Shown here piece by piece: positions 1-64,000 of a stretch of 64,000 bases of DNA. Within the stretch, counting starts at the first letter, position 1. The number at the start of each line of letters is the position of its first letter. The position numbers and the translations under genes are program-made. The stretch lies in contig CAJWLK010000002.1 of assembly GCA_913043255.1 (NCBI GenBank), positions 124,001-188,000 on the forward strand, written 5' to 3'. The notes beneath the pieces are model-generated. The model was not told the DNA's origin. It saw only the letters and a program-made list of their open reading frames with translations, and ran no database searches. The stretch is from an uncultured Gemmatimonadota bacterium (GTDB lineage Bacteria; Gemmatimonadota; Gemmatimonadetes; Palauibacterales; Palauibacteraceae).

Positions 1-585
1 GAAAACGTTGCCTACACAGAGGCAGCTCACTCGGCAGACACAGACACGACATCCGTCGTGCGGATCGCCATAGAGACGAGTAAAGGCGAGTTCGTCATTG
101 AAGTCCACCCTGATTGGGCCCCGCACGGTGCCGACCGATTCATTGATCTAGTGGAGTCCGGCTATTATGACGATGCCCGGTTTCATAGAGTGGTCCCCGG
201 TTTCATAGTGCAGTGGGGGCTCGCTGCCAATCCGGACCGAACCGCTGAGTGGGCGACTTCATTCATTCCAGATGATCCCGTCCGTGAGTCGAATACTCGA
301 GGCCGAATCGCCTACGCTTTCACAGATCCAGGAACAAGGTCCACTCAAGTATTTATCAATGTCGTGGATAATGTGCGCCTAGATTCCGTCGGGTTTGCAC
401 CTTTCGGTGAGGTCGTGAGTTCGATGAACGTCGTAGATTCGCTCTACGCCGGATACGGTGAAAATTCTGGAGGCGGGGTCCGACGCGGTGACCAAAGCAA
501 TATTGTCAGAACCGGAAATGTCTATTTGGATCGCGAGTTTCCATTACTTGATCATCTCGAGCGAGCACGAGTGATCAGACCTTAG
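1..585 (+). CDS. Cyclophilin-type peptidyl-prolyl cis-trans isomerase, 5' end outside the window
   Basis: The frame is open to the left edge, so the true start lies upstream; the GTG at 58 is more likely an internal valine because sensible-looking sequence (an Ala/Thr/Asp-rich linker) precedes it in frame. The visible part is a complete cyclophilin domain of about 170 residues. It begins at the R-I-A-I-E-T stretch, has the F-H-R-V signature with a P-G-F-x-V-Q continuation (catalytic Arg and Gln), then T-Q-V-F-I-N and a D-N pair, then F-G-E-V-V near the end. The family catalyses proline isomerisation during protein folding. A signal peptide or lipoprotein anchor may exist upstream but cannot be seen. 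The gene converges with rph. Confidence 0.88.
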   Translation, partial: ENVAYTEAAHSADTDTTSVVRIAIETSKGEFVIEVHPDWAPHGADRFIDLVESGYYDDARFHRVVPGFIVQWGLAANPDRTAEWATSFIPDDPVRESNTRGRIAYAFTDPGTRSTQVFINVVDNVRLDSVGFAPFGEVVSSMNVVDSLYAGYGENSGGGVRRGDQSNIVRTGNVYLDREFPLLDHLERARVIRP

Positions 586-628
586 CTTTTGAGCAAAACG
601 GAAAGTAAAACGCCCAACATTATCCACC

Positions 629-656
629 GTTTCTCACTAGTAAGAAACCGCTTTTT
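629..656 (+). terminator. Possible terminator between cyclophilin and rph
   Basis: A 6-bp inverted repeat (629-634 and 643-648, GTTTCT/AGAAAC, 8-nt loop) is followed by CGC and five T residues at 652-656 on the plus strand. It overlaps the rph stop codon on the other strand. The stem is short and AT-rich, so this is only a plausible intrinsic terminator for the rightward cyclophilin gene. Confidence 0.35.
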
Positions 657-1347
657 GTGCGCCGCGCAGCTCCCGAACTCCCTTATCGGCCAAGTCGAGC
701 AGTCGATCTAATTCCTCACGGTCGAAAGGTGCGCCCTCGGCGGTCCCTTGAACTTCGACGAAGCCACCTTCTTCTAAACAAACCACATTCAAGTCGACAT
801 CTGCTGCGGCATCTTCAATATACTCAAGGTCTAACCTCGACTCACCGTCAACCACGCCGACGCTTATTGCGGAGACCCATTGTGTGAGCGGGCTAGCTTC
901 CAGTGCTCCTTCGGAGACAAGGCGCAGAAAGGCAGCTTGGAGAGCCACACATGCACCAGTAATTGATGCGGTGCGTGTACCACCATCCGCACTGAGGACG
1001 TCGCAATCGACAATAACCGTTCGTTCGCCAAGTCTTGATAAATCCACGGCGGCCCGCAGCGAACGTCCTATGAGACGTTGGATCTCTTGGGTCCGGCCAC
1101 GAGCACCACGGCGTTCACGTCGAGTTCGTTCAGTAGTAGCACGCGGTAGCATCGCGTACTCACCCGTCACCCAACCACCCTTCCCCTCCCGCCATGGCGG
1201 CACACCTTCTTCAACGGAGGCCGTGCATAATACACGAGTCATCCCCATCGTAATGGTACAAGATCCCTCCGCGAAGGGGGCGGTCCCAATTTCAAGCGTG
1301 GTTGGCCGTATCGCATCAAGAGCTCGGCCACGAGGTCGTACCGGCAT
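637..1347 (-). CDS. rph: Ribonuclease PH
   Basis: RNase PH is a phosphorolytic 3'-to-5' exoribonuclease that trims tRNA 3' ends and works as a hexameric cytoplasmic ring. At 236 residues the length is normal. The family order is intact: N-terminal R-P-R-G-R-x-x-D, the R-x-R-R-E-R / [16 protein letters not shown] block (phosphate binding and oligomerisation), and the D-C-D-V-L-x-A-D-G-G-T-R-T-A catalytic aspartates around residue 115-125. The [12 protein letters not shown] motif follows at about 177. It is a single gene facing the cyclophilin, with the amidohydrolase at 1379 starting divergently 31 bases away. Confidence 0.97.
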
Positions 1348-1378
1348 TTAAAAGCCTCACAAGTTAGAGGAAAAGTCA

Positions 1379-3067
1379 ATGAAGACTATCCGTAGGTACC
1401 TTATCTCCAAGACTCATTCGCCGCGAAACCTTGCGCACCAAACAGGCCTGACGCACCCAAAGAAAAAATCGACATTCGTCCGTTTCCTGGGAATAGGGAC
1501 TACTATCTGGGCGTCCGGACACCTCTCCTGTGCCCCCGCCGGCGAGGCTGGTCAACCTACGAGCGTTTTATTTACGAACGCGCTTGTCCTAGACGGCTCT
1601 GGAGAGGCAGCGTTCACCGCCGATGTGGCAATCGAGGACAACCGAATCACGTTCGTGGGAGATGCTAATGAAGATGCGATCGCGATGCGGGATACAATTG
1701 CCCTCGACGGACTCCTGCTCACACCGGGGTTCATTGACATGCACAGCCACGTCAACCTTGAAGAAGAATATAGTCGACCTGCCACTGAGTTTATTACCCA
1801 AGGGATCACAACTGCCGTTATTGGCGTTGATGGTATAGGAACCCCTGATCTTGCGGATCTGTACGAGCAATTCGAAGCAGCCGGCATCGGCCTGAACGTC
1901 CTCTCTTACGTAGGACACGGAAACATTCGGCAACGTGTCCTTGGCATGGATGATCGGGCACCCACTGAGGCTGAACTTGATGAGATGCGTGCCCTCACCC
2001 GGAAAGGGATGGAAGAGGGTGCATTCGGAATTTCCAGTGGCCTATTTTATACACCGGGATATTACGCTGAGGCGACTGAGGTCATTGAACTAGGTAAGGT
2101 CGCAGCAGAATATGACGCCATTTACGATACACACGACCGAGATCTGGGTGGCACATACAAAGGAATCGGTTATCTAAATTCAATCCGTGAAGCCATACAG
2201 ATTGGCAGTGCATCATCACTTCGCGTGATCTTCAGTCACTTTAACGCTCAAGGCGTTGCTAATTACGGTCGGGCACCAGAGGGAGCTGCATTGATTGACT
2301 CCGCTCGTACGGCGGGGCTGGAGGTCACAGCCGCACAGCATGTTTACACCTCATCGATGTCTAGCCTACGCGCGTACACTATTCCCCGCTGGGCACAGGC
2401 CGGCGGCCCTGAACAAATGGCCCGCCGCTTCCAACACCCCGACACGGCTCAAATCCTCAATGTTCAAACCATGGAGATGCTCGAAATTCGAGGTGGACCC
2501 GCGAAGATCGTTTTCGCAGATCCGCGACCAGAGTTCAACGGAAAAACATTAGCAGAGGTCGCAGAACAGCGGAGGCTCACCGTTCCCGAAACAGTCCGCG
2601 AACTCATCGGCGACGGTAACGTATGGGTAATGACTCGTGATTTGTACGAAGTGGACAACACTCGCTATCTAGCGACCATGCCGTGGATGATGACCTGCAC
2701 CGACGGTGTATCAACTATGCCAACACAGGACATAACCCACCCCCGTGCCTATGGTGGCTTTCCAAAAAAGATCCGACAATTCGTCAATGAAGATCAAGCT
2801 ATCGACCTTTCGTTCGCGATCCGGAGCATGACGGGATTAGCGGCTGATTTCCTACGGTTGCCTGATCGAGGATATGTACGCGAAGGAATGATCGCTGACA
2901 TCGCAATTATCGACCCTAACCGTTTCACGGATCGGGCTACTTATGAGAATCCGCTGCGCCTGTCGGAGGGCGTGATTCATTTATTAGTGAACGGAACGTT
3001 TGCCATCCAAGATGAAGTCATAACGGACGATCGAGCTGGAAAGGTGATTCGTCACAACTCTCCGTAA
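1379..3067 (+). CDS. D-aminoacylase-like amidohydrolase (N-acyl-D-amino-acid deacylase family), exported
   Basis: This is a 562-residue amidohydrolase-superfamily protein. After a basic, hydrophobic N-terminus (residues 1-55) with a possible lipobox-type Cys in H-L-S-C, it has the beta-sandwich entry D-G-S-G, then the metal-binding H-S-H (about residue 121) in a G-F-I-D-M-H-S-H context. The subfamily signature G-A-F-G-I-S-S-G-L-x-Y-x-P-G follows near 217, then T-H-D-R-D, an S-H-F ligand region near 295, and a late T-D-G-V aspartate near 447. Known relatives deacylate N-acyl-D-amino acids; the substrate here is not defined. The ATG at 1379 has a weak GAGG-type site upstream (GTTAGAGGAAAAGTCA). 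Confidence 0.85.
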   Translation: MKTIRRYLISKTHSPRNLAHQTGLTHPKKKSTFVRFLGIGTTIWASGHLSCAPAGEAGQPTSVLFTNALVLDGSGEAAFTADVAIEDNRITFVGDANEDAIAMRDTIALDGLLLTPGFIDMHSHVNLEEEYSRPATEFITQGITTAVIGVDGIGTPDLADLYEQFEAAGIGLNVLSYVGHGNIRQRVLGMDDRAPTEAELDEMRALTRKGMEEGAFGISSGLFYTPGYYAEATEVIELGKVAAEYDAIYDTHDRDLGGTYKGIGYLNSIREAIQIGSASSLRVIFSHFNAQGVANYGRAPEGAALIDSARTAGLEVTAAQHVYTSSMSSLRAYTIPRWAQAGGPEQMARRFQHPDTAQILNVQTMEMLEIRGGPAKIVFADPRPEFNGKTLAEVAEQRRLTVPETVRELIGDGNVWVMTRDLYEVDNTRYLATMPWMMTCTDGVSTMPTQDITHPRAYGGFPKKIRQFVNEDQAIDLSFAIRSMTGLAADFLRLPDRGYVREGMIADIAIIDPNRFTDRATYENPLRLSEGVIHLLVNGTFAIQDEVITDDRAGKVIRHNSP

Positions 3068-3131
3068 AAACAAAACCGGAAAATTGTCGCAAAGATTGGA
3101 TACGATAAGTGGGGCCTCATCTCCCCTGACG

Positions 3132-4013
3132 TCATTTGTTTCGGGTTGCTAACCAACGATACATCCCACGCACGTTCAGACCGTACCAATCAGAATATTG
3201 TGACCAACCAGCGAAATCTGGGGAACGAACAACTTCTGCTGCTTCGTTTTCGGTCATCCCAGCTTGGATCGCCGCGGCAACGCGGAATTGCAGGTCATCA
3301 TAGTACGCGATTTGTCGGACGATGGACCCTCGGTCGCCATTCGGACCGTGACCGAACACGATGGTCTCAAAATCTAATTCGAGAAGACGGGCAAGCGAGG
3401 TGAACTGTCCAGGAAACTTCCAATCAGGCAGATCGCGGTATCCGACACGATCATGTGACGCAAAGTCCACTGCAAACGCAACACCTACATCAGGCACAAA
3501 GGCCACCAATGAGTTGTCCGAATGGTTTGGCCCTAGGTAGTGAAGCTGAACGCGGCGATCACTCACCATCACGGTGGCACGGTCTGTAAATGTCACAGTT
3601 GGCGGGGGCAATGCTGGATCTCCTCCCGATCGGATCGGGGCCTCCGCATTAGCATGTGCAATGATCGGTATTTCACCACCAAACTCAGCTGCAACAGCCT
3701 CTGCGCCTGTCGCATGGTCCGCATGGTGGTGGCTATAAACAATGCCGACCAGTTCAGCGTCTGGGGCAACAGACAGTATCTCCAACGCTAGTTGAGCACC
3801 CGCTTCTACTGAAATCGGATCAATAACTAGTGCTTGCGTACCGGAATCGCCTCGGCCTATGACGAAGAATCCATTATGGGCCTGCCAACGAAACCGATAG
3901 ACGCCATCGGCTACTTCGGTCGTCTCGTAGGGTTCCTGAGCGATGGACGTCTCGGGGACCATGGCCAAAAATGGCATTACGACACCAAGTATGACAGGAG
4001 CGAGTATCCTCAT
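3132..4013 (-). CDS. Secreted metallo-beta-lactamase-fold hydrolase
   Basis: The 293-residue protein starts with a cleavable signal peptide (hydrophobic to about residue 25, ending near S-I-A-Q). It carries the zinc motif H-H-H-A-D-H near residue 116, a later N-H-S-D-N region and an F-G-H-G-P-N near 222. This is the MBL-fold pattern for a periplasmic hydrolase, but not enough to assign antibiotic resistance or another substrate. A strong AAGGAAGG site precedes the ATG at 4013. It lies 31 bases after the VanZ-like gene and is probably the last gene of the leftward symporter group. Confidence 0.82.
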   Translation of the reverse strand: MRILAPVILGVVMPFLAMVPETSIAQEPYETTEVADGVYRFRWQAHNGFFVIGRGDSGTQALVIDPISVEAGAQLALEILSVAPDAELVGIVYSHHHADHATGAEAVAAEFGGEIPIIAHANAEAPIRSGGDPALPPPTVTFTDRATVMVSDRRVQLHYLGPNHSDNSLVAFVPDVGVAFAVDFASHDRVGYRDLPDWKFPGQFTSLARLLELDFETIVFGHGPNGDRGSIVRQIAYYDDLQFRVAAAIQAGMTENEAAEVVRSPDFAGWSQYSDWYGLNVRGMYRWLATRNK

Positions 4014-4044
4014 AGATGACCTTCCTTTGTCTTGATTGGTTAGA

Positions 4045-4428
4045 TCACTGGGGATTCACCCACCCTATTCGACAACATGCCCACGAGATTGCCGCACCTA
4101 AGCAGGACCCCAAACTGTTCATTCCGACATCAGCCCATTCGAATATCCGAACGCTGAATAGACTCTGCGCATATTCTGGACAGAATGAGATAATGCCTAT
4201 CAAAAGCAGTATGCTTGATATTCGCAAATGTGAATGGGTGGCACCAAACACGGACAGAAAGAGAACAGCACTTCCAATTATATGGAGCTCCGCATCGCCG
4301 AGTGGCACTGACTGACGCCCAATAGGAGCTGGTGACATGTAGGTGTATCCGAAAATTACCAACACTACGATGAGCTGGATCCAGCGTAAGGGCATCGATG
4401 ACACGGTTTCTCGAAGATCGTCCAACAT
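4045..4428 (-). CDS. VanZ-like small membrane protein
   Basis: From the ATG at 4428 the product is 127 residues with about four hydrophobic helices. The distal half carries the VanZ-family arrangement: a polar E-x-A-Q-S-L-F-S-V-R-I-F-E-W-A-D-V block followed by N-S-L-G-S-C-L-G, matching the usual Q-x-F-x-x-x-R-x-x-x-x-x-D-x-x-x-N-x-x-G pattern. The early acidic/His segment (G-D-A-E-L-H) matches the usual D-K-x-x-H. A longer frame begins at 4494 inside the symporter gene, but the first 22 codons overlap its coding sequence and are unlikely to be used. Function is unknown; VanZ relatives affect lipid- or glycopeptide-related envelope properties. Confidence 0.65.
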   Translation of the reverse strand: MLDDLRETVSSMPLRWIQLIVVLVIFGYTYMSPAPIGRQSVPLGDAELHIIGSAVLFLSVFGATHSHLRISSILLLIGIISFCPEYAQSLFSVRIFEWADVGMNSLGSCLGAAISWACCRIGWVNPQ

Positions 4429-4459
4429 TGAAGTTGCCAGAAACCTTCTTGCAGCCGAT

Positions 4460-5749
4460 TCAGGCTGCCGGAGGCATCGCCCCAGGAGGCTCAATCCGTT
4501 CCCCTTCTGACCGGGCTATAACTGCCGCGGCCGTCATATCTCCCGTAACGTTCAGAGAAGTACGACACATGTCGAGGATTCGATCCACTCCGAGGATGAG
4601 TGCGATACCTGCTGCAGCGTCCACGTTCGGAGGCAAGGCCCCTTGAAGTACCACAATCAATATAATGATTCCGGCCGATGGAACGCCTGCAGCTCCAATT
4701 GAGGCCAGTGTGGCTGTTAATACGATCCCAAACTGCGTGGCCAATGTCAGATCGCCAACAAGCACTTGAGCAATGAACATTGTGGCAACGGCCTGATAGA
4801 GTGCCGTACCATCCATATTGATCGTAGCACCGAGGGGTAGCACAAAGCTCGAAATTTCGCGGCTAACGCCAATTTCTTTTTCTGTCGTTTCGATCGTAAG
4901 CGGTAGCGTAGCGTTTGAACTGGACGTGGAAAACGCGACCAGTTGAACCGCACGGACCTTCCGCAAAAACGTGATCGGGTTCAACCGGGCCAAGAAGCGG
5001 AGCGCTGCTGAGTACGTGAGTATCAGGTGAAGAAGCAGTCCGAGCACCACCGTTGAACCATATACCAATAAACTTCCCAAAACATCCGCCCCAAATTGGG
5101 CGACAACTGCCCCAATGAGGGCGAACACAGCGTAGGGGGCAAGCTTCATAATCCATTGGATCATTACGGTAGCTGCGCCATTCACTCCTTCGAAAAAATT
5201 AAGAACAGGTTCTCGTTTCGTAGCGCCCAGAACCGAAAGAGAGGCACCAAAGAAAACCGAAAAGAAGAGGATCGGAAGCATGTCAAAATTGGACATCGCT
5301 TCGATCGGATTTCGAGGAATTATTCCGCGTAGCACCTCGACCAAGCCAGGCGCTTGTTGTGCCATGTCGACACGACTCTGACCTTCCGCCATGTAGGTTC
5401 CGCGCAACCCGGCAAGTGTCTCTTCGCTCATCCCGGCATCGCGGATCATAATATTCGAGAGCACCAGTCCGATAACGACAGCAACGGCAGTTGTCCCTAA
5501 ATAGTAGACCATGGTCTTGCCGCCAATCCGGCCGACCTTGGTGATATCACCGAGACTGGCCGTCCCGACGATTAAGCTGGCGACCACCAGTGGGATCACC
5601 ACCATGGTGATCAGATCAATCCAAGCTTCACCGAACTGGCGAATCGCGACAAGAGAATCGGCAAGCCAACCCAAAGAAAGGAGGTTCGCAACCAAACCCA
5701 GGACCACGCCTAGAATCAGCGCAATCATAATCTTCGTGTACAGTTGCAT
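4460..5749 (-). CDS. Dicarboxylate/amino acid:cation symporter (DAACS family)
   Basis: This is a 429-residue polytopic membrane protein of the glutamate/aspartate/C4-dicarboxylate:Na+/H+ symporter family (GltP/DctA/GLT). The serine-rich re-entrant loop S-S-S-N-A-T-L-P sits near residue 277 and the N-M-D-G-T cation/substrate motif near 312. The start at 5749 gives the amphipathic first helix typical of the family. It probably imports acidic amino acids or dicarboxylates across the inner membrane. It leads a leftward group with the VanZ-like protein and the MBL hydrolase. A hairpin lies 31 bases upstream of its start. Confidence 0.93.
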   Translation of the reverse strand: MQLYTKIMIALILGVVLGLVANLLSLGWLADSLVAIRQFGEAWIDLITMVVIPLVVASLIVGTASLGDITKVGRIGGKTMVYYLGTTAVAVVIGLVLSNIMIRDAGMSEETLAGLRGTYMAEGQSRVDMAQQAPGLVEVLRGIIPRNPIEAMSNFDMLPILFFSVFFGASLSVLGATKREPVLNFFEGVNGAATVMIQWIMKLAPYAVFALIGAVVAQFGADVLGSLLVYGSTVVLGLLLHLILTYSAALRFLARLNPITFLRKVRAVQLVAFSTSSSNATLPLTIETTEKEIGVSREISSFVLPLGATINMDGTALYQAVATMFIAQVLVGDLTLATQFGIVLTATLASIGAAGVPSAGIIILIVVLQGALPPNVDAAAGIALILGVDRILDMCRTSLNVTGDMTAAAVIARSEGERIEPPGAMPPAA

Positions 5750-5779
5750 TTAGATTACCTGGTCGGGATTCACCACGCG

Positions 5780-5808
5780 CGCCTTCTATCCAATCGCGCA
5801 AGAAGGCG
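5780..5808. repeat. Perfect 8-bp inverted repeat upstream of the symporter gene
   Basis: CGCCTTCT at 5780-5787 is the exact reverse complement of AGAAGGCG at 5801-5808, separated by 13 bases. It lies in the 217-bp divergent region between the symporter (start 5749, minus) and the Tat amidohydrolase (start 5967, plus). It could be an operator, or a hairpin in the 5' leader of the symporter mRNA. No other clear signal was recognised in this intergenic stretch. Confidence 0.4.
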
Positions 5809-5966
5809 ACAATCTGACCTAATCAGCTAATCCGGGCCAGCGAAGAGCCTAGCCAGATGGTCAGCTTGGGTACCAACTTGATGGGTGAACCGAGGTCTTA
5901 ACCCAATGGCTACGTTCATAAGACAGCCATCGGAACTAACTGAAACGACAGTAGAGGGGGGAGCTC

Positions 5967-7418
5967 GTGCACGATCGGAGAGAATTCCTAGGTCTGGCGG
6001 GGGCGGGTGGCGGCGGACTTCTGCTTGGTGCCCACGGGGCAGGAAACCCTTCAACCCTCCTTGGACTATCCGCAGGGCCTGACGCCAACCAAACTGCACA
6101 GTCCCTTCACGAAGCCTTCGAGACGATTCCTGTCGACGACACTCATTGTCACCCGCTCACGTTCAATGATGCCGAAACCACGACGGAACAGTTCGTCGAA
6201 CGGATGGCGCTATCTGCATTTCCGATGGATCGATATTTCCCGCGCGGTGTGTACCGCGAATGGTTGGATGCAGACCCCGATCGTCGGGCAAAGCTTGATG
6301 CAGACCACGACATCGAACGCATTCGAGGGGATGTCTTAGAACAGGCGAGTCAAACGGTATTTCTGCGGTTCATGGTGAAAGAGATGGCCGCGTTCCTAGG
6401 ATGTGACGAGACGTTTGAGGCGGTTATTGAAGCTAGGAACGCACGTGGCGTCGACTATGCCAGCTATCTCAATGACTTGTTTGCCGACGCTAAAATTGAC
6501 AACGCCATGCTGGATATGGGATACCGAGAGGGCATGGGTTCAGATGAGGTAACACAGTTTGAGACGGCCATCGCACCAACCCGGGGCCGGCGGATTCTCC
6601 GTGTCGACTCAATCCTTGCGGGGCTGTTGCCCGAAGACCTTGAACTTGATGAGATCGAAGTGGCATTCCTACGTGAAATCGAGGAAGGGTTGGACGGAAC
6701 GGGCAACCTCGGAGCGCCTTCCTACGGGATGAAGTCATACCTACTACCGCGGATCGGGCTCATCAAACCCCTGTTCGATCGAACAATAGCACGGACCAAC
6801 TGGGACGAATTTCGACGGCTACGAGCTCGTGGCGAGGTTCCGGAACCAGATGGCGATGATCGCGACATCTACTGGGAACTCCAGAAGGACACCCTTCGCT
6901 ATCTCCATTCGCTGGCACTCGAAGCATGCCTGGAACGAAATATGCCCATGCAGTTCCACGCCGGTGATGGAGAAGCTCCGCGGGGGATCATGCGAAACCA
7001 GGATCCATTTCTGATGGAGGAAATGGTGCGCTTTGAGCGGAACGGAGTAATGCGCATGCCCCAGATCATAATGATCCACGCAGGCTACCCGTTGATTGGC
7101 CGAGGAACATGGCTCACCCATTTGTACCCGAACTGCCATTTCGAATTGTCTTTAGCTACCCCTCTCATACACCATGGTCTGCTCCGAATGTATCTCGAGG
7201 TGCTTGAAGTCGTACCTCTCTCGAAGATTCTGTTCGGTAGTGACGCATATAACCTGCCAGAGTTTTATTGGCTTGCCGCAAAATGGGGTAGGCGGTTCTT
7301 GGCACAGGCCTTTGCAGTATATGTGGATGCAGGGATTCTCACGTCTTCTGAGGCAATTGCTGGCGCGAGAATGATCCTGCACGAGAACAACCGAAGGCTC
7401 TATCACTTAGAAGATTGA
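5967..7418 (+). CDS. Tat-exported amidohydrolase (COG2159/FluG-like TIM-barrel hydrolase)
   Basis: Translation starts at GTG 5967 with an AGGGGGGAG site just upstream. The N-terminus D-R-R-E-F-L-G-L followed by a Gly/Ala-rich hydrophobic stretch is a twin-arginine signal. The mature part is an amidohydrolase barrel: H-C-H (residues 59-61, after V-D-D-T), a mid-protein Q-F-H-A-G-D, an I-H-A-G-Y strand, and F-G-S-D-A near residue 424 supplying the catalytic Asp. It resembles the metal-dependent hydrolase family that includes the N-terminal domain of FluG and uronate-isomerase-like proteins. The substrate is unknown. Its stop overlaps or abuts the msrA start, suggesting cotranscription. Confidence 0.8.
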   Translation: MHDRREFLGLAGAGGGGLLLGAHGAGNPSTLLGLSAGPDANQTAQSLHEAFETIPVDDTHCHPLTFNDAETTTEQFVERMALSAFPMDRYFPRGVYREWLDADPDRRAKLDADHDIERIRGDVLEQASQTVFLRFMVKEMAAFLGCDETFEAVIEARNARGVDYASYLNDLFADAKIDNAMLDMGYREGMGSDEVTQFETAIAPTRGRRILRVDSILAGLLPEDLELDEIEVAFLREIEEGLDGTGNLGAPSYGMKSYLLPRIGLIKPLFDRTIARTNWDEFRRLRARGEVPEPDGDDRDIYWELQKDTLRYLHSLALEACLERNMPMQFHAGDGEAPRGIMRNQDPFLMEEMVRFERNGVMRMPQIIMIHAGYPLIGRGTWLTHLYPNCHFELSLATPLIHHGLLRMYLEVLEVVPLSKILFGSDAYNLPEFYWLAAKWGRRFLAQAFAVYVDAGILTSSEAIAGARMILHENNRRLYHLED

Positions 7419-7429
7419 ATGAAAAATAC

Positions 7430-7984
7430 ATGGTGAAACAATTTGAAATTGGGATTTTCGGGGGAGGATGCTTCTGGTGCCTGGAAGCGATTTACCAATT
7501 GCTCCGCGGGGTAAGTCAGGTCAGGTCAGGCTATGCGGGCGGGGACCTTGCAAACCCCACATACGAGCAGGTGTGTTCTGGAAACACTGGCCATGTAGAA
7601 GTCGTCCAAATCACATTCGACCCGAATATCATCTCGTATGAAGATTTGCTAGACGTGTTCTTCACCGTACATGACCCAACGACACTGAACCGCCAAGGAG
7701 CCGATGTGGGCACGCAGTATCGATCAGCAATTTTTTATAGAAATGCAGAGCAACAACAGCTCGCAGAGTTGAAAATTTCCGAGATAGAACAGCAGAAAAT
7801 TTGGGACCAATCGATTGTTACGGAAGTCACGGAACTGAAGGAGTTTTATCCGGCCGAGACCTACCACGACGATTACTTTCAGCGAAATCCCACTCAACCT
7901 TATTGTCAAGCCGTCGTGGCTCCCAAGGTTGGCAAGTTTCGTAAGAAGCACCTAGATCGTCTAAAGCCCAACCTTGGTACGTGA
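7430..7984 (+). CDS. msrA: Peptide-methionine (S)-S-oxide reductase MsrA
   Basis: MsrA reduces the S epimer of methionine sulfoxide in oxidised proteins. The catalytic G-G-G-C-F-W-C-L-E motif lies at residues 11-19 from the ATG at 7430, followed by G-Y-A-G-G, G-H-V-E-V-V and the D-P-T-T-L-N-R-Q-G-x-D-x-G-T-Q-Y-R-S block. Total length of 184 residues is normal. A TTG at 7415 overlapping the upstream stop would add five residues and is an alternative start. Both visible active-site positions are Cys, so it is not a Sec form. It probably shares a transcript with the amidohydrolase before it and the peptidase after it. Confidence 0.95.
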   Translation: MVKQFEIGIFGGGCFWCLEAIYQLLRGVSQVRSGYAGGDLANPTYEQVCSGNTGHVEVVQITFDPNIISYEDLLDVFFTVHDPTTLNRQGADVGTQYRSAIFYRNAEQQQLAELKISEIEQQKIWDQSIVTEVTELKEFYPAETYHDDYFQRNPTQPYCQAVVAPKVGKFRKKHLDRLKPNLGT

Positions 7985-8024
7985 ACTCACCTACGCATAC
8001 GGATCCGTCGATAAGGAGTTTTCG

Positions 8025-10208
8025 ATGTCGTCGCGGCAAAAAAGTTGGCGCAAACGCACGTCTGCCATTCTCACGTTCATGAGCGTGGGCATCGCTGCTG
8101 CGGGCTGCAACGGAGATGGCGGGGAAAACACTGACCGGCTTTCTTCGCTTGAACCACCCCAGGCAAAGGTGATCCCTGAACAACTCAAGACCCACGGGCA
8201 CACGCGTATCGACAACTATTATTGGTTAAACCAACGCGAAAACCCTGAAGTAATCGCATACCTCGAAGCAGAAAACACATACACTTCCGCCCTAATGAAC
8301 CATACGGAATCCCTGCAAGAAGAACTGTTCGCGGAGATTAAAGGCCGCATAAAACAGACGGATCTGTCGGTTCCCGAAATGAGAGGCAGCCACTTCTACT
8401 ACACAAGGACCGTCGCAGGTCAGGACTATCCGATTTACGCCCGTAAGAAAGGTTCTCTCGACGCAGATGAAGAAGTTTTACTGGATGTCAATGCGATGGC
8501 TGAAGGGCACAATTTCTATAACGCGTTTCCCAGCATTAGTTCGAACGAAAACTTGATGGCCTACGCGGATGACACACGTGGGCGTCGAATCTATACGATT
8601 CGTTTCAAGAACTTGATCACGGGTCAACAGTTCCCGGAGACGATCTCAAACACTTCTGGGAACATGGTATGGGCCGAAGACAACCAGACGCTTTTCTATG
8701 CGAAACGCGATCCTGAAACACTGCGGTCATTTCAAATATACCGACATGCAATGGGGACAGATCCCGTCAAGGATGTTCTCATTTTTGAAGAAGAGGACGA
8801 AGAATTTAGCTCTAGGGTGTGGAAGACTAAATCGAAAGAATACATCGTCATCTCATCCAGTCACACGATGATGGACGAGCATCGTTTCGTCGACGCTGCC
8901 TCTCCAATGAACAGTTTTCAGCTCTTCATCAAACGGGTCCGAGGGCACGAACACAGAATTGATCACATCGGAGACCACTTTTATGTCCTAACCAACCTCG
9001 GCAACGCGAAGAACTTCCAGCTCATGCGGGCTCCTGTCACCCAAACCGAAACTGATCACTGGGAACCGGTCATTGCTCACCGCGACGATGTATTTCTAGA
9101 GGGATTTGAATTGTTTCGCGATCACCTGGTCGTGAGCGAACGAAAAAATGGACTTATCGAGTTTCGCGTGCGGCCTTGGAATGGAGATGAACACTACATC
9201 GAGTTTGAGGATGCAGCATATGCGACGAGGGTGACAGCGAACCCAGAATTCGACACCCCAATACTTCGGTTCAGCTATACATCATTGGCTGCTCCACAAG
9301 CAATATATGACTACGACATGAACAATCGTGAGCGAACGTTGCTCAAGCAGGAAGAAGTGTTGGGCGGATACCATGCCGGCGACTACATCGTCGAACGGTT
9401 ATACGCGCCTGCCCGAGACGGTGCCGCCCAGATCCCTATATCCATGATTTACCGTAAGGATCTCGCTAAGGACGGAACGAATCCACTACTCCTCTACGCC
9501 TACGGTTCTTACGGTGCGAGTATGGATGCGAACTTCTCGTCGACGCGAATCAGCCTTCTCGATCGCGGCTTTATCTACGCAATCGCCCATATTCGAGGTG
9601 GCCAAGAGATGGGGCGCGGTTGGTACGAAGACGGAAAGATGTTCAACAAGAAAAACACCTTCACAGACTACATAGATACGGCGGAGTTCTTGATTGAGAA
9701 ATCCTATACAACGCCCGACAAGCTCTTCGCACGAGGAGGCAGCGCAGGAGGGCTCCTTATGGGCGCCGTTACAAACATGCGCCCTGACCTCTTCCACGGG
9801 GTAATCGCCAACGTCCCCTTCGTCGACGTAGTCACCACGATGCTAGACGAGTCGATACCGTTAACAACGTTCGAGTTTGACGAGTGGGGCAATCCGGCTG
9901 ACCTCGAATCCTACCGGTACATGCTCTCCTATTCACCATACGATCAATTGGAGGCGAAAGATTATCCGAACCTGCTTGTGACGACGGGGCTCCATGATTC
10001 ACAAGTCCAATATTGGGAGCCAGCCAAGTGGGTCGCGAAAATACGGTCACTTAAGACCGACAGTAATAGGCTTCTTCTCAAGACTCACATGGATGCAGGA
10101 CACGGGGGCGGCTCAGGCCGAGACCGCCGGTATCAGGAGTTGGCATTCGAGTTTGCGTTTCTCCTCGATCTACTTGAGGATCGATCAGTCACAAACCGAG
10201 AGAAGTGA
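8025..10208 (+). CDS. Oligopeptidase B-like S9A serine peptidase, lipoprotein
   Basis: The start at ATG 8025 is chosen because AAGGAG lies at 8013-8018; a longer frame from 7974 would overlap msrA. The N-terminus is a lipoprotein signal with lipobox A-A-G-C (Cys about residue 29), so the 727-residue protein is probably membrane-anchored in the periplasm. It has the S9A layout: beta-propeller domain, then an alpha/beta-hydrolase domain with nucleophile Ser in G-G-S-A-G-G, Asp in the G-L-H-D-S-Q-V loop and His in the D-A-G-H-G-G-G-S-G-R loop. Family members cut short peptides after basic residues or proline; exact specificity is not shown. Confidence 0.92.
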   Translation: MSSRQKSWRKRTSAILTFMSVGIAAAGCNGDGGENTDRLSSLEPPQAKVIPEQLKTHGHTRIDNYYWLNQRENPEVIAYLEAENTYTSALMNHTESLQEELFAEIKGRIKQTDLSVPEMRGSHFYYTRTVAGQDYPIYARKKGSLDADEEVLLDVNAMAEGHNFYNAFPSISSNENLMAYADDTRGRRIYTIRFKNLITGQQFPETISNTSGNMVWAEDNQTLFYAKRDPETLRSFQIYRHAMGTDPVKDVLIFEEEDEEFSSRVWKTKSKEYIVISSSHTMMDEHRFVDAASPMNSFQLFIKRVRGHEHRIDHIGDHFYVLTNLGNAKNFQLMRAPVTQTETDHWEPVIAHRDDVFLEGFELFRDHLVVSERKNGLIEFRVRPWNGDEHYIEFEDAAYATRVTANPEFDTPILRFSYTSLAAPQAIYDYDMNNRERTLLKQEEVLGGYHAGDYIVERLYAPARDGAAQIPISMIYRKDLAKDGTNPLLLYAYGSYGASMDANFSSTRISLLDRGFIYAIAHIRGGQEMGRGWYEDGKMFNKKNTFTDYIDTAEFLIEKSYTTPDKLFARGGSAGGLLMGAVTNMRPDLFHGVIANVPFVDVVTTMLDESIPLTTFEFDEWGNPADLESYRYMLSYSPYDQLEAKDYPNLLVTTGLHDSQVQYWEPAKWVAKIRSLKTDSNRLLLKTHMDAGHGGGSGRDRRYQELAFEFAFLLDLLEDRSVTNREK

Positions 10209-10248
10209 TTCGCCAGAAGGCAGTCCAGCGTACCGACCAGCAGATGTT

Positions 10249-11223
10249 TTATTTCATGTTCGCCTGATCCTGTACCCATTCCGCCGCTGCACGGTGTGTC
10301 CCAAACCAAACATTTGGCTTTGAGCGAATATGTTCAATTAATTCTCGCAGAATGACTATTCGTGATCGGTGTCCAATGTAGTGTGGGTGCATGGTAAGTA
10401 AGAACATCGTGCCCTCTTCGTAGGCCACATCAAACTCGTCCTTGTAAACTTGGAGCACCTCCCGAGGGTTTGCATACCGGTCCCCCTGCGGATTGAAAAG
10501 CGGAGCATCATCAAGAATCCAGTCAACGGGGAGTTCGATCATGCCGGTTGGTGTGCCATTCGCCATAATCTCGTATGGCCGATCGTCTGCCATCAAAGAT
10601 GAGTCATATAGAAAGTCCATACTGAGGAGCAGGTCGAGCGTAGCATCGCTAAAATTCCATGACGGGGCACGATACCCGACTGGGCGTTCACCAATAAGGT
10701 CTGTCATCTTATCGACAGCCATCCTCAGGAGCCGCTCCTCTTCTTCACGAGGAAGAGAGGCATTTCGTTCGTGGATCCAACCGTGAATTCCTATCTCATG
10801 ACGTCCTGAAGCCTGGATTGCGTCGATCTGGTGCGGCGCCAGCATGAAACTCATCGCTGGGCCAAAAAAAGAGGCGGGGATCTCATATTGATCGAGCAGG
10901 TCAAGCACACGTTGAAGAGCCACACGAGATCCATACTCGCCTTGGGATAGCCCACCGACGTTAGTGTCTCCGTTGCGCAACCAAACGGTCTCGTTATCGA
11001 CGTCGAACGAGAGAAGTACGGCTACCTGAGTCCCGCCGGGCCATTCATCGGGGTTAAGTGACCGTCCCGCCCGCACGCGACCAACCTCCTCGAATACACG
11101 CTCTTCAGACCATTCCCAAGCAGGCACTTTTTCCTGTCCTTCGGCCGGTACCCGAAGGAACCCTAGGACGAGCATAGCAAGAATAGGCAGTGATCGCGGA
11201 CAATTCAGAAATCGGATCATCAA
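10249..11223 (-). CDS. Secreted polysaccharide deacetylase (NodB-homology) family protein
   Basis: The 324-residue product has a signal peptide (to about residue 29). The NodB-type metal site is present: the S-F-D-V-D-N-E segment for the catalytic/metal Asp pair, H-G-W-I-H for the His-x3-His motif near residue 147, and R-A-P-S-W for the Arg-x-Pro motif near 195. The family removes N- or O-acetyl groups from glycans, or acts on cyclic amides such as allantoin (PuuE type); the F-D-V-D-N-E form resembles the latter group. It is transcribed away from pckA. Confidence 0.82.
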   Translation of the reverse strand: MMIRFLNCPRSLPILAMLVLGFLRVPAEGQEKVPAWEWSEERVFEEVGRVRAGRSLNPDEWPGGTQVAVLLSFDVDNETVWLRNGDTNVGGLSQGEYGSRVALQRVLDLLDQYEIPASFFGPAMSFMLAPHQIDAIQASGRHEIGIHGWIHERNASLPREEEERLLRMAVDKMTDLIGERPVGYRAPSWNFSDATLDLLLSMDFLYDSSLMADDRPYEIMANGTPTGMIELPVDWILDDAPLFNPQGDRYANPREVLQVYKDEFDVAYEEGTMFLLTMHPHYIGHRSRIVILRELIEHIRSKPNVWFGTHRAAAEWVQDQANMK

Positions 11224-11251
11224 AATACTCCAGAGTTATTTTGGTATAAGA

Positions 11252-12988
11252 GTGATGTTTGGTGGTCATTCTGGCTATCCGACCATAACTTATCTGCTTG
11301 TTCACGTACCGGCCGACCGGCGCAATCTCCCAATCTTGTCTCAAGCACTGTGTAGGGAAGGGTTAACTATTGATGTCGCAACTTCGAAACCGGAAGCCAA
11401 GCCCTTGGACCTGAGCGCACACGGCATTGTAGTGCCCGAGGTTGAGCGAAATCCCACGCCCTCGGAAATCTATGAAGATGCCCTAGGAAGCGGAGAATCA
11501 AAAACCGTCAAGGCGGCCAATGGTGCATTAGTAGCATTCTCGGGCACTAAAACGGGTCGATCGCCTAACGACAAGCACGTCGTGCGCGACAGCCACACGG
11601 AGGGAGACATCTGGTGGGGTTCCGTCAATATTCCACTTAATCCCAGTTGCTTTGAAAAGAACCGGAATCGAGCCCGTGATTTTCTGAATTCGCGGGACCG
11701 GCTTTACGTGATCGATGGGTTTGCGGGTTGGGACCCTGAGCACCGTCTTAAAATCCGAATCATTTGTGCCCGTCCATATCATGCACTGTTCATGCATAAC
11801 ATGCTGATTCGACCAACCGTTGAGGAGCTGGAGGATTTTGGCGATCCAGATTTCGTCATATACAATGCGGGAGAAGAGCGCGCGGACGAATCGTTGGAAG
11901 GTGTCACCTCCGAGACGAGTGTAGATATCTCGTTCGTTCACAAAGAAGCCTCAATCTTGGGCACGGAATACGCTGGAGAGATGAAGAAAGGCGTATTTAC
12001 CGTTATGAACTACCTGATGCCAAAACGAGGGGTGCTCTCTATGCACTGTTCGGCAACAGCAGATTCCACGACTGGCGCCTCATCGCTCCTTTTCGGACTC
12101 TCAGGTACTGGGAAAACAACGTTATCAGCTGATCCAAATCGGTTGTTGATCGGAGATGATGAACATTGTTGGACAGACAGCGGCATCTTCAATATCGAAG
12201 GCGGATGCTACGCCAAAACCATTGATCTTTCCGAAGAAAAAGAGCCTGATATTTATCGTGCTCTCAAGTTTGGATCCGTGCTTGAAAATGTCGTACTGCG
12301 CGAAGATGGATCAGTTGATTGGTCTGATGGATCGATCACGCAAAACACACGCGGCAGTTACCCGATCGAACACATCTCGAATGCCAAGATTCCGTGCACG
12401 GGAGGGCATCCGAGTGATATCATCTTTCTTACGGCCGACGCTTTTGGTGTGCTCCCACCATTGAGCAAACTGACACCTGAGCAGGCCATGTATCATTTCA
12501 TTAGTGGATACACAGCGAAGGTGGCCGGCACCGAGGTTGGAGTTACTGATCCAGAAGCCACCTTCTCTCCATGCTTCGGCGGCCCCTTCCTCGTCTGGCA
12601 CCCAGCCAAGTACGCATCACTTTTGGCAAAAAAGATAGAAGAACACAACGTAGATGTATGGCTCGTAAACACGGGATGGAGCGGCGGACCGTTCGGCATC
12701 GGATCGAGAATCAACCTCGAAGAAACGCGCACGATGGTGGACGCAATACATACGGGTCAACTTGCAACTGCACCTACTGAAACAGATCCGATATTCGGGC
12801 TCCAGGTCGTTACCAAGGTGCCAGATGTTTCGGAAGAGATTTTAAAACCCCGAAGCACCTGGTCTGATGGGGCTGCGTACGACGAGAAAGCCGTTACGCT
12901 CGCCCGTCTATTTAACGACAACTTCAAAAAATATGAGGCCGATTGTTCCTCTGCAGTTCGTGACGCAGGACCTAATATCAAGCCTTAG
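11252..12988 (+). CDS. pckA: Phosphoenolpyruvate carboxykinase (ATP)
   Basis: PckA converts oxaloacetate and ATP to PEP and CO2 at the entry to gluconeogenesis. The enzyme core is complete: G-R-S-P-N-D-K, M-H-C-S-A, the kinase-1a loop G-L-S-G-T-G-K-T-T-L, the metal motif I-G-D-D-E-H-C-W (Cys where Gly is more usual) and N-T-R-G-S-Y-P. The first conventional start is GTG 11252, giving 578 residues, but homology begins near L-D-L-S-A-H-G-I (residue 52). The usual length of about 535-540 fits a start near codon 40, where an in-frame ATT at 11369 follows a GGAAGGG. A later start would also leave room for a promoter divergent from the deacetylase. The N-terminal 39 codons are therefore doubtful. 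Confidence 0.95.
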   Translation: MMFGGHSGYPTITYLLVHVPADRRNLPILSQALCREGLTIDVATSKPEAKPLDLSAHGIVVPEVERNPTPSEIYEDALGSGESKTVKAANGALVAFSGTKTGRSPNDKHVVRDSHTEGDIWWGSVNIPLNPSCFEKNRNRARDFLNSRDRLYVIDGFAGWDPEHRLKIRIICARPYHALFMHNMLIRPTVEELEDFGDPDFVIYNAGEERADESLEGVTSETSVDISFVHKEASILGTEYAGEMKKGVFTVMNYLMPKRGVLSMHCSATADSTTGASSLLFGLSGTGKTTLSADPNRLLIGDDEHCWTDSGIFNIEGGCYAKTIDLSEEKEPDIYRALKFGSVLENVVLREDGSVDWSDGSITQNTRGSYPIEHISNAKIPCTGGHPSDIIFLTADAFGVLPPLSKLTPEQAMYHFISGYTAKVAGTEVGVTDPEATFSPCFGGPFLVWHPAKYASLLAKKIEEHNVDVWLVNTGWSGGPFGIGSRINLEETRTMVDAIHTGQLATAPTETDPIFGLQVVTKVPDVSEEILKPRSTWSDGAAYDEKAVTLARLFNDNFKKYEADCSSAVRDAGPNIKP

Positions 12989-13011
12989 GCAGATTCTATA
13001 TTGGAGGCATT

Positions 13012-14577
13012 ATGCAGCGATCTATAGGAGTCATTGTTCTCCTCCTGATGACCTTTCAGGCCCATGCGAACGGACAATCCAATGAGACCCCTCTTTATGG
13101 AAATCTTGGTCCGCACGCACGAGATATCGTCACATCCTCAGATAGGGCCCAGGCTTACTTTAATGAGGGCCTGTTATTCATGTATGCCTTCGGAACCTCG
13201 ATTGCTGAAGAGTCTTTCGGCGCGGCGCGAGAAGAGGACCCAGAGTGTGCAGCTTGCTACTGGGGTGAGGCCTGGGCTTTAGCTCCATACCTTAACGGGG
13301 GAATGTCGCCGGGCAATGAGCGGAAGGCGTACGCTGCGATTGAGCGAGCCAAAGAATTTTCCTCAAATGCGAATGAAGTCGAAAAGGCACTAATCGATGC
13401 ATTCGCTCTGCGTTATGAAGCTGAGCCTGATCGTAACCGACGGAAGATGCTCGACACGCTGTACGCACGTGAGATGAAAAACGTCGCACAGCAGTTCCCA
13501 AATGATCTCGACGTCCAAACACTATATGCCGAGGCGTGGATGCTACTTCGTCCAAGGCGTGGCGATGTCGATCTGAACGCACCTGACGTTCAGCATATCC
13601 TACCGATCCTCGAAGGCGTGTTAGCCCGCGACATCCGCCATCCTGGGGCCTGTCATCTGTACATCCATCTCGTCGAGGCATCACCCGAACCCGGAAAAGC
13701 CGAAGACTGTTCAAACTATCTCGGCAGTTCAATCGCAGTGAGCCACATTCACCATATGCCGTCGCACATCTTCATGAATATCGGACGTTGGGGGGATGCC
13801 GTAACGTCAAACCAACAAGCTTGGCATGCCGACCAGAAAGCCAACTATGGTGGTCCGCCGGGAGTCTATCCTTCTCACAATCTCCACATGTTGTTGAATG
13901 CTGCGGTGATGGATGGCCAGAGCGCCGTGGCCATGCAAGCGGCTCAAGATCTAGCTCGACATCCGGGGCCATGGGCTTGGTACGTACCGTTAACATACGC
14001 AGTATTTGGTCGCTGGTCTGAAATCATTGAGACCAATGCAAATCCCGATGGACCAACAAACGTTGTGGGCTGGAACTTCGCCCGAGGTATGGCCCACCTC
14101 CGGACAGGCGATCCCCAAACCGCCAGTAAAAACCTGGCCAAGATTGAGGAAGTGATTACTGAAGCTGAAGATGGGGACCAGTTCAGATTTCACCCGTTAA
14201 AGGATATCCTAGCACTGCCAAGGGCGATCCTTGCTGCTGAAATTGCACACGCGGACGGACAATCTGAAGAAGCCATCGAGATCCTTGAGGGTGCAGTTGA
14301 GATCGAAGATGGACTCCTCTACTCTGAGCCAGAGGCTTGGCACATCCCGATTCGAAATGTCCTGGGTGCAATTCAGCTCGATATTGGTCAAGCTGCAGAC
14401 GCTGAAGTGACCTATCGGGCCGCAATTGAAGACCACCCTAATCAAGGGTGGGGGCTGTTTGGTCTTGAGCAAGCACTCACAGCGCAGGGGAAAACGACAC
14501 AAGCGCAGGAAGCGAAACGGGACTTTGAGAAATATTGGGCACGTGCAGACATCTGGCTTCGGAGCTCACGTTTCTAG
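13012..14577 (+). CDS. Secreted tetratricopeptide-repeat protein
   Basis: The 521-residue protein has a signal peptide (about residues 1-20, ending H-A-N-G-Q) and helical TPR-like units throughout. Examples are an A-x-A-Y-F-N-E-G-L unit near 42, Y-W-G-E-A-W-A-L-A near 83, and A-D-A-E-V-T-Y-R-A-A-I-E near 463 with P-N-Q-G-W-G-L-F-G-L after it. A conserved H-I-H-H-M-P-S-H-I-F patch near residue 245 is typical of a family of secreted TPR proteins of unknown role. A GGAGG site precedes the ATG, 23 bases after pckA, so cotranscription is possible. No enzymatic function can be assigned. Confidence 0.75.
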   Translation: MQRSIGVIVLLLMTFQAHANGQSNETPLYGNLGPHARDIVTSSDRAQAYFNEGLLFMYAFGTSIAEESFGAAREEDPECAACYWGEAWALAPYLNGGMSPGNERKAYAAIERAKEFSSNANEVEKALIDAFALRYEAEPDRNRRKMLDTLYAREMKNVAQQFPNDLDVQTLYAEAWMLLRPRRGDVDLNAPDVQHILPILEGVLARDIRHPGACHLYIHLVEASPEPGKAEDCSNYLGSSIAVSHIHHMPSHIFMNIGRWGDAVTSNQQAWHADQKANYGGPPGVYPSHNLHMLLNAAVMDGQSAVAMQAAQDLARHPGPWAWYVPLTYAVFGRWSEIIETNANPDGPTNVVGWNFARGMAHLRTGDPQTASKNLAKIEEVITEAEDGDQFRFHPLKDILALPRAILAAEIAHADGQSEEAIEILEGAVEIEDGLLYSEPEAWHIPIRNVLGAIQLDIGQAADAEVTYRAAIEDHPNQGWGLFGLEQALTAQGKTTQAQEAKRDFEKYWARADIWLRSSRF

Positions 14578-14631
14578 CCGACTCAATCAATGTGGCATCC
14601 CGATAATTAAATTGGTCCTTCATAGCTAACG

Positions 14632-15297
14632 TCATCGGATGATAGGGCCACCGGTCCTATCATCAGGAATAAAACGATCACGGGCTGGCATAATGATTTC
14701 CGCGACTGTCGCCGAGTCTACCACTGCGTCTTCGGGCAGGAGGTCATTGAGGAAGAGCATCGCCCCAACCACTCCGTAGACTTCTTCGTCTGATAGAGAG
14801 CCGGGAAAATCGAAAGGCATTGCTCGACGCGTATAGTCAAAAAGCGTGGTGGCAAAGGGCCAGTAGCTTCCCACCGTCGATCGCAACGATCGATCTTCTG
14901 CGAACTGAAACTCATCTCCCGGAACGCGACCCGCGAGGACATCAAAAGGTCCTTCCGTACCCGTGGGTCCATGGCACGCCATGCATTTTTTTTGGTAGAC
15001 TTTAAGTCCTTCGGTGACCGTTGATCCTCCGGAGGGCAATCCGGCCCCGTTAGGCGAAATGTCTATATCCCACACTGCGATATCGGTAACTGACGCAGGA
15101 CTCCCGAAACCATAGCGTCCACCTTGACCACTCGGAAACGGGGCTGCCGATGAACCCGGGTTCGTCCAGCTTAATGTCGGTTCGCCAGGATCTTCAGGCC
15201 CCCCTTCGTTAACACCACACGCCCACACAGAAAAAAGGGCGCTTACGAAGACGGCCAAATGATGGGCACGCAGCCCATACCGCGATGAACTTCTCAT
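14632..15297 (-). CDS. Lipoprotein c-type cytochrome, electron acceptor of the SoxC-like dehydrogenase
   Basis: Start ATG 15297 overlaps the stop of the upstream soxC-like gene (ATGA), which decides against the longer frame from 15342. The 221-residue product has a lipoprotein-type signal with Cys27 (V-W-A-C-G), a single haem-binding C-M-A-C-H at residues 105-109 and a likely axial Met160 in R-R-A-M-P-F. This is the pattern of SoxD/SorB-type class I cytochromes that take electrons from a sulfite-oxidase-family molybdoenzyme. Translational coupling strongly suggests they form one complex in the periplasm. Confidence 0.87.
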   Translation of the reverse strand: MRSSSRYGLRAHHLAVFVSALFSVWACGVNEGGPEDPGEPTLSWTNPGSSAAPFPSGQGGRYGFGSPASVTDIAVWDIDISPNGAGLPSGGSTVTEGLKVYQKKCMACHGPTGTEGPFDVLAGRVPGDEFQFAEDRSLRSTVGSYWPFATTLFDYTRRAMPFDFPGSLSDEEVYGVVGAMLFLNDLLPEDAVVDSATVAEIIMPARDRFIPDDRTGGPIIR

Positions 15298-16583
15298 GCC
15301 GGCGGTTGGAATTCGACTGATCCATTTGAATTCACTCGCCAACCCCGGATACTATTGTAATGGTAGCGAGTGCCTGGACCCCGTACGTCAGTGATTTGTT
15401 CAAGCGTTGGTTGGATATATCCCGTCTCGTCGATGGCACGACTCATTAAGTGTGCGGGGCGTCCATCCCAATCCCAAGCATACCGAAACCGCGTTGTGCA
15501 CTTGGGGAGCACTGGCTCTTGGAGGACCGCATCTGCCCAGGTGCCCCCCCCATCCGTGCTGATTTCAACCCGGTCGATAACCCCTCGCCCTGTCCAAGCA
15601 TATCCAGAAATCTCAACAAAACCAGACGATGTTAGCCGGTCGGGATAGACGGGGTAGGTGATAAGTGATTTTGCGTCCATAACGAACGAAAAGAGGCGTG
15701 CCTTGCCACCAAGGATCGGGTCCGAGTACTTCGAAGTTTCCTCTCGGGACATAAAAGGACGATCGGAAAGCTCGAGTCTACGTACCCATTTCACACTCGT
15801 GTTCCCCTCCCACCCAGGTAGGAATAATCGAGCTGGATATCCTTGCTCGGGTCGGATCGCTTCCCCGTTTTGACCATACGCGATCATTGCATCGTCCCAC
15901 GCCTTTTCCATGGGAATGCTGCGGCTCATGACCGCTGCGTCCGATCCTTCTGCTAAAAACCATGTGGCATCTGAGTGTGCCCCTACCTCCTCAAACAGGG
16001 TGGCCAGTGCGACCCCTGACCACTCACTGGTACTTAGGAGTCCATCCATCGCTTGAGGCGACATTCGCGGGTTTGCATCGGTCCGCGAACCGGCACCTCC
16101 GTTGCCTGAACATTCGATAAAATGGAGACGTGCAACTTGTGGGAACCGTTTCAGATCATCTAGCGTGAACAGGGTTGGGCGATCAACCATACCATGAATT
16201 AATAACCGGTACTGTGTTGGATCGATCTGTGGAATTCCGTGATGGTGACGCTCGAAGTGAAGATCGGCAGGTGTAAGAATCCCATGGAGCTCATGATGGG
16301 GGGTGCGAGATGAGCCGCCAGCTGATCCTGACAGTTGCTTTCCCGGCGTCTCGAAGGGCGATCGCGAACCAACTTCCACAGGACGTTCGCCGGGGACCCG
16401 AGTTGGATCTAATGAAGACTGTTCAATCCCTAATCCACGAGCTGCACCCACTGTCATCACACTGCCCGCAGTTGCTGCGGCACCGGTAATCAGCGCACGC
16501 CGGCTAACCGTACGCAACTCATTTGGGGGTGCTTCGCCGTCGCCCTCTGAGGCATCGGGTATTTTCTTCCCGTCTTTTCGCAC
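15294..16583 (-). CDS. SoxC-like molybdopterin sulfite/sulfane dehydrogenase
   Basis: The start is GTG 16583 with GGAGG four bases before it. A Tat signal (S-R-R-A-L-I-T-G-A-A at about residues 27-36) directs the folded cofactor-containing enzyme to the periplasm. The sulfite-oxidase fold is clear: H-F-I-E-C-S-G-N-G with the Mo-ligand Cys158, a later R-L-F-L-P-G-W-E-G-N substrate/cofactor region, K-W-V-R-R-L, and a C-terminal dimerisation domain with S-T-D-G-G-G-T-W. The sequence is nearest to SoxC. The rest of the Sox thiosulfate system (SoxXYZAB) is not in the window, so sulfite oxidation feeding the downstream cytochrome is the more cautious reading. Confidence 0.9.
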   Translation of the reverse strand: MRKDGKKIPDASEGDGEAPPNELRTVSRRALITGAAATAGSVMTVGAARGLGIEQSSLDPTRVPGERPVEVGSRSPFETPGKQLSGSAGGSSRTPHHELHGILTPADLHFERHHHGIPQIDPTQYRLLIHGMVDRPTLFTLDDLKRFPQVARLHFIECSGNGGAGSRTDANPRMSPQAMDGLLSTSEWSGVALATLFEEVGAHSDATWFLAEGSDAAVMSRSIPMEKAWDDAMIAYGQNGEAIRPEQGYPARLFLPGWEGNTSVKWVRRLELSDRPFMSREETSKYSDPILGGKARLFSFVMDAKSLITYPVYPDRLTSSGFVEISGYAWTGRGVIDRVEISTDGGGTWADAVLQEPVLPKCTTRFRYAWDWDGRPAHLMSRAIDETGYIQPTLEQITDVRGPGTRYHYNSIRGWRVNSNGSVEFQPPA

Positions 16584-16741
16584 TTGACCTCCATAGTGCT
16601 AGGGTCCAAACCGCCTTTGAATAACTAACTTACCGTTATCCCGTTCGTGATCACGAGCAAACGACCACACCATCAAGGCACTACTCACCAGAGGGCCCTA
16701 GCAGATTAGCTGCCCATTACTCCATGTCACCGATTAGATGG

Positions 16742-17872
16742 TCAGCGTGCATGCCATTCCGCCAGAAGCTCCGCTTCACGTTCTGCTGATAGCCCAGGGC
16801 GCATCTGCGTCTGGCGTTCAGGCGTTCGTGAGAAGTGGAACTCAAGCGTTGCTTCAGTAGTGTCGGCTAGCGACCGGAAGGTAAGCCCATGCGCGATCTC
16901 GTTCGACAGATCAAATCGGGCAAACCCCTCCGACCCCGGGGTCGGAGGTCGCCACACCGGCATTTCTGCGTACGGTCGCACACCACGATCCGCGAGGAAC
17001 TCGCGTGACACCCAGGTAAAAGTGGTCTCGGCCGTTGTAACAGCTCTAATGCCATAGAGAAGTTCAGCCATAGGACGCGGTGTTGCCGGCCCAATCAGGT
17101 TGAAGATTCCCGTATGCGCAGAGCCTATCGAGTGGGACATAAAATCACCAAGATCCCGCACATCAATGATCTGTACTGGATCAGTTCCATCGCCCGGAGA
17201 GAGCACCTCACCACCCCGGTGGATCCGGACGGGCCAGTAGGTAAATCGGTCAGTGGGATCATCTGGGCCGATGATGAGTCCTGGTCGGAAAATCCCATGC
17301 CGATCTGGGAATACACGCATTACTTCGCGTTCCGACTCGGCTTTTGCCAATCCATATGGCAGTTGAGTGATGTCCGCCGTGGCCTGGTCAACACCCGCTG
17401 TTTCATACGTGAACGAAGGTACCGCTGAAGTCATCGGTACGGTTGAGTGGCTAGCATACGCAGATCGAGATGAAACGTAGTAGTAAAGGCCCACTGAGTC
17501 GCGAAGAAATTCCGTAGAGAGCGTCACCCAGTCCGGACGCGCCGTGGAATTGTCGATCACAACATCCCATTTTCGTCCCCGTAATGACTCGAAATCTCCG
17601 TTGCGATCTCCTCGCAATTCCTCAACACCCTCAAACATTCCAGGATTGTTTCCACGATTGAATATTGTGACCTCATGGCCATCATCTAGTGCCGATCGTA
17701 CCTGATACGGACCAATGAAACCCGTACCGCCCAGTATCAAAAGACTCCCTGCTTTTACCTGCGCGCGGGGGCTAACTGGAGAGCATCCTGCCAGATGAAT
17801 GCCAAGACCTAGCGCACCACTGGCAGCAGCCGTGAGTTTAAGAAAATCGCGGCGATCAGTATTCGAAGACAT
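16742..17872 (-). CDS. Tat-exported lipoprotein of the NAD-dependent epimerase/dehydratase family
   Basis: The 376-residue product begins with D-R-R-D-F-L-K-L and a hydrophobic run ending in a lipobox-like L-A-G-C (Cys30), i.e. a Tat lipoprotein signal. The mature part is an extended-SDR Rossmann fold: G-G-T-G-F-I-G at 48-54, an S-S-R-S-A-Y strand, and an intact Y-G-L-A-K catalytic pair. Export by Tat fits an enzyme that binds its dinucleotide before translocation. The reaction is unknown. AAGGAG precedes the start, and the gene lies 22 bases after the MBL lipoprotein, probably in the same transcript. Confidence 0.83.
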   Translation of the reverse strand: MSSNTDRRDFLKLTAAASGALGLGIHLAGCSPVSPRAQVKAGSLLILGGTGFIGPYQVRSALDDGHEVTIFNRGNNPGMFEGVEELRGDRNGDFESLRGRKWDVVIDNSTARPDWVTLSTEFLRDSVGLYYYVSSRSAYASHSTVPMTSAVPSFTYETAGVDQATADITQLPYGLAKAESEREVMRVFPDRHGIFRPGLIIGPDDPTDRFTYWPVRIHRGGEVLSPGDGTDPVQIIDVRDLGDFMSHSIGSAHTGIFNLIGPATPRPMAELLYGIRAVTTAETTFTWVSREFLADRGVRPYAEMPVWRPPTPGSEGFARFDLSNEIAHGLTFRSLADTTEATLEFHFSRTPERQTQMRPGLSAEREAELLAEWHAR

Positions 17873-17894
17873 CGGTTACTCCTTGTTCAGATGC

Positions 17895-18980
17895 TTAATT
17901 GGCAGTTCCATCCAACAACTCAAAGATTCTGAGCACGGCGAGCCCAATCCCCCCCGGCGGGTCGATAGCCCCTTTGAAATGCTCAGCGTGGGCGGTGAGG
18001 TCAATCCCGACCGCTGTCTTTTCAGGATCGGTTCCACTTCCGTGGAACGAAACTGTTTGGGTCCATACGTCTCGCAGGTAGGCTTGCAGATGATCGATTT
18101 TCTCACGGTCCTGATACGGGGCCCCGTGGCCCGGGATAATCCACTCAAAATCGAGCGCTTTCACATGCTCAAGTGTCTCGATCCATTCGGGGACGTAGCC
18201 ATCACCCATGTACGGAAGCCCCTCCGGGAGTAAGTCGCCGGTTATGATGACTCCATCATCCGGGAGATGGACGATCACGTCACCTTCTGTGTGACCCCTA
18301 CCAAAGAATAGGATGCGGATCTCCCGACCACTGCGAAACAGGCTCATTCGCTCAGAAAGTGTGGTGTTCGGTGGCGTTGGAACAACCTCCTGCGTTTGTG
18401 CGAAGAATAAACGGTCCGCTTTGATTGTTTCCTCTAATCGGGTACGCAGTTCCGGATCACCAATGGTATCGAGCGCTCCCTCCATTGCTGCAATCCGACC
18501 AGGCACTGATCCGATAAATGTTTCGTAGGCCCGGCCGCTGTTAGACCGCCCCGTGACCATCGCCGCACGAGATGCCTCATGGCCGATGATTTCAACCTCG
18601 GACGGATAGACCTGGTTCCCGTGAGAATGATCCATATGCCAGTGCGTATTCACAACAAAACGTACAGGCTTGTTAGTGACCGTCTTGAGATCTTCAAGAA
18701 GCACGTCCGCAGCAGCCGGAGAAACATGCGAGTCCACGATAAGAACATCTTCGTCATTGATTACGATCCCAGCGTTGGACATCGCCACGATGTCACCGAC
18801 ACCTTGAGCGTGGTAAATATCTGGGACGATTTCAGTAAACGTAAAGTTCGACGGGTTACCACCAACTCTCACAGCACTGTCCGAACCCGCTCCGGTCTCC
18901 ACCAGCCTACAGGCCACCATACTCGTGGCACTCACGACTACAAGAGCCAGGGCTAGATTACTGGACTGAATCCGGCACAT
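17895..18980 (-). CDS. Metallo-beta-lactamase-fold lipoprotein
   Basis: Two ATGs occur in tandem (18983 and 18980); the second has better spacing from AGGAG. The product of about 361 residues has a lipoprotein signal (S-M-V-A-C, Cys about 24). The full MBL metal set is visible: H-W-H-M-D-H near residue 112, G-H-T-E-G-D and G-D-L-L-P-E in the middle, and I-P-G-H-G-A near 285. It is therefore probably an active periplasmic metallohydrolase of unknown substrate, different in sequence from the MBL protein at 3132-4013. It lies between the symporter and the Tat epimerase on one strand. Confidence 0.84.
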   Translation of the reverse strand: MCRIQSSNLALALVVVSATSMVACRLVETGAGSDSAVRVGGNPSNFTFTEIVPDIYHAQGVGDIVAMSNAGIVINDEDVLIVDSHVSPAAADVLLEDLKTVTNKPVRFVVNTHWHMDHSHGNQVYPSEVEIIGHEASRAAMVTGRSNSGRAYETFIGSVPGRIAAMEGALDTIGDPELRTRLEETIKADRLFFAQTQEVVPTPPNTTLSERMSLFRSGREIRILFFGRGHTEGDVIVHLPDDGVIITGDLLPEGLPYMGDGYVPEWIETLEHVKALDFEWIIPGHGAPYQDREKIDHLQAYLRDVWTQTVSFHGSGTDPEKTAVGIDLTAHAEHFKGAIDPPGGIGLAVLRIFELLDGTAN

Positions 18981-19048
18981 CATGTTCTCCTAGGTTGGCA
19001 ACCTGCGACGCTCTCCAAAACGCTCAAGAGCTTCATGCTAGCTCACCG

Positions 19049-20773
19049 TCAGGCTTCTGCGGTCTGGTGAGTTTCTCCGGACTCTCTCGGGACGCGAATC
19101 CGTTCAACTATGGACTGGACGTGTTCCGGGGGCGGCGCCGTAAATCGTGAAACGACCAGTGCTACAGCGAAGTTAAGCGCCATTCCGACCGTACCAATGC
19201 CCTCTGGTGAGATCCCAAACCACCAGTTATCAGCCACGTTAGCCGCCGGGTTTACAAATTTGAAGTACACGATATAAGCGGCTGTGAACGTAATGCCCAC
19301 GAGCATCCCAGCGATCGCACCTTCGCGATTGAGACGCTTGGAGAAAATTCCCAATATGATCACAGGGAAGAAAGATGCTGCAGCGAGACCGAATGCAAAT
19401 GCCACCACCTCGGCAACAAACGCAAACGGATTAATCCCTAGGTAGCCAGCGATAATGACCGCAACAGCCGCACTTATACGGGCCGCAACAAGTTCGCCTT
19501 TTTCCGTAATCTTCGGTCGAAGCCCCCGCTTTAAGAGATCATGACTCACCGCAGTCGAAACAACTAAGAGCAGCCCTGCGGCCGTGGACAGTGCAGCTGC
19601 TAAGCCACCTGCAGCCACAAGAGCAATCACCCAATTGGGAAGTCGTGCAATCTCGGGGTTTGCAAGCACCATAATGTCCCGGTCGATCGTCAGTTCGTTT
19701 TGGAGTGGCTCCCCGGAAGCAGCTGTGGCGGCCGGCCCCACATATTGGATGAGACCATCATTGTTGTGATCTTCAAACGTGATAAGACCGGTCGTCTCCC
19801 ATTTTGTGAACCACTCCGGCATCTCGGCATACGGTTCGTTCACTACCGTGTTCAGAAGATTCGTACGAGCGAATACTGCCACGGCCGGTGCTACCGTGTA
19901 CAAGATTGCAATGAACATGAGTGCCCACCCTGCGCTAATTCGAGCATCGCGAACTTTGGGTACCGTATAGAAGCGGATGATCACGTGCGGCAGTCCCGCT
20001 GTCCCAACCATGAGCGCCGCTGTGATCGCAAAAATATCAATGGTGGTCTTCGTCCCCCCCGTATAGGCAGCAAAGCCTAGCTCCTCGTGGAGTCTGTTGA
20101 GGTGATCGAGCAGGTAGGTTCCCGTTTCCTGTTCAGCTCCACCGAAACCAAACTGAGGTATAGGATTCCCAGTAATGAGCAGGGAAAGAAAGATTGCGGG
20201 GACCGTATAGGCGAAAATTAAAACGCAGTACTGAGCAACCTGTGTATAAGTAATCCCCTTCATACCACCGAGCACAGCGTAGAAAAAGACGATACCCATG
20301 CCAATGATCACCCCAAGCGTGATATCGATCTCAAGGAAACGACTGAATACGATCCCCACACCACGCATCTGGCCAGCGACATAAGTAAAAGAGACGAAGA
20401 TCGCACAAACGACGGCCACCATTCGCGCAGCTTGCGAGTAGTATCGATCACCTACGAAATCAGGGACCGTGAAGGCACCGAACTTTCGTAGATAGGGGGC
20501 GAGGAGAAGCGCTAGCAGCACATATCCGCCAGTCCAGCCCATGAGGTAGACTGAACCATCATAGCCCAGGAACGAGATGATCCCCGCCATAGAGATAAAG
20601 GACGCCGCCGACATCCAGTCTGCAGCTGTTGCCATCCCATTTGCTACGGGATGAACACCCTTACCCGCCACATAAAACTCACTGGTAGAATTCGCCCGCG
20701 ACCAAATCGCGATACCGATGTATAGCGCAAATGACAGGGAAACGAGTGCGAAGGTCCATGCCTGGACTGTCAT
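19049..20773 (-). CDS. Sodium:solute symporter large subunit (ActP-like, paired with DUF4212 protein)
   Basis: This 574-residue polytopic protein of the SSS family has about 13 transmembrane helices. It includes the family's early A-A-D-W-M-S-A-A-S-F-I-S segment near residue 50, G-G-M-K-G-I-T-Y-T-Q, and a late A-A-A-L-S-T-A-A-G-L-L-L-V-V-S-T-A Na+-site helix. It resembles acetate/monocarboxylate symporters and, through its small subunit, the two-component VC_2705-type group. Its start codon overlaps the stop of the DUF4212 gene by four bases (ATGA), so the two subunits are translationally coupled. Confidence 0.92.
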   Translation of the reverse strand: MTVQAWTFALVSLSFALYIGIAIWSRANSTSEFYVAGKGVHPVANGMATAADWMSAASFISMAGIISFLGYDGSVYLMGWTGGYVLLALLLAPYLRKFGAFTVPDFVGDRYYSQAARMVAVVCAIFVSFTYVAGQMRGVGIVFSRFLEIDITLGVIIGMGIVFFYAVLGGMKGITYTQVAQYCVLIFAYTVPAIFLSLLITGNPIPQFGFGGAEQETGTYLLDHLNRLHEELGFAAYTGGTKTTIDIFAITAALMVGTAGLPHVIIRFYTVPKVRDARISAGWALMFIAILYTVAPAVAVFARTNLLNTVVNEPYAEMPEWFTKWETTGLITFEDHNNDGLIQYVGPAATAASGEPLQNELTIDRDIMVLANPEIARLPNWVIALVAAGGLAAALSTAAGLLLVVSTAVSHDLLKRGLRPKITEKGELVAARISAAVAVIIAGYLGINPFAFVAEVVAFAFGLAAASFFPVIILGIFSKRLNREGAIAGMLVGITFTAAYIVYFKFVNPAANVADNWWFGISPEGIGTVGMALNFAVALVVSRFTAPPPEHVQSIVERIRVPRESGETHQTAEA

Positions 20774-21087
20774 TCATCCACCTCTTCGATCTCATCCACT
20801 TTAAATGCGCGGTCGAGGCGATTCATTAGAAAGACATAGACGAAGATCAATACAACAAAGACATATATGGAGCCCTGTTGTGCGAACCAGAAACCAAGGG
20901 GGAATCCAGTCCCCGGCACTGTGATCTCATTCAAAGTGTCCACAAACAAAATCCCGGCCCCATACGAAACGGCGAACCATATTGAAAGCAGAATTCCTAC
21001 ATACTGCAGGTTTCTGCGCCAGTACTCTGATCGAGTCTGGTCTTCGCGCACGAGATTTGAGTCAGAACTGTAATCTGGGTGACTCAT
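20770..21087 (-). CDS. DUF4212-type small subunit of the sodium:solute symporter
   Basis: The 105-residue protein has an N-terminal polar tail with a Y-W-R-R-N-L motif, two transmembrane helices and an acidic C-terminus. This is the layout of the small subunit encoded just before the large subunit in VC_2705-type symporters. ATGA overlaps occur on both sides: its start overlaps the stop of the selenoprotein gene and its stop overlaps the start of the large subunit. It is presumed to stabilise or modulate the transporter. Confidence 0.9.
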   Translation of the reverse strand: MSHPDYSSDSNLVREDQTRSEYWRRNLQYVGILLSIWFAVSYGAGILFVDTLNEITVPGTGFPLGFWFAQQGSIYVFVVLIFVYVFLMNRLDRAFKVDEIEEVDE

Positions 21088-21743
21088 ATTTTTTCACCGG
21101 GAATCGCGGCCAGGATCTCTGAGGGCTCAGCCCTCACCGTATAATCGGTATCGGCAGAGGCAAAAACCACCTCTCTATTGGAATCAATAACGTACGTGGC
21201 CGAGATGGGAAGCTCCCAACTTTCATCGCCATTGAATCGGAGAAGATCAATATCCAAAGCCCTTAGGTACAACTGCCTAAGATCATCAGGCAGACGAAAC
21301 GTAAGACCGTAGTCTCGAGCAACACCTAGGCCCAGATCAAGCAAAACATCGTACTCTATGCCATCCTCTTCGACCCAACTTTTTGCAAAATCGGCAATTT
21401 GCGGGGATAACGTGATTAGAGTCGCACCCTTAGCATGTATCTCTGGGAGGATAGACTGAAAAGCAGCCTGCTCTTCACGACAATATGGTCACCAACGGCC
21501 TCGAAAGAAGCTAAGGATGACTGGTCCTCGTTCTAGAAGCGCTTCGAGTTGAACTGTCTTGCCAGCCAGATTCGGTCGCGCAAATAGCGGAGCTTCCTGG
21601 CCAACTACCACGATGCGATCCAGTATGCCTGTTGCACCGAGTTCTTCTGTCGTGTGATTCATTAGGGCCGTCGCTTCAGGCGGGCGTCTACTCTCGTTGG
21701 CAGCCCGCATCTCGCTGAGCCGTTGGTTCAATGGACCAGTCAT
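21084..21743 (-). CDS. Peroxiredoxin-like selenoprotein (AhpC/TSA family) with selenocysteine at an in-frame TGA
   Basis: The frame runs from ATG 21743 to a TGA stop at 21086-21084 with one internal TGA at 21491-21489 (codon 85). Read as selenocysteine it gives a continuous 219-residue thioredoxin-fold protein. Before the TGA are G-Q-E-A-P-L-F, the G-K-T-V-Q-L strand and G-P-V-I-L-S-F-F-R-G-R-W; right after come P-Y-C-R-E-E. In homologues this is W-C-P-Y-C, so Sec replaces the peroxidatic Cys and Cys88 is the likely resolving residue (U-x-x-C). The downstream part has normal family features (T-L-I-T-L-S-P, an S-A-T-Y-V-I-D strand) and no other stop. A SECIS-like hairpin follows the TGA. The real stop overlaps the next gene's start, which a decayed gene would not be expected to preserve. 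Predicted role: reduction of peroxides or related oxidants. Confidence 0.88.
21458..21476 (-). promoter_or_regulatory. Bacterial SECIS-like hairpin downstream of the Sec TGA codon
   Basis: On the minus strand, 12 bases after the TGA (21491-21489), GAAGAGCA pairs with TGCTTTTC (one G-U wobble) around a GGC loop; opening the last A-U pair gives a 7-bp stem with an AGGCU loop. The loop begins about 19-20 bases after TGA and has G in its first two positions. Both agree with the general rules for bacterial selenocysteine insertion elements that SelB recognises inside the coding sequence. Confidence 0.75.
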
Positions 21744-21807
21744 GGCGTGGATTGTCGCTCCTTCATAGCGTCACCAGATCGTTAGAGGACAACAACGTAA
21801 CGGGATC

Positions 21808-23001
21808 GTGCCCAAGGAGGCACCGCTGGCCGAACACGACGATAACTATGTGGTCATGGAAGAATTCGAACGCTTCTCTCAGAAGTACGATGTTTTCCGA
21901 CGATCGTTTTGGGACAAACACGTCAAAACTGAGAAGAGTAGACGCTTCTATCGTACCTACCGTGACACTCTAGACAGCTGGCGCAAAGCAGATGGCTTCA
22001 CTCAACGAGACTACGCTCTCAGAAACGCTTCCTGGCATGTGAGCGACCTCTTCACCGAGTATAAAGAGAACGAAGATCGACGTGAAGGCTTCAACGATGC
22101 GTTCACTCTTCAACGAGAGGTTGCAGACGAAGCAGTCGAGTTTGAGTCCCCCGAGGCTGCTGCCATAGAAATCAAGCGTGTAGCGCGTGGTTTTGGAGCC
22201 GACTTGGTGGGTATCACAGCGATGGATCTCCGTTGGCTTTACACGGAAAAATTTAGTGACATCTCTGGAACTGCGCGTCCTAACGACATTCCCGAAGATC
22301 TGCGCTCTGTGATCGTTACGGCCCAGGCGATGGACTACTCGCTAATTCGCACCGCCCCCTCTGCACTCTCCGGAGCAGCTACCGGTCTCGGGTATTCGCA
22401 CGATGCCCTCGTGGTTCTCTCGTTGGCGCAATATCTCCGAAACCTCGGATACCGTGCGATAGCAAGCATGAATGATTCAGCACTTGCAATTCCGTTTGCA
22501 CTCCAGGCTGGCTTGGGAGAATACAGTCGACTGGGACTTCTTATAACTAAAGAGTTCGGTCCTCGCGTCCGACTCGGTAAGGTGTTCACTGACCTTCCAC
22601 TCGCGTTCGATGAACCAATTCGGTTTGGGGTAAAAGAATTTTGCGATTCTTGTCGACGTTGTGCCGACGCGTGTCCTGTGGGAGCGATACCACACGGAGA
22701 TCCGAGTCTCAAACGATATAACAAATCAAATCTCAAAGGGGTCAAGAAGTGGTCGGTCGATGGCGAAAAGTGTTTCGGATATTGGGCGGCCCAAAATAGT
22801 GACTGTGCTATTTGTGTACGTGTGTGCCCTTACAACAAGGATTATTCGCGGTGGTGGATGCGATGCGGACGTCGACTAGCCGCCACTCCAATTCGCCGAT
22901 TTCTTCTCTGGCTTGATATAAAGTTGGGATTCGGTGAGCGCGTGAAACCGAAAAACTGGTGGTCTCGTCTAGGTACTTCGGTTTCACAAGGATCACGATA
23001 A
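21808..23001 (+). CDS. Reductive-dehalogenase-like cobalamin and 2x[4Fe-4S] protein
   Basis: The start is GTG 21808; ATG 21856 is an alternative. The 397-residue product has a long N-terminal region, then a nitroreductase-fold cobalamin-binding domain typical of RdhA/QueG proteins: I-A-S-M-N-D, A-G-L-G-E-Y-S-R-L-G and a V-R-L-G-K-V-F-T-D-L-P-L strand at about 218-264. Two ferredoxin motifs follow: C279-x2-C282-x2-C285-x3-C289-P and C322-x10-C333-x2-C336-x3-C340-P. The W-x6-C-F-G-Y-W spacing between clusters is RdhA-like rather than QueG-like. There is no Tat signal, so it is likely cytoplasmic. It is divergent from the selenoprotein gene by 64 bases and followed by a membrane protein gene. 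Confidence 0.82.
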   Translation: MPKEAPLAEHDDNYVVMEEFERFSQKYDVFRRSFWDKHVKTEKSRRFYRTYRDTLDSWRKADGFTQRDYALRNASWHVSDLFTEYKENEDRREGFNDAFTLQREVADEAVEFESPEAAAIEIKRVARGFGADLVGITAMDLRWLYTEKFSDISGTARPNDIPEDLRSVIVTAQAMDYSLIRTAPSALSGAATGLGYSHDALVVLSLAQYLRNLGYRAIASMNDSALAIPFALQAGLGEYSRLGLLITKEFGPRVRLGKVFTDLPLAFDEPIRFGVKEFCDSCRRCADACPVGAIPHGDPSLKRYNKSNLKGVKKWSVDGEKCFGYWAAQNSDCAICVRVCPYNKDYSRWWMRCGRRLAATPIRRFLLWLDIKLGFGERVKPKNWWSRLGTSVSQGSR

Positions 23002-23094
23002 TAATGAGTCAGCAAAGTTGGCCTGGAGACTACAAACTATGTTCTGGTACTATGCAAATCCTGCATTGTGTTACCTATCAGTGCAGGACCTAGC

Positions 23095-23586
23095 ATGATC
23101 GACCGAAAATTTGATGCCCCGAAGGATTCCCAAGACACACGGCCTACGTTAGACCAAGCCATAAAAACCTGGTCGCAGATGAATGACGCAACGCTTCTAC
23201 GAAGTGTTGCTGCAGTCTTGGTCGGTTTCGCAATCCTCACTATTGGCTCTGTTGCCATAGGTCGTTCAATCCTTTCCCTCACGGATATGACTCCAGGCAA
23301 CCCACCTACTTCGGGCTTCCTAGTTGCCAGCCTCAGTTCTCGGCTATTGCTCGCGATCCTCGCCGGCTATTTGACTGGTAAGGCAGCACCAAAGACACCA
23401 CTTCTGCACGCCGTGGTCCTCGCCGGCCTGCTGGCATTCTTTAGCCTCGCGGCGATTGGCGGGTTAACAGCTGCTGGAGGACTCCAAGACCCATCGTGGT
23501 ACCCCACAGCCATGCTATTTATAGGCCCTGCCGGCGTCTTGGTGGGAGGGACCTTAAGGATCCGAGGTACTACTAACGTCAGTTGA
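23095..23586 (+). CDS. Four-helix membrane protein of unknown function
   Basis: From ATG 23095 (preceded by an AGGA) the product is 163 residues: a polar N-terminus of about 35 residues and four hydrophobic segments at roughly residues 36-58, 73-95, 104-126 and 138-157. No family was recognised. It follows the reductive-dehalogenase-like gene by 93 bases on the same strand. Known membrane partners of reductive dehalogenases (RdhB) are shorter, with two or three helices, so a partner role is only a positional suggestion. A GTG at 23068 in the same frame is a possible but weaker start. Confidence 0.6.
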   Translation: MIDRKFDAPKDSQDTRPTLDQAIKTWSQMNDATLLRSVAAVLVGFAILTIGSVAIGRSILSLTDMTPGNPPTSGFLVASLSSRLLLAILAGYLTGKAAPKTPLLHAVVLAGLLAFFSLAAIGGLTAAGGLQDPSWYPTAMLFIGPAGVLVGGTLRIRGTTNVS

Positions 23587-23633
23587 AGAATGCAAAGGGT
23601 ATCCGTCAGACTTGAGCGCTCTTAAGGATTTGA

Positions 23634-23658
23634 GGAAAGGCCCAGATCAAGCCTTTTC
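23634..23658. terminator. Hairpin between convergent genes, possible bidirectional terminator
   Basis: GGAAAGGC (23634-23641) pairs with GCCTTTTC (23651-23658) with one G-T wobble and a 9-base loop. It sits between the convergent membrane protein gene (ends 23586) and the parvulin gene (ends 23665). Neither side has a strong T-tract, so termination is inferred mainly from position. Confidence 0.4.
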
Positions 23659-23664
23659 GAACAT

Positions 23665-23943
23665 TTAGCCGCTTCGGTTCGTAATTCTGATCAAGTGGTA
23701 GCCAAATTGTGTCTGCACGGGCCCATGTGTTTCACCAACTTTAGCCGAGAATACCACTTCGTCGAACTCGGGAACCATTTCCCCTTGGCCAAATGACCCT
23801 AAGTCTCCACCCTTCTGGCTCGAAGGACAAAGTGAGTGCTCGCGGGCAACATCACCAAAATCTGCACCGCCTATTATTTCTTCCTTAAGTGTTTCAGCGA
23901 TCACTTCAGAGTCGACCAGGATGTGTTGTGCTGTTGCACGCAT
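23665..23943 (-). CDS. ppiC: Parvulin-type peptidyl-prolyl cis-trans isomerase (PpiC-like)
   Basis: This is a 92-residue stand-alone parvulin domain without a signal peptide, the size of E. coli PpiC. It has A-Q-H-I-L-V at the start, G-G-A-D-F-G-D-V-A-R-E-H-S, the S-S-Q-K-G-G-D-L-G-S-F loop, G-E-M-V-P-E-F-D-E-V-V-F and the C-terminal Q-T-Q-F-G-Y-H-L-I. It should isomerise prolyl bonds in the cytoplasm. It lies 52 bases after the sarcosine oxidase gamma gene on the same strand and may be the last gene of that operon. Confidence 0.93.
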   Translation of the reverse strand: MRATAQHILVDSEVIAETLKEEIIGGADFGDVAREHSLCPSSQKGGDLGSFGQGEMVPEFDEVVFSAKVGETHGPVQTQFGYHLIRITNRSG

Positions 23944-23995
23944 ATCTTTCGCGTCCGTTCGGTTAGTTAGTTATCGGCACTGGAATCGCACCACA

Positions 23996-24643
23996 TTATG
24001 TGGCTCCGTATTTTTCGGCCACCCAGTCCGTGAACATTTGTTCACCTCCAACCTGAACTCCGGTGTCGCTCGCTGAATGGAGTAATGCATCAACAAACGT
24101 CTGCCCATAACCACGACTGAACGAGATCAGAATGCAGTCAGTTTCCATTGTCACGACTTGACAGGGAACGTGGAGAACCGGGCCTTGGGTCAAAAATGGC
24201 GTTATTCGCTCAGGAAAAAAGAGGTCAAGACTACTGACACACTCCATAACAGTCGGTGTGTTCTTTCCTAGAATCGCAAGCCAGCAATGTGAATCCGTTG
24301 TATCAGTATACCCGACGTCGGGAGGCGTATCTGGCGGCGCACCGAAACCGATAGAGCCGATGGATACCTGCGTCCGGTTCATGCGGCTGATTATTAGGCC
24401 ACTGGCAATCGCCACCTCGCCCGGGCGGGGGGGCACATGCAAGCCGAATGGCGATTTCTCATCAAGACAACTGTCCTGGTAGTCCCAGCGTGGCCGATGG
24501 CTAAGATCGATGAGGCGAGGGCTATCTAGCGTACTATCCTGAGGATAAGACCGTGCAACATTCCATCCGTCTTGTGGCTCAAGCTTGGTTGGTGTCGCAT
24601 CAAACACGACGGGTGATTGGCGGTGAAGCGATGGTGTTGTCAT
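23996..24643 (-). CDS. soxG: Sarcosine oxidase gamma-type subunit
   Basis: The 215-residue protein starts four bases inside the end of soxA (ATGA overlap). Sequence conservation in gamma subunits is low; the assignment rests on position, size and a GcvT-like/folate-domain half in the C-terminal region (W-L-A-I-L-G, F-F-P-E-R-I-T-P, then D-C-I-L-I-S-F-S-R-G-Y-G). In the heterotetrameric enzyme this is the smallest folate-fold subunit, packed on the alpha subunit. It completes a B-D-A-G gene order. Confidence 0.8.
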   Translation of the reverse strand: MTTPSLHRQSPVVFDATPTKLEPQDGWNVARSYPQDSTLDSPRLIDLSHRPRWDYQDSCLDEKSPFGLHVPPRPGEVAIASGLIISRMNRTQVSIGSIGFGAPPDTPPDVGYTDTTDSHCWLAILGKNTPTVMECVSSLDLFFPERITPFLTQGPVLHVPCQVVTMETDCILISFSRGYGQTFVDALLHSASDTGVQVGGEQMFTDWVAEKYGAT

Positions 24644-27570
24644 GCCCTTAACCGTCCACCATCGGGATCATAGAAGTGAGGTCGGGCCACAGTAACTGCA
24701 CAGCGTTTTGTCCCACTTCCAAGGTTTTCGTACAGGTGCAGTTTTTCCCCTTCGACTGCAAGCCGTTCATCAACCAGCGCCATACCAAATTGCAAACCCA
24801 AGGCTTCACTATACCGAGTCGTGCACACAAAACCAGCGACGTCATCTCCATCCACTACAATCGCACCATCCTTGAGGCGATGATTTGAATCGTCGGCACG
24901 GAACCCGACCAGCTTCATTCTGCCTGTCTGTTCGAAGCAAGCCCGGAGCGCCGGGGCGCCGACCTTCTTCGACTCGGTATCATCTTGATCCCAAAGCCAA
25001 CCCATTCCGATGTCGATAAGCGTGACTCGCTGCTCAGATTCTGCTCCAATTATCACGTGCCCCTTCTCCGCTCGCATGCAGTACTGTGCCTCAACCCCAA
25101 ACGGACGAATACTAAATTCTTGGCCCGCTTCCCAAAGCAAGTCCCACACGTATTGGGCATAACTCGCCCCCACGTGGAGCTCGTAGGAGAGTTCACCTAC
25201 AAATCCGAGTCGAAGACAGCGCGCTGGAACATCTTCACCGACTGAGACCTCTCGGTACCCAAGATATGGAAACGCCTCATTTGATATGTCGGCGGACGTG
25301 ATTTTTCGAAGAACTCGGCGTGCGTTTGGGCCCGCCACATTAATGGATGCCAAGCCATCGGTTAGATTGACGAGGTTATAGTCCCAACCATCGTAACGCG
25401 TATGGTATCGGAACCACTCCACCGTGTCTCCAGCACGGTTCGAACTTGTCGTAAAATAAAAATCATTGTCTCCGACCGGAACAACGACTCCATCGTCGAT
25501 AATGTTTCCCGTGTCGTTACACATCGCACTGTACTTACAACGGTCCACTGTCATTTGAGACATGTTAGAAATAAAAACGCGCTGAAGTGCCTTTACAGCG
25601 TCGGGGCCATATATCCGAAATTTTCCAAGTGGCGAACTATCGAGGAGGCCAACATTCTTACGTACATTCGAAATCTCCTCCCGACACATAAAATCGTCAC
25701 TGAAATATCGTGCTCTCTGCCACGCACCAACCCGCCGGAAAACACCTCCACGGGCAGACTGATTGTCATGGAGGGGGGTCCGCTTACATACATCGTGGTT
25801 TGGCCCAGCAACCGTCCCCATTGTGGTTGGAATGACTGGCGGACGAACCGTGGTGCTGGTGATCTCTTCGGCCGCATCACCAGCCATTTCTGCCATCGCC
25901 ATAGCCAGGTTTTGGCCAGGTACTCGGTATTGGCCCGGACCGAGACCAAAATTTCCGAACCGCTTAGCAAGTTCCGGCACATCAAAACCTTGCCCCGCAC
26001 ACTGTCCTACATTTTTCCAGGTTCCGTCCTCATCGAAGTCGAGAAAAGCTTTACGACCACTCCCGATCCGCGGACCGCAGAGAATCTCACAACCGGGCGG
26101 CGTACCCGGAAGGTTCTTCATCCGCTCGCGCGCACTTTCAAGGTCGGATCCGGTGTCACAACCACATGCCTCCACAGCCTCAAGGCCTGCAATTCGACCT
26201 GAAGCTTGGATGGCATCGACATCGACAAGTCCCAAAACACGACCTGCTGCAAATACGTTGAGCGGAAGACTCACTAGTTGAAAAGTATGGGTGTGTTCGG
26301 AATGGCCGAACCGGGCCCCCGCACAGGAAAGTACTCCTATATCGGGCTGGCGACCTGCATTCGTCACCAGTGCATCACACGCAAACCGCCTTATTTCTCC
26401 ACCGTCCAGCGGTCCAAGATCAACACCTCTCACACAGCTTTTTCCATGAACTTCACTCGCCGCATAACCTGGCAGAAATTCGATTCCCGCCTGTCGGATT
26501 TGGTGGACGAGATCAGGATCATGACCGTCAGAGCGGGCATCTGCTACAATCGGCACATCAAGCCCGAGGATTGAGAAATCGAGTGCGGCTTCGAGCGAAA
26601 GATCGTCGCCCACACTGAAGGCGACAACGTTGCCGGGACGAACCCCATAAGTCCGTGCAAGCCGCCATGCCGTGTCCAACTGAAGTACCCCGGGCCGATC
26701 ATTATTCTTAAATATGAATGGCCGTTCGATCGAACCCGTCGCAACCACCACGGTTTGGGCGCGACACTCCCAGTGCCGCTCTTCAAAACCATCCGTACCA
26801 GACCCGTTTTGAAACCCTGTGACAAGGTTCTCGCCCCACACTCCCGTCACCGGCGCACCTTCAAAGACACGGATCCCGGGGTGTTCATGCACCCGCGCAG
26901 CCAATTGGCGCGTATGCTCGTATAAGGGAGTCCCAGTTCGTTCGCGAACACGCCAGTCTAGGTGACCACCTAACCACGGTCTCCGTTCGAATAGACACAC
27001 CCGAATGCCGGGTCGAGCTGCAGATAGGGCGGCACTCATCCCTGCAGCTCCTCCCCCAATCACTGCTACTTCAGCATTCAAATAAAGTTCGGACCTTTTG
27101 CGTTGGGGGGACGATCTCTCGATATCGAGCACCCCAAGGCCCGCTAGTTTACGCATACGATTTTGGAAAAACGGCCACGCGCGGTAAGGGCGGTGAAAAA
27201 CTTTGTAATAAAACCCGGCAGGCATCCATCGATCGAACCGATCAAGCCATCCGTAGCGATCGAACCGTGGATCCCCTTTTACATTTTGCGCCGTAACGAA
27301 CATCCCTTCTCGAAGAGGAGTTGTCCCAGATGATTGATTGGGCACCCCATTGATCGCGAGGAGCTGACTCGATCCCTCCCCTTCGAGATCATATAAACCG
27401 CGCGGGCGATGGTACTCAAAGCTACGACCAAAAATACGGACATCCGCCGCCCAAAGTGCTGTTGCAACCGTATCGCCTTCATACCCCACGAGATTCCGTC
27501 GCACCCAATGGAACCCGATTGGACGATCCACATCAATCCGCTGTGTTCGAGATGGTGGCAACCTATCCAC
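24640..27570 (-). CDS. soxA: Heterotetrameric sarcosine oxidase alpha subunit
   Basis: The start is GTG 27570 with GAGG upstream, overlapping the end of soxD by eight bases. The 976 residues follow the SoxA plan: an N-terminal ferredoxin-like fold without Fe-S cysteines (1-100), a dinucleotide-binding domain opening with V-I-G-G-G-A-A-G-M near 172, a second nucleotide-binding region with V-V-V-A-T-G-S, and a C-terminal GcvT/aminomethyltransferase domain from about residue 600 (D-S-S-P-L-G-K-F-R-I, R-K-N-V-G-L). The enzyme oxidatively demethylates sarcosine, passing the methyl carbon to tetrahydrofolate and electrons through FAD/FMN to oxygen. Confidence 0.95.
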   Translation of the reverse strand: MDRLPPSRTQRIDVDRPIGFHWVRRNLVGYEGDTVATALWAADVRIFGRSFEYHRPRGLYDLEGEGSSQLLAINGVPNQSSGTTPLREGMFVTAQNVKGDPRFDRYGWLDRFDRWMPAGFYYKVFHRPYRAWPFFQNRMRKLAGLGVLDIERSSPQRKRSELYLNAEVAVIGGGAAGMSAALSAARPGIRVCLFERRPWLGGHLDWRVRERTGTPLYEHTRQLAARVHEHPGIRVFEGAPVTGVWGENLVTGFQNGSGTDGFEERHWECRAQTVVVATGSIERPFIFKNNDRPGVLQLDTAWRLARTYGVRPGNVVAFSVGDDLSLEAALDFSILGLDVPIVADARSDGHDPDLVHQIRQAGIEFLPGYAASEVHGKSCVRGVDLGPLDGGEIRRFACDALVTNAGRQPDIGVLSCAGARFGHSEHTHTFQLVSLPLNVFAAGRVLGLVDVDAIQASGRIAGLEAVEACGCDTGSDLESARERMKNLPGTPPGCEILCGPRIGSGRKAFLDFDEDGTWKNVGQCAGQGFDVPELAKRFGNFGLGPGQYRVPGQNLAMAMAEMAGDAAEEITSTTVRPPVIPTTMGTVAGPNHDVCKRTPLHDNQSARGGVFRRVGAWQRARYFSDDFMCREEISNVRKNVGLLDSSPLGKFRIYGPDAVKALQRVFISNMSQMTVDRCKYSAMCNDTGNIIDDGVVVPVGDNDFYFTTSSNRAGDTVEWFRYHTRYDGWDYNLVNLTDGLASINVAGPNARRVLRKITSADISNEAFPYLGYREVSVGEDVPARCLRLGFVGELSYELHVGASYAQYVWDLLWEAGQEFSIRPFGVEAQYCMRAEKGHVIIGAESEQRVTLIDIGMGWLWDQDDTESKKVGAPALRACFEQTGRMKLVGFRADDSNHRLKDGAIVVDGDDVAGFVCTTRYSEALGLQFGMALVDERLAVEGEKLHLYENLGSGTKRCAVTVARPHFYDPDGGRLRA

Positions 27571-27826
27571 GCTCTACCTCATGTGGCGGTTCTTCTCGGT
27601 TTGTTGCGGGGTTTCGCCAAGTGGTGAACCAAACACCACATCCACCCGTATGATACCACCACTCCTCCTGGGGCTCGGGACGGGTCATTCGGAACTGCGT
27701 CCAGCGGAAATGTTCGTCACTCGACAGCTGTGCTTGCTCTGGCCGCGGACCACGTTCTTGACCACCATAGCGGAACTCATACACATCTCGCGCACCACAA
27801 ACGGGACAGGTAAGCCGGAAGGTCAT
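27563..27826 (-). CDS. soxD: Sarcosine oxidase delta subunit (zinc-binding)
   Basis: The 87-residue protein has C-P-V-C-G near the N-terminus and H-T-G-G-C-G-V-W-F near residue 60, supplying three Cys and one His as the structural zinc site known in this subunit. Other family marks are E-F-R-Y-G-G and R-N-P-A-T-N near the C-terminus. It lies between soxB and soxA. This soxD is unrelated to the cytochrome SoxD of sulfur oxidation mentioned for 14632-15297. Confidence 0.95.
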   Translation of the reverse strand: MTFRLTCPVCGARDVYEFRYGGQERGPRPEQAQLSSDEHFRWTQFRMTRPEPQEEWWYHTGGCGVWFTTWRNPATNREEPPHEVERG

Positions 27827-27854
27827 CGGGTAGACTCGATGGGTTGAATCAAAA

Positions 27855-29117
27855 TTAGTCCCAGTGGCCGTATTTCATTGTCGTTGCCGTCTCCCCCATA
27901 TAACGATTCTCAAGGAACCTGCTCAACGCGAATGGGGCAAGGATTTCCGGCGCTTCTTCACGAGCAATGAACTCAGCCATGTATTTACCTGTAATCGGGC
28001 CGGACTTGAACCCAAAATAGCCCCACCCAAGATCGATGTAGAGTCCGTCAAACATCACATTTCCATCTAGAATTGGGGCCATGTCGGGTGTCATGTCGGC
28101 GAGCCCCGCCCAGATGCGTAAAAAACGAACTCCCTCAAGACACGGCATGAAATCAGTCAGGGCTTCCGCCTGGTGTTTGAAGTAGTGGGCGGTCACATCG
28201 GTTGTGTAATTGACCTGCGGGTCCATATGTGCCCCGGTGGCGATCTCTCCTTTGAGTGTTTGGTTTGCGTAAACGTGATAGGCACCTGAACTGAGTACGC
28301 AGTTAAGGAGTGGCTTAAGTGGCTGCGTCACCATCGCTTGAATCGTAAGAGGGTGTATCGGGAGTTCGATATCCAGCATGGTGCAGATCGACGCGCCGTA
28401 TCCTCCTGCCATGACAGCAAGCTTGTTACAGCTGATCGGGCCATGGCTTGTTTGGACTCCTGTTACTCGGGGTCCATCGACGTCAATGCCTTGGACTTCA
28501 ACTCCTTGGTGGATCGATGCCCCATGTTTGTCTGCGCCTTTTGCCAAACCCCAGACGAGAGCATCGTGCCTGATGGTGCCTCCCGGTGGGTGATACATAC
28601 CGGCTTGAATGGGGTGTGCGGGCCGATCGGAAATATCAAGTGCCGGGATCACCTCTTTGCATTGTTGTGGATCCAGCAACTCTGATTTCACGCCGCTGAA
28701 GGTTGCCGTATTGATCGCAAGTCGAAAACCACTGACAGCAGCCTCGCTATGCGCGAGGCTAAGATTCCCACAGTTAAAAAACATCAGGTTGAAATCAAGC
28801 TCGTCCGTGAGGATTGGCCATAATCGAAGACCCTCATCGTAAAGCTTTACGTTCTGTTGTGTACGTTGGTTCGCGCGCACATGGGCCGTATTTCGACCCG
28901 ACCCTCCGAATCCTATGTATTGGCTCTCAAGTACAGCTATGTCTTTAATGCTATGTTCTTTAGCCAGATAGTACGCTGTGGCGAGACCATGGATTCCACC
29001 ACCTATGATGACTACGTCATAGTGGCGCTTGAGCGGCCTGGTCTTCCATAAGCGGCCAAATTTTGTGTGACTGTGATCAATCGAACTCACTGACGGCGAT
29101 AGGCGTTTCAAAGACAC
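27855..29117 (-). CDS. soxB: Sarcosine oxidase beta subunit (FAD/FMN amine oxidase)
   Basis: This is a 420-residue DAO-family flavoprotein. It has an N-terminal extension of about 30 residues, then V-V-I-I-G-G-G-I-H-G-L (Rossmann FAD site), G-F-G-G-S-G-R-N, the G-G-T-I-R-H-D-A-L-V-W-G segment holding the histidine expected to bind FMN covalently in this subunit, and W-A-G-L-A-D-M-T-P-D-M-A-P near the C-terminus. The start used is GTG 29117, immediately downstream of an in-frame stop; its ribosome site is poor and TTG 29111 is possible. It forms the oxidase core with SoxA. Confidence 0.93.
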   Translation of the reverse strand: MSLKRLSPSVSSIDHSHTKFGRLWKTRPLKRHYDVVIIGGGIHGLATAYYLAKEHSIKDIAVLESQYIGFGGSGRNTAHVRANQRTQQNVKLYDEGLRLWPILTDELDFNLMFFNCGNLSLAHSEAAVSGFRLAINTATFSGVKSELLDPQQCKEVIPALDISDRPAHPIQAGMYHPPGGTIRHDALVWGLAKGADKHGASIHQGVEVQGIDVDGPRVTGVQTSHGPISCNKLAVMAGGYGASICTMLDIELPIHPLTIQAMVTQPLKPLLNCVLSSGAYHVYANQTLKGEIATGAHMDPQVNYTTDVTAHYFKHQAEALTDFMPCLEGVRFLRIWAGLADMTPDMAPILDGNVMFDGLYIDLGWGYFGFKSGPITGKYMAEFIAREEAPEILAPFALSRFLENRYMGETATTMKYGHWD

Positions 29118-29151
29118 CTCTCATAATCAGGTAGGGGGGACATGCTTTCTC

Positions 29152-30459
29152 TCAACCAAGCACCGAGTAAGATGAGTCCGGATTGAGTGTCCTCAGACGA
29201 CTGAAGAAACCAATATCCAAAGCACGTTTCGTGTACTTCATGTGAAACTGTACTGGCTCTGAATCATGGTCGTGACCATCTTCAACTTTCCCGATGAGTT
29301 CAGCCATTACCTTTCCAGCCAGTGGCGCATTCTTGAACTGGTTGCCCGAGGTCCCGACAGCCATATAGAAACCTGGAAGGGCTGACTTGTCATAGATCGG
29401 GATCCAATCATCCGAACAATCATACAGATCGACTAATCCTTGGCGCGCCTCGGGAATAGGTAACCCTTTGATACGCTGCGCTTCACGTAATACTTGTGTC
29501 TTCCACTGGTCACTGAACGTGTTGTCATAGTTGTCAGGATCTTCGACCCACTCAAGAGTGTCGCACGGCGGGTCTTCCGACCCAATGAGAATGTTTCCGC
29601 CGACTTCGGGTCGTGAATAGCAGCCAATATCTCCATCTGAGAGAAGCATTCCGACCGCATTATAATCGACCCCATCTGGCGCTGGTACATGGCAAACTTC
29701 CTGCTTGAGCGCATGCGTCTTGATATTCATTTCCTCTTCGACGCCTGCCATGCGGTTAATAATGAAAGAATGGGGCCCACTCACGTTGACTACGACAGGG
29801 GCGTGAACCTGATCACCACTAGCAAGCCCAATGCCGACCACCCGACCACCTTCTTTCAGAACTTCTACAACCTCTGAGTTAAATTGAAATTCACCACCTC
29901 CCGCCTCTGTAGCACGTTGTACATTGTGACAGGTCAGTTGCGGATCGTTGACGAACCCCGATTCAGGCACATAGATGGCACCACTCACCTCACCGCCGGT
30001 CGGCTCTCCGAAGCGGTCATCATCTTGTGTGACGGGCGGACCGTATTGTTTCGTATCGATGAACTTGAGCTTCTCTCTCATCCCCTCCGTGTCGAGTTCT
30101 TCGTATGTCACATGCAGTTCATCGAGGCTCGCCATCACGTTTTTGAGGTACTGATTCTTCTCGGTCTTTGTAACCAAACAACCCGTATTGATGTATTTAG
30201 CGAGTCCGCGTTCATCCGTCACCCCGACGTATTTGCCCCAATCAAGCCAATAGAAATAGGACTCTCGCGCCATCGCGACCCCTTCAGGTGTTGAGTAGTG
30301 CAGGCGGACGATGGCGCACGTATTTGACGTTGATCCGTATCCCGCCGCGGGTAGCTTATCGATGTTCAGTGTTCTGAAGCCGCGCTTGGTAAGCTCGAAC
30401 GCTGTGCAGCAACCAATAACCCCAGCACCGATGACTATCGCATCATATTCCCTATCCAT
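29152..30459 (-). CDS. FAD-dependent amine oxidase (DAO family) leading the sarcosine oxidase operon
   Basis: The 435-residue flavoprotein has V-I-G-A-G-V-I-G-C-C-T-A-F-E-L at its N-terminus, a G-S-T-S-N-T flavin-contact loop, R-P-E-V-G-G-N-I-L-I-G-S mid-sequence and a C-terminal M-A-V-G-T-S-G-N-Q-F-K-N-A-P FAD motif. It belongs with glycine/sarcosine/dimethylglycine oxidase-like proteins and resembles SoxB in plan, but not closely enough to be a recent duplicate. It starts 34 bases upstream of soxB and is transcribed with it. A role in oxidising a related substrate (dimethylglycine, proline derivative or another secondary amine) is plausible but unproved. Confidence 0.85.
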   Translation of the reverse strand: MDREYDAIVIGAGVIGCCTAFELTKRGFRTLNIDKLPAAGYGSTSNTCAIVRLHYSTPEGVAMARESYFYWLDWGKYVGVTDERGLAKYINTGCLVTKTEKNQYLKNVMASLDELHVTYEELDTEGMREKLKFIDTKQYGPPVTQDDDRFGEPTGGEVSGAIYVPESGFVNDPQLTCHNVQRATEAGGGEFQFNSEVVEVLKEGGRVVGIGLASGDQVHAPVVVNVSGPHSFIINRMAGVEEEMNIKTHALKQEVCHVPAPDGVDYNAVGMLLSDGDIGCYSRPEVGGNILIGSEDPPCDTLEWVEDPDNYDNTFSDQWKTQVLREAQRIKGLPIPEARQGLVDLYDCSDDWIPIYDKSALPGFYMAVGTSGNQFKNAPLAGKVMAELIGKVEDGHDHDSEPVQFHMKYTKRALDIGFFSRLRTLNPDSSYSVLG

Positions 30460-30513
30460 AGATATCCCTGGCTAAGTCAACCACAGTCAACTGCGGGGAT
30501 TCAAGAGTGGGCC

Positions 30514-33500
30514 TCAAGGTTGATCCTCACTTATCACTCCCCCCAACCCCTGGGCAACTAGCATCGCATTGAAAGCTGAGAGTTGAGTCCGCACGAGCAC
30601 ATCGTACTCTGCCTGGGCTTCGTCAAGCTCAACTCGAAGCTCATCTCCTACTGCACGGTGCTGTTCTGTAGGCGGGAAATCGGAGCTTTCTACGTTTGCA
30701 AGAAGTGAACGAATCTGTTGCGCCGATCCCGACGGCCAACGAAGCCCATCTTGACCCCGACCTGTCATATTGAGCTGGAGAAGTTTGGCCTCTACCGCAG
30801 TAAACTGGGCCTCCAGTTCCTTCGCCCTATTCCGCAGTTCCAACGTTTCATCTTCACCACTCAACCCCTGAATTGCCTGCAACTGGGAACGGATACGCTC
30901 AGCGCCATTGATGACCTCAGTTGCTCGGTTGAGGTCAGACTGAAGTTGACTCACGAGTTCAAAATTTTCGCGAACGTCACCCTCTGTCCCCCGCGAGTTC
31001 GGGTCTTTAAGAACTTCAAGTGAAGTGGAATGCTTCCACTCGTTTACAACGACTTCCACCGTGTACCTGCCGGGCAGTGCCAGAAGCGATACGGGAGCAA
31101 GGCCCGGTGCGTCACGAGTTCCATTCTCTCCAAGCACAAACCAGGAAGCATACCTCGGTGGAGTTCGGAGAACTGCCTTGACCGATGAGTCGTGCCGTAG
31201 ATCCCACCAAATACGGTTAATACCCTCATTTGCACCACCCTTCATCGAACGAATCACATTCCCGCTCGCACCTCGAACAATGACATTTACAGAGTCTGCT
31301 TCGGCTGCACTTGCCGACAACCAGTAATCTATTGAAGCACCGTAGGGCGGATTTTCACCGGCAACCGGCTCCTGATCTGAAGCATAGGGCGGAACTGTGG
31401 GTCGAAATCGGTATTCATCGCGTGGCTCAAAGACGTGTATATCACTGCCAATTACTTCTGGGTTCAATTGTTGAATCGCGGAAATATCGTCAAGAATCCA
31501 AAAACCGCGCCCGTAGGTACCTACGACCAGATCGTTGAAGTGCTCTTGGATGACCAACCAGAGCGCAGGCGCATGTGGCAAGTTCGACTGAAGTGGCTGC
31601 CACATGTCACCATCGTTGAACGACACAAAGAGCCCATTCTCAGTCCCTGCATAAAGGAGCCCCGGTCGGACTGGATCCTCAAGGATTGAGCGTGTGTAGC
31701 TAAGTGGGCTTTTCTCAATCCCATTAACAATCAGCGTCCATGACTCACCGTAGTCGTGGGTACGATAAAGCCATGGGTCACGGTTGTTGGCTTGGTGACC
31801 ATCCACTGCGAAGTATGCCGTACCCGCATCATAACGTGATGCCTCGATGTTCCGGATCGAACCCCAGTCGGGCATGCCTGGCACATTCGCCGTAAGGTCC
31901 GTCCATGATTCACCACCGTCGCGCGTGACATGAATGAGACCATCGTTGGTGCCCGCCCAAATCAGCCCTGGCGTAAGCGGAGATTCTTCAACAGAAAAGA
32001 CGACGCCCGAATATTCCACACCCAAGTTGTCGGGTGTAAGACCTCCCGATGGACCCATCCGAGAACGATCATTTCTCGTAAGGTCAGGGCTAATCACCTG
32101 CCAGCTGTGCCCTCGATCTGTGGTTACGTGTACATGCTGTGAAGCGGTATAAACCTTCTCATGATTATGCGGCGAGATAGCAAGTGGTGGATCCCAGACA
32201 AACCGGTACCGGAGCTCATCAGCTGGCCAACCAACTGTATTTTTTGGCCACACTTCAACGTTATGTACCTGCCTAGACTCAAGATCCATACGCGTCACAA
32301 TTCCGCCCACGGCCCCCGAACCTGACGCACTCGACCAGATGATATCCGGATCCTCAGGGTCGGGGGTAGCGAATCCACTTTCACCCCCACCCACATCGTG
32401 CCAGTCACCCCTTGGGATATTTCCGACAGATCCGAGGAAACCACTGTAAAAAGTTCGACTCGGGCCACGTGCTGATTGTCCATCTTGTCGGTTCCCGTAA
32501 ACGTAGTACGGGATCCTCGTATCGACTGTGACGTGATACATCTGTGCTACCGGGAGGGCGATCTGACGCCAACTTTGCCCGCGGGTCGTAGAAATGTCCA
32601 CACCACCATCGTTGGCAACAATCATTCGATCCGCGTCATGCGGATCGATCCAAATGTCGTGATTGTCACCCCACGGCTCAGACACACCCAAATGGTCGAT
32701 GCTATTTTCGCCACCATTCGTTGTAGAAATAAAACCGTTGGTCAGAAAATATGCCTCCATGTCGTCGGTCGGAGATGCTTCTACACGACTGTAGTAATGG
32801 GTTCGCCCAGCGAGAGAGCGATCGTAAGAGACCAATTTCCATGTGTCACCACCATCATCTGATCGCCAGAGTTCACCGCTTTCCGTCTCCGTTCCGTCAG
32901 GAAGCGGGACGCCATCTCCCGTCTCGATCAAAGCATAAATCCGGTTTGAGTTGGAGGGCGCTATTGCGAGCGCAATCTTTCCCTGATCCTCCGTGGGCAG
33001 TCCATTTCCCGTCAGCCTGACCCAGGTGTCCCCTCCGTCACGGGACATGAAGAGGCCACTTCCTGGCCCACCACTCGTTCGACCCCACGTATGGATCTCG
33101 AGTTGCCACATCCCGGCAAAGAGAATCCGCGGGTTATTAGGGTCCATAACCAGGTCTGATGCGCCCGTATTTTCGTCCACAAACAACACGTGTTCCCAGG
33201 TTTTTCCACCATCCTTTGTGCGGAAAATTCCTCGGTCCTGTTGCGGTCCATAGCTATGCCCGAGTGCGGCCACATAAGCGATATCTGGATCCCTTGGATC
33301 AACTTGAATACGGCTCACTCGTCCCGTGTTCTCCAACCCCAGGAAACTCCATGTCTTGCCAGCATCCGTTGACCGATAGACACCCTTACCCATCGAGATG
33401 TGGCTCCGGATGTTGGGCTCACCCGTCCCCACCCAAACCACATTAGGATCAGACGGTGCAACAGCGATAAATCCGATCGATAACGCGTCCTCTGAATCGA

Positions 33501-33732
33501 AAATGGGCTCCCAGTAATTGCCTCCATCCGTAGTTTTAAAGATCCCGCCTGACGCAGCCCCGGCATAGTAGATATTGGGGTCCCCCGGTATGCCTGCTGC
33601 CGTTGAAATTCGGTTCCCCTCGGGACCTATGTATCGGTACTTAAGAGCATCAAAGTTTGAGACACCACTTTGCTGCGCCCCGAGTGCTATGGGGGCCAAG
33701 AATCCGAGTACTATTAGACATATATGGCGCAT
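30514..33732 (-). CDS. Secreted sortilin-like BNR-repeat protein (VPS10/glycosyl-hydrolase-like propeller)
   Basis: The 1072-residue protein has a signal peptide (about 1-19) and then about ten BNR/Asp-box units of the S/T-x-D-x-G-x-T/S-W type between residues 65 and 700, forming one or more beta-propellers as in sortilin VPS10 domains. The C-terminal third has a beta-domain (about 750-900) and a long charged, probably coiled-coil region (about 920-1050). Such proteins are common in Gemmatimonadota and Acidobacteriota, with unknown ligands. A GGAG site precedes the ATG. It is the last gene of a leftward group, or a single gene, facing the sarcosine operon in the same direction. Confidence 0.85.
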   Translation of the reverse strand: MRHICLIVLGFLAPIALGAQQSGVSNFDALKYRYIGPEGNRISTAAGIPGDPNIYYAGAASGGIFKTTDGGNYWEPIFDSEDALSIGFIAVAPSDPNVVWVGTGEPNIRSHISMGKGVYRSTDAGKTWSFLGLENTGRVSRIQVDPRDPDIAYVAALGHSYGPQQDRGIFRTKDGGKTWEHVLFVDENTGASDLVMDPNNPRILFAGMWQLEIHTWGRTSGGPGSGLFMSRDGGDTWVRLTGNGLPTEDQGKIALAIAPSNSNRIYALIETGDGVPLPDGTETESGELWRSDDGGDTWKLVSYDRSLAGRTHYYSRVEASPTDDMEAYFLTNGFISTTNGGENSIDHLGVSEPWGDNHDIWIDPHDADRMIVANDGGVDISTTRGQSWRQIALPVAQMYHVTVDTRIPYYVYGNRQDGQSARGPSRTFYSGFLGSVGNIPRGDWHDVGGGESGFATPDPEDPDIIWSSASGSGAVGGIVTRMDLESRQVHNVEVWPKNTVGWPADELRYRFVWDPPLAISPHNHEKVYTASQHVHVTTDRGHSWQVISPDLTRNDRSRMGPSGGLTPDNLGVEYSGVVFSVEESPLTPGLIWAGTNDGLIHVTRDGGESWTDLTANVPGMPDWGSIRNIEASRYDAGTAYFAVDGHQANNRDPWLYRTHDYGESWTLIVNGIEKSPLSYTRSILEDPVRPGLLYAGTENGLFVSFNDGDMWQPLQSNLPHAPALWLVIQEHFNDLVVGTYGRGFWILDDISAIQQLNPEVIGSDIHVFEPRDEYRFRPTVPPYASDQEPVAGENPPYGASIDYWLSASAAEADSVNVIVRGASGNVIRSMKGGANEGINRIWWDLRHDSSVKAVLRTPPRYASWFVLGENGTRDAPGLAPVSLLALPGRYTVEVVVNEWKHSTSLEVLKDPNSRGTEGDVRENFELVSQLQSDLNRATEVINGAERIRSQLQAIQGLSGEDETLELRNRAKELEAQFTAVEAKLLQLNMTGRGQDGLRWPSGSAQQIRSLLANVESSDFPPTEQHRAVGDELRVELDEAQAEYDVLVRTQLSAFNAMLVAQGLGGVISEDQP

Positions 33733-33825
33733 GTTAAAACTCCACGATTGCAGGTGGTGGATTTCTGATATTATGGTTAGCGAACACCCGTACGGGGGTA
33801 TAGATCATGGCTATTCTACACACGT

Positions 33826-34860
33826 TTAGGGTGCTGGGTTAAAGAGGAAATAATCGTAGATTGCCCGTGCAATCTGGGCGATCGTTGCCTCTCGAGCCTC
33901 AACGGGGCGATTCGAGTCCTTTACAAAAATAACCGTGATCACATGCCCTGAATCATCCGGCAGATAAATATACCCCACATCATTCGTAGTCCCACCAATA
34001 GTCCCCGTTTTGTGGCCCACTTCAGTTCCTGGCGGGAGGACGCCTTTGATTCGACCCATCCCCGTTTGAACGCGGAGCATTATGTCCTTGAAAAGAGCCG
34101 TGCTACTAGGGCTGAGCGCACTACCCTCCCAAACGCTCTCCAGGAGTTTCACCATCGCCCTAGGGGTCGCTGTGTCGCGCAGATCCGTTGAGAACGCAGT
34201 TCGCGCCGCATCTCTATCAGCCTCAGACACACTACTCGATCGGCGCAGAAATTCATCCATTGTGATTTTGCCATCGGCTGGCGCTTCAACCCCATAGAAG
34301 TCGGCGATCAAGACTGACGTTGGACGATTTACGCTGAGTTCACCAATCTCAAGTTCTGTCATTCGGGCATTTACAGCTGTCGGGCCACCCGCCGAAGATA
34401 GTGAGAGGTCAGTAGCGCTGTTATCACTGATCAAGAGCATCAACTCCAAGAGGTTACGGACCGATAGCGCCACTCCAGGGTCATCAAATAGATTTGAGAT
34501 TGTTCCGCTACCGGGGTGGATGTCTGTCGGATCCAACTCGATCATATCCGCGAGCGAAATTTCATCCCCATCCACTCGCGATAGAAGTTGCACGGCAATC
34601 GGAACCTTGTAGGTCGATGCCATCGGGAACCGGACGTCACCGTTTAACCACACACTTCGTCCAGATTCAATATGAAACGCACCGACACCCACGATACCAC
34701 CACTGTTATCGACAAGTCGTTCAATTTCAGACAGTAAACGATGAAGTCCAATTTCATCATCGGGTGAGACAGAACCACCCTGTGCAACAATTGGTGCAAA
34801 CGAGAATAGGATTAGCCAGAGAGGCAGTATGGCCCTAGCAAAAAAACTGAGAATTTTCAC
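33826..34860 (-). CDS. Class A beta-lactamase-like serine hydrolase with an unusual omega region
   Basis: The start is GTG 34860; a signal peptide ends near V-A-Q-G. The 344-residue protein has the class A landmarks: S82-T-Y-K85, S145-D-N147 and H-K284-T-G286. R-D-T-A-T-P-R-A-M near residue 228 matches the conserved RDTT-P-AM helix start. Between S-D-N and R-D-T there are about 35 more residues than in TEM-type enzymes, and no clear R-x-E-x-E-L-N element carrying the deacylating Glu166. It could be a divergent beta-lactamase, or a penicillin-binding or hydrolytic relative. Substrate and resistance role cannot be decided from sequence. Confidence 0.83.
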   Translation of the reverse strand: MKILSFFARAILPLWLILFSFAPIVAQGGSVSPDDEIGLHRLLSEIERLVDNSGGIVGVGAFHIESGRSVWLNGDVRFPMASTYKVPIAVQLLSRVDGDEISLADMIELDPTDIHPGSGTISNLFDDPGVALSVRNLLELMLLISDNSATDLSLSSAGGPTAVNARMTELEIGELSVNRPTSVLIADFYGVEAPADGKITMDEFLRRSSSVSEADRDAARTAFSTDLRDTATPRAMVKLLESVWEGSALSPSSTALFKDIMLRVQTGMGRIKGVLPPGTEVGHKTGTIGGTTNDVGYIYLPDDSGHVITVIFVKDSNRPVEAREATIAQIARAIYDYFLFNPAP

Positions 34861-35055
34861 AATATGTCATGCCTTGCAAATGAGTAGGTCGTGCCTATGT
34901 CCCGTGAAATCAAAAAGGAACGGGCGTCGCTTCTAGCTTCTAGGATACGGTAGTGACTTGCTTTCGATCCGACGAGAGCGTGAGCTATTACCTTACAGGA
35001 TCGCCGATATCCCGATAAAGCAACATACTGCCAAACATTCAGACTGAGAGAGACC

Positions 35056-36363
35056 ATGGGCAGTCGATCGCACCGCACTGATTTCGTCCTGACACCTTTA
35101 GAACAAAGGGTAGTAGATGCGGTTGACTTTGACTCGCTCCTAGCCCTTCTCAGCGATTTGATCAGCCTCCCTAGCGTCGCCAATAACGAAAATCCGGCAC
35201 AAGAACGAATGGCGGAAGCAATGGAAGATATCGGGCTTTCGACTGATGTATGGCAGATTGATTTTACACAATTGAAAGGGCACCCTGCGTTCACGACAGA
35301 CGTTGAACGTAACGAAGGGCTGGGGGTGGTTGGTACAATGGGTCACGCGGCAGAGGAAGGCCGAACGTTGATCTTGAACGGACATGTCGATGTCGTACCA
35401 GCCGGCGAGGAAGACAGATGGAAACACCCCCCCTTTGAACTGACGGGCGAGGGAAACGACCTCTACGGGCGAGGGGTGGTCGACATGAAAGGCCCTCTTT
35501 GCTGTGGCTTATTCGCAGCCAAGGCCATTTTAGATGCGGGTGTCGAACTCACTGGTGAGCTTCAGATCCAAAGTGTCATCGGGGAAGAAGATGGCGGTTC
35601 CGGCACACTCGCAACGATTGAGCGAGGCTATCGCGGGGCTGGTGCGATTGTACTGGAGCCTACCGAATTCACGATCGCACCAGCACAAGCAGGAGCCTTG
35701 AGTTTCCGCGTCACCATCCCCGGACTTGCTGCACACGGTGCCTTCCGCGAGGAAGGAGTGGATCCCGTCGAAAAGTTTATCCCGATCTTCAAACGCCTCC
35801 GCGAACTTGAGGCAGATCGAAACACAGCGGTCGAAGATCCTTTATTTGATGGCGATGCACTCCCATTTCCACTCGCGATGGGGCGCATTTATTCAGGGAT
35901 TTGGCCTTCGACCGTTGCGGAGACACTGGTCGCAGAGGGTAGATATGGGGTTGCGCCAGGCGAGAACGCTTCGAGGGCCCGAAACCAGCTGGAAATGGCG
36001 GTTGCTGAAGCCGCTTCTTCTGATGCCTGGCTCCGTGCACATCCACCAAGAGTCGAATGGTGGGGAGCTCAGTTTGAATCTGCACGAATTGCCGTCGATG
36101 ATCCCGTTGTGACCACGCTATCAGAAACGATGCAGTCGGTAACTGGTACCGAGCCCACAATCGCTGGCGTACGCTACGGAGCTGATATGCGCCTCCTGGT
36201 CAATGAGGGAAAAATCCCCACAGTGCTCTTCGGGCCAGGGGATGTTCGAGAGGCACACCGACCCGACGAAAAAATATCAAAAGCCTCGCTCATGGAGGCG
36301 ACAAAGATTTTGGCCGTAACTGCACTTCGGTTTAGTGGTGCCGCAGAATCAGACCATACGTAA
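35056..36363 (+). CDS. M20 family metallopeptidase (ArgE/DapE/acetylornithine deacetylase-like)
   Basis: The 435-residue cytoplasmic protein has the M20 metal and catalytic set: N-G-H-V-D-V-V-P near residue 114, G-R-G-V-V-D-M-K-G (bridging Asp), G-E-E-D-G-G-S-G (catalytic Glu and metal Glu) near 176, and L-E-P-T-E with the following metal site. The dimerisation (lid) domain lies around residues 215-330. It hydrolyses an amide bond of an N-acyl amino acid or small peptide; the exact substrate is uncertain and it is longer than typical ArgE. GAGAGAG precedes the ATG. It is the only rightward gene between two leftward groups. Confidence 0.87.
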   Translation: MGSRSHRTDFVLTPLEQRVVDAVDFDSLLALLSDLISLPSVANNENPAQERMAEAMEDIGLSTDVWQIDFTQLKGHPAFTTDVERNEGLGVVGTMGHAAEEGRTLILNGHVDVVPAGEEDRWKHPPFELTGEGNDLYGRGVVDMKGPLCCGLFAAKAILDAGVELTGELQIQSVIGEEDGGSGTLATIERGYRGAGAIVLEPTEFTIAPAQAGALSFRVTIPGLAAHGAFREEGVDPVEKFIPIFKRLRELEADRNTAVEDPLFDGDALPFPLAMGRIYSGIWPSTVAETLVAEGRYGVAPGENASRARNQLEMAVAEAASSDAWLRAHPPRVEWWGAQFESARIAVDDPVVTTLSETMQSVTGTEPTIAGVRYGADMRLLVNEGKIPTVLFGPGDVREAHRPDEKISKASLMEATKILAVTALRFSGAAESDHT

Positions 36364-36416
36364 ACAAGCGCAGACGGCTCAACCCGCATAAGCATAACTG
36401 GAGTGGCCTCTAATTT

Positions 36417-37325
36417 TTACGGTTGTAGCGCCCTATTCCTTCCATCCAATCCCCAATCCGGGTTGATTTGGATGCCTAGGTGCGTCAGCGCCGTCACTGC
36501 TACATCAACAATCGCTGGCGTACCCAATATCTCGCCGGGGATGACAGAAGGTCCGTGTGCGAAGAAGAAAATCGTCGACTCTTCCGGCGAGTCACCTCCA
36601 TGTCCACCGTCCGCACGTCGACCATGGTCGGTAGACACGAGGATTAACCAATCTTCCTCCGCATAAGAAACACGGGCACGAATCGCATCCAGAAGTTGTC
36701 CAACGTAGTGGTCAGAATAGGCAATTGCAGTTCGATATTCTTCTCCAATTGAACCAGCTTGATGGCTCATTTCATCCGGGGCGCCAAGGTATACGAACAT
36801 CGCGTCTGGGTCCGAACCCTCTAAAACATCGACTGCCGCTTGTGTGATGAAAGCATCGGCCTCGGACCAACCCATGTAGCCATTACGCACAACCAAGCTA
36901 TCGAGGACCCCTGTGATTAAGGGCCCTCCAAAAGCCTCCGTCACAAGTGGTAACCAATCTGCCGCAGCAAATGTCACTAAATCCGGACGCAGTTGTTCGA
37001 TCCGTGAGAGGAAATCGGGATATGTAGCATATTTATTTCCCTGGAAGTTGTTACTGAGGACTGCGTGCTTCTCGGGCCACACGCCAGTCAACATGCTCGA
37101 CCATGCGGGCCCGCTGCTCGTAGGACGCGTTGTCTGCACCTGGTCTGAGAATGCTCCTTCTGAGATCAAACGATCGAGATTGGGTGTAGGGACGTCCGCA
37201 AGAACGTCCGGACGTACACCATCAATTCCAATCAGGAGTACCTTCTGCTGTCCTTCCGCAGGGCGCCCTAAAAATAACACCCCAATAACAAACGAAAGCT
37301 TAAGTACACTCCGGCAAATCATCAT
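36417..37325 (-). CDS. Secreted alkaline-phosphatase-superfamily phosphodiesterase/nucleotide pyrophosphatase
   Basis: The 302-residue protein has a signal peptide ending near A-E-G-Q (residue 25). The mature part has I-G-I-D-G-V-R-P-D (first metal Asp), T-R-P-T-S-S-G-P-A-W with a Ser/Thr nucleophile, L-G-A-P-D-E-M-S-H (Asp/His metal ligands) and S-T-D-H-G-R (metal Asp-His) with a later G-G-H-G-G-D. This is the nucleotide pyrophosphatase/phosphodiesterase (NPP) layout. It probably cleaves phosphodiesters in the periplasm. It follows ggt by 38 bases on the same strand. Confidence 0.87.
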   Translation of the reverse strand: MMICRSVLKLSFVIGVLFLGRPAEGQQKVLLIGIDGVRPDVLADVPTPNLDRLISEGAFSDQVQTTRPTSSGPAWSSMLTGVWPEKHAVLSNNFQGNKYATYPDFLSRIEQLRPDLVTFAAADWLPLVTEAFGGPLITGVLDSLVVRNGYMGWSEADAFITQAAVDVLEGSDPDAMFVYLGAPDEMSHQAGSIGEEYRTAIAYSDHYVGQLLDAIRARVSYAEEDWLILVSTDHGRRADGGHGGDSPEESTIFFFAHGPSVIPGEILGTPAIVDVAVTALTHLGIQINPDWGLDGRNRALQP

Positions 37326-37363
37326 CGCGAGTTCCGCATCCAGATCAAATTGTTCACATCAGC

Positions 37364-39052
37364 CTAGTGCCCGATCGCAAGGCCATCTTTGCGGGGATCC
37401 GATGCCCCCGCCCATCCTTTCTCAAGCCGCATAACAAGCTGGCCGCCACCGTATGAAGTTGTCTTCCACGGAGCGATCTCATGCCCTAGCGTTTCGAGAC
37501 CTTCCTGAAGCGCCGGTGTCATATTTTCAACAGATACTCGAAGGGCCCCACGGTGTCGAAACCTCGCCGCATCGATGGCCTCCTGTGGGTCCATTCCAAA
37601 CTCAATCATGTTGAGGACCACTTGCACGTGACCCTGTGGCTGCATGGACCCCCCCATGACACCAAATGACATTAGAGGTTGACCATTTTTTGTCACGAAA
37701 CCTGGAATAAGCGTATGGAAGGGCCGTTTTCCAGGAGCCACTTGGTTCGGGTGTCCATCTTCAAGCGTGAAACCAGCCCCACGATTTTGAAGAACGAAGC
37801 CAGTTCCCGGAACAACCACACCTGATCCAAAAGATCCGAAAATTGAGTGGATAAACGAGACCATATTCCCATCACTGTCCGCAACCGACAAATAGATCGT
37901 TTCAGTGGCAGTAGCGAATTTTCCGGGTTCTACCCGGACAGCTGCTCGGTTGGGGTCGATGAGCGACTGGCGGCTTTCTAGGTAGCTTGGATCGATCAAG
38001 GCCTTGGGGTCGATTTCCATGTGCGCCGCATCGGCCACATGTCTGGCCAAGTCTGCGAAGGCAACCTTCTTTGCCTCGATCAGGTGGTGTAGGTATTCCG
38101 CCGAATTATGTCCCATCGACACAAGGTCAAACGGTTCAAGCATTCCCAACATCTGCAGCACCGAAATCCCTTGGCCGGCTGGTGGAAGCTCCCAAACGGT
38201 CCAACCCTTGTAGTCCATGGAGAGAGGCTCAACCCAGCGCACCTCCATTGCTTCCATATCATCGAGAGTCAAATAACCGCCAAGTTTCGCCAAACCTTCA
38301 ATGACGGTCTGACCAAGGTTGCCACCATACATGACAGCTGGACCTTCTCGAGCGATCATACGCAGTGACCGAGCAAAATCGTGGTTCCGGAACCACTCAC
38401 CAGCCTCCGGCGATCGCTCCCCATCGATCAGGTACGTATCGGTCGCACCCGGATCCTGTTTGAGCTTAGCTGTTTGATCTGACCATTGGCTCGCAATGAT
38501 TGGGGTAACGGGAAAACCTTCCTCAGCAAGAGCAATTGCCGGCGCAAGTATCTCTGCGAGTGACATCGACCCGTATCTCTCATTGAGCGCACCCCACCCC
38601 GCGATGGCCCCCGGGACGGTTACGGCACCGGGTCCAGAACCTGGTACCCGATCAAATCCGTCAGCTCGAATTTGCTCAGGTGTCATTTTCGCCCCCGCAC
38701 GTCCCGTGGCATCCAAGCCAACCAACTTTCCTTCTTCAGCTGACCAGAACAGGGCAAACAAATCACCGCCCAATCCTGTCATATGTGGTTCGACAAGCGA
38801 CAAAACTGAGGAGGCACCAATCGCTGCATCGAACGCATTCCCGCCGTTCTGTAGGATCCGAAGCGCAACCGAAGAAGCCATAGGCTGGCTTGTCGCAACC
38901 ATAGCGTTGGGCGCGTATACGGTGGATCGACCTGCGACAGATGTTGGAGCGTCCATCGAGGCCTCCTGCGCTGAAGGGGTTCCCGACGCAACCGAACACG
39001 CGGTGGTCACGCCGGAAAATATGATAGTTAACATCGGAGTTATGGGACGCAT
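37364..39052 (-). CDS. ggt: Gamma-glutamyltransferase lipoprotein
   Basis: The start at ATG 39052 is chosen for its AGGA site and because a lipoprotein signal follows (T-T-A-C, Cys16); the frame extends upstream to 39184 without support. The 562-residue protein has the Ntn-hydrolase features of GGT: N-G-G-N-A-F-D-A-A-I near the N-terminus, P-H-M-T-G-L-G-G-D, and the autoprocessing site before Thr in T-E-T-I-Y-L-S-V-A-D (the nucleophile by alignment with H-T-T-H of E. coli). G-S-F-G-S-G-V-V-V and G-V-M-G-G-S-M-Q-P-Q-G-H follow. It cleaves glutathione and gamma-glutamyl compounds in the periplasm. Confidence 0.93.
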   Translation of the reverse strand: MRPITPMLTIIFSGVTTACSVASGTPSAQEASMDAPTSVAGRSTVYAPNAMVATSQPMASSVALRILQNGGNAFDAAIGASSVLSLVEPHMTGLGGDLFALFWSAEEGKLVGLDATGRAGAKMTPEQIRADGFDRVPGSGPGAVTVPGAIAGWGALNERYGSMSLAEILAPAIALAEEGFPVTPIIASQWSDQTAKLKQDPGATDTYLIDGERSPEAGEWFRNHDFARSLRMIAREGPAVMYGGNLGQTVIEGLAKLGGYLTLDDMEAMEVRWVEPLSMDYKGWTVWELPPAGQGISVLQMLGMLEPFDLVSMGHNSAEYLHHLIEAKKVAFADLARHVADAAHMEIDPKALIDPSYLESRQSLIDPNRAAVRVEPGKFATATETIYLSVADSDGNMVSFIHSIFGSFGSGVVVPGTGFVLQNRGAGFTLEDGHPNQVAPGKRPFHTLIPGFVTKNGQPLMSFGVMGGSMQPQGHVQVVLNMIEFGMDPQEAIDAARFRHRGALRVSVENMTPALQEGLETLGHEIAPWKTTSYGGGQLVMRLEKGWAGASDPRKDGLAIGH

Positions 39053-39134
39053 GATTATCCTGAGGAATACGTGAAGAGAGAAAAACACTGGGACAAAACC
39101 CAGTTTATAATATGAATTCACCCTACATTGGAGT

Positions 39135-40043
39135 TTAGGGTCTCCATGCAGCCATAGCATCCCAAGCATTATCACGTGTGACATTCACGGGATCCGACCC
39201 ATCGGCGCGCATGGTATAGATCTCTGGCCTTACATCCCTCTTAGTAGAAAACACAAGATGCGAGCCGGTCGGCGACCAACGCGGCAACTCATCAACGCCA
39301 GCCATTTGAGAAAGGTTCTGTTGGTTCGATCCATCTGAGTTCATTACATAGATTTCCGCATCCCCATCATCCCGGAACGAAGTGAAGGCTATCTTCGATC
39401 CATCGGGCGCCCATGTGGCTGCACGGGCACCCCCTTTAACCGGGATTTCCTGCAGGTTTCCACCATCAGGACTCATCGTCCACAACGTCATTTGACCCGG
39501 CTCGCTAGACTCTCGATTTGAAGAGAATACAATAGTCTTTCCGTCAGGTGACCAGTCTGGATCGAGGTCAAAAGAGGGGGAATTGCTAATGTTGAGCATC
39601 TCCGACCCATCAGCATTCATGATATAAATCTCGTGGTTCCCATCCCGTTCGGACACAAACGCAATATGGCTCCCATTGGGAGAGAACCGTGCATTTCGGT
39701 CGTTCGCAGGATCCGAGGTCAGTGGGATCGGATTTGAACCATCTGCATCCATGAGATAGATGTTCGGGTCTCCATCTCTCCAACTTGTAAATACGATCTT
39801 TGACCCATCAGGTGACCAACTGGGTTCAAGATTCGTCTGGCCCTCAGCAGTGAGTGCTGTCTGACCAGTGCCATCCGTATTCATCACCCAGATTCGTAAA
39901 AATCGTTCGTGGATTGAGGTGAAGACAATTTGACCGTCAGGCGGAGTCAATTGCCTTTTTGGATCCTCACACCCCAGCGCAATTACCATGCAGATCGCTG
40001 TGGTCAGAAGCGTCACCGTCATCCGTCTAAAGCCGTTTCCCAT
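39135..40043 (-). CDS. PD40/TolB-like beta-propeller lipoprotein
   Basis: The start at ATG 40043 follows CGGAGGATTG; the open frame reaches into dsbD but that part is unsupported. The 302-residue product has a lipoprotein signal (A-L-G-C, Cys about 25) and six WD40-like PD40 units, each with a W-S-P-D-G-S-K-I-x-F-T-S core and an I-Y-x-M-N-A-D-G-S edge. This is a TolB-type six-bladed propeller exposed in the periplasm or outer membrane. TolB itself is longer, with an extra N-terminal domain, so this is a TolB-like repeat protein of unknown partner, not tolB. Confidence 0.83.
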   Translation of the reverse strand: MGNGFRRMTVTLLTTAICMVIALGCEDPKRQLTPPDGQIVFTSIHERFLRIWVMNTDGTGQTALTAEGQTNLEPSWSPDGSKIVFTSWRDGDPNIYLMDADGSNPIPLTSDPANDRNARFSPNGSHIAFVSERDGNHEIYIMNADGSEMLNISNSPSFDLDPDWSPDGKTIVFSSNRESSEPGQMTLWTMSPDGGNLQEIPVKGGARAATWAPDGSKIAFTSFRDDGDAEIYVMNSDGSNQQNLSQMAGVDELPRWSPTGSHLVFSTKRDVRPEIYTMRADGSDPVNVTRDNAWDAMAAWRP

Positions 40044-40137
40044 CAATCCTCCGACCGTTCTCTTAGCCTTAATAAACGTTCTTGAGACTACTATAAGCAG
40101 GGGGCCGACAGCTAGTTCGAGCAAGGTCAGGTCCTTT

Positions 40138-41976
40138 TTAGTCTCCCAACAGCTGAAGTATCGCAGCCTTTGAGAGCAGTTCAGACAATACGTGGGGCTC
40201 ACGACCAGGACGATACATCACGTAAAATGGGATCCCGTACCGACCAAAGTCGGCTAGAAACTTACCGATCGCATCATCCCTTCTCGTCCAGTCGGCTTTC
40301 ATAGCGACCACACCATACTCCTTAAAAGCCCTCGCCACTTCTTCCGTTTCGAGGAAGAGCCGCTCGTTGACTTTACAGGTCAAACACCAGTCCGCGGTGA
40401 CATCGACAAAAACGTATTTACCACCGGCCGCCTCACGCTCGGCCTGCTCCTGGTCGAACGGTTCCCAGACAATAAGACGATTTTCGGTTGCAACACCCAG
40501 CGTCGACGGCGGGGTTTCACCATTTCCCTGCCCTGCTACCGTCGCGATGCCCAGCACCATGAGCAATACAGAAGCGGCGTTCGCCGAACGCCGCCAGCCC
40601 AGTCCACCGTGCGAATAGCGTCTAAACCAAATCGCAATCGATAGGGCCACGAGCACCAATCCAAAAACAATAAGACGGTCTATGGAAACAAGGGCTGAGA
40701 GCACGAACAAAAGCCACACGACGGTCCCTGCGAGAAGGAGGCCCATGATACCCTTAAAAGTGTTCATCCAAGCGCCTGGGCGAGGCAGAATGGCCCCCAC
40801 CCCAGGGAATGCTGCTAGCAAAAGATAGGGTGATGCCATACCAGTTCCGATTGCGGTGAACATCACAATTGTAGTCGCGGAATCTTGAGTAAGCGCAAAT
40901 CCTAATGCGGTCCCGAGGAACGGAGCGGAGCAGGGTGTTGCCATCAAGGTGGCAAAAAACCCTGTCGTTAGGTGGCCTGCTATTCCTTCTGATGGGCCGG
41001 AAGCGCCAACACGGGCTATCCGCGCCGGCAAAACAATCTCAAACAAGCCCCACAGGTTGAGTGCGAATAGAGACATCACGATAGCCATCGCCCCCACAAA
41101 AACAGGTTCCTGAAACTGAATCCCCCAACCAACTCCAACCCCTGCTGATCGTGCAATGACGGCGGCAGCAGCAAGCAATAAGAACGATAGAACAATCCCT
41201 AATGCCGTTGCGAGGCTCCCCCACGTCACAGCGCCTCGGCCATCCTCGGCACTCTTAACTAAGCCAAACACTTTGAGTGAAAGGATCGGTAGCACGCAGG
41301 GCATTGCATTGAGGATCAATCCTCCAATGAGTCCGATGGCGATGAACCAAAAGAAGCTTTTTCCTGCGCCCGAATCCTGGGGAGTCGAAAGTGTTGAAGT
41401 AGTCCCAAGAACTGGAGCCTCAAAGAACTCGAGGTTAGCAAGGGAACCCATATCGCCGACCGTCAGACCAAGTGTCTGCTCCACAGTGACCGGCGCAAGA
41501 CAGATCTTGTCATCACAAGCCTGGTAGATAACGCTCGAGCGTAAAGGATAAGTGCCCGCATCCATCGCTGAAGGCAGGTTTATATCACCGTGAAAAAATA
41601 CGACCCCTTCATAAACCGAGATCGGGTCGGAAACGAAACTAAACGTTTTCATCTGACCCGGGGGATAGCGAACCTCAAATGACGCCTCCCATTCCGGCGG
41701 GGCATCTAGTTTAACCTCGGTCGCAATCAGATTGTTGAACGTCGGCTGATTGCTATTTGTGTGCCATCCTGCTTCAATGGAAAGGCGGACTGCTAGAGCG
41801 ACTGAACTCCCCGCAGCATAAGACGTGCGGTCAAGCGCCAGTTCAACATTGCCTTTCTCAAGATCTACCCCCTGCGGAGGCAGAACCTGGGCAGCTGCAT
41901 TGGCCCCTGTCCCTGCTACCATAAACATGATGGCAGCAAGTGATCGACCTCGAGCTACCTTTCGAATGACCAGCAT
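40138..41976 (-). CDS. dsbD: Thiol:disulfide interchange protein DsbD-like
   Basis: From ATG 41976 the product is 612 residues. It has a signal peptide ending near A-N-A-A-A-Q, an N-terminal DsbD-alpha-like beta domain with a Cys pair (A-C-D-D-K-I-C), then about eight transmembrane helices containing A-M-P-C-V-L-P-I-L and A-T-P-C-S-A-P-F (the transmembrane electron-transfer cysteines). The C-terminal thioredoxin domain carries D-W-C-L-T-C-K. All three cysteine pairs are thus present. DsbD moves reducing equivalents from cytoplasmic thioredoxin to periplasmic proteins. A longer frame to 42024 exists; the chosen start puts the basic end of the signal peptide first. Confidence 0.92.
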   Translation of the reverse strand: MLVIRKVARGRSLAAIMFMVAGTGANAAAQVLPPQGVDLEKGNVELALDRTSYAAGSSVALAVRLSIEAGWHTNSNQPTFNNLIATEVKLDAPPEWEASFEVRYPPGQMKTFSFVSDPISVYEGVVFFHGDINLPSAMDAGTYPLRSSVIYQACDDKICLAPVTVEQTLGLTVGDMGSLANLEFFEAPVLGTTSTLSTPQDSGAGKSFFWFIAIGLIGGLILNAMPCVLPILSLKVFGLVKSAEDGRGAVTWGSLATALGIVLSFLLLAAAAVIARSAGVGVGWGIQFQEPVFVGAMAIVMSLFALNLWGLFEIVLPARIARVGASGPSEGIAGHLTTGFFATLMATPCSAPFLGTALGFALTQDSATTIVMFTAIGTGMASPYLLLAAFPGVGAILPRPGAWMNTFKGIMGLLLAGTVVWLLFVLSALVSIDRLIVFGLVLVALSIAIWFRRYSHGGLGWRRSANAASVLLMVLGIATVAGQGNGETPPSTLGVATENRLIVWEPFDQEQAEREAAGGKYVFVDVTADWCLTCKVNERLFLETEEVARAFKEYGVVAMKADWTRRDDAIGKFLADFGRYGIPFYVMYRPGREPHVLSELLSKAAILQLLGD

Positions 41977-42297
41977 CAATTCTTGCAAGATCAAGCCATC
42001 TCCAAACCTTGTGCCTATACCCAACGACTACTGAACAACATAACCCTTTGGGAGCGATATGTAGTTCCATTGACGTTCGGACGAACACAGAGAACACTAG
42101 CAGCCGCAACATCTTCAAGGCAAAGGAAAAGTTCGTGACCGGCCGGCCCATCTTTCAAGCGCGGGCCGTCAAGAAATGAAAACGCGCCGACGGCGCTCTA
42201 TTGGCACTGGATGTGAAGAAAGCGGCCTAGTCATCTGATATTAGGACACGCCTTTCCCTTTAAGGATAAGGTAATATCCGCAACTTAGGAGGTCCCG
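41977..42297. other. Divergent intergenic region between dsbD and the aminotransferase
   Basis: About 320 bases carry no supported gene. Visible structure: a short perfect hairpin GCGCC-GAC-GGCGC at 42184-42196, and a CGGCCC...GGGCCG pairing just upstream of it. AGGAGG at about 42288-42293 is the ribosome site of the aminotransferase. Promoters for both flanking genes must lie here, but none was convincingly identified. Confidence 0.5.
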
Positions 42298-43425
42298 ATG
42301 CGAGTACCCCTTTTCGCGATGGAGCGTTGGCAGTCCACGTTTGAACACCGCGTTGACTTTAACCTTTCGGAGAGCGGTGTTCACCCACTCAATCTGGCAG
42401 AACTCTTTGAACTCATCGATCTGGATCCGAACGATGTACATTTGGAATATAGCCAGAGCGATGGCACTGATGAATTTAAGGAGCGCATTGCCGCACTGTA
42501 TGAAGGTGCAACTTCCGACAACATCGTAGCGACAACGGGCGGCGCTGAAGCCAATTATGTCGTGCTGTGGAGTTTACTTTCTGAGGGAGATCGTGTTGTT
42601 GCGCTCGAGCCTACGTATGGCCAGACACCAGGACTCGCACGTGGATTAGGAGCCAATGTCACCTCTTTTTCTCTTAAGGAAAAAGATGGGTGGCAGCCAT
42701 CTCCAGGAGCCGCTTCTAAGCACATCACAGATGGTACGCGTCTCGTCATTGTCACTAACCCTAACAATCCAACCGGTGCAGTTCTCACCTCGGATGCGAT
42801 GGATGAGATTGTCGCAGCGGCCGAGGAGGTGGGGGCCTGGATCTTGGCGGATGAGGTGTATGCCGGGGCTGAGGTTGAGGGACCTGAGACACCAAGCTTT
42901 TGGGGGCGGTATGACCGCGTAATCATCTCTGGATCCCTATCCAAAGCGTACGCACTTCCAGGCCTTAGAATAGGCTGGATTACGGCCCCCACTAGCCTGC
43001 GCGAGAAACTCTGGAGTCGCAAAGATTACACCACTATCACGCCGGCCACCCTCTCGGACGTTGCAGCACGACGCATCATGGAACCCTCAATTCGTAGGCA
43101 GGTGCTAGACCGGACGCGCGGAATCATCCGAACCAACCTTCCGGTAATCACTGGATGGTTGGACGAACGTCCCGATCTATTCTCGTATCAGCCGCCTGCT
43201 GCGGGTGCCATCTGTTATGTTCGCTACAACCTAGACATAAACTCTATTGACCTGGCAGAACGGTTAAAAACGGAGAAGAGCGTTCTCGTTGTTCCAGGAG
43301 ACCATTTTGGCATGGACTACTACCTGCGCGTAGGGTTTGGCAACCCAGCTACCGAACTGGGGTTGGGGCTAGATCGTATTGCCAACCTCATCGATGAAAT
43401 GCAAGAAATAATTCCCGTTAATTAG
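42298..43425 (+). CDS. Class I/II pyridoxal-phosphate aminotransferase
   Basis: A strong TTAGGAGG site precedes ATG 42298. The 375-residue protein has fold-type I aminotransferase marks: T-T-G-G-A-E-A-N near 81, T-N-P-N-N-P-T-G near 153, D-E-V-Y-A-G with the PLP-stacking Asp/Tyr near 180, and S-G-S-L-S-K-A-Y with the Schiff-base Lys near 215, then G-L-R-I-G-W-I. The substrate-binding C-terminal Arg is probably in Y-Y-L-R-V-G-F. It resembles the capreomycidine-synthase/VioD-like and general aspartate-aminotransferase superfamily. The amino donor is not known. Confidence 0.88.
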   Translation: MRVPLFAMERWQSTFEHRVDFNLSESGVHPLNLAELFELIDLDPNDVHLEYSQSDGTDEFKERIAALYEGATSDNIVATTGGAEANYVVLWSLLSEGDRVVALEPTYGQTPGLARGLGANVTSFSLKEKDGWQPSPGAASKHITDGTRLVIVTNPNNPTGAVLTSDAMDEIVAAAEEVGAWILADEVYAGAEVEGPETPSFWGRYDRVIISGSLSKAYALPGLRIGWITAPTSLREKLWSRKDYTTITPATLSDVAARRIMEPSIRRQVLDRTRGIIRTNLPVITGWLDERPDLFSYQPPAAGAICYVRYNLDINSIDLAERLKTEKSVLVVPGDHFGMDYYLRVGFGNPATELGLGLDRIANLIDEMQEIIPVN

Positions 43426-43452
43426 GTTTCGAGTCTTCTGCTCCGAAAATAT

Positions 43453-44685
43453 TTACGGGCGAGACGAGGATATTTTTCTCCTGTGGTGGACAATCGCAGA
43501 CCATAAGAAGACTAGGGTTGCCAACAATGCGATGGATGAAATGGCCAAACGCAGGCCAGACCCCGTAACTCGTTTACCCGGCTCCTCAAGCAGAGCATCG
43601 AAAATCGTGGGTGGATCATATAGCACACCGCCTTTGACTACTCGTGATACAGTTTGCGTGTTAGCGATATCCAGACGTGGATCTCCCTCAAGAATCAGAA
43701 AATCGCCCAACTTTCCCACTTGGATTGTGCCACGCGATCCACTGATACCCAACGCTTCTGCCGCCTCTCGCGTACCCGCGTAAAGAGCTGCCTCCGGTGA
43801 AAGTCCTGCACTAACAAGCGCACGCATTTCCTCATGAATGTCGAGACCAGGAGTGAGCGCACCACGCGTTGCTGTCACCACAGAACCACCAGCCTCATGG
43901 AACTCACGGATAAACGTGCGAAACACTTCAAGTGCAGCAGTCATATCGCGAGCTTCCGCCTCTGTACGGTCAGGCATTCTGTCTTGGATAGCCTGAGTCA
44001 CCATCGGCAGCTGAAGTAACCGGTGTAACCCATGTGGCAACCTATATGGACGTGCCCACCGCTCTTTTTCCAAGAGACTGGGCGCCAACCATACTCCCGG
44101 CACCGCGGATAGACGGGCTGAATCAATCAAGTTAGCCACATCGGCCTTGAGCCAGGATCGCATCACCAAAACCATGGAGTCTCTAGCCGGCAACTTAAGC
44201 ACAGCGATTCCTCTATCCGTCGGACTTGTCGCTAACACAGATCTCTCAAAAACAGCAGTTCGTGGTTCCTCAAATGGTACAGTCCGGGGAACGGGAAGCC
44301 GATGATCATCTGTCGCGAGGATTGACGTGTCAGTCTCCAGCACTTCGGTCCCATCGGTTACTGAACCAGCCGTGGTCACGCCCAAGAGAAACCGCAGGTA
44401 GGCTTGACGTTCGTCACCAACCGTTTCTAAGGGGCCAATGTGAACATCGATGAGTCCGGGAATGACCCAAAATCCGGTGGCATCGAGAATGTCAGAACCA
44501 GGAGGCACCTCACACTCTGCAGCGGAGCCCACACACGTGATATGCTGCTCAACCACAATCACACGGGAGTCATTGATTGAACCCCCTGTCCCATCGATTA
44601 GAGTCGCTCCGCTCACGACTAAAGGCTTGTTTTCCACGCACCCACTGATAATCAGCACGAAAATCAAAACCGCTACTTTTCGCAT
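43453..44685 (-). CDS. Amidohydrolase-fold lipoprotein lacking metal ligands, with C-terminal membrane anchor
   Basis: From ATG 44685 (GGAG seven bases before it) the product is 410 residues with a lipobox I-S-G-C and the imidazolonepropionase-like amidohydrolase fold: S-G-A-T-L-I-D-G-T-G at the N-terminus, V-I-P-G-L-I-D-V-H, and a C-terminal V-G-K-L-G-D-F-L-I-L-E-G-D-P. The usual H-x-H is H-I-G, and the usual late G-T-D-A is A-T-R-G-A, so two metal/catalytic positions are absent. A transmembrane helix and basic tail end the protein (last 35 residues). It may be an inactive scaffold or a changed enzyme. Confidence 0.78.
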   Translation of the reverse strand: MRKVAVLIFVLIISGCVENKPLVVSGATLIDGTGGSINDSRVIVVEQHITCVGSAAECEVPPGSDILDATGFWVIPGLIDVHIGPLETVGDERQAYLRFLLGVTTAGSVTDGTEVLETDTSILATDDHRLPVPRTVPFEEPRTAVFERSVLATSPTDRGIAVLKLPARDSMVLVMRSWLKADVANLIDSARLSAVPGVWLAPSLLEKERWARPYRLPHGLHRLLQLPMVTQAIQDRMPDRTEAEARDMTAALEVFRTFIREFHEAGGSVVTATRGALTPGLDIHEEMRALVSAGLSPEAALYAGTREAAEALGISGSRGTIQVGKLGDFLILEGDPRLDIANTQTVSRVVKGGVLYDPPTIFDALLEEPGKRVTGSGLRLAISSIALLATLVFLWSAIVHHRRKISSSRP

Positions 44686-44803
44686 CAAGACACTCCATCT
44701 GGAATCTTGAGGTTAATCTTGGCATCAGAATCTCTAGCCAATATCAGCGCCCAGAGACTTTGATCCGTTGGGCTCGACTGGCCCATAGGATACCTTCTAA
44801 GAC

Positions 44804-45790
44804 ATGCTTAGGCTTCACCCCTACGAATATCACAGGCCAACAAGCCTGGATGATGCGCTCGCACTCCTTTCTAAATTCGGACAGGACGCGATGCCTATCG
44901 CGGGTGGTACTGACCTAGTGCCCAATATGAAACATGGCCTTTTTACCCCAGGGCACCTCGTCGGACTGGGGGCAATCGGTGAAATGCGGGGGATATCGGC
45001 AAGCTCTGATCACATCCGGATTGGCGCCTGCGAGTCGTTAGCCTCAGTCGCAAACAACCCGAAGATACGAACCACACTACCCAGCCTCGCTCAGGCTGCA
45101 GCGTTGATTTCAGGACCACAGCTCCGTCGTGTCGGTACAATCGGAGGGAACATTTGCCTGGATACACGCTGCACCTATTACAACCAGACGCGGTTTTGGC
45201 GAGAAGCACTGGGATATTGTCTCAAGAAAGATGGTGACGCCTGCCATGTCGTGAAGGGGGGCACAAGATGTGTCGCCGCACATTCGGCAGACACCCCGCC
45301 GGTTTTAAGTGTATTGGACGCAGTACTCGAAGTCATGGGAGACGGCGGCCAACGTGAGATCTCCATCAAACAATTCTTCACATCGGACGGAGTTTGGAAC
45401 CGGGCAATCGAACCCGGTGACCTGATTATAGCAATCCGCATACCCAAACCTACGCATGGGACGTACGTGGCCTTCCAGAAGCTCCGGTCACGTAACGCGA
45501 TTGATTTCCCACTGGCGAACTTGGCTGTACGCGTAGAGCATGATAAGAACGGGTGCATATCAAATATGCGGATCGTGGCTTCCGCGATGGGTGCCTACCC
45601 TCGCGAGATAGGTAAGCTTACTGAAACTGCTGTCGGCAGTAAGCTCAACAGCCATACCATCGACACCTTGGCGGAACAGGTCTTCCGGCAGTGTCGCCCG
45701 CTCGACAACATCACCGTCGACAAGGAGTGGCGACGCGCCATGTTACCCGTACTGTTACGCAGGGCGCTTACCGAAATCGCTGTGGCCTGA
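44804..45790 (+). CDS. FAD-binding subunit of a 4-hydroxybenzoyl-CoA-reductase/xanthine-dehydrogenase-type enzyme, orphan
   Basis: The 328-residue protein has the FAD-domain motifs of this family: P-I-A-G-G-T-D-L near residue 31 and G-T-I-G-G-N-I-C near 111. It then carries an inserted loop with C123-x15-C139-x7-C147-x8-C156, the spacing of the extra [4Fe-4S] cluster in the beta subunit of 4-hydroxybenzoyl-CoA reductase. The C-terminal CO-dehydrogenase-flavoprotein domain follows. The partner molybdopterin and [2Fe-2S] subunits are not adjacent: the flanking genes are an opposite-strand amidohydrolase and superoxide dismutase. Either partners are encoded elsewhere or the protein works alone. 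Confidence 0.88.
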   Translation: MLRLHPYEYHRPTSLDDALALLSKFGQDAMPIAGGTDLVPNMKHGLFTPGHLVGLGAIGEMRGISASSDHIRIGACESLASVANNPKIRTTLPSLAQAAALISGPQLRRVGTIGGNICLDTRCTYYNQTRFWREALGYCLKKDGDACHVVKGGTRCVAAHSADTPPVLSVLDAVLEVMGDGGQREISIKQFFTSDGVWNRAIEPGDLIIAIRIPKPTHGTYVAFQKLRSRNAIDFPLANLAVRVEHDKNGCISNMRIVASAMGAYPREIGKLTETAVGSKLNSHTIDTLAEQVFRQCRPLDNITVDKEWRRAMLPVLLRRALTEIAVA

Positions 45791-45961
45791 ACCCACAACA
45801 AACGTCAGTAGCATATCCCCCCAACATGCCAATTTGCTTATTTCCATTTGTGACGGCTGGTCCCCATCCTAGGTCTGTAGATAACTTGGCCATATAACTG
45901 AATATCAAGGACTGTTCGCAGCTTCTTCTAACTAAGGAGGCTGCCGAATCGAGGAGGCAGA

Positions 45962-46570
45962 ATGCATTCATTACCCGATCTTCCTTACGCCTTTGATGCG
46001 CTCGAGCCAACCATCGACGCTCGCACGATGGAGATCCACCATGGCAAGCATCATCAGGCGTATATCAACATGCTAAACGGTGCGCTCGAAGGGCACGATG
46101 ATCTCGCTGCCCTATCTGTTGAGGACCTGCTCCGCGGCATTAACGATGTTCCCGATGGGATCCGTGGGGCCGTCCAAAACCACGGAGGTGGGCACGCCAA
46201 TCATTCAATGTTTTGGACGTCGATGTCACCCAGCGGGGGAGGGGCACCTTCTGGAGATTTCGCTGCGGAAATCGACTCAACATTTGGTTCATTTGCTGAT
46301 TTTAAAGGCGACTTCCAACAGGCCGGCGCTACCCGGTTTGGCAGTGGGTGGGCCTGGCTAACAGTGAGTGGCGGCAGGCTGACGGTATACTCTACAGCGA
46401 ACCAAGACAGTCCCTATATGAGCGGTGATATTCCAATTCTCGGTGTCGATGTCTGGGAACACGCCTATTACTTGAACTATCAAAACCTCCGACCGGACTA
46501 CTTGGTCGCATGGTGGAATGTGGTTGACTGGGGTGTCGTAGCCGAGCGTTACGCGGATGCAACGAGCTGA
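45962..46570 (+). CDS. sodA: Iron/manganese superoxide dismutase
   Basis: The 202-residue enzyme dismutates superoxide in the cytoplasm. All four metal ligands are visible: His in H-H-G-K-H-H-Q-A-Y near 27, His in N-H-S-M-F-W near 81, Asp in D-V-W-E-H near 163 and His in the same motif at 167. The second sphere is G-G-G-H-A-N-H and W-A-W-L. A GAGGAGGCAG ribosome site precedes the ATG. Metal preference (Fe or Mn) cannot be fixed by eye. No operon partner is evident; the HAD gene starts 83 bases downstream. Confidence 0.96.
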
Positions 46571-46653
46571 CACCTAAACTCGTGTACGAAACATTTCCAA
46601 TCCATACGTCCTAATCGAGAGAGAGGGGACTTGAAGGACCAAACTTTGCTGCC

Positions 46654-47307
46654 ATGGTGAAATTCAAGAGTCTCCGGACGATCCTCTTCGATCTCGATGG
46701 GACGCTGGTTGACTCCACAGACCTGATACTGGAGTCATGGCGTCATACCATGCGGATGCACCTCAACGAAGTGCCACCCGATGATGTTTGGCTTACGATG
46801 TTCGGCCAACCGCTTAGAGCACAATTCGGCCTATTTGCAGACACGGCCGAAGATGTACAGGCCATGATTGACACATATGTCGAACACAACCTCCGGGAAC
46901 ACGAGCGTCTGATTCGGTCATTTCCAGATGTGGTGGACACACTGGTCTCACTTAGGGCGAGTGGAGTCAGGCTCGGAATTGTCACAAGCAAGGCGATGCA
47001 AGGAACGATCTGCAGTCTAGCAGCTTGTAACCTTAAAGAGGGGTGGTTTGACGTGATTATAACTTCGGATGAACCAATCCCGCACAAGCCTGATCCGGCC
47101 CCTGTCAGGCTAGCACTTGAGCGTTTGCAAGTGCCCTCAACGGAAGCCGCTTACGTTGGGGACTCTATATGGGACATGCGATCTGGTAGAAAAGCTGGCG
47201 TCACAACAATGGCAGCACTGTGGGGGCCGTTTTCAGAAAAGGAACTCGCCGTCGAACAGCCGCACGTTATGCTCGACTCCATCACCGACTTACTTGCGGC
47301 CAACTAA
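46654..47307 (+). CDS. HAD-family phosphatase (phosphoglycolate phosphatase/PpaX-like)
   Basis: The 217-residue protein shows the four HAD motifs: F-D-L-D-G-T-L-V-D-S (nucleophile Asp and acid/base Asp) near residue 12, I-V-T-S-K-A (motif II) near 109, the K-P-D-P Lys (motif III) near 146, and G-D-S-I-W-D-M (motif IV) near 168. The helical cap between motifs I and II is the C1 type of phosphoglycolate/pyrophosphatase relatives. The substrate is one of the small phosphate esters or pyrophosphate. Start ATG 46654 has no strong site. Confidence 0.87.
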   Translation: MVKFKSLRTILFDLDGTLVDSTDLILESWRHTMRMHLNEVPPDDVWLTMFGQPLRAQFGLFADTAEDVQAMIDTYVEHNLREHERLIRSFPDVVDTLVSLRASGVRLGIVTSKAMQGTICSLAACNLKEGWFDVIITSDEPIPHKPDPAPVRLALERLQVPSTEAAYVGDSIWDMRSGRKAGVTTMAALWGPFSEKELAVEQPHVMLDSITDLLAAN

Positions 47308-47346
47308 CCGGCTCAACTCGTACGAGAACTGAACGATGAACTCACG

Positions 47347-48447
47347 ATGAGACGATGGGGTTTGGCAACGCCGATTGTACTGGGTACGATCTGTGCACTT
47401 CCGCTGCAAGCTCAGCGGGAGGAGGTTCCACCGATGTCGATCGAGGATTATGCGCCACGATCGACGTTAGTCGTTCCTGAAAACCCCGTAGATAGAGCCC
47501 GTTTCCCTTTCGTCGATGTTCATCTCCACTTGAATGCACTTATGCCACGGTCCCAGCTAGACCAGCTCATCCTGGACATGGACCAGCTAAATCTCACCGT
47601 CGGAGTCAATCTCAGCGGGGGAAGTGGAGACCGATTGGCCAACCAAGTACGCACATTTGAGGAAGCTTATCCAGGCCGCTTCGCGGTTTTCACCAACATC
47701 GACTTCTCCCAAATCGATGACCCGAATTTCGGAGCAATTGCTGCGGCACAAATTGAACGGGATGTGGAGGCAGGTGCCAAGGGCATCAAAATTTTCAAGA
47801 GTCTAGGTCTGTGGACTGCTGGCGCCTCGGGCCAACGAATCCAAGTTGACGATCCACGGCTTGAACCCATCTGGACGAAAGCGGGCCAGCTGGGGATTCC
47901 AGTCCTAATTCATTCTGCCGATCCCAAGGAGTTTTGGGCGGATATGGATGTAAACAACGAGCGGTGGCTTGAACTCAAGCTCCGTCCGCAACGAAAGCAG
48001 GAGGCGCCCCCGACCTGGGAACAAGTGATATCTGAACAGCTAAATATGTTTCGAAAGCACCCCGAAACGACTTTTATCGCGGCACATTTGGCATGGATGG
48101 GCAATGATCTCGGAAGATTGGCTCGGACACTCGATGAAATCCCAAACATGAACGTGGGACTTGGAGCGGTAATCTATGAACCGGGCCGCCAGCCAAGCTT
48201 CGCTCGTGAGTTTTTTATCAAGTACCAAGACCGAATCCTCATGGGAAAGGACTCGTGGGCTCCAGAGGAGTATCCAACCTACTTTAGAGTCCTAGAGTCC
48301 AACGATGAATATTTTCCCTATTACCGGAAGTACCATGCATTCTGGCGAATGTATGGCCTTGGTCTCCCTGACGAAGTGCTTCGCAAAGTTTACTACAAGA
48401 ATGCACTGCGGATCATCCCAGGTCTCGACACCTCTCGCTTTCCGTAA
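47347..48447 (+). CDS. Secreted amidohydrolase (amidohydrolase-2, decarboxylase-like TIM barrel)
   Basis: The 366-residue protein has a short signal peptide ending near L-Q-A-Q (residue 22). The mature domain contains F-V-D-V-H-L-H (H-x-H metal site) near residue 58, K-G-I-K-I-F-K, I-H-S-A-D-P (metal His), A-A-H-L-A-W (second His) and M-G-K-D-S-W (the position of the catalytic Asp) near 300. It belongs to the COG2159 group that includes ACMSD/resorcylate decarboxylase-like enzymes, but an exported form suggests hydrolysis of an external compound. It starts 40 bases after the HAD gene. Confidence 0.82.
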   Translation: MRRWGLATPIVLGTICALPLQAQREEVPPMSIEDYAPRSTLVVPENPVDRARFPFVDVHLHLNALMPRSQLDQLILDMDQLNLTVGVNLSGGSGDRLANQVRTFEEAYPGRFAVFTNIDFSQIDDPNFGAIAAAQIERDVEAGAKGIKIFKSLGLWTAGASGQRIQVDDPRLEPIWTKAGQLGIPVLIHSADPKEFWADMDVNNERWLELKLRPQRKQEAPPTWEQVISEQLNMFRKHPETTFIAAHLAWMGNDLGRLARTLDEIPNMNVGLGAVIYEPGRQPSFAREFFIKYQDRILMGKDSWAPEEYPTYFRVLESNDEYFPYYRKYHAFWRMYGLGLPDEVLRKVYYKNALRIIPGLDTSRFP

Positions 48448-48500
48448 AGCTCATACTTTCTGCAAAAGACGTTATATATCAGAAACAGTGACGAAAATTG

Positions 48501-49391
48501 ATGACCGATATGACGATTTCTGCTGAGTTTCCGTTCAAGAGTCAGTTCGTTGACGTTCACGGGGACACAATGCACTTCATCGAAGAAGGAGAAGGGGACC
48601 CAATCCTCTTTCTCCATGGGAACCCTACCTCCTCTTATTTGTGGCGAAACATCATACCTCACGTAAGTAATCTGGGGCGCGTAATCGCACCCGATCTAAT
48701 CGGGTTTGGCGAATCGGATAAGCCGGACATCGATTACAGATTCTTCGATCACGTCAAATACATTGATGGATTCATCGAGGCGCTCGAACTGCGTCATTTC
48801 ACGTTCGTTATTCACGACTGGGGATCAGCGCTGGGGTTCTATCACGCTATGCGGCACGAAGAGAACGTGAAAGGGATTGCTTTCATGGAAGCGATCCTCG
48901 CTCCGGTCGAAAGTTGGGATGACTTACACTCCGACGTCCAGACTATGTTCAAGGCGTTTCGGACTCCCGACAAAGGTCGTGAAATGATCATTGACGAAAA
49001 CTTCTTTGTTGAGAGAGTACTTCCAGGAGCCGTCGTACGTGATTTAACAGAAGAGGAGATGGATCATTACCGTAAACCTTTCATCGATCCGGCCAGCCGT
49101 GAACCTGTATGGCGCTGGCCCAATGAGATCCCGATTGAAGGGACTCCTGCGGATGTGGTGGAGGCGGCCACTCTCTACAACTCATGGCTCCAGCGCTCAC
49201 CGATCCCTAAGCTTCTCTTCCACGGCCGGCCAGGCACACTCATCCGACCGCCGCTGGTAGAATGGGCTCGCAGGAATTTGCCAAACCTCGATACCGTGGA
49301 CATCGGACATGCGATCCATTTTGTTCAAGAAGACGCACCCGAAACCATCGGCCAGGAACTCGCGAATTGGCTCCACCGGATAGGGAAATAA
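48501..49391 (+). CDS. dhaA: Haloalkane dehalogenase (HLD-II type alpha/beta hydrolase)
   Basis: From ATG 48501 the protein is 296 residues. The haloalkane dehalogenase pentad is readable: H-G-N41-P-T-S-S-Y-L-W-R-N (halide-stabilising Asn), nucleophile D106 with W107 in I-H-D-W-G-S, catalytic acid E130 in F-M-E-A-I, and base H273 in I-H-F-V-Q-E-D. The Glu after strand 6 and the order of residues are those of subfamily II, as in DhaA/DmbA. These enzymes hydrolyse carbon-halogen bonds of haloalkanes to alcohols without cofactors. ATG 48510 is an alternative start. No dehalogenation pathway gene adjoins it. Confidence 0.92.
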   Translation: MTDMTISAEFPFKSQFVDVHGDTMHFIEEGEGDPILFLHGNPTSSYLWRNIIPHVSNLGRVIAPDLIGFGESDKPDIDYRFFDHVKYIDGFIEALELRHFTFVIHDWGSALGFYHAMRHEENVKGIAFMEAILAPVESWDDLHSDVQTMFKAFRTPDKGREMIIDENFFVERVLPGAVVRDLTEEEMDHYRKPFIDPASREPVWRWPNEIPIEGTPADVVEAATLYNSWLQRSPIPKLLFHGRPGTLIRPPLVEWARRNLPNLDTVDIGHAIHFVQEDAPETIGQELANWLHRIGK

Positions 49392-49431
49392 GGGGCGCGT
49401 CCCCCCTACATCAGGACCACATAAGACCGCC

Positions 49432-49968
49432 TTAACGCGACCACGGTGGGACTATGCCATTCATCCGAGCATACGCCACAGATTGGCCAACATGCTCATT
49501 CATATGTGATATGAGTTGCAGGAGAACCGTCCAACCCGATACCTGCTGACCATAAAGATTGGTTTTGTCCGACAGGGCCACCTCCGTCATCGCAGCCACT
49601 TTCGCTTTGACGTGACTAACAGAGAGTTCGAAGATCTCCCGAACTTCATCCTTGTCCGTCATTTCTTCCAGTCCCATGTATTCCAATCCCCCCGGGGGGG
49701 AAATTCCCAAATTCTGATCGAGATACATGAAGTTGTAGCGCGCCAAGTGGGCATATACTTGTGCTACTGTCATTAGACCTTCCCCTGGCGCCCACGTGTA
49801 TTTTTCCTCGGGCATGACCCTAGCCAGTTCAGTGATTTTGTGGCTCGACTGTTCGAAGTGACCCAGAAATGCATCTCGGTAATCGGTTGGAGAGTTCTGC
49901 CCAAAAACTGGCGAAGTGATCAGAATTCCAACCAAAGCGAATCCACTTATCAGGTGTGCTCTTCGCAT
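49432..49968 (-). CDS. Secreted DinB-like four-helix-bundle protein
   Basis: From ATG 49968 the product is 178 residues with a signal peptide (cleavage near V-F-G-Q). The mature domain has the DinB/YfiT pattern: F-L-G-H-F-E-Q-S (helix 1), W-A-P-G-E-G near 60, a V-A-Q-V-Y-A-H-L-A-R-Y-N metal-type His in helix 2, and L-I-S-H-M-N-E-H-V-G-Q near 155 providing the H-x3-H pair. The family binds metals and includes thiol transferases; cytoplasmic ones use bacillithiol or mycothiol, but this one is exported and its role is unknown. Confidence 0.82.
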   Translation of the reverse strand: MRRAHLISGFALVGILITSPVFGQNSPTDYRDAFLGHFEQSSHKITELARVMPEEKYTWAPGEGLMTVAQVYAHLARYNFMYLDQNLGISPPGGLEYMGLEEMTDKDEVREIFELSVSHVKAKVAAMTEVALSDKTNLYGQQVSGWTVLLQLISHMNEHVGQSVAYARMNGIVPPWSR

Positions 49969-49994
49969 ACTATGCCTCACTCTTTTTTATCAAA

Positions 49995-50492
49995 TTAGAT
50001 GCCATCCACCAGTGCTCGGATTTGTCGCACAACGTCGCGACTCAGTTCATTAGGGATGGGGATGGTCAGATTATACTGAGCCACCTTCCATTCGCCGTTC
50101 TCTTTCAGTAATACACCACTTCCCCGAGTTTCACCTAGTCCTTCATTCTCTAGTCGTTCGTCGAACCAAGCGGTCTTAGCGCCTGACGCAATGTATACGT
50201 GACGTTCAAGCACCTCGTAAGTCCAGCCCGTCCCTGTCTCAAAGCGTGTTTTGGTATATCCCATGAACTCGGCCCGCGTCCATCGTTCTGTCGCATCGGT
50301 TCCAAGAAAAATCGCTTCGCGCGCGTACAGTTCAAAATACCGATCAAAGTTAGCCTGCGAGGCAGCTGTATGGAGTGCATCGAGCACCTCGGACACCTGT
50401 TGCTCCTCATTAGCCTCTTGCCCTTTGGCTTCTGGTAGGACCACAAGAGTCAATAAAAAAACCGCTCTCAAAACGCGGGTCGCATTCAACAT
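49995..50492 (-). CDS. Secreted SnoaL/NTF2-like (DUF4440-type) protein
   Basis: The start at ATG 50492 has AAAGGGA upstream. The 165-residue product has a signal peptide to about residue 24. The rest is a cone-shaped NTF2-like domain: V-L-D-A-L-H-T-A-A-S-Q-A-N-F-D-R-Y-F helix, A-I-F-L-G-T-D-A-T-E-R-W, and a C-terminal G-S-G-V-L-L-K-E-N-G-E-W-K-V strand. Such proteins are ligand-binding or hydrolytic and often act in stress or ketosteroid-type chemistry; no function can be assigned. It lies 26 bases before the DinB-like gene on the same strand. Confidence 0.78.
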   Translation of the reverse strand: MLNATRVLRAVFLLTLVVLPEAKGQEANEEQQVSEVLDALHTAASQANFDRYFELYAREAIFLGTDATERWTRAEFMGYTKTRFETGTGWTYEVLERHVYIASGAKTAWFDERLENEGLGETRGSGVLLKENGEWKVAQYNLTIPIPNELSRDVVRQIRALVDGI

Positions 50493-50654
50493 AGATTGTC
50501 CCTTTCTTTCAAGAATCGGTCTCAGCACTCACCGAACCGAAAGTTGAAATTCAACTACTATCTGTATTATCACTCTAACTTGGTGATCCGTCATCAGGTA
50601 AACCCGTGCGTACAGAGGCTGGGGACATCACTTTTGGGTCGGGAGGCTCGAGAT

Positions 50655-51920
50655 ATGAACCAAGCGATGGTTATCGCAACAGTACTATCGACAATTTTTC
50701 TTGCGTGTTCGGGTGAGGCAACGGTTAGCAACTTCGGATCACCAGAAGGTGGCCTCATCGTTCTCCGAGCAGATCGAATTCTCGATGGCACTGGCCAAAT
50801 GTGGACCGACCAGGAAATCGTCGTGCGAGACGGTCGAATCGATAACATCACCGAGGTTGGCCAAACGGTTGGCGGCACCGTATACGAACTCACCGGCACA
50901 ACACTGTTACCTGGCCTCATCGATACACATGTCCACCTTGGGTGGCATTTTGACCGTGACACAGAGCGCCTACACAGCGCCGAATCTACTGATGGGGCAG
51001 AAGACCAAGCATTGTATGCTGCGGAGAACGCATGGCAAATGTTAATGAGCGGTGTGACGACCGTGCAGAGTCTGGGTGGATGGGAGGACTTGCCGCTCAG
51101 AGAGGCTGTCGCGAAAGGATCACTTCCCGGACCACGCATTATCACTTCACTCAGTTCTATAACGGAAGCGTCAGGTGATCCTGCCCAAATTCGAGTGCGT
51201 ATCGATGAACTAGCGGAAGCGGGAGCGGACGTCATCAAGATCTTCGCATCAGCCAGCATCCGAGTCGGTGGGCTGCCTACCCTTAGTCAGGAACAACTCA
51301 ACGCCGCCTGCGAACAAGCCAAATCTCACAAGCTCAGGGCGGTTGTACACGCTCATGGCCCAGAGAGTGCTCGACGTGCCGCGAACGCCGGTTGCTCCCA
51401 AATCGAACACGGAGCATTACTCGACCACGAAACTCTTGAGATCCTGTCTGCGCATGGGCTGTACTTCGATCCGCATATTCATCTGATCTTCGAGAACTAT
51501 TTTCAGAACCAAGCACGTTATATCGGGATTGGCAACTACACCGAGCAGGGATTTCAACAGATGCGCGATGCGGTCCCTACAGCTCTTGCTGCATTCCGAA
51601 CGGCACTCACTGTAGAAGGCCTAAACATTGTATTTGGAACAGATGCGGTAGCTGGAGCACATGGGAAAAATTGGACAGAGCTCGCCTATCGCGTCCAAGA
51701 AGGGGGACAGGAACCAATGGCGGCGATCATCTCTGCAACAAGCCTCGCAGCCGAGTCTTTGGGGTTGGAGAGTGAAGTGGGGACGGTTGCAGTGGGCTTG
51801 GCAGGCGACCTGATCGCGGTGACGGGTGATCCTTCTAAAGACATCGAAGCTCTCGAACACGTTTCCTTCGTTATGAGGAACGGAAACGTATACAAGCACG
51901 AACCTCCATCAGAGCGATAG
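50655..51920 (+). CDS. Amidohydrolase lipoprotein (imidazolonepropionase/prolidase-like)
   Basis: The start is ATG 50655 (GGGAGG upstream); a frame open back to 50496 overlaps the divergent gene's 5' end. The 421-residue product has a lipobox L-A-C (Cys about 17) and a full binuclear amidohydrolase site: I-D-T-H-V-H, V-I-K-I-F (carboxylated Lys), V-V-H-A-H, Q-I-E-H-G, and F-G-T-D-A. It therefore looks active, unlike the relative at 43453-44685. The imidazolonepropionase/Xaa-Pro-dipeptidase-like subgroup hydrolyses cyclic amides and dipeptides. It begins the rightward cassette leading to symporter and hydantoinase genes. Confidence 0.87.
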   Translation: MNQAMVIATVLSTIFLACSGEATVSNFGSPEGGLIVLRADRILDGTGQMWTDQEIVVRDGRIDNITEVGQTVGGTVYELTGTTLLPGLIDTHVHLGWHFDRDTERLHSAESTDGAEDQALYAAENAWQMLMSGVTTVQSLGGWEDLPLREAVAKGSLPGPRIITSLSSITEASGDPAQIRVRIDELAEAGADVIKIFASASIRVGGLPTLSQEQLNAACEQAKSHKLRAVVHAHGPESARRAANAGCSQIEHGALLDHETLEILSAHGLYFDPHIHLIFENYFQNQARYIGIGNYTEQGFQQMRDAVPTALAAFRTALTVEGLNIVFGTDAVAGAHGKNWTELAYRVQEGGQEPMAAIISATSLAAESLGLESEVGTVAVGLAGDLIAVTGDPSKDIEALEHVSFVMRNGNVYKHEPPSER

Positions 51921-51972
51921 GAATTCGACCCCTCTCGCGTATTTGAACTCAGTACGAGTAGCTTGGCCGGCC

Positions 51973-52197
51973 ATGCGACGATTTCAATCACACTATATAC
52001 CACGCACGCGGAATGGACGGCTCGCAGTCGCGAGCTTTGTTTTCCTTTTCGTATTCACTCAACCCCCACTCGTGTTTTGGATTGGAAACCGAGTAGAACC
52101 ATGGATCGGTGGAGTTCCGTTTCTATACGCATATCTTCTCGCGTTCTATTGGCTCCTAATCGGCGTGCTCCTATGGGCACGTAAACACAGACTATGA
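51973..52197 (+). CDS. DUF3311-type small membrane subunit paired with a sodium symporter
   Basis: The protein is 74 residues from ATG 51973 (84 if TTG 51943 is used). It has two transmembrane helices separated by a short polar loop with a W-I-G-G-V-P-F motif, and a basic tail. This is the layout of DUF3311 proteins found directly before SSS-family symporter genes. No strong ribosome site is visible for either start. It probably forms a two-part transporter with the next gene. Confidence 0.75.
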   Translation: MRRFQSHYIPRTRNGRLAVASFVFLFVFTQPPLVFWIGNRVEPWIGGVPFLYAYLLAFYWLLIGVLLWARKHRL

Positions 52198-52286
52198 TTG
52201 GATCACAAGGGATACCTGAGGCGTCTACCCACTTCCCCACCTTAAACCTGGGCCAAGCGTTCACCTCAAAAGGGAGAGGTTGACCG

Positions 52287-53780
52287 GTGGAACCATGGGT
52301 CATCTCAACAGGCCTAATATTCCTCTATCTCCTCGTGACCATCGTCCTTGGCATGGTCGCAAACAAAAGGATGTCTGTCGACCTTGAGGACTTCCTGCTC
52401 TACGGGAGGCAAGCGGGTTTCGTGGTCATGTACCTTACAGTCGTGGCCACATACCACTCCGCATTTGCCTTTCTTGGCTCAGGTGGGTTTTTCTACACAC
52501 ATGGGATTGGGTTCTGGGCTGCTGGAGCGTGGACGATACTCGTGGGTGCCATCACTTACGTAATTGGCAGCCGTATCTGGGCGTTGGGAAAAAACTTCAG
52601 TTACATCACACCCGCAGATCTTTTAGCCGATTTTTATGAGTCGGACTCGGTACGTATCGTAACGGCTGTGGTCTCCGTCCTCTTCACAATTCTCTACATC
52701 CAGGTTCAAGCACAGGGGCTCGGGTACATCTTGTCGGTGGCATCGGGAGATCGAATATCGCTCGAACTCGGCACATTAATACTGCTTGTCGTTGCCGCCG
52801 GTTATCTAATTGTAGGCGGACTTCGTGCAGTCTATTGGACCGACGTAATACAAGGGATATGGATGTACATTGCGGTTTGGGTCGGAGCCCTCGTATTGGC
52901 CTTCAAGCTTTTCGGAGGGCCTGTTGAACTGTGGAAACGTGTGGCCACAGAGCGCCCGGACCTACTCTCGCTGCCCGGCCCTGAGGGATTCTTTACACCG
53001 GGAATGTGGTTCGGGATGATCGTGGTCCTATCGTTCGGAATTGTCTTCCAGCCCCACCTCATGATTAGGTACTACACGGCCGTCTCAGGGCGGACAATTA
53101 AGTGGCTGGGCGCAACGACCCCTATCTATCTTATGACACTCTATATACCGGCTGCGCTAGTGGGACTTGGCGGAGCCTTGGTCATGCCCGACATAGCCGT
53201 ACCCGATCGGATTTTCCCCGAGATGTTATTCGCATACGCACCTGCGTGGCTGACAGGTGCTATTCTCGCCGGTGCTACAGCAGCCGCAATGTCCACGCTT
53301 GACTCGATCCTGCACTCGAATATGACGGTACTCACCCGTGATATTTATCAGCGTTACGTTCGGACCAACGCTACTCCCGAACATTACATCTTGATTGGGC
53401 GTCTCATCGTAGTCCTGCTTCTGGGCATTGGATACCTGCTTTCGGTGAACACCTTCCAGTTTCTCGTAGTCCTCGTGTCCTTCTCGGGATCAGGAGCACT
53501 CCAGTTAATGCCCGCAGTGCTCGGTGTCTGTTTCCCGTCTAAAAGACTGACGACAAAAGCCGGCGTCTTAGCAGGTATCGGCGTCGGTCTTCTCACCCTC
53601 TACCTGACATTGGTAGCATATCCACACCCGTTAGGGCTCCATGGCGGCGTCTGGGGACTGTTGGCAAATTTTGTCGTAACATGGTCAGTGAGTCGATTCA
53701 CCGCCGCACCCACTCCAGCAACCGTCGCCAGGATCCATGGTGCCGTCGAACGCTTTGTCTACGAGGGAGATCCCGTTTGA
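52287..53780 (+). CDS. Sodium:solute symporter (SSS family)
   Basis: Translation starts at GTG 52287 after AGGGAGAGG. The 497-residue protein has about 13 transmembrane helices, with the G-R-x-x-G segment after helix 1 and Y-H-S-A-F-A-F-L-G-S near 55. G-G-L-R-A-V-Y-W-T-D-V-I-Q-G (the SSS signature region) lies near 165, and the Na+-binding helix A-A-A-M-S-T-L-D-S near 330. Its position immediately before hyuA and hyuB suggests it imports the cyclic amide, amino-acid derivative or related substrate those enzymes act on. Confidence 0.92.
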   Translation: MEPWVISTGLIFLYLLVTIVLGMVANKRMSVDLEDFLLYGRQAGFVVMYLTVVATYHSAFAFLGSGGFFYTHGIGFWAAGAWTILVGAITYVIGSRIWALGKNFSYITPADLLADFYESDSVRIVTAVVSVLFTILYIQVQAQGLGYILSVASGDRISLELGTLILLVVAAGYLIVGGLRAVYWTDVIQGIWMYIAVWVGALVLAFKLFGGPVELWKRVATERPDLLSLPGPEGFFTPGMWFGMIVVLSFGIVFQPHLMIRYYTAVSGRTIKWLGATTPIYLMTLYIPAALVGLGGALVMPDIAVPDRIFPEMLFAYAPAWLTGAILAGATAAAMSTLDSILHSNMTVLTRDIYQRYVRTNATPEHYILIGRLIVVLLLGIGYLLSVNTFQFLVVLVSFSGSGALQLMPAVLGVCFPSKRLTTKAGVLAGIGVGLLTLYLTLVAYPHPLGLHGGVWGLLANFVVTWSVSRFTAAPTPATVARIHGAVERFVYEGDPV

Positions 53781-53808
53781 ACCTTTACTTTAAATCAGCT
53801 GACGTTCG

Positions 53809-55857
53809 ATGATCATCGGAGTCGATACGGGCGGCACTTTTACGGATTTCGTCGTTGTTGATAAGGATGAGATTCGGATTCACAAGGTACCATCGACACC
53901 TGAAGATCCATCACAAGCTGTACTCCAAGGGTTAACGGAATTGTTGGGAGATGGTGTACAGTCTGACTCTGAGATTATTCACGGATCAACAGTAGCGACC
54001 AACTCTCTCCTCGAACGCAAAGGTGCCACCGTCGCGTTATTAACCACGGCCGGGTTCGAAGACGTAATTGAAATCGGACGTCAAACGCGACGGGAAATTT
54101 ATGACCTTGCGGTCACGAAACCTGAACCACTAGTACCATCGGAGCGTCGCTTTGGTGTCGAGGAACGTCTCGACGAACGCGGAACAGTTTTGGTAGAAAT
54201 CGGCGGAAAAGAAAATGCCAGACGGTCGGTCGCAACGGCTGTCTGTAAAGTGATTGAAAGTGGTGCGGAATCGGTCGCTATTTGCCTGCTCCACTCTTAT
54301 GCAAATTCCGATCACGAACGCATGCTCGCCGATGCCATCCGATCGGACGAAAACCCACAACCCCTTTTCGTTACTGCCTCACATGAGGTGTTGCCCGAAT
54401 TCCGCGAGTATGAACGCACTAGCACGACTACGGTAAATGCATTCGTCGGTCCTGTAATGTCACGTTATCTGACTGCTCTGGGTGAACGGCTCGGTTCTGA
54501 CCGGGTTCGGATTATGGCTTCGAATGGAGGAGTGGTTTCACTCGACACCGCAAGTCGACTTGCGGTCCAAACCATACTCTCAGGTCCTGCAGGAGGGGCG
54601 GTTGGAGGCTTCGAGATAGCCCGCATGGCTGGATACGATCACGTCATCACATTTGATATGGGTGGGACATCTACCGACGTAAGTCTGTGTGCAGGCGGAC
54701 TAACCCGTACCTCTGAAGCAGAAATAGGAGGGTTGCCAATCCGTGTTCCGGTAATCGACATCCATACGGTGGGAGCAGGTGGAGGTTCGATCGCAAGCCG
54801 CGACCCCGGGGGATCGCTACGTGTCGGCCCAGATAGTGCGGGAGCCGACCCAGGGCCAATTTGTTATGGACAGGGCGGAAACAATATAACTGTAACGGAC
54901 GCCAATTTGTTTCTCGGACGATTGTCTCCCAAACACTTTCTTGGTGGTGCCAAAAAGCTTGTGCCCGAGGATATCGAGCCAATTATCTCAGGCCTCGCCG
55001 GCGAGTTTGACCTTGAGCCGGTGGCGGTGGCGGAAGGTATAGTACGAGTGGCGAACGCCACGATGGAACGAGCAATTCGAGTCATCTCACTCGAGCGCGG
55101 TTTTGATCCGCGAGATTTCTCGCTTCTGTGTTTCGGGGGGGCTGGAGGATTACATGCCGTGGACCTCGCCAAGTCCCTTGGGATCCCTCGAGTAATCGTA
55201 CCCCGGGGCGCAGGTACGCTGTCCGCACTCGGAATGCTAATGGCTGAGCCAATCCGAGATTTTTCGCGTACTCTGATGGTCCCAGCCACTCGCCTAGAAG
55301 CCGGCACTCTCGAGGCTGAGTTTGTCGCACTAGAAGAACAAGGTCGTCATGCATTAGCTGACGAAGGATTTCCCGATTCCGCACTTCGTTTCGAACGCCT
55401 TGCCGATCTCAGGTATGTAGGACAAGGCTTCGAACTAGCGGTCTCAGCCAATCCTAGCGATTCCGATAAAACATCCGGCGAGGGTACAGATTGGAAGGAT
55501 AAGCTCATTTCCGGGTTTCACACGGCCCACGAGCGACGGTACGGATATGCTGACGAGACCCGTCCAACGGAGATCGTAACGATCCGAGTCCGAGCCATAG
55601 CGTCAAGGGATACGCCTGAACTGCGAACTGAACCCATCGACGATTCCGATATGACAGAGGCTGTAATCGAAAACCAAACTTTCATGTACGATGGGGTTCC
55701 CTGTTCTGGAGTTCTCCTCGACCGAGATAGACTTCGAGCGGGCCACACTTTCGAAGGACCGGCGATCGTAGTTGAATACAGTACAACTACATTGGTACCA
55801 CCCGGAGTTACGTGTCAGGTAGACGAATGGGGAAGCCTTGTGCTGGAGACCTCATGA
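53809..55857 (+). CDS. hyuA: Hydantoinase/oxoprolinase alpha-type subunit HyuA
   Basis: This is a 682-residue cytoplasmic subunit of the ATP-dependent N-methylhydantoinase/5-oxoprolinase/acetone-carboxylase family. It has the N-terminal ATPase-fold motif G-V-D-T-G-G-T-F-T-D-F, H-G-S-T-V-A-T-N-S-L-L-E-R-K-G, then the second ATPase half with F-D-M-G-G-T-S-T-D and G-A-G-G-G-S-I-A near 320. The C-terminal beta domain ends with E-Y-S-T-T-T-L-V-P-P. It opens an ATP-dependent cyclic amide together with HyuB. Start ATG 53809 is 28 bases after the symporter, and its stop overlaps the hyuB start. Confidence 0.94.
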   Translation: MIIGVDTGGTFTDFVVVDKDEIRIHKVPSTPEDPSQAVLQGLTELLGDGVQSDSEIIHGSTVATNSLLERKGATVALLTTAGFEDVIEIGRQTRREIYDLAVTKPEPLVPSERRFGVEERLDERGTVLVEIGGKENARRSVATAVCKVIESGAESVAICLLHSYANSDHERMLADAIRSDENPQPLFVTASHEVLPEFREYERTSTTTVNAFVGPVMSRYLTALGERLGSDRVRIMASNGGVVSLDTASRLAVQTILSGPAGGAVGGFEIARMAGYDHVITFDMGGTSTDVSLCAGGLTRTSEAEIGGLPIRVPVIDIHTVGAGGGSIASRDPGGSLRVGPDSAGADPGPICYGQGGNNITVTDANLFLGRLSPKHFLGGAKKLVPEDIEPIISGLAGEFDLEPVAVAEGIVRVANATMERAIRVISLERGFDPRDFSLLCFGGAGGLHAVDLAKSLGIPRVIVPRGAGTLSALGMLMAEPIRDFSRTLMVPATRLEAGTLEAEFVALEEQGRHALADEGFPDSALRFERLADLRYVGQGFELAVSANPSDSDKTSGEGTDWKDKLISGFHTAHERRYGYADETRPTEIVTIRVRAIASRDTPELRTEPIDDSDMTEAVIENQTFMYDGVPCSGVLLDRDRLRAGHTFEGPAIVVEYSTTTLVPPGVTCQVDEWGSLVLETS

Positions 55858-57452
55858 CGGAAAAGGCCTGGGACCCAGTCACACTCGAGGTCTTCCGGAA
55901 CCTCTTTTATTCAGTTGCTGAGGAGATGGGCGTTACGCTGTGTCGGACTTCTTTCTCTCCCAATATTAAAGAGCGACGCGATTACTCGTGCGCAATCTTC
56001 GACGGAGAAGGCCGGATGGTCGCACAAGGCGACCACATGCCAGTTCATCTCGGTTCCATGCCAAAATCCGTTGAAGCCGCCATGGAAAACGTGGAGCTTG
56101 CGCCAGGCGACGTTGTATTCGTAAACGATCCGTTCGCCGGTGGCACTCATCTTCCAGACATCACGATGGTCGAAGGGGTATTCTTAGAGGACGAGAAAAA
56201 ACCCGCTTTCTACGTTGCGAACCGAGCGCACCATTCCGACGTGGGAGGGATGACCCCAGGCTCAATGCCGCTGGCAAACTCAATCTTCCAGGAGGGGATC
56301 CGCATTCCGCCGGTCCGGCTCCTGCGTGCAGGCACCTTAGATCGTGAAATACTTGACCTCGTGCTTGCAAACGTTCGGACCCCGGTCGAACGTGAAGGAG
56401 ACCTTACTGCACAAATTGCGTCTAACCGGACCGGAGCTCGCCGGCTTATCGGACTCGTAGAACGCTATGGCCGCCAAACGATCGACGACTATATGCGTCA
56501 CCTCCAAGATTATGCGGAGCGTATGACACGTGAGGCGATCCGGAGGATTCCCGACGGCGAATATCGCTTCGAAGATGTAATGGATGATGATGGCTTCGGG
56601 AATGGGCCACTCCCAATCAACGTCACCCTAACAATTGATGATGATACGGCACGAGTCGATTTCACTGGAACGTGCGCCCAAGCGGCGGGATCAGTTAATG
56701 CGAACTACGCGATCACACTCTCGGCAACCATGTACTGCTTTCGTGTGATCGTCCCCTTCTCTCTCCCCTCAAATTGGGGCACGATCCAACCGCTCGAAAT
56801 CATTGCCCCCGAAGGTTCCCTAGTGAATGCTCAAGAACCTGCAGCAATGGCAGGCGGGAACGTCGAAACATCCCAACGAATTGTTGATGTGGTTCTTGGG
56901 GCATTAGCCCAAGCCATACCGGATCGTATCCCTGCCGCCAGTTATGGAACCATGAGCAATCTGACGATCGGGGGCATTGATCCTCGGTCAGGCGAGCATT
57001 TTGCATATTACGAGACAATCGCTGGCGGGATGGGAGCTCGTCCATCGGCTGCCGGACTCGATGCTACCCACTGTCATATGACAAACAGCCTCAACACCCC
57101 GATCGAGGCCCTCGAACATGCATATCCGTATCGAATGCGTCGATACGCCGTGCGGCGGGGATCAGGGGGAGCGGGCGAATATCGCGGCGGGGATGGCATC
57201 GAACGAGTGATTGAGATCCTAACCGACGCTCGAGTAACGATCTTAAGCGATCGCCGCGTCCATTCACCTTACGGCTTAGCCGGAGGAGAACCTGGTGCGC
57301 CCGGAGTGAATACGGTCCTTCTACCCTCATCCGATGAGCACACCCTCCTCGGGGGCAAGGAAAGTATTGATGTTAAATCAGGATCCGTAGTCCAGATCCA
57401 TACACCAGGGGGAGGTGGATTTGGACTACAGGAAGACCTAAATAAGGGATAG
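55854..57452 (+). CDS. hyuB: Hydantoinase/oxoprolinase beta-type subunit HyuB
   Basis: ATG 55854 overlaps the hyuA stop (ATGA), so it is preferred to the upstream in-frame start at 55812. The 532-residue protein matches HyuB: D-P-V-T-L-E-V-F-R-N at the N-terminus, E-R-R-D-Y-S-C-A-I-F, H-L-G-S-M-P, N-D-P-F-A-G-G-T-H-L-P-D, an R-A-H-H-S-D-V-G-G block and the C-terminal G-G-x-G-x-Y-R-G-G-D-G region and G-G-G-G-F-G. It is the partner catalytic subunit for ATP-coupled ring opening. No separate HyuC-type amidase is nearby. Confidence 0.95.
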   Translation: MTEKAWDPVTLEVFRNLFYSVAEEMGVTLCRTSFSPNIKERRDYSCAIFDGEGRMVAQGDHMPVHLGSMPKSVEAAMENVELAPGDVVFVNDPFAGGTHLPDITMVEGVFLEDEKKPAFYVANRAHHSDVGGMTPGSMPLANSIFQEGIRIPPVRLLRAGTLDREILDLVLANVRTPVEREGDLTAQIASNRTGARRLIGLVERYGRQTIDDYMRHLQDYAERMTREAIRRIPDGEYRFEDVMDDDGFGNGPLPINVTLTIDDDTARVDFTGTCAQAAGSVNANYAITLSATMYCFRVIVPFSLPSNWGTIQPLEIIAPEGSLVNAQEPAAMAGGNVETSQRIVDVVLGALAQAIPDRIPAASYGTMSNLTIGGIDPRSGEHFAYYETIAGGMGARPSAAGLDATHCHMTNSLNTPIEALEHAYPYRMRRYAVRRGSGGAGEYRGGDGIERVIEILTDARVTILSDRRVHSPYGLAGGEPGAPGVNTVLLPSSDEHTLLGGKESIDVKSGSVVQIHTPGGGGFGLQEDLNKG

Positions 57453-57548
57453 GGGCGCTAGGACACACCCCTCCTCCTCTTTTCACTTTTAACTTTTCAC
57501 CACGTTCCTACCGTGCGCGTGCGCAAAAATCAGCAATTCATAGCAGGT

Positions 57549-59132
57549 CTATTGGCCGCCACCTAGGAACTTTCCAGTTGAGGACTGGTCCGGAAATGCT
57601 TTAATCACTTCTACCACGAGATCTTCCCACGAAAAGCCAGTCCCCGACTCAGGTTGCCAGTCCAATCCACGTCGTACAATCACTAGGTCATATGACGGGA
57701 TGATGGTCGCGTACTGGCCACGGTTTCCAGCAGTGGTATATGCATCCTGTGGCACATCAGAACGATCATCATTCGGGAGCCAGAATTGTCCGGCGTAAAA
57801 ACGGCCACTTTTTTCAGTTGCGGGGGCGGGCGTCCGGACAAACTCGACCCACTCTTCAGAGAGGATACGTTCTCCGTTCCAAATCCCGTTGTTCAGGTAA
57901 AGCAACCCGAAGCGGGCGAGGTCCCGCGCATTGGTATACACCTGGCTCGACATCACATAGTCCCCGAACCTATCAACGCCGGGAAGTGTGCTTCGCATAC
58001 CGATCTTGTCTAACAAAGCTACACGGGGGAACTCCAGATAAGTCTGATTGTCACTAAGCACCGTTTTGAGTGCGAGCACTCCCAGAAGAGTATCATAGTT
58101 CTCATAGTCCCAGATTGTCCCGGGCTCAGCTATCACACCTCTATCGATCGCCCCCTCAACCGAGCTTGTGCCTGCAAAATAACTCAAACAAGATCCGATA
58201 ATCGGGCATAATCGATTGTCCACTGGATAAAGACCACTCGACATATTAAGCGCGTGGCGGAGCGTGATTTCGCGACGAGGGTCTGCGAGATCCGGATCCT
58301 GTCGTTCTGGCTTCCACATGGCCCAAGGAAGTGGTTCGTCAAGCTCAAGGATTCCCTTATCCGTAGCAATGCCAATTAGCGTGCTCGCGATGCTCTTGGC
58401 AGTCGACCATGTTCGAGTGCGCGTCGTCATCTCCACACCCGGCCCGTAACGCTCGTAGAGGATATCGCCTTTGTGGACCACTATGAGGCTAAGCGTGATC
58501 TGCGATTCATGCCCACCATGGCTCACGCGATCAAAAGCCCAGTTGCCTGCCGCGTCTAGTGCACCTCGGTCGACATAGCTAGGAAACGGTTTGTCCGGGA
58601 GCAAGTCTCCGTCGGGCCACGGAATCTGGTTTGGGTCACCTGGTAGTGGAGCCATCGTCAGTTCGGGGAGCTCATCTATATCGTCAAGCGTTTGCGCTGG
58701 GGAAAGCGTCATACACCCGAGGCCTTCACGATAAACGGCGCGCATGACTGGCACCTCGGGATCCCCAACACCCGCCCCGTTCAACCCTGTGAATGTCGCC
58801 TCTCCACTGGCGCTCGTCCGGTGATCACCTGTTCCCACAGTCACTGACTTCAGTTCAATGTCAATCGAGACGTTCTCAAGAGGCAGGATGGGCATCAAGC
58901 CCAACTTGAGCTCCTCAGCGTAGATCTGTTCGACTGTCCGCCCTGAGACGAATAGCCCATTGCAAAGCATAAAGGCCTGCTTGCCTCGATTTACAATGAG
59001 CTGCGAATGCTCGTGGTACACGGGCGAGTAGGCTTGGGCCACCACAGAACCGAAAGCTATAAATAGGCTGAAGAGTCCACCTATAGCGCATCGAAAAGCG
59101 TTTATAAGGGCCGGCGAACGTGTGCGGGACAT
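57549..59132 (-). CDS. Secreted beta-lactamase-family (class C/DD-peptidase-like) serine hydrolase
   Basis: An AGGAGG site precedes ATG 59132. The 527-residue protein has a signal peptide (ending near V-V-A-Q), an N-terminal region of about 180 residues without a recognised fold, then the class C-type serine hydrolase domain: S-T-A-K (nucleophile Ser and Lys), the Y-E-N Tyr-x-Asn motif, S-S-G-L-Y-P, and a C-terminal region with G-N-R-G-Q-Y-A-T. Family members include esterases, D-aminopeptidases and 6-aminohexanoate-dimer hydrolase; the substrate is unknown. It converges with hyuB. Confidence 0.86.
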   Translation of the reverse strand: MSRTRSPALINAFRCAIGGLFSLFIAFGSVVAQAYSPVYHEHSQLIVNRGKQAFMLCNGLFVSGRTVEQIYAEELKLGLMPILPLENVSIDIELKSVTVGTGDHRTSASGEATFTGLNGAGVGDPEVPVMRAVYREGLGCMTLSPAQTLDDIDELPELTMAPLPGDPNQIPWPDGDLLPDKPFPSYVDRGALDAAGNWAFDRVSHGGHESQITLSLIVVHKGDILYERYGPGVEMTTRTRTWSTAKSIASTLIGIATDKGILELDEPLPWAMWKPERQDPDLADPRREITLRHALNMSSGLYPVDNRLCPIIGSCLSYFAGTSSVEGAIDRGVIAEPGTIWDYENYDTLLGVLALKTVLSDNQTYLEFPRVALLDKIGMRSTLPGVDRFGDYVMSSQVYTNARDLARFGLLYLNNGIWNGERILSEEWVEFVRTPAPATEKSGRFYAGQFWLPNDDRSDVPQDAYTTAGNRGQYATIIPSYDLVIVRRGLDWQPESGTGFSWEDLVVEVIKAFPDQSSTGKFLGGGQ

Positions 59133-59269
59133 GAAAACCTCCTAGTGGGCAGGATACACATTCGAAGGTATGAGCGAGTGCCCTAGAGTCGCCAGACCAG
59201 TTCTCTAAGGCATTCGGAAACTCTCTCACCTAAAACTGGAGTGGTTTCAAACCTTCGATCCAGGATCTG

Positions 59270-60946
59270 TCAGTTATTGGTTCTCACACCACCCATCATC
59301 TGATCTCGCGCGGCGCGAAATTCATTATTTTCGGCCCAATTTGGCCAGTCCGGTCCCTGGGCTAACCGGTACCCCACTTCAAAGAGCAAACGCAAGTCAT
59401 CCACAGCACCGTCCAAATCCCACGTTCCGTCGTATTCGTCAGTTGGTTTATGGTAGCGTTCCGCAACGTATTTTTGACGCATATCTCGCCCATATTGCTC
59501 ACCCAGTTCCACGTGGTCGATACCTGCATGTGTGTAAAGGGCCGGCACCCCTTCTTTTGCAAAATTGAAATGGTCCGACCGATAAAAATAACCTTTCTCA
59601 GGTTCCGGATCGGCTTTTACTACACGACCATGAGCGGAAGCAGCGGTTTCCAGATAGGCATCAAGCTCGGAGTTTCCAAGCCCAATGATCGTGATGTCAT
59701 TCGTTGGGCCCAAGGTGTTTAGGCCGTCCATATTGATCGCCGCCACCGTCTTGTTCAGAGGGTAAAGCGGGGAATCACTATAGTACGCAGAACCCAAAAG
59801 CCCTTGTTCTTCTGCAGTGACAGCTAAGAACAAGACCGAACGGGCAGGAGGTGGATCGAGTAAGGTGAATGCTTCGGCAACCTCAATGAGCCCCGCAGTC
59901 CCCGTGGCGTTATCGAGAGCGCCGTTGAAAATCTGGTCACCCTCCAAACTCTCATCACGACCCAAATGATCCCAGTGTGCGATGTAGACAACAACCTCAT
60001 CAGGTCGTTGTGATCCCACGATCCGGCCCGCAACATTGTTCGAAATCGAACGTTCTACCTGGGTTTGAATAGCGATATTGGCCCGAACATTAAGCGGTGC
60101 AGCTTGAAAGTCGCGGTAGACCGCACGTTCCTCGAATTCGGAAAAAGTGAGCCCCGCATACGCGAAGAGTTCTACCGCAGCTGTTCGGGTCAGCCACCCT
60201 TCAATACTGGGCCTCGACAGGTTCGCATCCTCTGTAACGAGTCCGAACTGAGGCCCGGACCAACTGCCCACTACAACTTCCCATGGGTAACCAGCCGCTT
60301 CAGTTTCATGAACAATGAAAACGCCAGCTGCACCTTGCCGTGCAGCTTCCTCGTATTTGTAGCTCCATCTCCCATAGTAGGTCATGGACCGGCCATTAAA
60401 CTGGGCCACACTATCGGTTACAAATCCCGGATCATTAACCAGCACAATGACGGTTTTCCCGCGCACATCAATCCCCTCATAATCATTCCACCCATATTCA
60501 GGGGCCACGATCCCATATCCAGCGAAAATCATTTCGGACGCCCGAATCACACTCATATCGATGACGCGTTGGGTCCACGCTACAAAGTCAGATCCATAAG
60601 AAAAATCGCGTACCCCTTCATCTCGCTCGATTGTAAGTGTCATCTCCGGATCAGATGTAATAGAGACCATGGGGACTTCCTGAACCCAAGAGGTTCCATT
60701 CCCTGGCTCAAGTCCAAGACCTTCGAAGGTCCGAGTCATGTATTCAATCGTGAGATCCTCACCTCGCGACGTGGGCTTACGGCCCTCAAATGCGTCAGAG
60801 GAAAGCGTTCGAATATGTTTGGCGAGTCCGACGGGATCTATACCATTAAGTGCATCTGAAGGAACCGAATTTTTTTGACACCCACCAACAAACAACATGA
60901 GTCCGACAATCATCATGCACCGTAAATGCGACCTATTATTGCTCAT
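59270..60946 (-). CDS. M28-family zinc aminopeptidase, lipoprotein
   Basis: The start at ATG 60946 is used because a lipoprotein signal follows (V-G-G-C, Cys about 23); the open frame to 61030 has no support. The 558-residue product has a PA insert domain (about 150-310), then the M28 di-zinc site: H-W-D-H-L-G, G-A-L-D-N-A-T-G-T (bridging Asp), A-E-E-Q-G-L-L-G-S (catalytic Glu and metal Glu), N-M-D-G-L-N and a final Y-T-H-A-G. It should release amino acids from peptides in the periplasm or outside. Confidence 0.92.
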   Translation of the reverse strand: MSNNRSHLRCMMIVGLMLFVGGCQKNSVPSDALNGIDPVGLAKHIRTLSSDAFEGRKPTSRGEDLTIEYMTRTFEGLGLEPGNGTSWVQEVPMVSITSDPEMTLTIERDEGVRDFSYGSDFVAWTQRVIDMSVIRASEMIFAGYGIVAPEYGWNDYEGIDVRGKTVIVLVNDPGFVTDSVAQFNGRSMTYYGRWSYKYEEAARQGAAGVFIVHETEAAGYPWEVVVGSWSGPQFGLVTEDANLSRPSIEGWLTRTAAVELFAYAGLTFSEFEERAVYRDFQAAPLNVRANIAIQTQVERSISNNVAGRIVGSQRPDEVVVYIAHWDHLGRDESLEGDQIFNGALDNATGTAGLIEVAEAFTLLDPPPARSVLFLAVTAEEQGLLGSAYYSDSPLYPLNKTVAAINMDGLNTLGPTNDITIIGLGNSELDAYLETAASAHGRVVKADPEPEKGYFYRSDHFNFAKEGVPALYTHAGIDHVELGEQYGRDMRQKYVAERYHKPTDEYDGTWDLDGAVDDLRLLFEVGYRLAQGPDWPNWAENNEFRAARDQMMGGVRTNN

Positions 60947-61244
60947 AAGAAACTCTTTTGTCCGTGACCTAGTTAATCTTCGGGGCACCTTATTGACCTT
61001 AGTTCTAGTACATCTCTGTGGCGCAAACATCCAAGTGGCCCCAGTCTAGTGAGGAACGATCAAGCACCGAAACAGGCACCTAGTGACCGGACAAACAATA
61101 GTATGCGGCAATTCAAGCGGCCCGAGCTAGGATTCCAACCTGTGCCCTTGTCGAATTTTCAGCCGTCTATAAGCGGACACTGAACCCTTTTTCATTCTAA
61201 AATGACTCGAAAAACCGCATGTCATCTATAAGAATCTGGGTACC
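60947..61244. other. Divergent intergenic region, no gene recognised
   Basis: About 300 bases between the divergent M28 peptidase and YpdA-like genes must hold both promoters. A stretch at 61120-61170 (minus strand) resembles the T-arm and anticodon loop of a tRNA by short motifs only; the stems do not pair, so it is not annotated as tRNA. No other structure was supported. Confidence 0.5.
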
Positions 61245-62231
61245 ATGCCCAAAACGGTAGACGTTGCTGTTGTCGGTGCCGGGCCCTGCGGGCTCGCTGC
61301 AGGCATAGCGGCAAAGCGTGCAGGGCTCCACACCGTACTTTTCGATCGCGGTTGTCTCGTCCAAACTATCATGGAGTACCCAACTTACCTGACGTTTTTC
61401 AGCACCCCGGAACGACTTGAGATCGCGGATATTCCTTTTGTAATATCCGATGCAAAACCCACCCGAAGAGAGGCACTCTCTTACTATCGCGCCGTAGCTG
61501 ATCGATACGAGTTAAACATTCGACAGTACGAGGAAGTCTCTCACATTAGCAGAAGTAAGGACCACTTTCAGTTATCAACGCGCGCAAATACTGGCGAGGA
61601 GCTTGAAACGGAGGCCAACGCTATCGTACTGGCTACTGGGGCTATGTCGGAGGCCAATAAACTCGACGTGCCCGGAGGAGAATCCGAGAAGGTGCTACAT
61701 GCGTTTCGGGAATCGCACCCATACTACAATCAGGAAGTGATGGTTGTAGGAGGGGGGAACTCAGCGGTAGAGGCCGCTCTTGCTTTACATCGCGGAGGGG
61801 GACGGGTAACGGTAGTCCATTTCGAGAATGAATTTGATCACGGTGTGAAACCTTGGATCTTACCGGACATCCTGAACCGCATTGAGGCAGGGGAGATCCA
61901 AGCATGTTGGGGTGCACGTGTAATCGAAGTATTCCCGGACCGAGTGGTGCTTCAAAGTGAGGGGGATGGGTCGACAAAGATACTCGATAACGACTGGGTC
62001 CTTGCGATGACCGGTTGGCGCCCAGACCACACCCTTCTTCACGGACTCGGAGTTCGTACTGATCCGAGCACTGGCATCCCCGATCACAACCCGAGGACTA
62101 TGGCAACTAACGTCCCCGGGATTTTCGTTGCAGGTGTTCTCACGGCGGGGTTTAATGCCAATAAGATTTTCATCGAGAATGGCCGCCATCACGGCGAACT
62201 CATCGCTCAGGCGCTAACCCCTACGTCGTAA
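61245..62231 (+). CDS. ypdA: YpdA-type putative bacillithiol disulfide reductase
   Basis: The 328-residue flavoprotein of the thioredoxin-reductase superfamily has an FAD site (V-V-G-A-G-P-C-G-L-A) at 9-18 and a second Rossmann motif (V-V-G-G-G-N-S-A-V-E) near 166. The C-terminal G-I-F-V-A-G-V-L-T-A-G-F-N-A-N-K-I-F FAD closure is typical of YpdA. As in YpdA there is no C-x-x-C redox pair. F-F-S-T-P-E-x-L-E-I and Y-Y-R-A-V-A-D near residues 50-80 are also family-specific. The known role is NADPH-dependent reduction of oxidised bacillithiol, implying a low-molecular-weight thiol of that kind in this organism. Confidence 0.9.
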   Translation: MPKTVDVAVVGAGPCGLAAGIAAKRAGLHTVLFDRGCLVQTIMEYPTYLTFFSTPERLEIADIPFVISDAKPTRREALSYYRAVADRYELNIRQYEEVSHISRSKDHFQLSTRANTGEELETEANAIVLATGAMSEANKLDVPGGESEKVLHAFRESHPYYNQEVMVVGGGNSAVEAALALHRGGGRVTVVHFENEFDHGVKPWILPDILNRIEAGEIQACWGARVIEVFPDRVVLQSEGDGSTKILDNDWVLAMTGWRPDHTLLHGLGVRTDPSTGIPDHNPRTMATNVPGIFVAGVLTAGFNANKIFIENGRHHGELIAQALTPTS

Positions 62232-62277
62232 GCCAACCCTTTTGTTGAAAAGAACGCGACGTAAATCGCTTTTGTGC

Positions 62278-62598
62278 TTAGGCCTCTTTCAACTGTTTCA
62301 TTAACTGGAGCAAGACCTGTGCAGCTGCGGCACCAGCGATAACACCGGCAAAGTTAGTCAAAATTCCGCCCACAATCTCACCAGCTACTGGAATCGCATT
62401 CAAGTGTTCGGCAATCCCTGGCAGAGCTACGGCTAGCACGTAATAAGCTACTCGCGTTCCAACGTCAGCGATTGGATTCATAAACCCGCTCACGAGTCCA
62501 AGCGCCACCAACACTAGTGCAAAGTCGAAGGCATCAGGCATGAAGTGTGCGAGTACTGCAGCAGCTAATGAACCCCACATCAAAACTTTCCCAAGCAT
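62278..62598 (-). CDS. Small membrane protein of unknown function
   Basis: The start at ATG 62598 has GAGGAG seven bases upstream. The 106-residue product is hydrophobic with about three to four helices (residues 4-20, 25-43, 49-60 and a Gly/Ala-rich segment 75-98) and a short basic/acidic tail. No family was recognised. It lies between ypdA (convergent) and the last amidohydrolase. Confidence 0.6.
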   Translation of the reverse strand: MLGKVLMWGSLAAAVLAHFMPDAFDFALVLVALGLVSGFMNPIADVGTRVAYYVLAVALPGIAEHLNAIPVAGEIVGGILTNFAGVIAGAAAAQVLLQLMKQLKEA

Positions 62599-62736
62599 TT
62601 GACGACTCCTCGTTAGTGTTATACTCACAAGTGACCGAAACACTCACTACACAGTAATTACTTTACATAATGTCAGTCGTTCGGTGCAACGCTGACAATT
62701 TCACCGTGATCGAACGGGCCCGAGAAAATGTTGACG

Positions 62737-64000
62737 TCAGCGTGCACCCACAGACTCTCTCACAGAATCCAACAATTTGGCTGCATGGTATCCGACCCCA
62801 TCTTTAAAAACGATTCGCACGTTACGGATATCAGCCGGATTTGATACAGGGTCGCCCTGAATAGCGACCAGATCCGCTCGTTTCCCAGGTGAGACAGATC
62901 CTAGTCGCTCGAATTCACCCAAAACCTTAGCGCCGTTGGCCGTCATGATTTCTATGGCCTTCTCCGGCGTGAACCCTGCCTCGATCAACAGTTCGAAGTT
63001 TCGCTGATCCCCAAAACCCGGGATGGCTCCCCCATTACCTGTCGGGTCTACACCTGCCACCAGTAGGCCCCCGGCATCGGCAAAGGCTTTCTCGAATGCG
63101 AGGGCATTTTCCCACACCATTCCAAGCGGTGACGTGGCTGCAGCATTTTGGACGAGCTCGTGTGCTTCCAAGAATGACTCACGCACTTCAGGAGACATTA
63201 TTTCCAAAACACGGTCTTCCACCGGGCGGCCGGGCGTGAGTTGCTCAATAACTGCGAGTGTGGATGTGATCGCCACACCACTCTCCACGGCTTTCCGGAT
63301 GAGTGCCCGTACCTCCGGCCCATCGATGTCCAGATCAACTAAACTTTCACGCTGGCCTCTTGGGCAAACGTCCGGTTCTTTGTTCGGAACGAAATCCGAT
63401 GAAACGAAAAGCCCGTGCTCAAGGTTATCAATCCCCATGTCGATCGCTTCATCATAGGTTACTGAGCACAGATGACCCGTGAACTTAATCCCTTGCTTAT
63501 GCGCTTCATCGATAGCTGCCGCCAGGTTAGCACGGCTGATTCGGGCATGCGCCTTGATCCAACTCGCCCCTTCCTCCACCCAATATCGAACGATTCGGCG
63601 CGCTTGTTCTTCGCTTGTAGGAGAGTAGTTGCCGAGCCCTTCCGATAAACGTGGCCCAGTAATGTGCATACGAGGGCCAGGAATCCGCCCTGCATCAATG
63701 CCATGCTTGAGGTTCAGTTCGATGTATGGCGATACGCTTCCGGTGGTACGAATCGTCGTGACACCGCTCGCTAAATAGATGCGGGGGGCGCTGAAGCCAA
63801 GCGTAAGCCTACCTTTCGCTCCTGCATAGTCTGTGTGGTCGTGCATTCCGATGATTCCCGGAATTACGGTATACCCGTCGAGGTTGAGAATCTCGGCACC
63901 CTCGGGCACATCGACCTTCTCTGTCGGACCCACATCCTGAATCAGGCCGTCCATTACAATCACTGTTTGAGCATCCCGAGCGGCCGCTCCGGTTCCGTCG
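62737..64000 (-). CDS. Amidohydrolase (imidazolonepropionase-like), 5' end outside the window
   Basis: The frame is open to the right edge. Codons before the GTG at 63963 still read D-G-T-G-A-A-A-R-D-A-Q-T, the normal N-terminal strand of these proteins, so the start is beyond 64000. The visible 420 residues include G-I-I-G-M-H-D-H (H-x-H), W-I-K-A-H (Lys ligand), T-G-H-L-C (metal His), N-L-E-H-G (metal His) and A-G-V-D-P-T, where the usual catalytic Asp is kept. It thus seems active. An export signal would be outside the window. Confidence 0.87.
   Translation of the reverse strand, partial: DGTGAAARDAQTVIVMDGLIQDVGPTEKVDVPEGAEILNLDGYTVIPGIIGMHDHTDYAGAKGRLTLGFSAPRIYLASGVTTIRTTGSVSPYIELNLKHGIDAGRIPGPRMHITGPRLSEGLGNYSPTSEEQARRIVRYWVEEGASWIKAHARISRANLAAAIDEAHKQGIKFTGHLCSVTYDEAIDMGIDNLEHGLFVSSDFVPNKEPDVCPRGQRESLVDLDIDGPEVRALIRKAVESGVAITSTLAVIEQLTPGRPVEDRVLEIMSPEVRESFLEAHELVQNAAATSPLGMVWENALAFEKAFADAGGLLVAGVDPTGNGGAIPGFGDQRNFELLIEAGFTPEKAIEIMTANGAKVLGEFERLGSVSPGKRADLVAIQGDPVSNPADIRNVRIVFKDGVGYHAAKLLDSVRESVGAR

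Follow-up and report, generated by a model that had tools for sequence, protein, structure and literature searches.

Peroxiredoxin-like (Prx-like) selenoproteins that carry UxxC in place of TxxU are described in the available text of papers from 2005 (PMC1088965), 2006 (PMC1794560) and 2008 (PMC2398784) and of a 2026 review (PMC13188914). These thiol:disulfide oxidoreductases are a known kind of selenoprotein, catalogued since the mid-2000s by Zhang and Gladyshev. The accessible part of PMC9312934 takes domain and motif together as the rule for filing such proteins, and by this rule a protein with an AhpC-TSA domain and a UxxC motif is placed with the Prx-like UxxC family. The available portion of Table 1 of PMC13188914 lists a 'Peroxiredoxin-like family protein', cd02970, with a UxxS selenoprotein, while extracts of PMC9312934 give pfam13911 (AhpC-TSA_2) for a UxxS 'AhpC/TSA family protein', presumably the same entry. 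The same review, in its available text, names the TxxC/TxxU motif of peroxiredoxins.

We analysed a 64,000 nt stretch of DNA from an uncultured Gemmatimonadota bacterium (the window), in which a gene interrupted by an in-frame UGA very probably encodes a peroxiredoxin-like selenoprotein, with selenocysteine (Sec) directed to codon 85 by a bacterial SECIS (bSECIS) element. The gene resembles those of the Prx-like UxxC selenoproteins in its AhpC-TSA domain, UxxC motif, exchange of Sec with Cys, downstream bSECIS and predicted redox function; the likeness to that family (Geobacter reference WP_010940744.1) drawn here is one of domain, motif and description. It shares the spacing of the Sec motif with the cd02970 family, whose product name is borne by plasmid homologues of the gene, but differs from the cd02970/AhpC-TSA_2 UxxS protein in having UxxC. 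PF13911 gave no match to the window protein at E 0.001 and does match 5 of the 40 members of our alignment A2. Sec-containing peroxiredoxins (TxxU) have the same fold, and the Sec of the window protein lies three residues earlier than theirs, at the Thr of TxxU/TxxC. ResA/TlpA, the SelL-related proteins (NF040769) and the WAxxUGC proteins (NF041054) are alike in placing CxxC or UxxC at a helix start in a thioredoxin fold, but the window protein fell far below the curated cut-offs of the corresponding models, with scores of 35.8 bits against 170, 28.5 against 120 and 20.8 against 300. No NCBIfam model reached its cut-off on this protein.

A read-through frame with UGA in the active site

The gene occupies 21084..21743 on the minus strand. 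It starts with the ATG at 21743, meets the in-frame TGA at codon 85 (21489..21491), continues through 134 stop-free codons and ends at TGA 21086–21084, giving 219 residues and a stop. Under translation table 11, this frame yields only fragments of 84 and 86 amino acids. The read-through protein matched Pfam AhpC-TSA (pfam00578) with 85.2 bits, against a cut-off of 26, and Redoxin with 57 bits; all 40 members of alignment A2 matched pfam00578 at E 0.001. The TGA lies in the context RGRW-U-PYC, making the motif U-P-Y-C, that is UxxC instead of TxxU. Its second half, Cys88 (21480..21482, minus strand), is probably the resolving cysteine and is nearly invariant in the 40 sequences of A2. The first-pass annotation, made from the letters alone, had proposed a single 219-residue minus-strand frame of AhpC/TSA fold through the TGA, two fragments under conventional gene finding, no other stop for 134 codons and a terminal stop overlapping the next start, and the sequence and the Pfam match bear out this whole layout.

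The terminal TGA overlaps the ATG (21087–21085) of the next gene as ATGA. This gene (20770..21087, minus strand) encodes a DUF4212/TIGR03647 sodium/substrate symporter small subunit, as judged from its ORF and profile matches, and is itself overlapped by a sodium:solute symporter gene (19049..20773, minus strand; ORF and profile match). The divergent neighbour (21808..23001, plus strand) encodes an iron-sulfur protein of the reductive dehalogenase family with 4Fe-4S domains (TIGR02486, 190 bits, cut-off 160). A conserved operon was considered as a clue to function and dropped: only L062, out of 88 relatives, has counterparts of all three neighbours (DUF4212, symporter and dehalogenase) next to the gene, so no function was inferred from the neighbours. 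This absence of a conserved neighbourhood is itself weak evidence, since the loci span at most 1.5 kb (close-relative set) or 4 kb (named-genome set) on each side. Further along the window, at 24640–29117 on the minus strand, long ORFs resemble subunits of sarcosine/dimethylglycine oxidase or dehydrogenase, and their translations, the sole basis for this reading, suggest catabolism of methylated amines.

The whole window was scanned loosely for TGA read-through combined with a SECIS-like hairpin and a redox-like context, and 24 of 243 candidates passed. When these 24 were judged by eye, no credible second selenoprotein was found in the window besides that at 21491.

Relatives carry UGA or a Cys codon at the site

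The close-relative search covered 149 relatives, own genome included, and 32 of them matched at E 1e-20. RGxWUPYC with TGA was present in all 30 loci read, the window's own gene among them; the other two matches are G004, which ends short of the site, at residue 82, and G107, which stands outside this base-level reading. The phylum search gave matches in 41 of 395 genomes, and a TGA lay within the match in 40 of the 41 (counted from the match table where no locus had been read). The exception, G268, had a match without any stop. The search of named genomes gave 346 relatives, of which the best 80 were retained. At the site, where the first-pass annotation expected Cys in homologues, 68 of these 80 have TGA and 12 a Cys codon (TGC/TGT), with no third residue. 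As the sets overlap, the counts for named and unnamed relatives are not independent. Cys88 is replaced by Asp in one of the same best 80 of 346, a Cys form (L130). Among viral contigs there were 16 pattern matches, none of which encoded a relative when examined by tblastn.

The named-genome relatives include Candidatus Palauibacter species. By the phylum labels of their records, Sec forms come from Gemmatimonadota, Rokuibacteriota, Thermodesulfobacteriota, Nitrospirota, Myxococcota and Pseudomonadota, and Cys forms from Acidobacteriota, Actinomycetota, Pseudomonadota and a Gracilibacteria bin. One relative labelled Bacillota (L086) nests among Rokuibacteriota in the tree and is probably a mislabelled bin or a case of gene transfer. 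This tree, built with the Sec/Cys column masked, requires two Sec/Cys changes, undirected. Homologues on plasmids were found in 50 records, and the four that were read all have Cys at the site; 10 of the 12 records listed, of the 50 found, bear the product name 'peroxiredoxin-like family protein'. Adding these four Cys homologues to the tree left the number of changes at two, with deep forks weakly supported.

The sequence after the TGA is under purifying selection. Eleven close Sec pairs were picked by hand, and in ten of them dN/dS downstream of the TGA was 0 to 0.33; the members of the eleventh pair (L081/L082) are identical there and give no computable ratio. Between the window and its nearest kin synonymous sites are saturated, and protein identity was used. 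Identity of the window protein to L054, L024 and L062 was 79, 75 and 75% over 63 residues after the TGA, and 66, 63 and 59% over 70 residues before it. The first-pass annotation had named a random pattern of substitution after the TGA as the mark of a decayed gene; it was looked for, and purifying selection was found instead. The two fragments obtained under table 11 are what would be expected of a once Cys-encoding gene hit by a nonsense mutation or a sequencing error. However, a pseudogene or an error would not produce higher identity after the TGA than before it, and the same TGA recurs in dozens of separate assemblies, followed by a conserved hairpin, in a genome that has the Sec machinery (see below). 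We regard this explanation as already refuted by the conserved TGA and the constrained sequence downstream of it, and its probability as next to nil.

The hairpin is kept by synonymous codon choice

The hairpin (21457..21477, minus strand) begins 12 nt after the TGA. Eight base pairs, 21476–21469 with 21465–21458, close a 3 nt loop, GGC, and the computed fold has nine. The first-pass annotation had described an 8 bp hairpin with a G-containing loop at this distance, as is indeed found. According to the available text of PMC13188914, a bSECIS has a loop of 3–9 nt with G in its first two positions, lying 16–37 nt after the UGA, a stem of 4–16 bp and an MFE of at most −7.5 kcal/mol. With its GGC loop 20 nt past the UGA, a stem of 8–9 bp and an energy of −10.8 kcal/mol, the window hairpin falls within all these published limits, which settles the comparison with a bacterial SECIS model that the first-pass annotation had left to be made. 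Its energy by itself is only moderately unusual (z −2.05 against dinucleotide shuffles, 9 of 200 shuffles being as good), and no Rfam family matched the window at gathering scores.

Much stronger evidence came from the relatives. After removal of 21 sequences identical over 210 nt around the site, 110 genes were reduced to 89 distinct ones, 77 Sec and 12 Cys. The loop was GGN in all 77 Sec genes. Of the 77 Sec genes, 68 form the inner five pairs in register, and of the 12 Cys genes none does, against about 3% in both groups when synonymous codons were resampled with each gene's own codon usage. Furthermore, codon U+9 was GCT in 75 of the 77 Sec genes, while in the remainder of these genes GCT accounts for 172 of 1704 Ala codons; in the Cys genes this codon was GCT in 2 of 12, another Ala codon in 9 of 12 and Thr in one. 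Two loci (L094 and L104, both at 4241–4288) have GCG at U+9 and a register-shifted hairpin with a 7 nt loop, which looks like another way of building the same SECIS. At p < 0.05, hairpin energy was better than under synonymous resampling in 51 of the 77 Sec genes, the window's among them (p = 0.02), and in none of the 12 Cys genes; the other 26 Sec genes individually missed this level.

Base pairing was also examined in an alignment of 69 Sec sequences (64 distinct). Paired cells amounted to 86.9%, compared with 78.2% in shuffles, and across the 64 distinct rows the covariation score was 0.242, whereas shuffles gave 0.101 and slid controls no more than 0.095. The closing pair was A-U in 25, U-A in 24 and U-G in 12 of the 64 distinct rows. 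Doubly changed pairs (2) and pair types (7) showed no excess over shuffles, with 489 and 478 of 500 as high, because there is little variation in the inner pairs. When the bSECIS criteria were applied loosely, on MFE, the groups separated poorly, with 63 of 77 Sec and 5 of 12 Cys genes passing.

The hairpin sits inside a conserved coding sequence, which leaves room for a reading in which hairpin and codon bias only encode the peptide E-Q/L-x-A-L, and the UGA acts mainly as a regulated stop to give an 84-residue product. This is extremely unlikely. Synonymous choice differs between Sec and Cys genes that encode similar peptides, as the counts for GCT at U+9 and for the inner five pairs show, and the 84-residue product would end before Cys88 and miss most of the fold. 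The hairpin is a bacterial SECIS element kept by synonymous codon choice, and the conservation of TGA and hairpin register across phyla puts it far beyond chance.

The genome encodes the selenocysteine machinery

The window's own genome (2.45 Mb in 28 contigs, 93.9% complete) was searched for the four sel genes that the first-pass annotation had proposed to look for, and all four were found above curated cut-offs. The tRNA-Sec (selC), with anticodon tca, scored 74.1 bits against the RF01852 cut-off of 47 and was also called by ARAGORN; SelB scored 361 bits (cut-off 242), SelA 501 (268) and SelD 372 (125). A tRNA-Leu of the same genome also exceeded the tRNA-Sec cut-off, at 50.1 bits, and the call therefore needs score and anticodon together, the model alone being non-specific. 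In the genome's own selD, which lies outside the window (L019, G000:C1:189470-190399), a TGA falls in frame at the active site (HGAGUGCK), so that this genome has at least one more selenoprotein gene candidate.

SelB was detected at E 1e-75 in 119 of the 149 close relatives and in 30 of the 32 that have the gene; as SelB is so common, this contrast is weak. The two carriers without a full SelB match, G033 and G115, both have a tRNA-Sec with anticodon tca. G115 also has SelA, and its two partial SelB matches below the cut-off, covering model positions 2–171 (contig C12) and 191–576 (C13), are apparently a single gene broken by the assembly. In G033 (81% complete, 510 contigs) SelA gave no match at E 1e-20, and its one weak partial SelB match, of 94 bits, is more likely another translation factor. 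SelB was above the cut-off in all 11 further Sec-gene genomes tested from the phylum search, and in the TGA-less G268.

Since the case for Sec insertion is built here from sequence alone, we also considered that the UGA is decoded otherwise, either because a Trp or Cys tRNA reads through it or because the code is reassigned. This is very unlikely: homologues without Sec at the site have Cys there (12 of the best 80 of 346), not Trp; the gene's own terminator is TGA; the genome has tRNA-Sec (tca) with SelA, SelB and SelD; and the hairpin fits the bSECIS description. Selenocysteine insertion is much the best explanation of the locus. The first-pass annotation had arrived at Sec insertion by inference, and the Sec/Cys exchange in relatives, the machinery in the genome, the selected hairpin and the purifying selection all argue for it.

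Fold and predicted chemistry of the active site

An AlphaFold2 model was made from alignment A2 (40 sequences), with Cys in place of Sec, and had a mean pLDDT of 95.9. In this model, residue 85 immediately precedes a helix formed by residues 86–97. The closest PDB folds found by Foldseek were Bcp4, BcpB, AhpE and a ResA variant. Sequence alignment placed W-C85-P-Y-C88 on M-T-P-G-C of BcpB (5epf), F-S-P-V-C of 2cx3 and W-C-K-P-C of ResA. Position 85 thus corresponds to the Thr/Ser of the peroxiredoxin TxxC and to the first (N-terminal) Cys of the ResA CxxC, and position 88 to the peroxidatic Cys of peroxiredoxins; we take the functional roles of these aligned positions (Thr/Ser, peroxidatic Cys, first Cys of ResA) from general knowledge. 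The Thr/Ser of TxxC has a role in peroxide activation, and a Thr/Ser three residues ahead of the peroxidatic Cys or Sec is defining for peroxiredoxins. In all 80 of the best 80 of 346 relatives, this position is instead occupied by Sec or Cys. ResA was the best single-sequence match, at 47 bits, and in the profile search BcpB scored 69 and ResA 58 bits.

As Sec lies at the position of Thr/Ser in true peroxiredoxins, the protein is probably a thioredoxin-like UxxC enzyme, functioning as a thiol-disulfide oxidoreductase rather than a peroxidase. The main rival to this function is a true peroxidase in which Cys88 is the peroxidatic residue and Sec85 its resolving partner, instead of Sec85 making the attack. 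The top Foldseek matches, which are peroxiredoxins of the PrxQ/Bcp and AhpE types, and the alignment of Cys88 with their peroxidatic Cys are consistent with a peroxidase. We nevertheless consider it rather unlikely, because the Thr/Ser of TxxC is replaced throughout the 80 relatives, and ResA-type CxxC proteins, aligned at this site, score comparably to the peroxiredoxins. Of the first-pass label 'peroxiredoxin-like', the AhpC/TSA fold stands; as a description of function, 'thiol-disulfide oxidoreductase' is better than 'peroxidase', with Sec at the Thr/Ser position.

A thiol-disulfide oxidoreductase of this kind could work as follows. The SECIS hairpin just 3′ of UGA codon 85 would recruit SelB with Sec-tRNA, and Sec would enter the first position of the U-P-Y-C active site, at the start of the helix. 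No signal peptide was evident by eye in the window protein, and the location is probably cytosolic. The Sec85 selenolate would probably attack an oxidised substrate (a disulfide, sulfenate or peroxide) and then pair with Cys88 as a selenenylsulfide, which could be recycled by a thiol reductant such as thioredoxin.

Discussion

The locus holds a real selenoprotein gene, and this gene belongs to the already known Prx-like UxxC kind. What is added here is a set of such genes from Gemmatimonadota and other phyla, together with a window protein that lies below every NCBIfam cut-off. The naming of the gene in Gemmatimonadota was not found among the titles and abstract openings of the open-licence literature searched. 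A term search for 'seleno' in the available text of two Gemmatimonadota genome papers (PMC10469786 and PMC11596202) found none, and PMC8318568, which mentions selenoprotein and Gemmatimonadetes, concerns in its available part the selenoproteins of a deltaproteobacterium.

It is conceivable, though on present evidence doubtful, that these genes form a separate subfamily, distinct from the catalogued Prx-like UxxC and UxxS proteins. Across at least six phyla, such a subfamily would have Sec as its stable form, retained in most members, its SECIS would stay in register and be nearly invariant, and the genes would be prone to splitting in annotation because no curated model covers them. For the catalogued Prx-like 1 family, the accessible text of the GOS paper counts 225 Sec forms against 2,740 Cys forms, compared with 68 Sec and 12 Cys among the best 80 of 346 relatives here, a contrast that is only a hint, as our sample is biased towards near kin of a Sec query.

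The Sec reading corrects the annotation of a gene that plain table 11 translation breaks into two. The synonymously constrained SECIS, encoding E-Q/L-x-A-L with GCT, is a sequence signature that can be used in searches of metagenomes, and the sharp difference between Sec and Cys genes in retention of the hairpin is a clean example of selection on an RNA element within a coding region. For the organisms themselves, the results point to active use of selenocysteine in Gemmatimonadota, in the genus of Candidatus Palauibacter, and the Sec arrangement is kept in many uncultured bacteria.
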